36,322 nt of DNA, taken from assembly GCA_001769835.1 (NCBI GenBank), contig MEPR01000002.1, positions 4,221-40,542 of the forward strand. Reading direction: 5' to 3'. This document shows, piece after piece, positions 1-36,322 of this stretch. A model generated the notes under the pieces. The model saw nothing but the letters and a program-made list of their open reading frames with translations. It had not been told where the DNA came from and ran no database searches. This stretch comes from Bdellovibrionales bacterium GWB1_55_8 (lineage in GTDB: Bacteria; Bdellovibrionota; UBA1018). The stretch's first letter is position 1. Each line of letters starts with the position of its first letter. Made by a program: the position numbers and the translations under genes.

Positions 1-50
1 GGTCTTCTTTCTGCTTTCCCCGGACCCGCTCCTTTGCTAAGCACCAAAGA

Positions 51-419
51 ATGCTGCTACTTACTGAAGAAAATTACAAAAAGGGCTTTCTCATGGATGA
101 CGAAGTGATCGGCGGAGTCGCCGAGCACCCCGAGCAGCCTGGGAAGTTCGTGGCGTTTGTCCTGCAAAACGCCACCGGGGAATACCTGGGGTATCACCTG
201 TTTGATACAGTCCAGGAAGCCCTCGACATCATTAACCGCCTGGAACGCGCCTGGATCTTTGAACCCCTGAGCAACTGCTCGGGAGGCTGCCATTCTCATG
301 ACCACGGAGAGGGCGAAGAACACGGCCATGGTCATGGGAATGAACCCGGCCATGATCACGGTAGTGGCGGTTGCGGTGGTTGCGGCGGCCATGGCGGCTG
401 CGGCGGCGACGAGCACTGA
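51..419 (+). CDS. Small protein with His/Cys/Gly-rich tail
   Basis: I do not recognise the family. The 122-residue product has two parts. Residues 1-74 look like an ordinary small alpha/beta fold. The last 47 residues or so are almost all Gly, His, Cys, Asp and Glu, with ten His and five Cys in short repeats such as HGHGHG and GGCGGCGGHGGCGG. Tails like this occur on metallochaperones (HypB, SlyD, CobW-type proteins), so binding of nickel, zinc or copper is a reasonable inference, but the first part matches none of those that I can see. It is probably cytoplasmic, since there is no signal peptide. The start is uncertain: ATG at 51 has no clear ribosome site, and the ATG at 93 (MDDEVIGG) follows a weak AAGGGC. 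The gene converges on the next one, with 7 nt between the stops and no terminator hairpin visible. Confidence 0.75.
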   Translation: MLLLTEENYKKGFLMDDEVIGGVAEHPEQPGKFVAFVLQNATGEYLGYHLFDTVQEALDIINRLERAWIFEPLSNCSGGCHSHDHGEGEEHGHGHGNEPGHDHGSGGCGGCGGHGGCGGDEH

Positions 420-426
420 GCTTGAG

Positions 427-1149
427 CTATTCGGAGCGCTCCCGATTGGAGCGATCCAGGGCCAGAAGTTCTGCGCAATCCAGATATCTGGCCAACGTCT
501 GATGCAGCTGGCTGCCTGACAGATAAAACATAATCAGGAACAGCGCCAAAACGACGAATTGGGACAAGTCCGTTGAGGAGCTTTCAACCCATCCCATCGG
601 GCTCCGAACCCAGGTCACACGGGCTTCTGTGCCTGTCAGGAGATCAATCCCCTGAAGCAGCAGAAAAAGAACCGCCCCTGCCAATACCGTCAGATAGGCA
701 TTCCGCTCGCGTAGCCGCCGAAGATCCGTCCTGAAGTTCTGAGCCATCCAGTTCCAGTCCGCGGGCTCCGAGGAAACAGATCGGCTCATGGCCAGAGTCA
801 CTGACTCCCTCCACTCGGCCTGCTTGAACGACTCGTCAAGCATGGTCACCACTCCCCCGCGGCTGAATGCGCGAGGAATCTGAACCAGAACTTCGGAGCT
901 GAGCACATACACCGAGTAAACGATCGGAAACAGCAGAAGCGTCCAATCCATGTAAGCGCGCGCTGAAATCGGCAGAACACGAAGAGCCGTGAGCAGATAA
1001 AGCCCCGTAACCGCGATGGCCGGAAAGATGAAGCACCAGAGGAAAACATTCAGCATCCGCCGATTCGCCTTGTGGCGATCGCGTTTCACTTCGCCGCTGA
1101 TGAAATCGGTAAAAGCCCGATAAAGCTCGAGATGAGTCCGGCTGCGCAT
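427..1149 (-). CDS. Four-helix integral membrane protein, unknown function
   Basis: The 240-residue product has about four hydrophobic segments: near residues 34-56, 68-88, 152-170 and 197-212. A basic N-terminus (RDRHKANRR) precedes the first, and a soluble loop of about 60 residues (about 90-150) with a charged RTDLRRLRER stretch lies between the second and third. The polar termini suggest an inner-membrane protein with both ends in the cytoplasm. No catalytic motif or family is recognisable. It lies 18 nt downstream of ymdB on the same strand, so it probably ends a zapA-ymdB-membrane protein operon. The ATG has only a weak upstream purine run (GAAG). Confidence 0.75.
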   Translation of the reverse strand: MRSRTHLELYRAFTDFISGEVKRDRHKANRRMLNVFLWCFIFPAIAVTGLYLLTALRVLPISARAYMDWTLLLFPIVYSVYVLSSEVLVQIPRAFSRGGVVTMLDESFKQAEWRESVTLAMSRSVSSEPADWNWMAQNFRTDLRRLRERNAYLTVLAGAVLFLLLQGIDLLTGTEARVTWVRSPMGWVESSSTDLSQFVVLALFLIMFYLSGSQLHQTLARYLDCAELLALDRSNRERSE

Positions 1150-1167
1150 GACTTCAGTGTAACGCGA

Positions 1168-1980
1168 TCAGCCCGGGGCCGCTAGGGGATCCCTCAAGCG
1201 CAGAATGGAGCGCGCACGACCGGTTGATTCATCGATGTCGACGATCACGGCACCATAGCCACCCGGACCCTCCGCCGGTTCGTAACGGATGGGCCGTTTT
1301 GTGAGAAACTTCTGGATGGAGATCTCTTTTTTGACCCCGATCACGGAGTCAAAACACCCGCACATCCCCACATCCGTTATGGCAGCGGTACCCCCCGGCA
1401 GAATCCTCTCGTCCGCGGTCTGCACATGAGAATGGGTTCCCACCACGGCACTGGCTTTGCCGTCCATGTAATGGGCAAAGGCTTGTTTTTCCGAGCTAGC
1501 CTCTCCGTGGAAATCGATCAGGATGCATTGAATCCCGAGGTCATCGAGCCGGTTCACTTCCGCTTCGGCGACGCGAAAAGGACAGTCCAGGGCATCCATG
1601 AAAACCCGGCCCATCACCTGAATGACCGCCAGGCGCAGTCCTGGCCGCCGCCGCGATTCCACGACCGTTGACCCGCGACCCGGTGCTCGGAAACCGGGCG
1701 AATCCGGATAATTTGCAGGGCGGAGCACCCGGGTGCTGGTGCCCATGTAAGGAATGATCTGACGCTGATCCCAAGCGTGATTGCCCGTCGTGATCACGTC
1801 GACGCCGTTGTCCAGGAGCTCCTGCGCCATATCCGGCAGAATGCCGTTTCCATGCGCACAGTTTTCGCCATTCACGACGACGAAGTCGACCTGATGCTCG
1901 GGGATCAGCCGACTCATTCCCACCTTCAAAGCTTCTCGACCGGGTCTCGCGAAAACGTCCCCGAAAAACAAAACCTTCAC
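1168..1980 (-). CDS. ymdB: YmdB-type metallophosphoesterase (TIGR00282 family)
   Basis: This 270-residue cytoplasmic protein belongs to the YmdB/TIGR00282 branch of the calcineurin-like phosphoesterases. Members are dimetal phosphodiesterases reported to act on 2',3'-cyclic nucleotides. The metal-ligand motifs appear in order: FFGDVFARPGR at residues 5-15, NGEN at 37-40, GNHAWDQ near 66-72, DFHGEASSEK near 156-165, and GTHSHVQTADERILPGGTA near 181-199, followed by TDVGMCG. Length matches the family (about 260-270). The start is GTG, overlapping the zapA stop (GTGA), with GAGGGA upstream, so translation is probably coupled to zapA. The natural substrate in this organism cannot be read from the sequence. 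Confidence 0.92.
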   Translation of the reverse strand: MKVLFFGDVFARPGREALKVGMSRLIPEHQVDFVVVNGENCAHGNGILPDMAQELLDNGVDVITTGNHAWDQRQIIPYMGTSTRVLRPANYPDSPGFRAPGRGSTVVESRRRPGLRLAVIQVMGRVFMDALDCPFRVAEAEVNRLDDLGIQCILIDFHGEASSEKQAFAHYMDGKASAVVGTHSHVQTADERILPGGTAAITDVGMCGCFDSVIGVKKEISIQKFLTKRPIRYEPAEGPGGYGAVIVDIDESTGRARSILRLRDPLAAPG

Positions 1981-2303
1981 TTGAGGCAGTCCCTCACAAG
2001 TTCCTTGAGACGAGCTGTTTTGTCATTCACGTCCCGTTTGTAGGCGGCTGTCTTCCGTTTGGCTTTCGAATATTCCTGCGCGAGATCGAGCAGTGCCAGC
2101 AAAGCGATCTGATGAGCGGCAGCACCTTTCGCGCGCATTTCCGCGTTCTTAAGAAGAACCGATACCAAACCAACAACCTCGGAAACCAGTTCGGGATCTT
2201 TTTCTGACGTACGAATTGGGATCTTCTGCCCCAGAAGGCGAATTTCCATCGACTGAGTCGGCGATTCTTTGGGTTTTGCTGCTGGCAATTGCGTCTCAGA
2301 CAT
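1977..2303 (-). CDS. zapA: Cell division protein ZapA
   Basis: This 108-residue protein matches ZapA, the small cytoplasmic protein that binds FtsZ and bundles its protofilaments at the division ring. The N-terminal globular domain starts at MEIRLLGQKIPIRTSEKD (about residues 19-36), the usual beta strand of ZapA proteins. A long helix follows from about residue 60 to the end (HQIALLALLDLAQEYSKAK), the dimerising coiled coil. The first 18 residues (MSETQLPAAKPKESPTQS) are a polar extension. The ATG has GAGGGAA upstream. The gene overlaps ymdB by 4 nt and is divergent from a coiled-coil gene. Confidence 0.88.
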   Translation of the reverse strand: MSETQLPAAKPKESPTQSMEIRLLGQKIPIRTSEKDPELVSEVVGLVSVLLKNAEMRAKGAAAHQIALLALLDLAQEYSKAKRKTAAYKRDVNDKTARLKELVRDCLK

Positions 2304-2335
2304 TACATTCCCTCAACCGAACCAACGGTGTCAAA

Positions 2336-2364
2336 AAACTAACAGTTTTTGCGATTCCTTTCAA
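2336..2364 (-). promoter_or_regulatory. Candidate sigma70-type promoter of zapA
   Basis: On the minus strand, TTGAAA (2359-2364) is followed after 17 nt by TAGTTT (2336-2341), placed about 30-60 nt upstream of the zapA ATG. The -35 fits well; the -10 matches at the three most conserved positions. A small AT-rich inverted repeat (AAAAACT/AGTTTTT, 2334-2350) overlaps the -10. Read by eye only. Confidence 0.4.
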
Positions 2365-2448
2365 TCAGTGATCTGCACCCAGGGGCGGCGACTGTGATTT
2401 GCTTCCGCCAAAAGCTCCGGGCATACTATTGGGAGGAAGGGCAAAGGA

Positions 2449-2889
2449 ATGCCTCCAGGTTCTCTTTCTAAAATCACGGGCGATGAAATGCGCCTCCAGA
2501 GTTATCGTGAGCAGCTTCAGAGGCGCAACGACGTGGATGTTCGCGACCTCAAAGAACGCCATGAGGACGAAGTGGAGCGCCTCATTGAGTCTCAGACGCA
2601 ACAGCTCGATGCATTGCGGCGTGACTATGATGTCCGCATTTCCAACGAAGCCGAAGCTCTTGAGCAGCGGCTTCGTGAGGTTCGTGAAAAGAACGACGAG
2701 CAGATCGCTGATGAAAAAGCGCAATCTGAGCAGACCGTGGAACAAGTCCGGGCTGCCAACCGTCAGCGTGTTCAAGAGTTCCGCAAAAATTCGGATGCAC
2801 AGATAGAGGCACTCCGAGAACAGCTTCGGGCCTCCACGGAAGCACTCCATGGACAGGCCAGGAAGTCAGCCAAGGAAGGAAAGGCCTGA
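2449..2889 (+). CDS. Coiled-coil protein, unknown function
   Basis: The 146-residue product is nearly all charged and helical from residue 15 to 135, rich in Glu, Arg, Gln and Asp with heptad-like spacing (for example QQLDALRRDYDVR and QSEQTVEQVRAANRQRVQE). It should form a long coiled coil. There is no signal peptide or membrane segment, so it is probably cytoplasmic. I do not recognise the family. The reading frame and start are supported by GGGAGGAAGG at 2431-2440, 8 nt before the ATG; the long open frames in other phases here lack such a site. Two bases separate its stop from the following small gene, so the two are very likely co-transcribed and may work together. Confidence 0.75.
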   Translation: MPPGSLSKITGDEMRLQSYREQLQRRNDVDVRDLKERHEDEVERLIESQTQQLDALRRDYDVRISNEAEALEQRLREVREKNDEQIADEKAQSEQTVEQVRAANRQRVQEFRKNSDAQIEALREQLRASTEALHGQARKSAKEGKA

Positions 2890-2891
2890 TT

Positions 2892-3101
2892 ATGGCAAGC
2901 AGTAAGGATCGGAATCCCGGCGCCTCAATCAATAACGAAAAGGGCTCCTCTGAAGAGCAGATCGCCATCAACGGCTTCAATCAGGTGCTGGAGATGCTCC
3001 GAATCGCGGATCCTGCATTTCGTGAGTCACTGCTCCGCAGACTGGCTCAAAGAGACGCGGCGTTGGCCCGCTCCCTTCGCGAAGACCTGAAACAGCTCTA
3101 A
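2892..3101 (+). CDS. 69-residue protein with FliG-like helical pattern
   Basis: The small protein has a polar, disordered-looking N-terminus (residues 1-24) and then a helical part, NGFNQVLEMLRIADPAFRES followed by LLRRLAQRDAALARSLREDL. The spacing of hydrophobic residues and the DP/D...LA..LR pattern recall the repeated helical motif of FliG middle and C-terminal domains (L..L...DPELA..IR). That is a resemblance seen by eye; the protein is far too short to be FliG. It follows the coiled-coil gene after 2 nt. Its TAA overlaps the end of the convergent ppx/gppA-like gene by 4 nt, so there is no room for a terminator. Confidence 0.65.
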   Translation: MASSKDRNPGASINNEKGSSEEQIAINGFNQVLEMLRIADPAFRESLLRRLAQRDAALARSLREDLKQL

Positions 3102-4012
3102 ATTTTCAAAGCTCCGTAGCGTAACCCGCGCGTACTGATGCGACAGTGCGCGAAATCCAGGACTTCCATCGTCCGCCACAGGATCATTGCACCCGCGAGG
3201 ATCACGTCGGCCCTTCCCGGCTCCATACCCGGAAGTTCAAGACGCTCTTTGACCGTTCGCCATTTCAATTCCTCGACGATCCGGTGAATATCACCTCGGC
3301 TCAAAGCTGCAGTGTCGATCCGGCTGGCATCAAATTGTTCAAGGCCGAGATGCTCCGCTGCAATTGCCGTAGCAGTGCCGGCCACAGCGACAAGGTCCGC
3401 ATGGGCGCCAAGCGCTTCACGCCAGCTCCGGAGTTTCTCCAACTGTGCGTCAATCGCCGCCTGGCAATTCCAGAACTGTTCGTCCGTGACCGGGTCGGAC
3501 TGAAGATAGCGCTCAGTAAAACGTACCGAGCCCATATCAAGGCTCTGGCCTCCCCGGCTGGATATCAGCTCCGTACTGCCTCCGCCGATATCCACCACCA
3601 CCGATCGCGCAGGATCCATTCCAGGAAGAAGCCCGCCTGAAAACGTGACTCGCGCTTCCTCGTCACCGGATATGACCCGGAACCGAAAGCCGGTTTCTCG
3701 AACAACGGTTTCGAAAAAATCTGAACCGTTCGCAGCATCGCGCGCCTGACTCGTGGCGAGGCAAACTGCGGTCGACGGATCGCCTCCGAGTTCCGTGAGG
3801 CGTGAGGCGTACTTTCTGAGGCAGGCAAGCGTTCGTTCCATGGCATCCGGAGCGAGCGAGCGATTTTTATCAACGCCCTGTCCGAGTCGCACCACGGTCG
3901 ACACATCGGCTAGGACTCGATCCGGTTCCGTACGGCCCGGCTCCCACTCAGCCACCAGAAGAAGGCAGGTGTTCGTGCCCAGGTCTATCGATGCCCGGAC
4001 GGAGGTATTCAT
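3098..4012 (-). CDS. Ppx/GppA-family phosphatase, short form
   Basis: This 304-residue cytoplasmic protein is an ASKHA-fold Ppx/GppA phosphatase, the family of exopolyphosphatases and pppGpp phosphohydrolases. Diagnostic motifs are visible: phosphate-1 loop IDLGTNTCLLLVAE at residues 9-22, ATSQARDAANG near 87-97, phosphate-2 loop VVVDIGGGSTELI near 138-150, and VAVAGTATAIAAEHLGL in the C-terminal half. It has only the two ASKHA domains and lacks the C-terminal HD-like extension of long E. coli Ppx and GppA. Whether it prefers polyphosphate or pppGpp cannot be decided from sequence. The gene overlaps the upstream lipoprotein gene by 4 nt and is the last gene of the long leftward run from glmU. 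Confidence 0.88.
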   Translation of the reverse strand: MNTSVRASIDLGTNTCLLLVAEWEPGRTEPDRVLADVSTVVRLGQGVDKNRSLAPDAMERTLACLRKYASRLTELGGDPSTAVCLATSQARDAANGSDFFETVVRETGFRFRVISGDEEARVTFSGGLLPGMDPARSVVVDIGGGSTELISSRGGQSLDMGSVRFTERYLQSDPVTDEQFWNCQAAIDAQLEKLRSWREALGAHADLVAVAGTATAIAAEHLGLEQFDASRIDTAALSRGDIHRIVEELKWRTVKERLELPGMEPGRADVILAGAMILWRTMEVLDFAHCRISTRGLRYGALKI

Positions 4013-4425
4013 TCCGAGGCGCCTTTCTTTTCGAAGATACTTAATTTGACCTTCAGCTTGTAGTTCTCCTTGTCGAGATTCTCAGCCTTTTCTTTCCAGT
4101 ACTTTGATTCCTGCTCGAGCTCGGCAATTCGTTTGGACCGTTCGTGCGCCAGAGAGTAGTAACCTTCGGAGAAATTCTCGGTTTCGGGGTTAAACATGCC
4201 GACACGGGCTTCCCCGTCGATCAGCCCCTTGACGCGATACATGCCGTCCTCGGCTTTTTCCGCCTCAATCACCTGAACGTCGTGGCTTTTTCCAGGATAG
4301 GCTTTGTCCTGCCAGTACCGCGCCGCCGACTCCTTGGCCTGATTTTTCACCTTTTCCCCTGCACAGCCAGCAAAAAGTCCCATCGATACAAAGGCCATAA
4401 GCATTAAAGTCCAACGCGATTTCAT
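4009..4425 (-). CDS. Small lipoprotein with C-terminal coiled coil
   Basis: The 138-residue product begins with a lipoprotein signal: basic MKSRW, a hydrophobic stretch, then LFAGC with the acylated Cys at residue 20. The mature part has a region of about 70 residues of mixed structure (DVQVIEAEKAEDGMYRVKG) and ends in a charged coiled coil from about residue 93 (HERSKRIAELEQESKYWKEK). It should sit in the periplasm, anchored to the inner or outer membrane; no Asp is present at position +2. The family is not recognised. A strong TAAGGAGA lies upstream of the ATG. It sits 35 nt after asmA and overlaps the ppx/gppA-like gene, so it belongs to the same transcription unit. Confidence 0.78.
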   Translation of the reverse strand: MKSRWTLMLMAFVSMGLFAGCAGEKVKNQAKESAARYWQDKAYPGKSHDVQVIEAEKAEDGMYRVKGLIDGEARVGMFNPETENFSEGYYSLAHERSKRIAELEQESKYWKEKAENLDKENYKLKVKLSIFEKKGASE

Positions 4426-4460
4426 GAGTCATTCTCCTTATTCACTTCATTCGTTAGCTT

Positions 4461-6908
4461 CTATCTGAACAGCTTCTTCCGGATCTCGTCCAATCCTTTT
4501 TGTACCGCAGGCGGAGCTTTATCGAGCAAGGGAGCAGCCTTTTTCAGGAGTTCCTGTTTCGCCCGTCCTTCCGTGGCCGCTGCCAGGTTCGCCAACGCCA
4601 CTTTCGCAAGATGCTCCGGCACCTGCGTGTAGGAATAACAGGGGGCCGAAACCGAGCAGCCGACATGAACGGGAATCCGAAGCGGCTTGCCTTTTTCCGT
4701 GAGGACGCGTTCCACCTGGACACCTGCCACCGTGACTGAAACATCTGCCGCACGAGTCAGGTTGTAAGTATCAATCAGGGTCCAGTCCGCCGAGATCGAT
4801 CGATCGAGCATTCCGATAATCGTGCTACCGTTCAGGTCAATGCCCTTCTTTGGCGCAGCCTTGGCCACAAAGTTTGGAGCGGAAAATTTGCCGTCAGCGA
4901 TCATCATGTCCGAGGAAATCAGCTCATAACGTGATTCACGGTTTGGAAGAGACTGGATCGTCTTGCCTTTCAATTGAGGCACCTTTTCAGACACTCTTTG
5001 GATCGCCTGGTTCAAGGCCTCGGAAATCATCTTAGCAACGTCGATCGTCGCGAAGGCCGCGCCCTCGACGCTCATTTTTCCCCGGGCGTTCAAATTCTGC
5101 ATCGCCGGCTCGGGATTGAAACTCGCACCCTGCCCGCTCATCTGGAAGTCGGCTTTTCCAATGATCGTGTTTTTAAACAGCTGAAGCTGCGAGGCAACAG
5201 CGTCCGCAAGATCCAGCTTAGACACCTGCGACGAGAAGCGATAAGTCGGCACTTTCTTTCCAAGGTCCGCCGCGGCGTCACCCGTGACAGAACCTTTCCA
5301 GAGCTTCATCGAAAAGCGACTCAACGCCAGATTGAGTTGGTTCAGGGTAAGCGCGCCGGCGATTTCCGTCATTCTGACGTCATAAACCTTCACGGATTTC
5401 AGATTGACCTGAGCCTTGGCGCCGAAAACGCGCGCGATGGGCATCTCGTGAAGCGGAGCCAGGAGTGCGTCATAATCTGCAGCGGAATCAGCAGCAGGTC
5501 CTGATTTTCCTGATGAAGCGGGAGGTTTTCCTGCAGTCTCTTTCGCCACTGGTTTTGCCTGAGTGCTGCCCGCCTCGCTCTTCAACGGAGGCAACTCGAT
5601 GAGCTGATCAAGATCCATACCCGAAGAGCTGAACACCAGGTCCGCTTGCGGGCGTGTGAAGGACACGAGCTTTCCGCGAATCTCCACGTCATTTCCAGGC
5701 GCTTTCATTGAGAGGAGTATCTGCTCGAGCCGATCCGTGAGGATTCGTATCTGCCCCTTGAATACGGGGCGCGTCTTCAGCCTGGGAGTTTTCGCGGAAA
5801 CGTCGACAATTTCAATCTTCCCTTCGTAGGAAAGCTGATTCACCGGACCGCTTGCCTTTCCCTGAAGCTGAATCCTTCCAGAAGGATCATACTCGCGCAG
5901 GAGCGGAACCAATTCCTGCCAGGGCTTCAGTTCAATCGCATTGGACGAGAGTTCAAAACGGGCCGACGGCGCCCCTCCTTCGCTCAGCATCCCGGAAATG
6001 ACTCCCGAAGAGGTCAGCTCGGCATTGTGGAACTTCGCGTTGAAGCGTTCAAAGCGGATGTCCTTTTCAGAAGCAGCCACCGAGATATCAACCTGTGCCG
6101 GTATTCCCGCGTTCTTGGTGAAAAGTCCCGGAGCCAGGATTTCAAGACCGTCCGCATCCAGCTTCAGCGCAGCCGCCAGTTTCTCCAGGCGCCCTTCCGT
6201 AACGTGCGGATTGGCCGCGCCCGTGAGACGAACGGGGCCTTTCACCGAAATTTTCTCGCCCATCCGGGTGTCCAGATTCGCCCAAATCTCCAGCTGGGTT
6301 GATCGTGACAGGGAAACATCCCTGAGCACCACATTCAGATCGGATAACTCGGTGTTCAATCCTGTTTCATGATCAGTGTAAGTCATCTTCGCCTGCAAAA
6401 GCTCAAGCCCCAGCCGCGCGCGCGCAGCTATGGCGGGCAAGGTGATCTCCGATTTCGGTTCCGTCTCAGCCTGAACGCCGGGCGACGCACCGGGCGCAGG
6501 CACCGGCTTCGGACCGCTTTCCTTCACGACGGCAAATGCGTTCAACCTGCCTGCCTTGTCTTTAATCAGATTCACCTCTGGGGCGCGCATCTTGAGCGTC
6601 ACCACCGGCGCCCCCTTCAGGACCGAGGAAAACGGCACATGAAAGAATGCTTCCTGCACACCGATGAGAGGTCGCCCTTTCGTATCGAGGAGTTTCAACC
6701 CCGCAACATCCACGCGCACCTGACCCCAGAGCGAAAGCGACAGTCTGCCAAGTTCCAATTTGCCGTTCAGGCGCTCATTGGCGACTTCCACGATTTTTGG
6801 CCGGTATTTGTCCACATCGACGACAAGCGGAATGACGATCGCCAGGATCAGAAAGACGAGGAAAATGCTTGCCAGCATGATACCAGCCCACTTCGCGAAC
6901 TTCTTCAC
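4461..6908 (-). CDS. AsmA-family envelope protein
   Basis: This 815-residue protein has the layout of the AsmA family. A single N-terminal membrane anchor (residues 8-30) is followed by VDVDKYRPKIVEVANERLNG, the family's signature region, then a very long beta-rich periplasmic part. An Ala/Pro/Lys-rich low-complexity linker lies near residues 445-475. The C-terminal third carries the AsmA C-terminal features (LNARGKMSVEGAAFATIDVA). AsmA-like proteins are thought to be bridge-like lipid carriers affecting outer-membrane assembly. Translation starts at GTG, with GGGGGA 8 nt upstream inside the end of gatB; one base separates gatB and this gene, so coupling is likely. Placing an envelope gene behind gatB is unusual but may simply reflect the compact operon. 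Confidence 0.85.
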   Translation of the reverse strand: MKKFAKWAGIMLASIFLVFLILAIVIPLVVDVDKYRPKIVEVANERLNGKLELGRLSLSLWGQVRVDVAGLKLLDTKGRPLIGVQEAFFHVPFSSVLKGAPVVTLKMRAPEVNLIKDKAGRLNAFAVVKESGPKPVPAPGASPGVQAETEPKSEITLPAIAARARLGLELLQAKMTYTDHETGLNTELSDLNVVLRDVSLSRSTQLEIWANLDTRMGEKISVKGPVRLTGAANPHVTEGRLEKLAAALKLDADGLEILAPGLFTKNAGIPAQVDISVAASEKDIRFERFNAKFHNAELTSSGVISGMLSEGGAPSARFELSSNAIELKPWQELVPLLREYDPSGRIQLQGKASGPVNQLSYEGKIEIVDVSAKTPRLKTRPVFKGQIRILTDRLEQILLSMKAPGNDVEIRGKLVSFTRPQADLVFSSSGMDLDQLIELPPLKSEAGSTQAKPVAKETAGKPPASSGKSGPAADSAADYDALLAPLHEMPIARVFGAKAQVNLKSVKVYDVRMTEIAGALTLNQLNLALSRFSMKLWKGSVTGDAAADLGKKVPTYRFSSQVSKLDLADAVASQLQLFKNTIIGKADFQMSGQGASFNPEPAMQNLNARGKMSVEGAAFATIDVAKMISEALNQAIQRVSEKVPQLKGKTIQSLPNRESRYELISSDMMIADGKFSAPNFVAKAAPKKGIDLNGSTIIGMLDRSISADWTLIDTYNLTRAADVSVTVAGVQVERVLTEKGKPLRIPVHVGCSVSAPCYSYTQVPEHLAKVALANLAAATEGRAKQELLKKAAPLLDKAPPAVQKGLDEIRKKLFR

Positions 6909-6909
6909 G

Positions 6910-8397
6910 TCAGGAATCCCCCATCTGTTTTAACTTCTTTGCAACCAGCTCCTGAAGCAAGGCAGGGTTTGCCTTGCCTCCCGTGGCTTTCATCACCTGT
7001 CCGACAAAAAAACCGAGAAGCTTTTCTTTTCCGGCGCGGAATTCCGCGGCCTGACCGGGAAAAGCGGCGATCACTTTTTCGACCGCAGGCTCAAGCTCAC
7101 CGAGATCACTCACCTGCTTGAGTCCGAGGCGCGCCACCACAGCGGGAATCGACTCTCCCGTGCTCCAGGCCTCGGAAAGCGCCTGCTTCGCGCCCGTACT
7201 GGAAACGGCTCCCTCGAGCGTCACGCGGACGAGGTCGGCCAGATGAACCACCGTGAGCCGTGAGTTCCGTATTTCAACCCCGCTTTCATTCAACAGACGG
7301 CCGACCTCTCCCGTCAGCCAGTTGGCGAGGGCCTTTGCGCCCTTCGCGCGGTCAATACCGGTTTCAGAGAGCGCCTGAAGCGCCTCCTCGAAGAAAAGCG
7401 CCAAATCACGCGTTGACGTCAGGGCTGCGGCATCTTCCGCTGAAAGCCCGAGCTCCGTCATGAACCGGCGTTTGACGGCATCCGGCAGCTCGGGAAGCTC
7501 CGAGCGCAAGCGATTCACGCGTGCTTCGGTGACCCGGACGGGGATGAGGTCTGGATCCGGAAAATAGCGGTAATCCTCCGCCTCTTCCTTCGAACGCATG
7601 GAAATCGTGACGTTCTTGTTGGAATCAAAGGTGCGGGTTTCCTGAACGATCTTTCCCCCTCCCTCAATGACGCCGATCTGCCGCTGAATTTCATAATCAA
7701 TGGCTTTTTCCACAAAGCGGAACGAGTTCACGTTCTTGATTTCGACCCGCGTGCCGAATTCCTTCTGGCCGGCCGGTCTCACACTCACGTTGGCATCACA
7801 ACGGAAGTTGCCTTCCTGCATGTTGCCGTCAGAAATACCCAGATAAGTGACCACCGCATGCAACGAACGAAGGTACGCGCCGGCCTCGGCTGCGCTTGAA
7901 AGTTCCGGCTCGCTCACGATCTCGATCAGTGGCACTCCTGCCCGGTTCAGATTCACCAGTGAATATCCGTGCGCGTGAACGTTCTTTCCCGCGTCTTCTT
8001 CCATGTGAATACGATTGATCCCGATGCGTTTGTCCGGGCTCGTGGGGAGCGCCTGGATTTCGAGCCAGCCCTTTTCACAAATAGGCTCGTCGTATTGCGA
8101 GATCTGATAGCCCTTCGGCAGGTCCGGATAAAAATAATTCTTCCGTGCGAACACACTCTTGCCGCGAATCGAGCAACGGGTCGCGATTCCGGCAAGGATT
8201 GCGTAATCGACCACCTTTTCATTGAGAACCGGCAAGGTTCCAGGGTGCCCCGTGCAAATAGGACAGGTGTTTGCGTTCGGGGGGATTTCCGCCACAGACC
8301 TGCCGGCAGGCGGACGGGCGGGGCAACCACAGAAAATCTTTGAATCAGTCGCGAGCTGCGCGTGGACTTCGAGTCCGATCACCGCTTCAAAGTTCAT
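6910..8397 (-). CDS. gatB: Asp/Glu-tRNA(Asn/Gln) amidotransferase subunit B
   Basis: GatB binds misacylated Glu-tRNA(Gln) or Asp-tRNA(Asn), activates the acid with ATP and completes transamidation with ammonia delivered from GatA. The N-terminus shows the family signature AVIGLEVHAQLATDSKIFCG, the zinc-site cysteines in FCGCP and CPICTGHPGTLPVLN, the catalytic-core stretch YFYPDLPKGYQISQYD, and HMEEDAGK. The C-terminal helical and YqeY-like tail ends near VMKATGGKANPALLQELVAK. At 495 residues it is close to the usual 475-490. ATG is preceded by AAGGAGG and overlaps the gatA stop (ATGA). Confidence 0.97.
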   Translation of the reverse strand: MNFEAVIGLEVHAQLATDSKIFCGCPARPPAGRSVAEIPPNANTCPICTGHPGTLPVLNEKVVDYAILAGIATRCSIRGKSVFARKNYFYPDLPKGYQISQYDEPICEKGWLEIQALPTSPDKRIGINRIHMEEDAGKNVHAHGYSLVNLNRAGVPLIEIVSEPELSSAAEAGAYLRSLHAVVTYLGISDGNMQEGNFRCDANVSVRPAGQKEFGTRVEIKNVNSFRFVEKAIDYEIQRQIGVIEGGGKIVQETRTFDSNKNVTISMRSKEEAEDYRYFPDPDLIPVRVTEARVNRLRSELPELPDAVKRRFMTELGLSAEDAAALTSTRDLALFFEEALQALSETGIDRAKGAKALANWLTGEVGRLLNESGVEIRNSRLTVVHLADLVRVTLEGAVSSTGAKQALSEAWSTGESIPAVVARLGLKQVSDLGELEPAVEKVIAAFPGQAAEFRAGKEKLLGFFVGQVMKATGGKANPALLQELVAKKLKQMGDS

Positions 8398-9866
8398 GTC
8401 TGCCTCCTTCCGCGCTCATAGGCAGCGCCAACGGAAAACAGCATTTCCTCACTGAGAGACGGCCCCATCAGCTGGAGCCCTACGGGAAGGCCGTCCTCCC
8501 CGTCACCGCAAGGGACACTCATTGCCGGAAGACCGGCAAGATTGGCCGGAATCGTCAGAAGATCGTTCAGGTAAAGCGTCAGAGGGTCACCGGCTTTTTC
8601 GCCGATCCGGAAAGCGGTGGTGGGCGCCACGGGTCCCGCAATCAGATCCACCTCCTGAAAAGCTCTCTCGAAATCGTGCGCCACCAGTGCGCGCACCTGG
8701 CAGGCTTTGCGATAATACGCATCCTGATATCCGCTCGAGAGCGCGAACGTGCCTAGAATCAGACGCCGCTTCACCTCAGGTCCGAATGCCGCTCTGGCGT
8801 GTTCATAAAAATCCTTGAGCTTCGAGGCCTGAGCGGCTTCGGCTGACCGGTTGCCATATCGAACGCCGTCAAAACGCGCCAGGTTACTGGAAGCCTCGCT
8901 CACGGCAACCAGGTAATAAACCGCGACAGCATGCCGGGAATTCGGCAAAGTCACCGGCACGAGCTTCGCTCCTTGCGCCTCGAACCACTTCAGCGCTTCA
9001 CGTACACGCGTCTCGACACCGGGCGAAAGCTGCGCGGAAAAAAATTCTTCGGGGATTCCAACACGAAGTCCTGCCCAATCAGGTGCACGACGGCAGGCGT
9101 CCACACAGGATGGCTTCTCGATCATCAGCGAGGTGGAGTCCAAGGGATCATGTCCCGCCATCACGTCCATGAGGACTGCGCAATCCTCAACACTCCGTCC
9201 AAGAGGGCCGATCTGATCCAAAGAGGAAGCAAAGGCAATCAGACCAAACCGGCTGACGCGTCCGTAAGTCGGCTTGAGCCCCACCACCCCGCAATAACTT
9301 GCCGGTAAGCGAATGGAACCGCCGGTATCTGAGCCGAGACTTGCCACGCATTGTCCCGCTCGAACCGCCGCAGCCGACCCACCGCTTGAGCCTCCCGGCA
9401 CACGATCGGGGTGGGTGGGGTGTTGAACCGCGCCAAACGCGGAGTTCTCGTTCGAGCCGCCCATCGCGAACTCGTCCATATTGAGCTTGCCGAGCGAAAA
9501 AGCTCCGGCATTTTCCAGACGCTTCACCACCGTCGCGGAATAGGGCGGATGGTAGTTTTCCAGCATGCGGGAAGCACAGGTTGTCCGAACGCCTTCGGTG
9601 ACAAGATTGTCTTTCAGTCCGAGAGGTATGCCGAACAGCGGCAAAATCGCACGCGGAACCTTCTTCTCGGCTTTGAGCACCTGGTCGGCAGCTACCGCAG
9701 CCCGCATGGCATTCTCTTCCGTGAAAGTTATGAATGCGTTCAGCGTTCCTGCCTGGGCCGCTTGAAGATAGGCACGAGTGAGTTCAGAAGGAAGAAACTC
9801 GCCACGATCGAAAGCATCGTGGATTTCGCGAATGGACTGGAATCGAGCGGTATCCAAAGCCTTCAT
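8394..9866 (-). CDS. gatA: Asp/Glu-tRNA(Asn/Gln) amidotransferase subunit A
   Basis: GatA is the amidase-signature subunit that releases ammonia from glutamine for the GatB reaction. The 490-residue protein shows the complete Ser-cisSer-Lys machinery: the catalytic Lys in GIPLGLKDNLVTEG (near residue 88), GGSSGGSAAAVRAG, and the nucleophile region GSDTGGSIRLPASYCG (near 175-190), followed by GLKPTYGRVSRFGL. The C-terminal signature LAGLPAMSVPCG and VGLQLMGP are present. It lies 11 nt after gatC and overlaps gatB, the usual gatCAB order. A GAGAGGG site precedes the ATG. Confidence 0.97.
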   Translation of the reverse strand: MKALDTARFQSIREIHDAFDRGEFLPSELTRAYLQAAQAGTLNAFITFTEENAMRAAVAADQVLKAEKKVPRAILPLFGIPLGLKDNLVTEGVRTTCASRMLENYHPPYSATVVKRLENAGAFSLGKLNMDEFAMGGSNENSAFGAVQHPTHPDRVPGGSSGGSAAAVRAGQCVASLGSDTGGSIRLPASYCGVVGLKPTYGRVSRFGLIAFASSLDQIGPLGRSVEDCAVLMDVMAGHDPLDSTSLMIEKPSCVDACRRAPDWAGLRVGIPEEFFSAQLSPGVETRVREALKWFEAQGAKLVPVTLPNSRHAVAVYYLVAVSEASSNLARFDGVRYGNRSAEAAQASKLKDFYEHARAAFGPEVKRRLILGTFALSSGYQDAYYRKACQVRALVAHDFERAFQEVDLIAGPVAPTTAFRIGEKAGDPLTLYLNDLLTIPANLAGLPAMSVPCGDGEDGLPVGLQLMGPSLSEEMLFSVGAAYERGRRQT

Positions 9867-9877
9867 CGTGATCCCTC

Positions 9878-10201
9878 TCAGACAATCTGCGGGACTTGAA
9901 AAGCCCCTTCATGAATTTCCGGCGCGGCTTCAAGGACTTTCGGGCTTCCGTCAGCCGCATTGCGAGGTTCAACCACCCGATCCGCACGAAAGGCGGGTTC
10001 CCGGCTGGAGTCGGCCGCTTCCCGCGAAGCGTTTGGATAAATCAGGGGTTCAACGTCAGTGACATCGACCGCCTGGATCTGGTCCACATAGCTCAGAATC
10101 TGCTGGAGCTGGCCGGTGAACTGCGTGACCTCCGCTTGCGACAGGCGCAACCTGGCGAGCTCAGCCACACGTCTCGTCAAAGCCTCGCTGATTTCCGCCA
10201 C
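9878..10201 (-). CDS. gatC: Asp/Glu-tRNA(Asn/Gln) amidotransferase subunit C
   Basis: GatC is the small subunit that wraps around GatA and stabilises the GatCAB complex. The 107-residue product matches the family in length and layout: an N-terminal helix with RRVAELARLRLSQAEVTQF, then QLQQILSYVDQIQAVDVTDV, an EPLIYP segment, an acidic/arginine-rich variable loop (REAADSSREPAFRADRV) and a C-terminal AFQVPQIV. Translation starts with GTG, with GGGGAAG 6-7 nt upstream. The gene starts 12 nt after the helicase gene, so it appears to depend on upstream transcription. Confidence 0.93.
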   Translation of the reverse strand: MAEISEALTRRVAELARLRLSQAEVTQFTGQLQQILSYVDQIQAVDVTDVEPLIYPNASREAADSSREPAFRADRVVEPRNAADGSPKVLEAAPEIHEGAFQVPQIV

Positions 10202-10213
10202 GCACTTCCCCTT

Positions 10214-12583
10214 TCAGCTCAGGTAACTGGCCACATAGCGGAAGAGAAATTTCCTCCGCTGCTTACCGGCAAACTCCACCGTGACTTTCCGATCATCCGC
10301 TGACCCTTCCGCCAGCACAATACTGCCTTCGCCGTATTCGGGATGATGGATCCGCCTCCCGATCACGTCGTTTCCTGCTCCAGTTGCGGCGGGCGTCGCA
10401 GGACGCGCCGGTGACCAGCCTCCTGTCTTCGGAGCCGGGATCGAGGAAAAGCTTCGTTGCGTACTCGCGGATGCGCCACCAAACACCTGCGGCGCAAAAT
10501 CACGCATCTCAAGAAAACGTCCGGGGATTTCAACGAAAAAACGGGAGGGTTCCTGATAGTTCACGTTCCCCCAGATCCGACGTACCACCACGTTCGACAG
10601 GAAAAGACGTTCACGAGCCCGCGTCATGCCGACGTAGCAGAGCCGGCGTTCCTCTTCGATATCTTCTTCGGAAGCCTCTTCCCATGCCCGGACCGAAGGA
10701 AAAAGGCCTTCTTCCATTCCAACCAGGAACACAACGGGAAATTCCAAACCCTTCGACGAATGAAGGGTCATCATCTTCACGGAACTGGCCTGGCCTTCCA
10801 TCGAATCGAGATCCGACACCAGGGAGGACTGTTCGATGAACGCGGGCAGCAGCGCGCGTTTTCGTTCTTCTGGCTGCGCTTTTCGTTCCTCTTCGGAAAG
10901 CTGATTGAACTGATCTTCCTCGAATTCCTGAAAAATCGTATCCAACTCCTCCAAGTTCTCGATTCGAGCTTCGGCTTCCTCGGTCCCTTCCTTCCGCAAC
11001 TCGCGAACGTAACCGGTCTCATCAAGGATCAGATGATAGAGCTCAGACAAAAGAAGCTTGGGCTGTTCCTCGGTGATCTTGCGGATAAGCTGGACGAAAG
11101 CACCAATCTTGCGAGCGGTTCCTGCGGAGGTCATTGAAGGATCCAGCGCCGCACGTTCCAGGATCTCCCAGAAGGTGATCGGGCCCTGCGAGGCCATCAT
11201 GACCTCATCGAGCTTCTCGATCGTCGTCTTGCCGATGGCACGCGCGGGAACATTGATGATCCGGCGCAAATTCACGGAGTCCGTCGGGTTCAGGATGACT
11301 TTGAGATAAGAGAGGATGTCCTTGATCTCCTTGCGATCATAGAAACGAAGCCCTCCGACAACCTGGTAAGGGATCTTCTCGCGCCGCAAGACGTCTTCGA
11401 ACTGCCGGCTCTGCGCGTTCGTCCTGTAGAAAATCGCGAAATCCCCGTAGCCGCGCCCCTCATGCGAACCCTGGCGCTTGATTTCCGAAACCACCAGCTC
11501 GGCCTCGGCCCTTTCGTCAGGAAGCTGCGCATGCACGATCGGGAGGCCGTCCTCGTTTTCCGTCCAGAGGGTCTTGTCCTTACGCGTGAGGTTGTTTTTG
11601 ATGACGTGCCCGGCGGCGGCGATGATGGTCTTTGTCGAACGGTAGTTCTGTTCGAGCTTCACGACCTGTGCGCCGGGATAATCCGATTCAAAGTCCAGAA
11701 TGTTCCGGATATCCGCTCCGCGCCATTTGTAAATCGACTGATCCTCATCGCCGACGACGCAGATGTTCTCATGACCGCCAAACTGTTTTTTCGCGAGCAT
11801 GGAGAGGAGCAGGTACTGAGCGCGGTTCGTATCCTGATACTCATCCACGTGAATGTAGCGGAACCGGTCCTGATAGGTTTCCCGCACATCCTCGCAATCC
11901 CGCAGGAGCCGGTAAGTCATGCAGATGATTTCGCCGAAATCGAGGGCGTTATTGACGACAAGATCTTTCTGATATTGATCGTAAACGCGTTTCACCTGCC
12001 GTCCGAAGATATCGTGCGGCGCTGACTCCATCTCTTCCGGCGAGATCGCATCGCACTTCGCGCGGTTGATCGCCGCCTGGATTCCCTTGGGGCTGAACGC
12101 CTTGTCGTCAATCGAAAGCCGCTCCTGCACGCGCTTGATCAGACTCAGCTGATCCGAGTCATCATAAATCACGAAGGGCTTCGTGAATGGTGTGCGCCCG
12201 AGTTCCCGTCTGAGAAGTCGCACGCATACGGAGTGGAACGTGCCGAGTTCAGGGTTACCGAGATACCCTCCCCCACCCTGCCTTGCGGACTCAGCCAGCA
12301 TCCGTGCGACACGCTCGCGCATTTCCCCGGCCGCCTTGTTCGTGAACGTCATCGCAAGAATACGATGCGCCGGCACACCCTGAGCCTCGATCAGGTGGCA
12401 GATGCGGGAGGTGAGCATTTTTGTTTTGCCGGACCCTGCACCGGCGAGAACGATCAAAGGCCCTTCGGTCGCGAGAACCGCTTCCCGTTGCCGGTCATTC
12501 AATCCACGAAGATAACTTCCGTCACCTACCGCTTTTTTCGTAGTGCGTGCCATGCCGGAAGGTGCTGATTCAAAATCGATCAT
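10214..12583 (-). CDS. pcrA: PcrA/UvrD-type superfamily 1 DNA helicase
   Basis: This 789-residue cytoplasmic ATPase is a UvrD/PcrA 3'-5' helicase acting in nucleotide-excision and mismatch repair and in clearing proteins from DNA. All SF1A motifs are visible: Q-motif LNDRQREAV (about residues 28-36), Walker A LAGAGSGKT, FTNKAAGEM (Ia), VDEYQDTN (II), VVGDEDQSIYKWRGAD (III), LEQNYRST (IV), LHSSKGLEFPVVFLVGMEEG (V) and LCYVGMTRAR (VI). The C-terminal Tudor-like domain used for RNA polymerase binding is kept (HPEYGEGSIVLAEG, VEFAGKQRRKFL). The ribosome site before the first ATG is weak; a second in-frame ATG 11 codons later (MARTTKK) is possible. It sits 10 nt behind clc and 12 nt before gatC. 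Confidence 0.95.
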   Translation of the reverse strand: MIDFESAPSGMARTTKKAVGDGSYLRGLNDRQREAVLATEGPLIVLAGAGSGKTKMLTSRICHLIEAQGVPAHRILAMTFTNKAAGEMRERVARMLAESARQGGGGYLGNPELGTFHSVCVRLLRRELGRTPFTKPFVIYDDSDQLSLIKRVQERLSIDDKAFSPKGIQAAINRAKCDAISPEEMESAPHDIFGRQVKRVYDQYQKDLVVNNALDFGEIICMTYRLLRDCEDVRETYQDRFRYIHVDEYQDTNRAQYLLLSMLAKKQFGGHENICVVGDEDQSIYKWRGADIRNILDFESDYPGAQVVKLEQNYRSTKTIIAAAGHVIKNNLTRKDKTLWTENEDGLPIVHAQLPDERAEAELVVSEIKRQGSHEGRGYGDFAIFYRTNAQSRQFEDVLRREKIPYQVVGGLRFYDRKEIKDILSYLKVILNPTDSVNLRRIINVPARAIGKTTIEKLDEVMMASQGPITFWEILERAALDPSMTSAGTARKIGAFVQLIRKITEEQPKLLLSELYHLILDETGYVRELRKEGTEEAEARIENLEELDTIFQEFEEDQFNQLSEEERKAQPEERKRALLPAFIEQSSLVSDLDSMEGQASSVKMMTLHSSKGLEFPVVFLVGMEEGLFPSVRAWEEASEEDIEEERRLCYVGMTRARERLFLSNVVVRRIWGNVNYQEPSRFFVEIPGRFLEMRDFAPQVFGGASASTQRSFSSIPAPKTGGWSPARPATPAATGAGNDVIGRRIHHPEYGEGSIVLAEGSADDRKVTVEFAGKQRRKFLFRYVASYLS

Positions 12584-12593
12584 AAGTCCGTCG

Positions 12594-14348
12594 TTAGTTG
12601 TTTACAGAGTTCCCGGCTGTTCCAGTGAGCAGTGCGCGCCTGGCGAGTTCCCGATCGTATGCAAGACGCACCTGATGCACGAATAAAAGTCCGACAACTT
12701 GTTCATCATCGGTGACCACCGCTACGCAAGGGCTCTCATCGAACTTCCCACTGATGGACGAAAGCTTGTCATCCAGCCGAACGGTGGGAAACTTCAGCCC
12801 CGCGCGATAGAGCAGGTCCTTGGCCTCGATCAGCCGCATCATCATGTCATGAGACAGATCGTGACCTTCAACGTGGCGAGCGGGAGCAAAAACCTCCCCG
12901 GGAGTCTTCTGCTGCGTGTGCCAGGCCTCTTGTATCATGTCCACGGTAAGAACTCCGCGAAAGATACCCTGAAGGCTGACCACCGGAATGAACGGATATC
13001 GCGATTTCAGCAAGCGGGCATGAAGCTCCGAAACCGGCTCATGTTCATGAACGGTTTCGAAATCCACAACCATCGCTTCGCGGATGGGAATGGCGTCAAG
13101 CACGTCGAAAGAGCGGCCATCAATCAGCCTCATCCCACGCGCCTCGAGGTCGCTTGAAATCATTCCTGCAGCCCCGATGAATCGGAAAGTCGCACGAGCC
13201 ACCAACGCCGCCGCAAGTGCCACCAACATCGCCGTCCAGCTATGAGTGAGTTCGAACGCCAGAACACCGGCTGCCAGCGGAGCCCCCAGAATGGCACCCC
13301 ACGCCGCACCTGCTCCGGCAATTCCACCCAAAGCGGTAAAACCCGGAAGACCTTGAAAAACCCAGTGATCCATTGCGATGCCGAAGGTCGCGCCGATGCT
13401 GAAAACCGGCCAGAAAACACCGACGGATCCAAACCCCGCAAGAACGAGCGCGAGAATTCCCACCTGAACCAGAAGCAGCAATGCCAGAGAGCTTCCCGAG
13501 AAAGTGCCCCAAAGAACCTGCTCGAGTATCTTCCAGGGCTGCCCATGAGCCGCGGGAAAGATCATAGCAAGCAATGTGACGAGGCCGCCGGTAACCAGAA
13601 TCCGCATCCAGATCTGTCGCTGAAACAGATCCTCGAGCAACCGGCGGATGGCCGATGTCAGACGAATGAACAGGAGGCCCAAAGGCGAAAACATCAGCGC
13701 GATGGCAAGGATCCCGATCCAGGCGAGCCAGCCGAGTTGCGCGTTTTCCAGCACGGCGCGGAGGCCGGGAAAACCGTTCGGCCCGGACGGAGTACCGATC
13801 CAGCTTGAAACAAGAAAAGCCGCGAGAGCGGCCGCAACCGGTCGCACCGCAGGGCCACCCAAACCGAGTTCGATGGGCACCAGGACAGCGGCGAAGGGCG
13901 CACCGAATGCAGCAGCGATTCCGCCGGCCAAAGCGGACGCGGCGTCAACGCGCCGGCGCTGCTCGGAAAAACGCGAAGTCCGGTCGCGACTCTCGATCCC
14001 AGTAGCTTGAGCGATTTCGGAAGCAGCCCCTTCGGGACCGATGGATCCGCCAAAAAAGGACAGCAACAATGAATTACAACCCCGGATGAACCAGCGAATC
14101 GCCGGGTCCGCGGATCCCATGCCATGAATGTGAGCGAAAAAATCCGCCAGTCCGTTGAAGGCGCGAGGGCCCGGCTTCCGATCCAGAACGAACCTTTGCA
14201 GAAGCATCGCAACTGCGGTCACGCCCAGAATGAGCACCGGGGCCTGAAGGGAAAACCGGGGAAACACCCCTTCCATCCATTGGGTGAGGCGCGAAATCAG
14301 CGCAATGACCACTGCCGCAACGGTACCAAGGAAGATAGGTCGTAGCAT
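12594..14348 (-). CDS. ClC-family chloride channel/antiporter with CBS domains
   Basis: This 584-residue inner-membrane protein has the ClC fold: about ten hydrophobic stretches in residues 1-400, the second ClC signature as GGSIGPEGAASEIAQ (about 97-111; usual GxEGP, with the gating glutamate kept) and the third as GVFWPVFSIGATFG. A C-terminal cytoplasmic pair of CBS domains follows (from about residue 415: IPIREAMVVDFETVHEHEPV, then a second ending in DDEQVVGLLFVHQV). The first signature, GSGIP in helix D, which supplies the central chloride-binding serine, is not recognisable; the N-terminal part is short and diverged. ClC proteins either conduct chloride or exchange it for protons; which applies is unclear. 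GGAGAA precedes the ATG, and the gene lies 14 nt after glmS. Confidence 0.88.
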   Translation of the reverse strand: MLRPIFLGTVAAVVIALISRLTQWMEGVFPRFSLQAPVLILGVTAVAMLLQRFVLDRKPGPRAFNGLADFFAHIHGMGSADPAIRWFIRGCNSLLLSFFGGSIGPEGAASEIAQATGIESRDRTSRFSEQRRRVDAASALAGGIAAAFGAPFAAVLVPIELGLGGPAVRPVAAALAAFLVSSWIGTPSGPNGFPGLRAVLENAQLGWLAWIGILAIALMFSPLGLLFIRLTSAIRRLLEDLFQRQIWMRILVTGGLVTLLAMIFPAAHGQPWKILEQVLWGTFSGSSLALLLLVQVGILALVLAGFGSVGVFWPVFSIGATFGIAMDHWVFQGLPGFTALGGIAGAGAAWGAILGAPLAAGVLAFELTHSWTAMLVALAAALVARATFRFIGAAGMISSDLEARGMRLIDGRSFDVLDAIPIREAMVVDFETVHEHEPVSELHARLLKSRYPFIPVVSLQGIFRGVLTVDMIQEAWHTQQKTPGEVFAPARHVEGHDLSHDMMMRLIEAKDLLYRAGLKFPTVRLDDKLSSISGKFDESPCVAVVTDDEQVVGLLFVHQVRLAYDRELARRALLTGTAGNSVNN

Positions 14349-14362
14349 TTCGCGCGATTCTC

Positions 14363-16243
14363 CTACTCGACCGTCACGCTCTTGGCGAGGTTTCTGGGTT
14401 TATCCACGTCGGTGCCCTTCAAAAGCGCCAGCTCATAGCTGAGCAGCTGGACGACCGGACTCAGCGCGAAGGGCAACAGGCTCTCGTCGATGTTTTCCGA
14501 GGGAAGCTCAACCCAATGATCACAGAGTTTTTTCAGCTCGAGATCCGAGGAATTTCCCACTCCCAGAATCACGGCGCCGCGCGCTTTCACTTCCTGCAAA
14601 TTCGAAACAGTTTTGTCGCGCCAGGAATCCTTCGGCGAGAGCACGACCACCACCATGTCCTTGTCGATCATCGCGATCGGACCATGCTTGAGCTCACCCG
14701 CGGCGTACCCCTCGGCGTGAACGTAGGCGATCTCCTTCAGTTTGAGCGCGCCCTCAAGAGCAAGCGGATAGGAATAACCTCGTCCGATGAAAAAGAACCC
14801 GCGGGCATGGATCAGGGCTTTGGCCGCTGACCGGATGGAAGACACCACAGTCGATTCAGCGCCCAGGTAATCCGCCAGCAGGTGCGGCAAACGCACGAGC
14901 TGCTCAAAGAGTTCGGCGCTTTCCTTCTTGGCAGACGGCTCGTTTGAACGCCGTGTTTTCAGATAGCCCGCGAACACAAAAAGACTCAGCATCTGCGTAA
15001 GGAACGTCTTTGTGGCCGCAACCCCGATTTCAGGACCAGCGGCCGTAAAGAAGGTGGCGTCGGCCTCACGGCAGATCGAGCTGCCGCGGACGTTCGTGAT
15101 GCCGATCGTGGCAATCCCTTTTTTTCTGGCTTCCCGGATAACAGCAAGGGTGTCCGCGGTTTCACCGGACTGAGAAATCCCCAGGAGCACAGTATTTTTT
15201 CCCAGCACCGGATCCCGATACCGGTACTCACTCGCGAGTTCGACGTTCACGGGAATCCGCGCCAGGCGCTCGAGCCAGTACTTGCCGACGCTTGCCGCGT
15301 GCCAGGAGGTACCGCACGCCACCATCGTGATTTCCGCGGCGTCCTCCAGGATGGAGACCCCGGGTTGCTCAGCGAGCAGGAAGGGTTCAGCGCTTTTGCG
15401 GTCCACCAGCGCGTTCAGCGTATCGATCAACGCCGCCGGCTGCTCGTGAATTTCCTTCAGCATGTAATGAGCGTAGCCCTGTTTGTCCAACCGCTCCGCG
15501 GACCAGTCCAGACGTGTCTCAGGCCGTTCGACCTCGCGCCCGCTGGCTAGATCAAAAAACCTGAGCCCGCTCTCGGTCGCCACGACCACATCGCCGTGCT
15601 CCAGGAAAACCACATCCCGATTGATCTCGATCAGAGGCTGCGCATCGCTCGCAAGTATGGCTCCGCCCTGGGGATCCCGGGCGGCCACCAGCGGTGACCC
15701 GTTCCTCACACCCACGATGATCCCCGGCTCGCGCTCGGAGATCACAACCACACTGGACTGACCCTCAAGACATGAGAAACTCTTCCGCACAGCAGAAACC
15801 AGATCGCTTCCGCGCTCCATCTCCTCGAGCACGAGGAAACCGAAGAGTTCGCTGTCGGTCTCCGAGGCCGGAGCATGTCCGCGCGATATCAGGTCGTTCC
15901 GGATCGACTGAAAGTTCTCGATGATTCCGTTGTGAACCAGAACCACATGCCCTGTGCGATGCGGATGAGCGTTTTGCGTGGTGGGTTTTCCATGAGTGGC
16001 CCAACGCGTATGGCCGATTCCGCAACGTACCTCATGAAATCCCGGGGAGCGCCCCCGCGCCTCGCCGCTCAGAATCTTCTCGACGTTTTCGAGCTTTCCT
16101 TCGGATTTCCGGATCTCAATGCCCTTGTTCCCGAAAAGCGCTACGCCTGCGGAATCATAGCCACGGTATTCAAGTCGCCGCAGGCCCGAGACCAGCACGT
16201 CCACAGCGGAACGGGTTCCTACATATCCAACAATCCCGCACAT
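14363..16243 (-). CDS. glmS: Glutamine-fructose-6-phosphate aminotransferase GlmS
   Basis: GlmS makes glucosamine-6-phosphate from fructose-6-phosphate and glutamine, the first committed step to UDP-GlcNAc for peptidoglycan and LPS. I place the start at the ATG ending at 16243, because the mature enzyme must begin Met-Cys: MCGIVGYVGTRSAVDVLVSG, with Cys2 as the N-terminal glutaminase nucleophile. The open frame continues 52 codons upstream, but that part is glmU sequence in another phase. AAAGGGAAAA precedes this ATG, and the glmU stop and glmS start share one base (TGATG). The 626-residue product shows RLEYRGYDSAG, GHTRWATHGKPT, two SIS domains (ISQSGETADTL, GRGYSYPLALEGALKLKE) and the C-terminal DVDKPRNLAKSVTVE. 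No ribozyme leader is possible at this internal position. Confidence 0.97.
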   Translation of the reverse strand: MCGIVGYVGTRSAVDVLVSGLRRLEYRGYDSAGVALFGNKGIEIRKSEGKLENVEKILSGEARGRSPGFHEVRCGIGHTRWATHGKPTTQNAHPHRTGHVVLVHNGIIENFQSIRNDLISRGHAPASETDSELFGFLVLEEMERGSDLVSAVRKSFSCLEGQSSVVVISEREPGIIVGVRNGSPLVAARDPQGGAILASDAQPLIEINRDVVFLEHGDVVVATESGLRFFDLASGREVERPETRLDWSAERLDKQGYAHYMLKEIHEQPAALIDTLNALVDRKSAEPFLLAEQPGVSILEDAAEITMVACGTSWHAASVGKYWLERLARIPVNVELASEYRYRDPVLGKNTVLLGISQSGETADTLAVIREARKKGIATIGITNVRGSSICREADATFFTAAGPEIGVAATKTFLTQMLSLFVFAGYLKTRRSNEPSAKKESAELFEQLVRLPHLLADYLGAESTVVSSIRSAAKALIHARGFFFIGRGYSYPLALEGALKLKEIAYVHAEGYAAGELKHGPIAMIDKDMVVVVLSPKDSWRDKTVSNLQEVKARGAVILGVGNSSDLELKKLCDHWVELPSENIDESLLPFALSPVVQLLSYELALLKGTDVDKPRNLAKSVTVE

Positions 16244-17691
16244 CAGCTTTTCCCTTTCAGCTTGCGCGCGTAACCGGGCTTGTTCACCTGCCTGGAACGC
16301 GCGATGGCCAGTGCTTCGGGCTCGACATCTTCGGTAATGGTGGAACCTGAAGCCACGTAGGCCCCATCTCCGATCCGAACCGGGGCGATCGTCTGGCAAT
16401 CACTCCCAAGAAACACATTATCGCCGATCACGGTCCGGTGCTTTCGTTGGCCGTCGATCACGCGGCCATCGAAGTTGCAGGTGACGAAGCCACAGCCGAT
16501 GTTCACGTCTTTTCCGACCGTCGCATCGCCCAGATAAGAAAGATGGGCCACACTCGTGCGGTCCCCGATCACGGACTTTTTCAGCTCAACAAAATTCCCT
16601 ATTTTTGCTTTCTCACCCACGACCGATTCAGGCCTGAGATGCGCGTAAGGTCCCACCTGCGCTCCGTCACCGATGCGGGAGGACTGGGCGATGGTTCCCG
16701 CTTTCACGTTCGCGCCTGCCCCCACTTCCACGTCTTCCAGGACAACCCTAGGACCGATCACCGCTCCACGTCCGATTTTCGTGCTCCCAGAAAGAATCGC
16801 TCCGGGATGAACAACAACGCCTTCGTCGAATTCAACCGTAAGATCCACCCAAGTGGTCGAAGGGTCGATGAAACGCACCCCGCGAAGCGCCGATGCACGC
16901 ACGCAGCGCTGATTCAAAATCCGTCCGGCTTGCGCCAGCTCCCAAGGATCGTTTACTCCGCGCAGATCCTCCTCATGACTCCAACGCAGGACATCCGTCT
17001 TTTTGCCCGACCTCGCCGCCTGTGCGATCAGATCCGTGAGGTAGTACTCGCCTTGAGCATTCTTATTTGAAAGCCGCTGCAATCCGGCCTTCAGGAACGC
17101 GGCCTTGAATGAATAAATCGAGGCGCCCACCTCCCGGATGAGCTTCTCGCGAGCGGAGGCATCCTTCTCCTCCACTATCCGAAGAACCGAACCCTGCTTA
17201 CCTCTTCGGACGATTCGGCCATAGCCGGTTGGATCCGTGAGTTCGCAGGTGAGCAGCCGGACAGCCTCATTTCGGGCGAGCGGCGCGAACATCTGCTGAA
17301 CGAGGGAAGCTGGAATCAATGGCAGGTCGCCAGGAAGCACGAGGACGGTGGACTGCGTGCGCGTCATTCGAGATCCCCATTGGGAATCCATCGCACATCG
17401 GGCGGCATGTCCGGTTCCTTTTTGTTCAGGCTGATGGACGAAAGTGAGGTCCGCCTTTGCAAACCTCGGATCAGCGAGAACCCGGCTCTCGACCTGTTCC
17501 CGTCCGTGACCCACGACGATGCAGACCGGCGCCGTCGGCGCAGACTCCAGAACACCACTGAGAACGTGAAAAATCAGCGGTTCTCCGCCTATTTCATGTA
17601 AAACTTTAGGCAGCTCCGAGCGCATACGTTTGCCCAGCCCTGCCGCCAAAATCATGACTCCCGAGGGGGTCTTCGAATGGGTAACTAACAT
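16243..17691 (-). CDS. glmU: Bifunctional GlcNAc-1-P uridyltransferase/GlcN-1-P acetyltransferase GlmU
   Basis: GlmU performs the last two steps of UDP-GlcNAc synthesis. The N-terminal nucleotidyltransferase has the loop LAAGLGKRMRSELPKVLHEI (about residues 15-34), QKGTGHAARCA and LVLPGDLPLI. The C-terminal half is a left-handed beta helix with hexapeptide repeats (IGRGAVIGPRVVLEDVEVGA, then IGNFVELKKSVIGDRT) and the acetyltransferase signature region HLSYLGDATVGKDVNIGCG, with the catalytic His in HLSYLGD. The end, RQVNKPGYARKLKGK, is typical. At 482 residues it is slightly longer than the E. coli enzyme. It opens the long leftward gene run and lies directly before glmS, so both UDP-GlcNAc enzymes are co-expressed. 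The ribosome site before the first ATG is weak. Confidence 0.96.
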   Translation of the reverse strand: MLVTHSKTPSGVMILAAGLGKRMRSELPKVLHEIGGEPLIFHVLSGVLESAPTAPVCIVVGHGREQVESRVLADPRFAKADLTFVHQPEQKGTGHAARCAMDSQWGSRMTRTQSTVLVLPGDLPLIPASLVQQMFAPLARNEAVRLLTCELTDPTGYGRIVRRGKQGSVLRIVEEKDASAREKLIREVGASIYSFKAAFLKAGLQRLSNKNAQGEYYLTDLIAQAARSGKKTDVLRWSHEEDLRGVNDPWELAQAGRILNQRCVRASALRGVRFIDPSTTWVDLTVEFDEGVVVHPGAILSGSTKIGRGAVIGPRVVLEDVEVGAGANVKAGTIAQSSRIGDGAQVGPYAHLRPESVVGEKAKIGNFVELKKSVIGDRTSVAHLSYLGDATVGKDVNIGCGFVTCNFDGRVIDGQRKHRTVIGDNVFLGSDCQTIAPVRIGDGAYVASGSTITEDVEPEALAIARSRQVNKPGYARKLKGKS

Positions 17692-17800
17692 GTGCTTTTG
17701 GGGTTACAGGAACACGACTTTTCACGTCAAGCGAATCATGACTTTACGACTAGGAAACAAGCGTGCGTAGTTCCTGAAACTGCTTGGAAATCTTGAGAGG

Positions 17801-17808
17801 CCCCCCCC
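17801..17808. repeat. Run of eight C (intergenic)
   Basis: A homopolymer of eight C on the plus strand sits in the glmU/dksA intergenic region. Such tracts can vary in length by slippage. Here it could at most alter spacing in the glmU leader or promoter. Confidence 0.8.
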
Positions 17809-17935
17809 GGCGGTTTCCGTTAAAGTTTCCCGAAGAACAGCCGATAAGACTCCTCAAGAATGGGGCTTCTCCCCGCGTGATTTGACTCCTGTAAGAATCT
17901 TCAATTGATCTTCCTTAGAAAACCTTATAAAAACG

Positions 17936-17964
17936 TTGTCACGCACGGAGTAGAGGTCTAAAAT
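17936..17964 (+). promoter_or_regulatory. Sigma70-type promoter of dksA-like gene
   Basis: TTGTCA (17936-17941), a 17-nt spacer and TAAAAT (17959-17964) give a near-consensus housekeeping promoter. The predicted transcription start is about 17971, some 39 nt before the ATG at 18010. Confidence 0.7.
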
Positions 17965-17971
17965 AACAGAT

Positions 17972-17992
17972 TAAGGTGGGTCGACCACCTTA
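17972..17992 (+). promoter_or_regulatory. Hairpin at predicted 5' end of dksA-like mRNA
   Basis: TAAGGTGG (17972-17979), loop GTCGA and CCACCTTA (17985-17992) form a perfect 8-bp stem. It begins at the predicted transcription start and ends 2 nt before the ribosome site GGGGGGAGAG (17995-18004). It may stabilise the mRNA 5' end or affect translation; as duplex DNA it could instead be an operator. Confidence 0.55.
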
Positions 17993-18009
17993 CTGGGGGG
18001 AGAGAAGTC

Positions 18010-18372
18010 ATGGATGTCAAGACTCAGAATAAATTTCGGAAGCTCTTGCTTGAGGAGAAACAAAGAATCCTCAATAACTCCAAACAGGCGCTAAAAAGCG
18101 AGATATCCCTATCGCCTGATGATCTTCCGGATGAGACCGACCTCGCCGCAAGCGAGATCAATCAGAACCTGGTTTTCAAACTTCGGGATCGCGAGCGTCA
18201 GCTCCTCTCGAAAATTGATGAGGCTCTGGGACGCATGGACGAAGGCACTTTCGGCACCTGCGAAGACTGCGAGGAACCCATCGAACCCCGCAGACTCGAA
18301 GCCCGCCCGGTTTCCACTCTGTGCATTGCCTGTAAGGAAAAACAGGAACACCGCGAAAAGATTTACGCCTGA
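18010..18372 (+). CDS. dksA: DksA/TraR-family zinc-finger transcription regulator
   Basis: This 120-residue protein belongs to the DksA/TraR family, which inserts a coiled coil into the RNA polymerase secondary channel and acts with ppGpp in the stringent response. Two long helices (about residues 4-30 and 48-80) would form the coiled coil, and the tip between them keeps the DxxDxA motif (Asp41, Asp44, Ala46) needed for activity in E. coli DksA. The C4 zinc finger is complete (Cys84, Cys87, Cys105, Cys108). It is shorter than E. coli DksA (151) because the N-terminal extension is missing, as in many non-enteric homologues. Its own promoter, leader hairpin, strong G-rich ribosome site and terminator make it a single-gene transcription unit. 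Confidence 0.9.
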   Translation: MDVKTQNKFRKLLLEEKQRILNNSKQALKSEISLSPDDLPDETDLAASEINQNLVFKLRDRERQLLSKIDEALGRMDEGTFGTCEDCEEPIEPRRLEARPVSTLCIACKEKQEHREKIYA

Positions 18373-18392
18373 TTTCAGGCCAGTCTCACTTG

Positions 18393-18430
18393 AAAAAAAC
18401 CAGGACGGCACGCCGTCCTGGTTTTTTTTT
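18393..18430 (+). terminator. Rho-independent terminator after dksA-like gene
   Basis: CCAGGACGG (18400-18408), loop CACG and CCGTCCTGG (18413-18421) make a perfect 9-bp GC-rich stem, extended by flanking A and T runs (A7 at 18393-18399, T9 at 18422-18430). It ends the dksA-like transcript and would also work in the other direction. Confidence 0.92.
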
Positions 18431-18540
18431 GCCCTTTTTGATCGGCAAATCGACGCCGCACAGCGTCTAGAGATTTTCTACACGGATGCTTAAAACCATC
18501 GTAGGCTGACCGCTGAAGCTCAATACAGGAGGGGTCCTCG

Positions 18541-18825
18541 ATGAAACGCACTCAGATTCTGCTTACCGCCGTGGCACTCACTGCGGGCTCGGTGATCGCT
18601 ATCGCAAGCACAGCTCCCGATTCCGTTACCCTGAAAGCCAAAAACGGCAACATCACTTTCAACCACAAGGCACATGGCCAGAAAACCAGCTGCTCCACCT
18701 GTCACGGTGAGACCATCGGAAAACTGGCGCCTCTCGGCATGGCCAAGGGCCACAAAATGTGCCAGGAATGTCACAAAGCCCAAGGCGTCGGCCCGCAGAA
18801 ATGCGGCGACTGCCACAAAAAGTAA
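18541..18825 (+). CDS. Periplasmic triheme cytochrome c7, PpcA-like
   Basis: The 94-residue precursor has a signal peptide (residues 1-23: MKRTQ, hydrophobic core, then IAST) and three CxxCH heme sites: CSTCH at 51-55, CQECH at 74-78 and CGDCH at 88-92. The extra axial histidines expected for bis-His cytochrome c7 are in place (His42 and His45 in FNHKAH, His71 in KGHKMCQ). The start of the mature part (LKAKNGNITFNHKAH) and the end (GPQKCGDCHKK) strongly recall the PpcA family of Geobacter, small low-potential carriers linking inner-membrane quinol oxidation to outer electron acceptors. CAGGAGGGG stands before the ATG. No partner electron-transfer gene is visible nearby, and the gene converges directly on the dehydrogenase gene. 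Confidence 0.92.
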   Translation: MKRTQILLTAVALTAGSVIAIASTAPDSVTLKAKNGNITFNHKAHGQKTSCSTCHGETIGKLAPLGMAKGHKMCQECHKAQGVGPQKCGDCHKK

Positions 18826-19872
18826 TCAGTTTCCCAGCGAACGAATATCGATCACGAAACGATAGCGGACTTCGCCGGTGAGCATCCGTTCGTAAGCCGC
18901 ATTGACCTGATCGATATTGATCGTTTCAATATCGGAAGCAATCCCATGTTTTGCACAGAAGTCGAGCATCTCCTGGGTTTCTTTGATGCCGCCGATGAGT
19001 GAGCCCGCGAGACTTCGACGTCCGCCGATGAGGCTGAACGCATGGACGTTCGGTGCCTTCGTCGGAACGCCGAGCACCACCATGGTACCATCGCGCCGTA
19101 GAAGATTCAGATACTGGTTCCAATCGAGTTCGACTGAAACGGTATTCAAAATCAAATCGAATGTTCCCGAAAGCTCCTTGAACGTTTTCGGATCAGAGGT
19201 CGCGTGAAAGTGATCAGCGCCGAGCCTTGCTCCATCCGCTTTCTTTTTAAGAGACTGACTGAGGACTGTCACTTCAGCACCCATCGCGTGCGCAATCTTG
19301 ACTGCCATATGTCCCAAGCCGCCCAGGCCGATCACCGCCACCTTCTTGCCAGGCCCGGCGTTCCAGTGGCGCAAAGGGGAATAAGTAGTGATCCCGGCGC
19401 ACAGAAGCGGGGCCGCCTGATCGAGCGGAAGCTTTTCCGGGATACGAAGAACATATTGCTCATCAACAACGATGTGATTGGAATATCCACCGTAAGTCGG
19501 GGTTCCGTTTTTCTCGCGTGAATTGTAAGTTCCTACCATTCCGGTGTCGCAGTACTGCTCAAGCCCTTCCCGACACGAATCGCATTCGCGGCAGGAATCC
19601 ACAAAACAGCCCACGCCTACTCTGTCGCCAACCTGATAGTTTTTCACCTGGCTTCCGACTTTTCTGACCACGCCTGTGATCTCGTGCCCAGGCACCATCG
19701 GAAAAATAGATCCGCCCCATTCATCGCGAATTTGATGAATGTCGGAATGACAGATTCCGCAGTATTGAATATCGATCTGAACGTCATGCGGGCCAGGCTC
19801 CCGACGCTCGAACTGGAAAGGGCCAAGAGGTTGGGTTGCTGATGGGGCCGCGTAGGCTTTCGTCGGAATCAT
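18826..19872 (-). CDS. Zinc-dependent NAD(P) alcohol dehydrogenase, CAD/YahK type
   Basis: This 348-residue cytoplasmic enzyme is a medium-chain zinc alcohol dehydrogenase of the cinnamyl-alcohol/YahK-AdhC branch, which usually reduces aldehydes with NADPH. Catalytic zinc ligands are Cys38 in [10 protein letters not shown] and the His in VPGHE (His63). The structural zinc site is Cys94, Cys97, Cys100 and Cys108. The cofactor-binding loop is [21 protein letters not shown] start it at the ATG ending at 19872 because AAGGAGA (19881-19887) lies 8 nt upstream; a TTG six codons earlier overlaps that site. Its stop abuts the stop of the cytochrome gene, with no terminator between. The physiological substrate is unknown. 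Confidence 0.92.
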
Positions 19873-20099
19873 TTGAGAGGTCTCCTTCAATCGTAGGACT
19901 CATCCTAACTGATCGAGGCGTGCGCCGCGGAGAGTATTTTTTACCTGACTGGAGTGTTGCGCTTATTGCGCCGCAACCAACTCTTTTAATCCGAAATAGA
20001 AAAGAAGCAGCCTGGCCAATGACCTGGTCCGAGGCGCACAATAAAAAAACGCCAGTCCTGTTCAGGAGCTGGCGTTCGCAAAAACTCGGACGTTAGGAC
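19873..20099 (-). other. Intergenic region upstream of alcohol dehydrogenase
   Basis: No gene is supported here. It holds the dehydrogenase ribosome site, an inverted repeat GTTGCG (19956-19961)/CGCAAC (19972-19977) that might be an operator, and the terminator of the lipoprotein gene. I could not identify a convincing -35/-10 pair for the dehydrogenase. Confidence 0.6.
20043..20076 (-). terminator. Rho-independent terminator of the 20100-21215 lipoprotein gene
   Basis: The arms AACGCCAG (20048-20055) and CTGGCGTT (20069-20076) enclose a second pairing, TCCTG/CAGGA, giving a very stable hairpin. The A run at 20043-20049 reads as a T run after the hairpin on the minus strand, which fits termination of the leftward lipoprotein transcript. 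Confidence 0.9.
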
Positions 20100-21215
20100 T
20101 CAGAGCACCGAAATACTATAGGTGTGCCCGGTCCCATCCGCTTCCGTGTAGGAAAGGCCGGACGCGGCTGCTCGCTTGAACACGCTGGTATTGAAATACC
20201 CCTCCCCGCTGGAGCTGCTTCCGTAGTTTTTCATGGTGTAGGTTCCGTCACCATTATCCGTGAACGTCTGAACAGGGGTCACGAAACCGTTGAATCCGGT
20301 CGTCGTTGTGCTGTCATAGTACGAGCGCGTGAAGCCCCCGAAATACTGGCCTGACGAGGTGAACATCAGTCCGACCGTACCGAGGAATCCGTCGGATGAT
20401 GTGAGCCGGTACCGTTCGATCGTCGGTGTCCCCGGATCAATCGTTCCGGCGACATCCAGATAATTCACCGAAACGTAGGTGGTCGTGGGCGCATCGGGAT
20501 AGGTATCAAAGCTCGGATTGCCGGCGAAAGCCGCACCACTCGCCGCCGTTCCGCTCGCCCCGTTTCCGAAATGAGCGATGTCGCGCACATCGAAATAAAG
20601 CTTCACATTCACTTCCTCGCCTTCCGCAACCGTCACAGGCAGAGGCAGCGGGTAGCGCTTGCCGCATCCGCTGAAGTAGGCCGTGGTCTCAGCATAAAGC
20701 CCCACGTCACTTGTAAGTTCGCCGCTTCCTGCTTGAGTGTACAAGGTCGTACCCCCGCCGGCCGGATCTGTGGTGCCAGTCGCTTTGATTTTCCCCTGGT
20801 ACTTGCCCTCGCTCTTGCAAGTGGCGATCGACACGCTGTCATAAGTACCGGCCCCGATGTCTTTCGCGCCCGCACCCGTCAGAAGATTCTGCAGGGCTTC
20901 GCCACCGGTGAGTTCCACCAGGCAACCATCATTGGAGTCTGCCGCGCATTCGTAAACCACGCCTGTGTCTCCAGTACTGCTTTCGAGGGTAATTGAGCGA
21001 ATCGGCACCTTGAGCGAATCAACAGTAATTCCGGTGTTCACATCGATACCGGCGAACAGCATCTGAGCATCCACGTTCATCAGCGCGGGGGCTGAAATGG
21101 ACCCGCTCACGCGAAGAAGCTGAGGGGTCACTTTCGCGTCGCCCTTCCCGCAGCCGGTCAAAGCTGCGGACGCGATAATCAAAGATAAGAAACAGAAATT
21201 CACTTTGCGGGTCAT
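20100..21215 (-). CDS. Secreted lipoprotein, unknown function
   Basis: The 371-residue product has a lipoprotein signal (MTRKVNFCFLSL, then ALTGC with the acylated Cys at residue 22). The mature protein is rich in Thr, Ser, Gly, Ala and Asp and predicted mainly beta, typical of exported surface proteins of this group. Four cysteines in the first half (YECAADSNDGC, ATCKSEG, SGCGKRYP) may form disulfides. The C-terminal part is rich in Tyr, Phe and Gly (GGFTRSYYDSTTTTGFNGF, DNGDGTYTMKNYG). I do not recognise a domain family. GGAGGATCA precedes the ATG. It has a strong terminator of its own and a 172-nt upstream gap, so it is probably a monocistronic, separately controlled gene. Confidence 0.8.
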   Translation of the reverse strand: MTRKVNFCFLSLIIASAALTGCGKGDAKVTPQLLRVSGSISAPALMNVDAQMLFAGIDVNTGITVDSLKVPIRSITLESSTGDTGVVYECAADSNDGCLVELTGGEALQNLLTGAGAKDIGAGTYDSVSIATCKSEGKYQGKIKATGTTDPAGGGTTLYTQAGSGELTSDVGLYAETTAYFSGCGKRYPLPLPVTVAEGEEVNVKLYFDVRDIAHFGNGASGTAASGAAFAGNPSFDTYPDAPTTTYVSVNYLDVAGTIDPGTPTIERYRLTSSDGFLGTVGLMFTSSGQYFGGFTRSYYDSTTTTGFNGFVTPVQTFTDNGDGTYTMKNYGSSSSGEGYFNTSVFKRAAASGLSYTEADGTGHTYSISVL

Positions 21216-21239
21216 TGATCCTCCATGATCCTTATTTAC

Positions 21240-21272
21240 GTTTGAAACAGCTTAGCTGTGGGACGATCAAAC
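21240..21272 (-). promoter_or_regulatory. Nested inverted repeat upstream of lipoprotein gene
   Basis: GTTTGA (21240-21245) and TCAAAC (21267-21272) flank a second perfect inverted repeat, ACAGCT-T-AGCTGT (21247-21259), 25-57 nt upstream of the lipoprotein ATG. This could be an operator or a leader hairpin. An AT-rich stretch upstream (near 21338-21354) may hold the promoter, but no clear -35/-10 pair was found. Confidence 0.45.
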
Positions 21273-21387
21273 GCAAAGAAATTGCGCGACGCGCAGAACG
21301 TCAAAAATCGATCACTGCTCCACGCATAAACCGAAATTAATTTAGATATATTATCCGAGCCCGCTCTCAATCGCCCGGGTAAGCCGA

Positions 21388-22860
21388 TCAAAGTTCGAAT
21401 TCCGGCGCGCGCTTGTAACGACTCGGGTTGATGCGATGTTTTTTGATCAGTCCGTAGACTTCAGTCCTTGACTTGGATGCCAGACGCGCGGCCTCCGCGA
21501 TATTTCCTTTGGCTGCAGCCAATATCCTTTCCAGGTAGCTGCGTTCAAAAGTGCTCTTTGCCTCGCCAAAGGTGGGCAACTCCCCTTCCGGCTGACCTAT
21601 CATCGGTGGTGCGATTGAATCAACAGCTTCCGACGCCGGTTGATGAAGCTCGGCCTCGCTCTGCTTTTCAGAAGCGCGCATTTTCTCCGGAAACAGATCC
21701 GAGGCCGTCATGACGGCTCCGTGACCCAGCACAAGTCCCCGCTCCATGCGGTTCTGCAGCTCCCGGACGTTTCCCGGCCACTCGTGAGCGAGAAGCGCTG
21801 TTTGCGCGGACGGCGAGAGCCCGTCAAAGCGCTTGCCGAGGCGTTCGCCATACTGCTTGCCAAATAGAGAGGCAAGCAAGAGAACGTCGCGCGGGCGGCT
21901 TCTCAGCGGCGGGATCATCAGCGGAATGACATGCAATCGGTAGAAAAGGTCCTGACGAAAGCGCCCCACCGCCACTTCTTCATCGAGCTTCCGGTGGGTT
22001 GCGGCGATCAGGCGCACATTCACGGGAATCGGGTGCACGCCGCCAAGCGGGACAATTTCCTTCTCCTGAATGACGCGGAGAAGCTTGGCCTGAATACTGG
22101 GTGATGCGTCCCCGATCTCGTCGATGAAAAGAGTTCCCTCGTCCGCACGGACAAAAAGCCCCTGCTTGTTGTCGCGAGCATCGGTGAATGCGCCACGGAC
22201 ATAACCGAAAAGCTCGGCCTCCACGAGGTTGTCGGGTACCGCAGCGCAGTTGAACGCAATGAAGGGCCCTTTGGATCTTGGCCCGCATTGGTGCAAAGCA
22301 CGCGCGACCACTTCCTTGCCGGTCCCGGTTTCGCCATGAATCAGAACATTGCTGGTGACGCTCGCGGCGACGGCGATCTGCTTGAGCAGCGGTTCAAGCG
22401 AAGGATCCCGGGTTTTGAAAATACTTCGGATGTCCTCGGGGCTTGAATGTCGCTTCAGCATTCGGAGTTCGCGCTTCAGGCGAAACGATTCAACGGCCCG
22501 AACGAGCTGGGATTCCAGCTCCCCGTCCTGAAAGGGTTTCCGAATATAGCCGTTTGCACCGATATTGAACGCCTTCACCGCCGAATCGAGCTCGCCATGG
22601 GCGGTGATCATGAAAACAGGGATCTCCTGGTCGATCTCGCGCAGCTTTCGCAGCACATCCACGCCGTCGTGCTCGCCTAACCGGATATCCAGGAGCACGG
22701 CCATGAACTCTTCGCGCGAAAAGGCTGCGAGCGCGGCGTCGGGGGTCGTGCAAGCCCGTATCGAGAAACCCTGGTTTTCAAGCAGCAGGCCGAGCACATC
22801 GCTCACCTGCTCGTCATCATCGACCAAAAGCACCCAATCCAAAGACTCACGCCCGTTCAC
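21388..22860 (-). CDS. Sigma54-dependent response regulator, GlrR/QseF type
   Basis: This 490-residue activator has three parts. The receiver domain (residues 8-120) has acidic Asp14/Asp15, phospho-acceptor Asp58, Thr86 and Lys108. The AAA+ domain (about 150-380) has Walker A GETGTGKE at 176-183 and Walker B TLFIDEIGD. A C-terminal Fis-type DNA-binding helix-turn-helix follows. From memory, the C-terminal stretch LPTFGEAKSTFERSYLERIL, then AKGNIAEAARLASKSRTEVY, closely resembles E. coli GlrR (QseF). The sigma54-contacting loop reads GAFTDA (223-228) instead of the usual GAFTGA. Translation starts at GTG, overlapping the stop of the lipoprotein gene (GTGA). Kinase, lipoprotein and regulator form one coupled unit. 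Its target promoters are unknown; no convincing sigma54 site was found by eye. Confidence 0.92.
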   Translation of the reverse strand: MNGRESLDWVLLVDDDEQVSDVLGLLLENQGFSIRACTTPDAALAAFSREEFMAVLLDIRLGEHDGVDVLRKLREIDQEIPVFMITAHGELDSAVKAFNIGANGYIRKPFQDGELESQLVRAVESFRLKRELRMLKRHSSPEDIRSIFKTRDPSLEPLLKQIAVAASVTSNVLIHGETGTGKEVVARALHQCGPRSKGPFIAFNCAAVPDNLVEAELFGYVRGAFTDARDNKQGLFVRADEGTLFIDEIGDASPSIQAKLLRVIQEKEIVPLGGVHPIPVNVRLIAATHRKLDEEVAVGRFRQDLFYRLHVIPLMIPPLRSRPRDVLLLASLFGKQYGERLGKRFDGLSPSAQTALLAHEWPGNVRELQNRMERGLVLGHGAVMTASDLFPEKMRASEKQSEAELHQPASEAVDSIAPPMIGQPEGELPTFGEAKSTFERSYLERILAAAKGNIAEAARLASKSRTEVYGLIKKHRINPSRYKRAPEFEL

Positions 22861-23216
22861 TTCTGCATCCCCCGTGGATCCGCGACATCAATACTCTTCA
22901 AGGCTTCAAGCTGGAGACTCAGGCGGTCGCATCGCGTCTGATAATGGTGTTCAGCCCGAATCAGGTCTTCCAGCAATTTACGAGACAGCTCCACCTTGGG
23001 TCCCTTGGATTTCTCCAATGCTGCGGCAAGTCCCAGCAAAGCGTCCGTCCGCGCGCTGTCCAACTGTGCATTTCCAGCTGACGACGAGGGGATGGGCACA
23101 ACCCTTTTATCAGCCGAAGCGCTTTCCTCAGGAAGCTCCGAACGGACCGTGATCGTCGCACAACCTGAAGCGACGCCGAGGCTGGCCACTACAACAAACC
23201 TCGCCAGGATGCTCAT
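22857..23216 (-). CDS. Small lipoprotein of the two-component operon, QseG position
   Basis: The 119-residue product has a short lipoprotein signal, MSILARFVVVASLGVASGC, with the acylated Cys at residue 19. After a polar linker, residues 50-110 are helical and charged (KVELSRKLLEDLIRAEHHYQ). It overlaps both neighbours by 4 nt, between kinase and regulator. In enterobacteria that place is held by qseG (yfhG), an outer-membrane lipoprotein that binds the periplasmic part of the kinase QseE/GlrK and is needed for its activity. Sequence similarity to QseG is not obvious to me, so the assignment rests on position, size and lipobox. Confidence 0.8.
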   Translation of the reverse strand: MSILARFVVVASLGVASGCATITVRSELPEESASADKRVVPIPSSSAGNAQLDSARTDALLGLAAALEKSKGPKVELSRKLLEDLIRAEHHYQTRCDRLSLQLEALKSIDVADPRGMQK

Positions 23217-24610
23217 CCGTGTCCCCCTCCCACAAAGCTCGCAGCTCCTGACAGTCTCTGTGTTTTGGGCAGGCTGATCCGGATTCTGGTATGCCCCGAT
23301 CCCGAAAGCGCCGATACCGCACCCTGATGCGCTTCGACGACTTTCTTGACGACGTGAAGCCCTACCCCCATGCCCTGCTGCTTCAGGGAATTCGCACCCC
23401 GATAAAAACGATCAAAAATTTTGGGAAGCTCATCGTGCGGAATATCCGCGCCGGCGTTCATCACCTCGATCTCCACGTTCGGACTCGGCACTTCGTTCGT
23501 GATCATGACATCAACGATGGAAGACTCTCTGCCGTATTTGATCGCGTTCAGGAGAAGGTTCACGAACGCCTGAACGATTCCTTCCCAGTGAAAAGACATG
23601 AAGACGAGCTCCGGAGCGAGCAGACGCACGCTGATGCTCTTCCTCTCGGCGATCGGACGGATTTCATCGATAGCCGTCTGAATCGCAGCCGCGATATTTC
23701 TCCGCGAGAAATCCCTCTCAAGAATCCCGGACTCGGTGCGGGACAGATTGAGCAGATTATTGATCATGAATTCCAGTCGCTTTGAAGCTATCAGACACGC
23801 GGAAAGACATTTCTTCTGTGATTCGGCCGAGAGTTTCTTTTCCTCGGAGGCAAGAAGTGAAAGCCCCTCTTTCAGTGCGGTCATGGGATTTCTAATCTCG
23901 TGCGATATCGTGGCGAGAAAATCGTTCTTCGCCTGATCCAGCGTTTCGAGGCGCGCGGCCATGGAGTTAAAGTCCTGAGCGATCTCCTTGAGTTCACTCA
24001 CGCCGTTTTCCTTCATGCGGCACGCCAGCTCCCCGTCCCGAATCCGCGCCGTCGCGTCGCGAAGACGCCGCAGCGGATGAAGGAGTCCCTGATAGAGAAG
24101 AAGGATAAGCCAGGCCGTGATGACGATCGACAATACAAGCGCCACCGTCATCACGCGAAGCAATCCGGCGGCGACTTCGCGGGCATCGCGGAGGGCTGCC
24201 GCTTTTTCGGAGATCAGCATCTCCTGGGCACGCTGGATATGGGCTTCCGTCAACCCGCCGTTTGCCGCCTCCTTCGCTATGATATCGAACCCGGGCCATA
24301 CCTCAGTCACTTCCCTGATGATACGGGCTTCGAGTACCCCGTACTTCGCGAACAACTCGCCGTACGCGACATCCTCAGTGATTTCCCACTTTTTCTGGGC
24401 CTGCTGCTTGGCCGTGAACGCAGCATCGAGCTGAAAAAGCATTTGCTGCAGCGGAATATCCCTTTCCAGGAGCGCCTTGCTCCCTTCGATATGAACTCGC
24501 GCGACCGTATTGGCCCGCACGCCGAGCATGACCGTAAGGGCGATCAGCGATACCGAAATCAGAAGTGCATTGGCTTTAAGACCAGAGGGGTACAACAAAC
24601 GGAAACGCAT
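23213..24610 (-). CDS. HAMP-containing sensor histidine kinase, GlrK/QseE type
   Basis: This 465-residue inner-membrane kinase has TM1 near residues 13-31, a periplasmic helical sensor of about 120 residues, TM2 near 153-173, a HAMP linker (HPLRRLRDATARIRDGELA), the dimerisation/phospho-acceptor domain with His237 in FLATISHEIRNPMTALKEGL, and a HATPase domain with N-box VNLLLNAIKYGRE, FDRFYRG and GMGVGLHVVKK. The H-box followed by ALKEGLSLL resembles QseE/GlrK. It should phosphorylate the sigma54 regulator encoded two genes downstream. The ATG lacks a clear ribosome site. It follows the gliding-type operon after 56 nt with no visible terminator, so it may share that transcript; a TATAAA near 24650 lacks a fitting -35. 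Confidence 0.92.
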   Translation of the reverse strand: MRFRLLYPSGLKANALLISVSLIALTVMLGVRANTVARVHIEGSKALLERDIPLQQMLFQLDAAFTAKQQAQKKWEITEDVAYGELFAKYGVLEARIIREVTEVWPGFDIIAKEAANGGLTEAHIQRAQEMLISEKAAALRDAREVAAGLLRVMTVALVLSIVITAWLILLLYQGLLHPLRRLRDATARIRDGELACRMKENGVSELKEIAQDFNSMAARLETLDQAKNDFLATISHEIRNPMTALKEGLSLLASEEKKLSAESQKKCLSACLIASKRLEFMINNLLNLSRTESGILERDFSRRNIAAAIQTAIDEIRPIAERKSISVRLLAPELVFMSFHWEGIVQAFVNLLLNAIKYGRESSIVDVMITNEVPSPNVEIEVMNAGADIPHDELPKIFDRFYRGANSLKQQGMGVGLHVVKKVVEAHQGAVSALSGSGHTRIRISLPKTQRLSGAASFVGGGHG

Positions 24611-24666
24611 CGCATGAGAAGTCTACATCAACTCACCATCGTGAAAAGTTTATAATCGCGGGCGGC

Positions 24667-26538
24667 TTAACTCCTATTCTTCTCAACCATGGATTTCTTG
24701 ATCGCAAGGTACTTGTCCTTGTTTGTGCAGTTATTAAATAGATTGGATTGAAAGGCACCGAGCTCATCCTCCCATACTTCCGTCCACGCGTCGGATCCGA
24801 TCGGTGCCTTGCCCCAGTTCCAGGTCTTCGCGGCCACCGCGCGGCTTCGGTCGTCCGAGAATTTCTTCACGATGCCCTTGTAATCGGGATGTGCGTTCTG
24901 CCAGATGATGTCCTGGCTGGCGCCGTCAAAGATCTCGACCTCGATCAGGCGGTTATTCTCGGCGACTTCCTCGAGGCCCCCGAGCATACGGACGCTCCGC
25001 CTGGCGAGTTCCCTTGCGATTCTGTCGGTTGCACGCTTCCTGAGCTCCGTGCCCGCCGATTCATGGTTAGCGGCAAGCGCTCGCCATACAGGTCCGGCCG
25101 CCTGGAGTCGACGGTAGTGAACAAGGTTCGCCAGGAATTTCCGGATCTCGTCCTTCAGCGCCGACGCCTTTTTTCCGTTGGCCCGCTCGGACTTGAGACG
25201 CGCGACCAGCACCTGTCCCTCCCGGCGGATTCCTTCAGCCATTCGCTTTTTCTCCCGGGCTCCAGCGTGGTTCACCCGCCTCACTGCCAGGGCCTCGTCT
25301 TGAAGGAGATTCAACTCAGCCTGCGCCGAAATGAACACCGGCGATCGCACCCATTCGCTGGCGACGCGATCCGGGACAACGCCCTTCTGTTTTTTCAGGA
25401 AAGCGATCGCGGCCGGATACAGATCGTGCCCGGCCAGATTGTTTTTGCCGCGCCATTCCTTCAGCCACCGGTAAGACATTTCATAATCCTTGCGGAACTG
25501 GTTGATTGCGCGAAGAGCTTCCGGATACTGGCAGAGTTCGTTCATGGACATCGCAAGCACCATGGGCGTTTCAGGAGCGAAAACGCGCCTGAGCCCGCCC
25601 GATTGCAAGGCAATGGCCGCCCCGATCGCCTCTCCATACTTTCGATCCGCAAGAGCGCTCCATGCGAGCTCCGAAAGCGCGTATGGTAAATCATTCGAGG
25701 ACTTTGCGACGAGCTTGAGCTGCCGACTCGCCTGATCGTACTTCTTCAGCGCGTAGTGGGCACGCGCTGCGAGAAGTCGCGCCTGATCCTCGTGAGGAAC
25801 AAGCGCTTCAACGCGGGATGTAAGCTGGCTCTGCAGAGACAGAAAACGTTCCATCTCCGCCGCCGTACCACGCTCATCGCCCTCAAGTCCGGCCCATATT
25901 CCCAGGGAGAATGCCTCGTAGGCTCCGCCTCCGCGAAGCAGCGCGACTGTCGCGCGAATCTCGTCCTTGGGCCGCTCAAGCTGCACCTGCTGCTTGAGCA
26001 GCAGGCCCGCTGTTTCCCAGAGTGCTTTGCGTGAGAACCGGTCCTCGAAGACAGAGAGGAGTTCCGAGATCCTTCTTGAGCTTTCGTTCGGAAGCTCAAG
26101 GGCGGTATAACGCTGCACCAGCGTTGCCATGCACCGCAAGGCCGCAAACTGGAGCACCGGCGGCTCAGCAGGCTCCCGCTTTCTCAATGCGATCGCTGAA
26201 AAGCCGGCGTGAGCGGAATGCGGCAACCCGGCAGCAAGCAATGTGCGAGAGAGCCAGTAATCAGCAAACGATCTGCCGGTTCCTGCGAGCGTATCCCGTC
26301 GAAACGAGATCGATTCCGAGAGGCTCCGGGCGACCGACCCGGTTCCAGCGATGAACGCGGCAAATTCATCCCGCGCTTCCTTCGGAATTTCACTCGTGAA
26401 GATCCATTGTTCACCGGCCTCGCAGGGCCGACTCACGGAAAGTCCACGAGCCCCGTTCCTCGCAACCTGAGGGGCCGCCTCTGCCGCGGCCGGAAACAGC
26501 AGCAGCAGAGGGAGCAGGCCATTCAAGAGTCGTTTCAT
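24667..26538 (-). CDS. Exported helical (TPR-like) protein, GltC-like by position
   Basis: The 623-residue protein has a cleavable signal peptide (MKRLLNGLLPLLLLFPAAAEAA). The mature part is mostly amphipathic helices, including TPR-like units around residues 255-335 (AHYALKKYDQASRQLKLVAK, ALSELAWSALADRKYGEAIG). A basic helical stretch (about 425-535) is followed by a tryptophan-rich end (WNWGKAPIGSDAWTEVWEDE) that also carries the only C-terminal Cys. I infer a periplasmic scaffold. Myxococcus GltC is a periplasmic TPR protein of the gliding machine, and this gene lies directly after an outer-membrane barrel gene, so a GltC-like role is plausible but not shown by sequence alone. It overlaps the barrel gene by 4 nt and has GGAGGGGA before its ATG. 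Confidence 0.75.
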   Translation of the reverse strand: MKRLLNGLLPLLLLFPAAAEAAPQVARNGARGLSVSRPCEAGEQWIFTSEIPKEARDEFAAFIAGTGSVARSLSESISFRRDTLAGTGRSFADYWLSRTLLAAGLPHSAHAGFSAIALRKREPAEPPVLQFAALRCMATLVQRYTALELPNESSRRISELLSVFEDRFSRKALWETAGLLLKQQVQLERPKDEIRATVALLRGGGAYEAFSLGIWAGLEGDERGTAAEMERFLSLQSQLTSRVEALVPHEDQARLLAARAHYALKKYDQASRQLKLVAKSSNDLPYALSELAWSALADRKYGEAIGAAIALQSGGLRRVFAPETPMVLAMSMNELCQYPEALRAINQFRKDYEMSYRWLKEWRGKNNLAGHDLYPAAIAFLKKQKGVVPDRVASEWVRSPVFISAQAELNLLQDEALAVRRVNHAGAREKKRMAEGIRREGQVLVARLKSERANGKKASALKDEIRKFLANLVHYRRLQAAGPVWRALAANHESAGTELRKRATDRIARELARRSVRMLGGLEEVAENNRLIEVEIFDGASQDIIWQNAHPDYKGIVKKFSDDRSRAVAAKTWNWGKAPIGSDAWTEVWEDELGAFQSNLFNNCTNKDKYLAIKKSMVEKNRS

Positions 26539-27281
26539 GATTCGTCCCCTCCGCCACCGAAGAGCATTGAAATCCCGAGCGTGAGTGTGTTCGTCCAGTT
26601 CATGCGTTCATCCACCACCTGCCCGAGCTTGGTAGGAATCACCTTTTCCAGCAGATTCTCCCGATAAGCCATCAGCCGATAATCGACTACAAGAGATAGA
26701 CTCTTTGACAGATAGATCTGCTGCCCCACCCCCAGCAGCGGAGTGATGTAATTGCCGGACTCGGTCTGTGTGACGCCGGCACCTCCGAGCAGGTGAAGAT
26801 CATAATAAATGATCTTCTTGCCCAGAAAACTCAGCTTGCCATAGAGAATGCTGCCAGCGGCCTCGGCTCCGTAAAAGGCACGCGGTTCGTTGGTATTCGT
26901 GGTGGCACCCCGGGTCTCCTGGAACGTGATCAGCGCATTCGAAGGCGACACCTGCGATTTCCACCCCAGAAGACGCAAACCGAGGTACTCGCTGAGATGA
27001 AAACCGACCGATCCGCCGAAACTCTGGACACTCAGGAAAGGATCCGAGCTGAGCATTCCGAAGAATGAACCCACTTCGAGTTTCCCTGCCTTCGTATAGA
27101 GACGGTTCTGAACCACACCGAGTTCGGATTCATCGCCCCGGTTCCAGTACTTTTCCTTGATCGCGTCCACCTGCACTTTCTCGTTCTGGTCAGCACGGGC
27201 CGCGGCGGGTATGAACTGCGCCGCGACGATCAGACAAAATAGCGATGCATATCCCATATTTCTGAACAACCTGTTTTTCAA
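26535..27281 (-). CDS. Outer-membrane beta-barrel protein, GltA/GltB/GltH-like
   Basis: The 248-residue precursor has a signal peptide (basic KNRLFRN, hydrophobic ASLFCLIVAAQFIPAAARA). The rest shows alternating polar/hydrophobic strands (GKLEVGSFFGMLSSDPFLS, SFGGSVGFHLSEYLGLRLLG, KSLSLVVDYRLMAYREN) and ends in TLTLGISMLFGGG, typical of the 'outer membrane beta-barrel' family of myxobacteria and Bdellovibrio that includes Glt barrels. I set the start at TTG ending at 27281: GGAGG (27287-27291) lies 5 nt upstream and the signal peptide gains its basic start. A longer frame up to 27389 would overlap the previous gene by over 100 nt. It starts 1 nt after the GltG-like gene. Confidence 0.8.
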   Translation of the reverse strand: MKNRLFRNMGYASLFCLIVAAQFIPAAARADQNEKVQVDAIKEKYWNRGDESELGVVQNRLYTKAGKLEVGSFFGMLSSDPFLSVQSFGGSVGFHLSEYLGLRLLGWKSQVSPSNALITFQETRGATTNTNEPRAFYGAEAAGSILYGKLSFLGKKIIYYDLHLLGGAGVTQTESGNYITPLLGVGQQIYLSKSLSLVVDYRLMAYRENLLEKVIPTKLGQVVDERMNWTNTLTLGISMLFGGGGDES

Positions 27282-27282
27282 C

Positions 27283-28764
27283 TTAACCTCCAAGAGTTTT
27301 GAAAATGAATGGATAGGTGACACCAACGTCGATACCGCCTTTGGTGTTTGGAAATTTCCAAGCACTGAGACGCCTGACGATGCAGTCATCGAGCTTTGAA
27401 TCGGTGAGAGTCGAGGACCGGACCGCCGCCACTTTCACTTTGCCGGAAGCACCGATCGTGAAGCCGAGCACGAGCTTGCCCTCGAGGTCAGGGAACCGCA
27501 GCATGGAGGCCTCGTAGCAATAGCGAACCTCGCTCATGTGCCGGTGAATGACTTTCCCAACCTCGTCCTTGGTGAGCCCCTCCTCGACCGAGGATCCGGT
27601 CGAATCCATGGCGATCATAGAACGTCCCTGACCCGTGACGTTCGCATGCTCCCCATGGCCGTAACCGACGCCTTTGCCGCTACCCTGTCCGCCTCCGCCT
27701 ATCGCCGCAATCCGCGTTCCGCTGCCTATTCCTGGCCCGGTGATCGGGGCCGTTGAATGCAGGGCCGGCGAACTGGAATTGAAGAGCTTGCGCGCGTTCG
27801 CAGCCCTGTCCGCTCCGGGTGCATACTCGGACTTGGCCAGAAGCTGGGTCATTCCGCCCCGGAAGAGCCCCTTCATTGCTGACTGCAGTTTGTTCCCCTG
27901 GAACGCGGGTGCCGCATCGGAACGCTTCGGTTCAGAGGTTTTTGCCACTTTAGCAGACGCCCCCGACGACATGGCCGCCGGCCTTAGCCTGGCCGGTTTT
28001 GCGACGGTTATTTCCGGTATGGACACCACCTGCATTTCAGGAAGTGGCGCATCTGTTTTAGGCCAGAGAAAACTGACAAGAAGAAATGCAGCCGCCATGG
28101 ATCCTGAGGCAAGAGCATGCTCCCGGATTGCCGGCCACGGATTCGCGCGCCCGGCCATTGAAGGTACGAGTTGCACCTCTTTCGGGCGATTGAAATTCCA
28201 GTCATAAACTCCGAGACGAATACAGATCCCGGCGAGTTCCTCCGCGGTAAGAATGACGGCCTGACTGGGGCGAAGCTCATGAACCGCCTTATGCGTGATC
28301 ATCTTGATGGCACTGGAGGACAGGACAGTCAGCACATACTCAGAACCGGATCGGCCCAGCCGGAATACCGGATCACCTTCCGAGAACCCGATGTAGGCTA
28401 GCCCGAGGTCCACGGAATCGAGCGTCCATCCACGCGCATTATGATAGACCCGGAATTTGTTTCCGTCGCATCCCTGATCCGCTCGCGTCGCCGCGGGCAG
28501 TGACTCGACCGTCTTCAGCCGGATTACCACGCCCTCCAACTCAATCTGCGCGCCTGATTCCAGTTTCGCCTGTTCGAAAAGATACGAGCGATCCTCGGTC
28601 GAAACCGGATCCTTTGTGGCGGTCCTCAGCCGGACGCCTTCTGCGCTGCGCTCGAGAAACCAGCGCCTGGACGTGCCGAGCGATATCGCCTTCTGACCGG
28701 ACCAAACGCGGCGGCGCGTGGCACCTCCCGCCGAAATAGTCAGCACAATGGATCTTCCTTTCAT
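27283..28764 (-). CDS. GltG-like inner-membrane protein with AgmX/PglI C-terminal domain
   Basis: This 493-residue protein has a cytoplasmic N-terminal half (residues 1-210) with two beta-rich, FHA-like segments, one membrane helix (about 217-234), and a long Ala/Ser/Gly-rich periplasmic linker (about 240-390). It ends in a TonB-C-like domain of the AgmX/PglI type (about 394-493: GLTKDEVGKVIHRHMSEVRY, LVLGFTIGASGKVKVAAVRS, AWKFPNTKGGIDVGVTYPF). Two cysteines in that domain (RYCYE and DDCIVRR) match its conserved pair. This order is that of GltG, a core part of the gliding and spore-coat machines of Myxococcus, which links the proton-driven stators to the outer membrane. Phosphothreonine-binding residues of a true FHA domain are not evident. 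It overlaps the small gene upstream by 4 nt. Confidence 0.85.
   Translation of the reverse strand: MKGRSIVLTISAGGATRRRVWSGQKAISLGTSRRWFLERSAEGVRLRTATKDPVSTEDRSYLFEQAKLESGAQIELEGVVIRLKTVESLPAATRADQGCDGNKFRVYHNARGWTLDSVDLGLAYIGFSEGDPVFRLGRSGSEYVLTVLSSSAIKMITHKAVHELRPSQAVILTAEELAGICIRLGVYDWNFNRPKEVQLVPSMAGRANPWPAIREHALASGSMAAAFLLVSFLWPKTDAPLPEMQVVSIPEITVAKPARLRPAAMSSGASAKVAKTSEPKRSDAAPAFQGNKLQSAMKGLFRGGMTQLLAKSEYAPGADRAANARKLFNSSSPALHSTAPITGPGIGSGTRIAAIGGGGQGSGKGVGYGHGEHANVTGQGRSMIAMDSTGSSVEEGLTKDEVGKVIHRHMSEVRYCYEASMLRFPDLEGKLVLGFTIGASGKVKVAAVRSSTLTDSKLDDCIVRRLSAWKFPNTKGGIDVGVTYPFIFKTLGG
27287..27291 (-). promoter_or_regulatory. Ribosome site deciding a TTG start (beta-barrel gene)
   Basis: GGAGG on the minus strand lies inside the last codons of the GltG-like gene, 5 nt before TTG (27279-27281). 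The next in-frame ATG (8 codons on) lacks such a site and would remove the basic part of the signal peptide. Confidence 0.7.
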
Positions 28765-29087
28765 AGCGAGTACCTCATTTCTTTCAGGGTGTTTTGTGTC
28801 TCTTGACGGAAGCCAGCGCGCTTCCGATACAGGTGCGACCGCGTGCCATTGCGCTCCCGCTCGGAGATCTGGCTCAATGAATCGAGAGGACGTTTGTTCA
28901 TTCCTTCCACGAGTTCGTCATCAAATTCGATCACCTTGTGTCGTTTCGAACTCGTCAGACCCGACATGCTCGTCGCGACCGGCTCCTTCACGGGAACATT
29001 CGCCAGTGCCGATGAATAGGTTCCGAATGTGAAGGCGACTCCAAAAACAATCGCACTGAGCCGAAGGAAACGTTTTTCCGATGTCAT
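28761..29087 (-). CDS. Small exported protein of the gliding-type operon (possibly CglF-like)
   Basis: The 108-residue product has a signal peptide (MTSEKRFLRLSAIVFGVAFT, then SSALA). The mature part of about 78 residues is charged, with an acidic patch KVIEFDDELVEGMNKRPLDS and a basic end HLYRKRAGFRQETQNTLKEM. It has no Cys and no membrane segment, so it should be a soluble periplasmic or outer-membrane-associated protein. Its size, export and place beside glt-like genes recall CglF of Myxococcus, a small gliding-machine protein; that is a guess from context. AGGAGG precedes the ATG. The gene lies 1 nt after the large TPR gene and overlaps the GltG-like gene. Confidence 0.72.
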   Translation of the reverse strand: MTSEKRFLRLSAIVFGVAFTFGTYSSALANVPVKEPVATSMSGLTSSKRHKVIEFDDELVEGMNKRPLDSLSQISERERNGTRSHLYRKRAGFRQETQNTLKEMRYSL

Positions 29088-29088
29088 G

Positions 29089-32000
29089 TTAACCTCCTGC
29101 TTTCGCGGCCGGGCGCTTCGGCTGATCCGTCTGAGCGATGGATTCGGGATCCCCTCCCAGCTCCTTCATGAGTTCTCCTGCTCGGTCGTGAGCCAGACTG
29201 TTCTGATAATGCTCGAGAAGAAGCCGGTTCACGTTACGGCGAATCCTCTTGTCCATCCCCCCTCGGGCACCTGCGAGTTCGGCCAGAGCCTCGGCCTGAG
29301 CTCCCACTCCGGCCAGGGTGTAGGCCCGCAGCAAAGCGAGTACCGTGGGAGAGACAAGCTTCTTTTCTTTCGCGTACTGAACGAGGTAGGCGGCTTCCGC
29401 CCAGCGCCTCTGCCTCGCAGCGTGGTACCAGCGGGCCTTGAGCGCATTTACCGCGCACCGTGAGGAGTCCTTGCATTGACCGGATTCGTTTCCCCAATCA
29501 CCGTCGGGATCGATCGTGCGAAGCTGGCCCGGATCAAGCGGCTCGGGCTTCCGAGTGGCAACTTTTGGAAGGAGCCTCGCCATTCGCTTCGGGTCCGCGT
29601 GCAGATAGGGTTGCGCGATTTCGTCAAAGGCGTCGTCCTCGATCGCGGAGGAGGACGCCAGCTCGAATGCTTTCGCACGCAGCGAATCCGACTTCTTCTC
29701 GAAGGGTTCGGCCATTGCCGGGTCCGCACCGCGCAAAGACCGCAGGCTGCGCGCCGTATCGGCATAGAGATCCGCAAGCTCGTTCGTGATGCTCGCACGT
29801 ATGCGAGCCCAGGGCAGCTTCGCCGCCTCCATCCCCGCATTTTCAATTTCACGAATCGCTTCCACGCGCCTTACGAGGTAAGCTTCACGTGCCATCAGTG
29901 GCGCGACCGAGCGGATGGACCGCCGGTTCATCGCTATCGCCCGTGGAATACTCAACGTCACCGAAGGCAGGATGTACGTCTTCGCAAGCGAATCAAGTGC
30001 ATCCCAATGCTTGCGAAGAATCCGGATGGCCACATGACGGTCCCGGAACGCAAGATTGCGAGCTCCCTCGAGAGCCAGCGCAGCCCAGAGTGAGCGATAC
30101 TCCACAGCGCCATGGCGTGCACGCGAGAAGGCTTTCGCCGTGAAGTCCGGACCGCGTCCCTGACTTTCGAAGATCTTGAGAACTTCATACCGCTGGCACT
30201 CCCCAGATACAGCCGGCGTACAGACGGACTTGTCCGCGAGCACCCGATTCAGAAGCTTGGAATCCCCGGAGATCCAGGCATACGCGAGGGTCTTTCGCCT
30301 GAGATCATTCCGCTGTTTATCGCCCAGCTTCGCGATTGCCGGAGGCATGGCGAGATACTGTTGAAAATCGCGCGCCGCCTCCGTGAACTCGAGCTGTTCC
30401 TCGCGTACACCACCATGGGCCAGCAGGGCGGATGCGCCGGCTTCCGAATTCGGCGCCGTTCGCATGAGCTGAGAGAAGTAGCCGAGCGCTTCCGATGTGT
30501 CCTTTGCGGCCAAGGCGGCGTGACCCGCGATCGCGAGGCTTTCGCTGTGGCGTTTACTTTCAGGGTAAGTCGCCCGGAATCTCTCGGACTTTCCTATTGC
30601 CAGTTTGTAATCGCCGGCGCGATAGGCCGCCTCGACTGTCTTGAACTCGGCATCGGCGGCGAGGCCGTAAAGTCGCGTGGCGAATTCCGTCCCCTTCCAT
30701 TCCTTGATTGCCAGCAACTTCGCCGAAAGTTCCTGCAGCTTCTCCCACTCGGCACTAGCGACATAAGTATCCACCAGCAACGTTGCCGACGGGGTCGCGT
30801 ACTTCGATTTCGGAAATTCAAGCGCGAATCCCAGCAAGCGTTTCAATGAATCCTGAATGTCGCCGTTCAGGTAGATGGCGCGATTGGCCTCGAAGTAGAA
30901 GCTGTCGACTGACATCGCGGTTCTCTTCGCATGATCGTCCACCCACCCGATCCACTCCACGAGATCCTTGTCGAGGTCCTTGCGAGGTGATTCCTGGATG
31001 GAACGCGCTTTCAGATCCTTCGGAATGAGCCCGCGTTTCCGAAGGTGTTCATAACGGCTTCCGATCGCCCGAAGACTCGCTTCCTTTTCCCAGCCTTTAT
31101 TGAGAACCCACCGATAATGTTCGGTGGCCTGCTCATACTGGCCGATCTCGAAAAGGCTCTCAGCAAGGTTGTAGTGAACCTTGGCGACCCGCGGATCCTC
31201 CTCATCCACGAGTCGCGTGAAACAGTCGTAAATACCAGCGAGAGCCGTGGTCAGTAGAACAACGCCATCCGCATTCTTGTTTTTGCTGATCAGCTGCTGA
31301 AGCTGTTTGGCGGCATCAAGAAGCAGCCGCTCAGCACGCTCCACGGATTCCTTCGAACTCTTCGGATTCCGGTACGACACCAGCTCGCGAGCCGTGTCCA
31401 CCAGCTGGATGTACTGACGTTTGTTCAGCTGATCCTCGTACGCGATCACGATCAACTCGAGGTTTTCGGGGCGCTCCGGCTCGCGGCTCAGGACCAGTGT
31501 CTTCCACTTCCCGAGCTCTTCCACATGTCCATGTGCCCTGAGCAGCTTGGCGTAGCGAACGATGACCTTGCCGAGAATCGCGCCGGACTCCAGGCGTTTG
31601 AAGTACGTATAAGCTTCGTCCACTCCGAAGTGCGAGAGCCGCTGCTCATACCCCTGCAGAAAGAAAAGCGCTGCATCGAGAATCGCGTTTTCCCGGAGCG
31701 CTTCATCGGACCGCGACTGTCCGCGACCCGAATAGTAACGAATGGTGCGTTCCGCATAGGAAAGCGCTCGCGGAACGTCCTTCAGATTGTACTGGCACCA
31801 CGCCTGCCGGTAGAGCGCATGCGGGTAATGAGGATTTGACCGGTCTTTTTCAACCGGGCGCAGATACTCCGCTGCCTGATCCCATTGATTCTTGTCCATT
31901 GCGATCTCGGCGAGTGCCATGTAAGCGGAGATCGTGTCCTCCGATTTCGGAAAATTACTTACGAGATGAAGGAAGTCCGCACGCGCGAGCGAGGGGCTCC

Positions 32001-32457
32001 CCGACTCCGAGTGAGACCTTCCTTTCAGGAAATAGGCGCGCGGCAGGTCGGACGATCTGGGAAAACGCTGAATCAGTTGCCCGAACGTCTTCGTGGACTG
32101 AATCAGGTACTGTTTGTGATCCTGCAAGCCGGCCTTGCCCCCCCCCTGAGCCGGGGTTCCATGAGCGATGCGGAACTGCATCGAACCTGCGCGTCGTTGG
32201 GCTTCCCCCAATTTGAACAGGAGCGCGGACTCCTGCTCCTTGCCGCGATTTTTCCCGATCAGCTCCTGAAGGCTGCGAATCGCGTTGAGCTGGGAATCCA
32301 GCGCGGCCCGGTCGACACGTCGTTCCTGAACTTCGAACGACGAGTACGTAGGCCTGGATTCCGCCGCATTTTTTTCCTCTCCCGCTACACCAGCTGGAAC
32401 AAGCGTGAGGCCCACGGCAACCAGCGCTGAAACCAGGAACACTCTTTTATGATTCAA
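29089..32457 (-). CDS. Large periplasmic TPR protein of the gliding-type machine
   Basis: The 1122-residue product starts with a signal peptide (NHKRVFLVSALVAVGLTLVP) and is then nearly all helical, with many tetratricopeptide-like pairs, for example PRAYFLKGRSHSESGSPSLA, ALYRQAWCQYNLKDVPRALS and YNLAESLFEIGQYEQATEHY. It resembles the periplasmic TPR scaffolds of the Agl/Glt systems (GltD/GltE/AgmK-type); I cannot say which. I choose TTG ending at 32457 because AGGAG lies 7 nt upstream and the signal peptide then begins MNHKR. ATG ending at 32472 is the main alternative but lacks a good site. A run of nine G on the coding strand (32138-32146) lies about 100 codons in. The gene follows the AglS-like gene after 57 nt. 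Confidence 0.85.
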   Translation of the reverse strand: MNHKRVFLVSALVAVGLTLVPAGVAGEEKNAAESRPTYSSFEVQERRVDRAALDSQLNAIRSLQELIGKNRGKEQESALLFKLGEAQRRAGSMQFRIAHGTPAQGGGKAGLQDHKQYLIQSTKTFGQLIQRFPRSSDLPRAYFLKGRSHSESGSPSLARADFLHLVSNFPKSEDTISAYMALAEIAMDKNQWDQAAEYLRPVEKDRSNPHYPHALYRQAWCQYNLKDVPRALSYAERTIRYYSGRGQSRSDEALRENAILDAALFFLQGYEQRLSHFGVDEAYTYFKRLESGAILGKVIVRYAKLLRAHGHVEELGKWKTLVLSREPERPENLELIVIAYEDQLNKRQYIQLVDTARELVSYRNPKSSKESVERAERLLLDAAKQLQQLISKNKNADGVVLLTTALAGIYDCFTRLVDEEDPRVAKVHYNLAESLFEIGQYEQATEHYRWVLNKGWEKEASLRAIGSRYEHLRKRGLIPKDLKARSIQESPRKDLDKDLVEWIGWVDDHAKRTAMSVDSFYFEANRAIYLNGDIQDSLKRLLGFALEFPKSKYATPSATLLVDTYVASAEWEKLQELSAKLLAIKEWKGTEFATRLYGLAADAEFKTVEAAYRAGDYKLAIGKSERFRATYPESKRHSESLAIAGHAALAAKDTSEALGYFSQLMRTAPNSEAGASALLAHGGVREEQLEFTEAARDFQQYLAMPPAIAKLGDKQRNDLRRKTLAYAWISGDSKLLNRVLADKSVCTPAVSGECQRYEVLKIFESQGRGPDFTAKAFSRARHGAVEYRSLWAALALEGARNLAFRDRHVAIRILRKHWDALDSLAKTYILPSVTLSIPRAIAMNRRSIRSVAPLMAREAYLVRRVEAIREIENAGMEAAKLPWARIRASITNELADLYADTARSLRSLRGADPAMAEPFEKKSDSLRAKAFELASSSAIEDDAFDEIAQPYLHADPKRMARLLPKVATRKPEPLDPGQLRTIDPDGDWGNESGQCKDSSRCAVNALKARWYHAARQRRWAEAAYLVQYAKEKKLVSPTVLALLRAYTLAGVGAQAEALAELAGARGGMDKRIRRNVNRLLLEHYQNSLAHDRAGELMKELGGDPESIAQTDQPKRPAAKAGG
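32138..32146 (-). repeat. Run of nine G on coding strand inside the TPR gene
   Basis: Nine consecutive C on the plus strand, so G9 in the mRNA, encode the Gly-Gly-Gly of GTPAQGGGKAG near residue 104. A change of one base would shift the frame and cut the protein to about a tenth of its length, as in phase-variable genes. Confidence 0.85.
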
Positions 32458-32464
32458 GGGACTT

Positions 32465-32470
32465 CTCCTC
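32465..32470 (-). promoter_or_regulatory. Ribosome site deciding a TTG start (TPR gene)
   Basis: GAGGAG on the minus strand stands 7 nt before TTG (32455-32457). The site overlaps the codons after the competing ATG at 32472, which itself has only GGTTAAG upstream. Confidence 0.6.
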
Positions 32471-32514
32471 ATCTTAACCAAGATGCCCAACGTGACTATG
32501 TTGCTAATCGGGCT

Positions 32515-32982
32515 TCAGTTCGGGTTCACTACCGCCAACTTGAAATCCGTGTACCCACTGACGGCAGCGGAAGCCAAAGCCGCTTTGATCGTGACGTACG
32601 GTGCCCGTCGATCCGCGAGTACGATGACCTGAGATCCGGGGCGTTCGCGAATCTCCGTATCCAGGGCCGCCGCCAGGGTCTTTGAGGCTCCCACGGCCGA
32701 CAGATCGCCCGAGGAGAACTCAAAATCCTTGATTGCCGCGACCTGCGCCCCGTTCACGCGGACCGCCCCTTCCGCGATCTCGAGCTTCACTCCCTCGGCC
32801 GGGCCGCTGACTGTCGCCGCCAGAGGCATCACCAGCCCAGGCGACGGAGTCACGTCGATTGCGCCCGTACCGTAAGTCTTCAGCAGAAAAACCAGGATGA
32901 TCATGAAAATGTCCGCCATCGAGGTGATCTGCAGGGACATCTGACCGTCCATGCGTGGCTTCTTCACAAATGATTTCCGCAA
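32515..32982 (-). CDS. ExbD/TolR-family stator protein, AglS-like
   Basis: The 155-residue protein has a short cytoplasmic N-terminus, one membrane helix (about residues 20-37, SMADIFMIILVFLLKTYG) with the conserved proton-carrying Asp at position 24, and a periplasmic domain ending in a typical ExbD/TolR fold (SQVIVLADRRAPYVTIKAAL, then SGYTDFKLAVV). With the adjacent ExbB/TolQ-type gene and a second ExbD-type gene it would form a proton-driven motor like AglRQS, where AglQ and AglS each give one acidic helix. Translation starts at TTG with GGAGG (32989-32993) 6 nt upstream; the next ATG (residue 11) has no such site. Confidence 0.88.
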   Translation of the reverse strand: MRKSFVKKPRMDGQMSLQITSMADIFMIILVFLLKTYGTGAIDVTPSPGLVMPLAATVSGPAEGVKLEIAEGAVRVNGAQVAAIKDFEFSSGDLSAVGASKTLAAALDTEIRERPGSQVIVLADRRAPYVTIKAALASAAVSGYTDFKLAVVNPN

Positions 32983-32988
32983 GCAAGA

Positions 32989-32993
32989 CCTCC
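32989..32993 (-). promoter_or_regulatory. Ribosome site deciding a TTG start (AglS-like gene)
   Basis: GGAGG on the minus strand, 6 nt before TTG (32980-32982), is the only good site near the start of this gene. Confidence 0.65.
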
Positions 32994-33000
32994 AGTTGAC

Positions 33001-33489
33001 TTAAAATCCGTCCAGCGCCACACCAGGAATCGATTTTCGAATCGTCTCGATCGAACTGATGACTTCCTGGTAAGGAACCTTGTTTTCAGCCGTTAAACGC
33101 GTTTTTTCGAGCGAGGGCCACTTAGCCTTGATCTCGGCTACCTTCTGACCCATCGCCGGAATGTCGTAGCCGCCGTTCTTCAACGGCGGCAGCGTGATCT
33201 CGCGCGCTTCCTTCCCCGTTAGCTGCATCCCGATGGCGCCGTCCGGACTGAGCTCGACCTTCAGCCGCACCTCTGGATCCGTGACCGCGAGAGGTGCCGC
33301 TCCCCCCGCCGCTATGCCTGCATCGAGAATCCCGATGGACGCAAATGCGGCGGAGATCATGACGAATGCGATCAGGACAACGAAGCAGTCGATGATCGGG
33401 GCAAGATTCAGATCGAAGTCCTGCTCCTGTTTACGGCCCTCGCCGCCCACGCCGGGCGACCAGGCTCGTGAAGTCTCGCCGTCCATCAT
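33001..33489 (-). CDS. ExbD/TolR-family stator protein, AglQ-like
   Basis: The 162-residue protein has a polar cytoplasmic N-terminus (residues 1-24), a membrane helix (about 28-50) carrying the conserved Asp34 in NLAPIIDCFVVLIAF, and a periplasmic domain that includes LSPDGAIGMQLTGKE and ends in KVPYQEVISSIETIRKSIPG. The Asp in the helix is the expected proton carrier. It differs clearly from the second ExbD-type protein next door, which fits the AglQ/AglS pair of Myxococcus rather than a recent duplication. It overlaps the AglR-like gene by 4 nt, with GGAG 8 nt before the ATG, so the two stator proteins are translationally coupled. Confidence 0.9.
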   Translation of the reverse strand: MMDGETSRAWSPGVGGEGRKQEQDFDLNLAPIIDCFVVLIAFVMISAAFASIGILDAGIAAGGAAPLAVTDPEVRLKVELSPDGAIGMQLTGKEAREITLPPLKNGGYDIPAMGQKVAEIKAKWPSLEKTRLTAENKVPYQEVISSIETIRKSIPGVALDGF

Positions 33490-34154
33490 ACGATCCGCTC
33501 CAACGTGCTGACCGCATCGTTTTCAACCGCATAGAAACGTTGTTTGAGCATGTCGAGCGTTCGCATCGCGGCACGGTCCACCTCGCCCACAAGTTTGTTG
33601 CTCCGGCTGATCAGGAAACTGAAGGCGACCATGCAGGGAATCGCGACGCCCAGGCCCATGATCGTCGCGTTCATCGCCGTCGAAATACCGGCTGCAAGCA
33701 ACGCTGATTTCTGCTGCGGATCCGCGGCACCTACCGCGTTGAACGAATGGATCAGACCGGCGATCGTTCCGAAGAGGCCAAGAAGCGTGGCCACGTTTGC
33801 GATGGTCGCCAGGAAGGACGTCCGGCCCTGGATCGCCTCCGTAACCTTGCCGACACTGATGCCAAGCCCGCTTTCAATCAGGTTTTCCGGCTGATGAGCC
33901 CGAAGAAGCGCCTGTTTCGTGACTTGCGCCGCCGGCTTGTCATGATAGCGATCGCAGACGGCGACCGCCTCGGCGATCTTGCCCTTCAGAACCAGGTCAT
34001 TCACGCGCTCGAAGAAGCTGTCGGCGTCCTGCATCGGATACTGCTTGAGCAGCGCCTTGGACCGCTCGAAGATGATCGAAATCGCGAACGCCGCTGCGGC
34101 GAGAATCGGCGATACGTGCCAGAAGTTCGTTTGGATAAATTCAATAAAGTTCAT
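33486..34154 (-). CDS. MotA/TolQ/ExbB proton-channel protein, AglR-like
   Basis: The 222-residue inner-membrane protein has the TolQ/ExbB layout: TM1 near residues 13-30, a cytoplasmic helical loop (31-112), TM2 near 117-138 (ATIANVATLLGLFGTIAGLI) and TM3 near 155-182 (GISTAMNATIMGLGVAIPCM), followed by a cytoplasmic helix. The GLFGTIAGLIHSF and LLAAGISTAMNATIMGLGVA stretches are the family hallmarks. A pentamer of this type around two acidic helices forms a proton-driven rotary motor. Followed by two ExbD-type genes and glt-like genes, it corresponds to AglR rather than TolQ or ExbB; no tolA, tolB, pal or tonB is nearby. AAGGAAGGA precedes the ATG. Confidence 0.92.
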   Translation of the reverse strand: MNFIEFIQTNFWHVSPILAAAAFAISIIFERSKALLKQYPMQDADSFFERVNDLVLKGKIAEAVAVCDRYHDKPAAQVTKQALLRAHQPENLIESGLGISVGKVTEAIQGRTSFLATIANVATLLGLFGTIAGLIHSFNAVGAADPQQKSALLAAGISTAMNATIMGLGVAIPCMVAFSFLISRSNKLVGEVDRAAMRTLDMLKQRFYAVENDAVSTLERIV

Positions 34155-34177
34155 TTTGAGTCCTTCCTTTTCTTGGT

Positions 34178-35740
34178 TCAGTAGAGGGTTTTTGGTTGGT
34201 AATTCACGAGGATCCGATCCTGCGATGAAAGCGTCAGGACAAAATCCATGTCGTTCAGATAGAGCGTGGTTCCTTCGACGGTGTAGGTATCAGCAGGGAG
34301 TACCGTTTTGGTGCCGTCGACGTGAATGATCGTCACGATCATGTCTTCAGTGCCCGTCGGAGGACGCTTGAGTTCATACTCGCTGCTGCGATGAACAATG
34401 GCGCGACCTACCCGATCGAGGAGCATGCTGTAATCGTCATCGGCGATGTTCATGGCGAACGATCCGTTACCGACCTGTTCGGAGAACTCCAGATAACGAT
34501 CGGCGTGGTCCACTGCCACATTGCCGGCATTTCCAGCCGCCAGGTCATCGGACGCCCGCAATTGCTGAAGCTCCTGGATCGCGGAGCCTGTCAAGGGAAC
34601 CACGGGAATGACGATGTAAGTACCGGATAATCCCGCGCCACCCGTCGTGCCATCCAGGGCCGCGAAGAACGTATCCACCTGGTTCTTCACCTGGCTGACC
34701 GGTATGAGCTTGCTTGAGTCAGCGCAGCTGCTCAGGCGGTAACTGTATCCATCGACAGTTTTCAGAGGGCAGTCGGACGAATAGCCGGTGAACGGATTGG
34801 CGCCTGCCGCAGGTATAAACATGCTCTGATCGTCTTCATCCGCGAGAATCATGAAGACACGCTGCGAGCCCTTGCGAAAGAACGCGGTGTCACTCGTCTC
34901 GTTGTCCTGAAGAAACTGCTGAAGCGAAGCGAGGCCGCGTTCCGACCCGGCGCCGGAAGTCCCGACGCTCGCATTGATCATGAAATCCGAAACCAGTGTC
35001 TGGGAGCCGGATTGAGTGGAAAGAATAGGACGCCCGGAGTGAATCGTATCGTTCTGAACAGTGTTCACGCATTGGGTGATCGCCGTCTCACCACCGGAAG
35101 GACTCAGGCACTGGGACGGACCGGAATACCGGGTCTGATCATCGCGGATCCGGCACTGACTGGCTCCGTAGAAAAAGTAAGCGTGATTTTCGGTGCAGAG
35201 AGCGGCGATCGGGCCGTCATGCACACCTGGCAACAGACGCGCATAGTTTCGACCCCAGGCCGGCACCTGGTCGTTCCAGGTGATTCCCTTTTTGAAGGCA
35301 CCGGTTTGGGGATTCACCAGACTGGGATTCCAATCAGGGTTCACGAAGGTGCTCAGCCGGCTCTGGATATACGGTGAAGTCCAGTTTTCCGTTCCGCCGA
35401 TCGTGGTCTTGAGATAGGCGCCGAAGGCCGGATGAGCCATGTAGGAATCCGTGGTGATCACACCGACTCGGATGTCCCAGTTGGGACGAAGATATTTTTG
35501 CGCGAAAGTCGAAAAGCCGCGTCGCAGGCGGTCCTGTGAGACATCCATACTCGCGGAGTTATCGACGATGAAGAGCAGATCCACTTTGGTGTTGACTTCC
35601 CGGGCCACCGCGAAGGATTCAAGCTGTTGCTCGAGCCGGAAAGAATTCGGTTTCTGCTGAGTGCAGGCCGCGACCAGCAGGATCAGCGGCAGCGTGGCCG
35701 CCAGAAGAGCAAACTGATGCGAAAAAGATCGAGCTTTCAT
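34178..35740 (-). CDS. von Willebrand factor A lipoprotein, CglB-like candidate adhesin
   Basis: The 520-residue product has a lipoprotein signal ending in LVAAC (Cys26). A von Willebrand factor A domain then starts at about residue 52 (KVDLLFIVDNSASMDVSQ), with an intact metal-binding DxSxS motif (Asp60, Ser62, Ser64). Seven or so further cysteines in the middle (SQCRIRDD, SQCLSPSGG, TQCVNTVQ, SSDCPL, SSCADSS) suggest disulfides, as expected outside the cytoplasm. The C-terminal part is beta-rich. In Myxococcus the vWA lipoprotein CglB is an integrin-like outer-membrane adhesin of the gliding complex. The location next to the stator genes makes a CglB-like role attractive; this is inference. 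GAGGAG precedes the ATG, and the gene lies 23 nt before the AglR-like gene. Confidence 0.85.
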   Translation of the reverse strand: MKARSFSHQFALLAATLPLILLVAACTQQKPNSFRLEQQLESFAVAREVNTKVDLLFIVDNSASMDVSQDRLRRGFSTFAQKYLRPNWDIRVGVITTDSYMAHPAFGAYLKTTIGGTENWTSPYIQSRLSTFVNPDWNPSLVNPQTGAFKKGITWNDQVPAWGRNYARLLPGVHDGPIAALCTENHAYFFYGASQCRIRDDQTRYSGPSQCLSPSGGETAITQCVNTVQNDTIHSGRPILSTQSGSQTLVSDFMINASVGTSGAGSERGLASLQQFLQDNETSDTAFFRKGSQRVFMILADEDDQSMFIPAAGANPFTGYSSDCPLKTVDGYSYRLSSCADSSKLIPVSQVKNQVDTFFAALDGTTGGAGLSGTYIVIPVVPLTGSAIQELQQLRASDDLAAGNAGNVAVDHADRYLEFSEQVGNGSFAMNIADDDYSMLLDRVGRAIVHRSSEYELKRPPTGTEDMIVTIIHVDGTKTVLPADTYTVEGTTLYLNDMDFVLTLSSQDRILVNYQPKTLY

Positions 35741-35767
35741 ACCTACTCCTCACCACGCCGCGCGTGA

Positions 35768-36322
35768 TTATTGAAAATTTCTGGCGACCGGCCTGGATTC
35801 CGAGCCGCAACCGTTCGTGCGCTGGGTTGCCGACCATTGTTTGAACAACGTGAGATCCTGCTCTGCCGCGAGCACCTCTCTTAATTCCGCTTCGAGGGCC
35901 CCCGTCGGGTCGATCTCTTCAGCAGCGTCAGCCGGATCCCATTTGGCGATCGGACCGCGAGCAGGTTTTTCCTTTTTCAGTGCGGCACCGATGGCCTCGA
36001 GAAACAGATCCCGCGGAGGCTGGCAGTTTCCCGGACATCTGGCCTTTCCCCGGCAGTACGTAAGACTAACCCGGGAATCCGGCCCGGCGAGCGGGCCAAA
36101 GACGATCCCATCGCGAACGCGTTCAAACGCGGTCACCTCGTCATCCACCCGCAGACACACCGAATTCCAATTCACCCCTGCGAGCTCCTTTGGCTTGCCC
36201 ATCTGAATCAGGTTCCGGTGGGCCGCGCACCTCTGGCGATCAGGATGACCGGCGACCGCTTTATGCCGGTAATTCACACGAGTGCAGCCATCGACCACGA
36301 CGGTCCGGAACGGCGCGGCTAC
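35768..36322 (-). CDS. Cys-containing protein, unknown, 5' end outside the window
   Basis: The frame is open to the right edge of the window: the codons beyond the GTG at 36298 continue as VAAPFRTVVVDGCTRVNYR without a stop. The true start therefore probably lies outside, and at least 184 residues are seen. Cysteines cluster in two places (DGCTRV...RCAAH and TYCRGKARCPGNCQPP), suggesting disulfides or metal binding in an exported protein. The C-terminal half is charged and partly helical (GALEAELREVLAAEQDLTLF). I do not recognise a family. It ends 27 nt before the vWA lipoprotein gene on the same strand and so is probably part of the same operon. Confidence 0.65.
   Translation of the reverse strand, partial: VAAPFRTVVVDGCTRVNYRHKAVAGHPDRQRCAAHRNLIQMGKPKELAGVNWNSVCLRVDDEVTAFERVRDGIVFGPLAGPDSRVSLTYCRGKARCPGNCQPPRDLFLEAIGAALKKEKPARGPIAKWDPADAAEEIDPTGALEAELREVLAAEQDLTLFKQWSATQRTNGCGSESRPVARNFQ

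Follow-up and report, generated by a model that had tools for sequence, protein, structure and literature searches.

The 36,322-nt stretch of DNA from Bdellovibrionales bacterium GWB1_55_8 analyzed here (the window) raises the question of whether a single operon encodes a motor of the Agl/Glt type together with the surface component on which it would act. A sequence-only reading had proposed such a machine in at least nine leftward genes. Nine were found on the - strand, at 24667-35740; that reading had overlooked a tenth, here named U, which lies 5' of them. The features, listed from the 5' end of the operon, are the following:

35768..36322, continuing past the window end, - strand: gene U, 3' part; membrane-anchored, six-cysteine domain
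34178..35740, - strand: vWA/MIDAS lipoprotein, 520 aa; lipobox Cys26, DxSxS; candidate adhesin
33486..34154, - strand: AglR-type MotA/TolQ/ExbB stator, 222 aa; profile match and tree
33001..33489, - strand: AglQ-type ExbD/TolR stator; profile match, conserved membrane Asp34
32515..32982, - strand: AglS-type ExbD/TolR stator; profile match, conserved membrane Asp24
29089..32490, - strand: GltD-like large periplasmic TPR protein, 1133 aa; profile match and conserved order
28761..29087, - strand: GltF/CglF-like small exported protein, 108 aa; CglF match at 20.4 bits (E 4e-4) and conserved position
27283..28764, - strand: GltG-like transmembrane linker, 493 aa; AgmX/PglI C-terminal domain
26535..27257, - strand: outer-membrane beta-barrel (OMP_myx_plus); profile match and conserved order
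24667..26538, - strand: GltC-like TPR-containing protein, 623 aa; profile match and conserved order
23213..24610, - strand: HAMP/HisKA/HATPase histidine kinase, 56 nt downstream of GltC
21388..22860, - strand: NtrC-type sigma-54 response regulator; candidate partner of the histidine kinase

When the likely start of the barrel gene (OMP) is taken, the nine genes are separated by 1-25 nt or joined by one of three 4-nt overlaps (5' to 3': 23 nt between vWA and AglR, a 4-nt overlap with AglQ, 18 nt to AglS, 24 nt to GltD, 1 nt to GltF, and a 4-nt overlap with GltG). The longest OMP reading frame begins at 27389 and would overlap GltG by 107 nt; the internal Met at 27257 is compatible with a signal peptide, gives a protein of the length seen in relatives, and leaves a spacing of about 25 nt. 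OMP in turn overlaps GltC by 4 nt. Motor, barrel, and candidate adhesin likely form one transcription unit; promoter and terminator consensus scans returned no more matches than in shuffled sequences. The histidine kinase gene downstream of GltC is possibly co-transcribed with the operon, and the kinase and the NtrC-type regulator could together provide surface-sensing control. Two near relatives (L097 and L084) likewise have kinase reading frames close to GltC. Between an alcohol dehydrogenase-like gene and the NtrC-type regulator, a 371-aa reading frame (window 20100-21215) has no match in Pfam or NCBIfam.

Profile searches placed the stator, TPR, barrel, and AgmX/PglI domains above their curated cut-offs. 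The AglR-type protein matches MotA_ExbB at 90.2 bits, the two ExbD proteins score 39.7 and 37.6 bits, the barrel is recognized by OMP_myx_plus (86.7 bits; cut-off 60), and approximately the last 93 residues of GltG match the AgmX/PglI C-terminal domain (NF033768, 110.1 bits; cut-off 40). A MotA/TolQ/ExbB stator and two different ExbD stators thus stand in tandem, in a conserved order. The NCBIfam equivalog cut-offs are not reached by GltC (43.7 of 450 bits), GltF (20.4 of 90 with the model of CglF, which is GltF; PMC4488436), or GltG (121.8 of 650), and these proteins are therefore homologues, not proven equivalents. Among the operon proteins, none gives a separate NCBIfam match for GltE, which could be fused or diverged, and none matches GltI, GltJ, or GltK, the GltJ model being reached through the shared tail only. 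The assignment to the Agl/Glt group is based on NCBIfam models and Bdellovibrio paralogues, without M. xanthus sequences.

Since the stator families are homologous and GltG ends in a domain with a distant likeness to TonB (26.8 bits; cut-off 27.1), the unit might alternatively be a Tol/Ton-like envelope or import system that has recruited a vWA protein. However, a 47-protein tree puts the AglR-type sequences on one side of a branch with an SH-aLRT of 100, apart from TolQ/ExbB; this tree came from a quick search, has several long branches, and takes as comparators TolQ and ExbB from E. coli plus the TolQ/ExbB-like proteins encoded by Bdellovibrio and by the present genome, with M. xanthus AglR outside the set. 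The AgmX/PglI model far outscores the TonB model on GltG, in agreement with the domain type that the sequence-only reading had proposed. Moreover, TolQ/ExbB-like genes exist separately elsewhere in this genome, and the unit contains no Pal, TolB, or TonB-dependent receptor. On the stator clade and the domain score, a Tol/Ton identity was rejected, and we regard it as highly improbable. The membrane aspartates of AglQ (D34) and AglS (D24) and the threonines T123 and T164 of AglR are conserved at 93% or more, which fits an ion-driven motor. A third stator class, found in L012 and L147-L161, shares about 40% identity with the window AglR and is preceded in 14 loci by a conserved 110-aa protein.

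The complete order U-vWA-AglR-AglQ-AglS-GltD-GltF-GltG-OMP-GltC recurs in at least ten loci besides the window, all from uncultured Bdellovibrionota (L083, L084, L087, L097, L101, L124, L125, L127, L141, and L144). Two more (L094 and L111) carry the ten-gene order with rearranged ends, and many further loci are cut short by contig ends. The best 80 loci of the contig profile scan were all of Bdellovibrionota type. Because the gene order recurs across so many genomes, chance clustering of the nine genes was rejected. Among near relatives, AglR directly follows vWA in 26 of the 30 loci that hold a vWA homologue, as retrieved by the vWA search. Sampling of other families of the phylum added 40 AglR loci, 17 of which have vWA immediately upstream; this count includes L231 and L248, whose two reading frames overlap beyond the limit of the automatic count, which gave 15. 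A further copy of the machine is divided between two contigs of the same genome, with U-vWA-AglRQS-GltD on C91 (L010) and GltF-GltG-OMP-GltC-GYF on C20 (L019).

Other arrangements were also observed. Many Bdellovibrionota encode, alongside the stators or GltC, a protein with GYF_2 (29.3 bits; cut-off 25.8) and PilZ-like parts (for instance, L019:14572-15099; the Bdellovibrio member is Bd1482), and its gene lies upstream in 30 of the 40 further AglR loci (L231-L270); it is likely a cytoplasmic adaptor or a c-di-GMP input. Seven loci (L108, L113, L114, L121, L123, L187, and L199) place AglRQS-GltG opposite a divergent OMP-GltC-GltD set and have no vWA gene, a layout that probably represents another functional class of machine. 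In four more (L091, L092, L115, and L140), insertions of 1.6-3.3 kb separate GltD from GltF.

The candidate adhesin carries a conserved lipobox cysteine (C26), invariant in alignment A2, and its MIDAS residues D60, S62, and S64 (DxSxS) and D301 are also invariant. Although Pfam recognizes the vWA fold weakly (E 0.04), two observations back the call: DxSxS is invariant, and the predicted structure resembles the vWA domains of integrin-beta and pilus adhesins, in line with the vWA lipoprotein proposed earlier from sequence. The AlphaFold model is confident (pLDDT 86.1, pTM 0.84), and a fold search matched it to integrin-beta headpieces and to the pilus adhesin PitA (E 1e-7 to 1e-5); the whole-chain TM of about 0.3 confines this likeness to the vWA part. 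A sequence search of the PDB with the vWA profile gave weak integrin-beta matches only (E 0.18). The N-terminal part matches the MIDAS adhesin model NF052240 (E 2.5e-11; 43.4 bits against a cut-off of 700).

Gene U begins on contig C2, across a 36-base N-gap from the window end. Clustering of neighboring reading frames in 80 named loci, together with the genome's own paralogues, defined a U family whose genes immediately precede vWA, or AglR in loci that lack vWA, in at least 38 loci, the window included. The protein has one N-terminal hydrophobic segment (lipobox-like in some relatives), a linker that many relatives have in a Pro/Ala-rich form, and a domain in which four cysteines are invariant and two more are nearly invariant or conserved. 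It matches no Pfam or NCBIfam family, and a fold search with the domain of its fairly well predicted structure (pLDDT 81.8) yielded no match at E <= 0.001. U is a conserved, undescribed component of the motor operon.

For a cultured point of reference we used genome G190, which we take to be that of B. bacteriovorus HD100. Its region 1,392,940-1,404,819 (loci L183-L184) encodes a 353-aa MIDAS lipoprotein, a GYF/PilZ-like protein, AglR, AglQ, AglS, GltD, a small protein, GltG, OMP, and GltC. Of the four agl stators, the one in this unit scores best with the window-family AglR model, at 201 bits against 138-157 for the others. The gene order agrees with the published genes Bd1473-Bd1483; judged by sequence and order, the window unit corresponds to that operon and its vWA protein to Bd1483. 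Bd1473-Bd1483 has been annotated as an agl/gliding operon (PMC2797640), with Bd1483 in the gliding cluster, Bd1481 as aglR (PMC2277423), Bd1480 as aglQ (PMC9140294), and Bd1482 as a PilZ protein at the 5' end (PMC3271064). Expression of bd1480 rises on surfaces and falls in mutants unable to glide (PMC9140294). Insertion mutants of aglR (Bd1481) and of Bd1483 reduce thick biofilms less well, with thin-lawn lysis unaffected (PMC2277423); as Bd1483 lies at the 5' end of the operon, its transposon phenotype could be polar. A bd1483 deletion strain already exists and invades prey normally; no gliding test of it was found in that report (PMC11003981).

Taken together, these observations make it reasonably probable that the unit encodes a proton-driven Agl/Glt machine that lets the cell glide over surfaces or prey by moving a MIDAS-type surface adhesin. 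An AglR pentamer with AglQ and AglS would draw on the proton gradient and drive GltG, anchored in the inner membrane, from which force would pass through periplasmic GltD, GltF, and GltC to the outer-membrane barrel. The barrel would display and drag the vWA/MIDAS lipoprotein, which would grip the substrate or prey, so that the cell might glide or move along surfaces. With an inner-membrane anchor in most relatives, a flexible linker, and a disulfide-rich domain, U probably aids the adhesin or its coupling. This proposal draws on the domain matches, gene order, vWA-AglR linkage, stator tree, ion-path and MIDAS residues, and adhesin-like fold, and on the annotation, bd1480 expression, and Bd1481/Bd1483 phenotypes reported for Bdellovibrio (PMC2797640, PMC9140294, PMC2277423). 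Elsewhere, the genome also encodes an MglA-like GTPase that shares 57% identity with its Bdellovibrio counterpart, an expected, if indirect, sign of a polarity-controlled gliding system. Against gliding stand an uncultured organism with no recorded motility, the four Glt proteins without counterparts in the operon and the Glt matches below equivalog cut-offs, and the normal invasion by the bd1483 deletion strain.

The related Nfs machinery, which serves sporulation and not gliding, also counts against that proposal and leads to a different view of the operon, in which the same motor and chain would move a polymer or surface protein (a coat, capsule, or adhesin belt) without propelling the cell. 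Nfs of Myxococcus has the same core, with AglRQS moving the spore-coat polymer (PMC3858216, PMC3169522), and two copies of the machine in one genome suggest specialized roles; however, the stators come with a closely linked vWA adhesin of their own and, within the window, the operon has no genes for polysaccharide assembly next to it, and we consider such transport unlikely. It is also conceivable that the motor works a prey-contact adhesin during entry, bdelloplast movement, or exit rather than in general gliding. Bdellovibrio agl clusters peak at differing predation stages (PMC12546842), predation on biofilms is impaired by insertions in Bd1481 and in Bd1483 (PMC2277423), and Bd0875, a MIDAS adhesin, acts at the interface of invasion (PMC11003981); but invasion proceeds normally when bd1483 is deleted, predation has not been demonstrated for the window's lineage, and a role confined to predation or biofilms seems to us quite improbable.

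Beyond the gliding machine favored here, a broader and decidedly tentative proposal is that the ten-gene unit forms a self-contained focal-adhesion machine with an integrin-like adhesin across the Bdellovibrionota, in which Bd1483 would be the Bdellovibrio gliding adhesin (the CglB counterpart) and U a new motor-adhesin coupler. A 2026 review names the gliding motor, adhesins, and force path of Bdellovibrio as a major open challenge (PMC13104615). The recurrent linkage between motor and MIDAS adhesin and the phenotype shared by Bd1481 and Bd1483 single out one operon and one adhesin as test targets; together with U, this linkage makes the question testable and sharpens it, without adding a new class of machine.

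Compared with known systems, the window shares with the Agl-Glt machinery of M. xanthus (PMC3169522) the AglRQS-type stators, GltG with its AgmX/PglI tail, GltC-, GltD-, and GltF-like proteins, a barrel, and a vWA surface lipoprotein, for which a CglB-like role is presumed. In M. xanthus, the genes are distributed over G1, G2, and M1, with cglB elsewhere, whereas the window holds one operon, a contrast that the sequence-only reading had drawn correctly; GltE, GltI, GltJ, and GltK were not seen in the window operon in this comparison, made by models and not by M. xanthus sequences. Its account of an Agl/Glt-type motor encoded in one likely unit with a barrel and a candidate adhesin also stands, but the implied novelty of the single-operon layout does not: single-region core clusters outside the Deltaproteobacteria and four expanded clusters in Bdellovibrio were described in 2011 by Luciano and colleagues (PMC3169522), and the four agl/glt operons of B. 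bacteriovorus are published (PMC2797640). The MIDAS adhesins Bd0875 and Bd1483 (PMC11003981) share with the window protein a lipobox and a MIDAS domain set inside a domain formed by the N- and C-terminal parts; the window protein differs from this family in its large insertions and its score far under the NF052240 cut-off. Similarly, the genes of motor-linked vWA force transducers (PMC12204202) lie beside TPR, tolQ-like, and paired tolR-like genes, but those proteins are held at the inner membrane by a TolA/TonB-like anchor, whereas the window vWA protein is a lipoprotein. The closest likeness is to Bd1473-Bd1483, with the vWA lipoprotein, AglR, AglQ, AglS, GltD, small exported protein, GltG, OMP, and GltC in the same order; there, the GYF/PilZ-like Bd1482 lies between vWA and AglR and the lipoprotein is shorter, whereas the window instead has U upstream of vWA. 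This kind of operon is known; of note here are the tight linkage of motor and adhesin and the extra component U.
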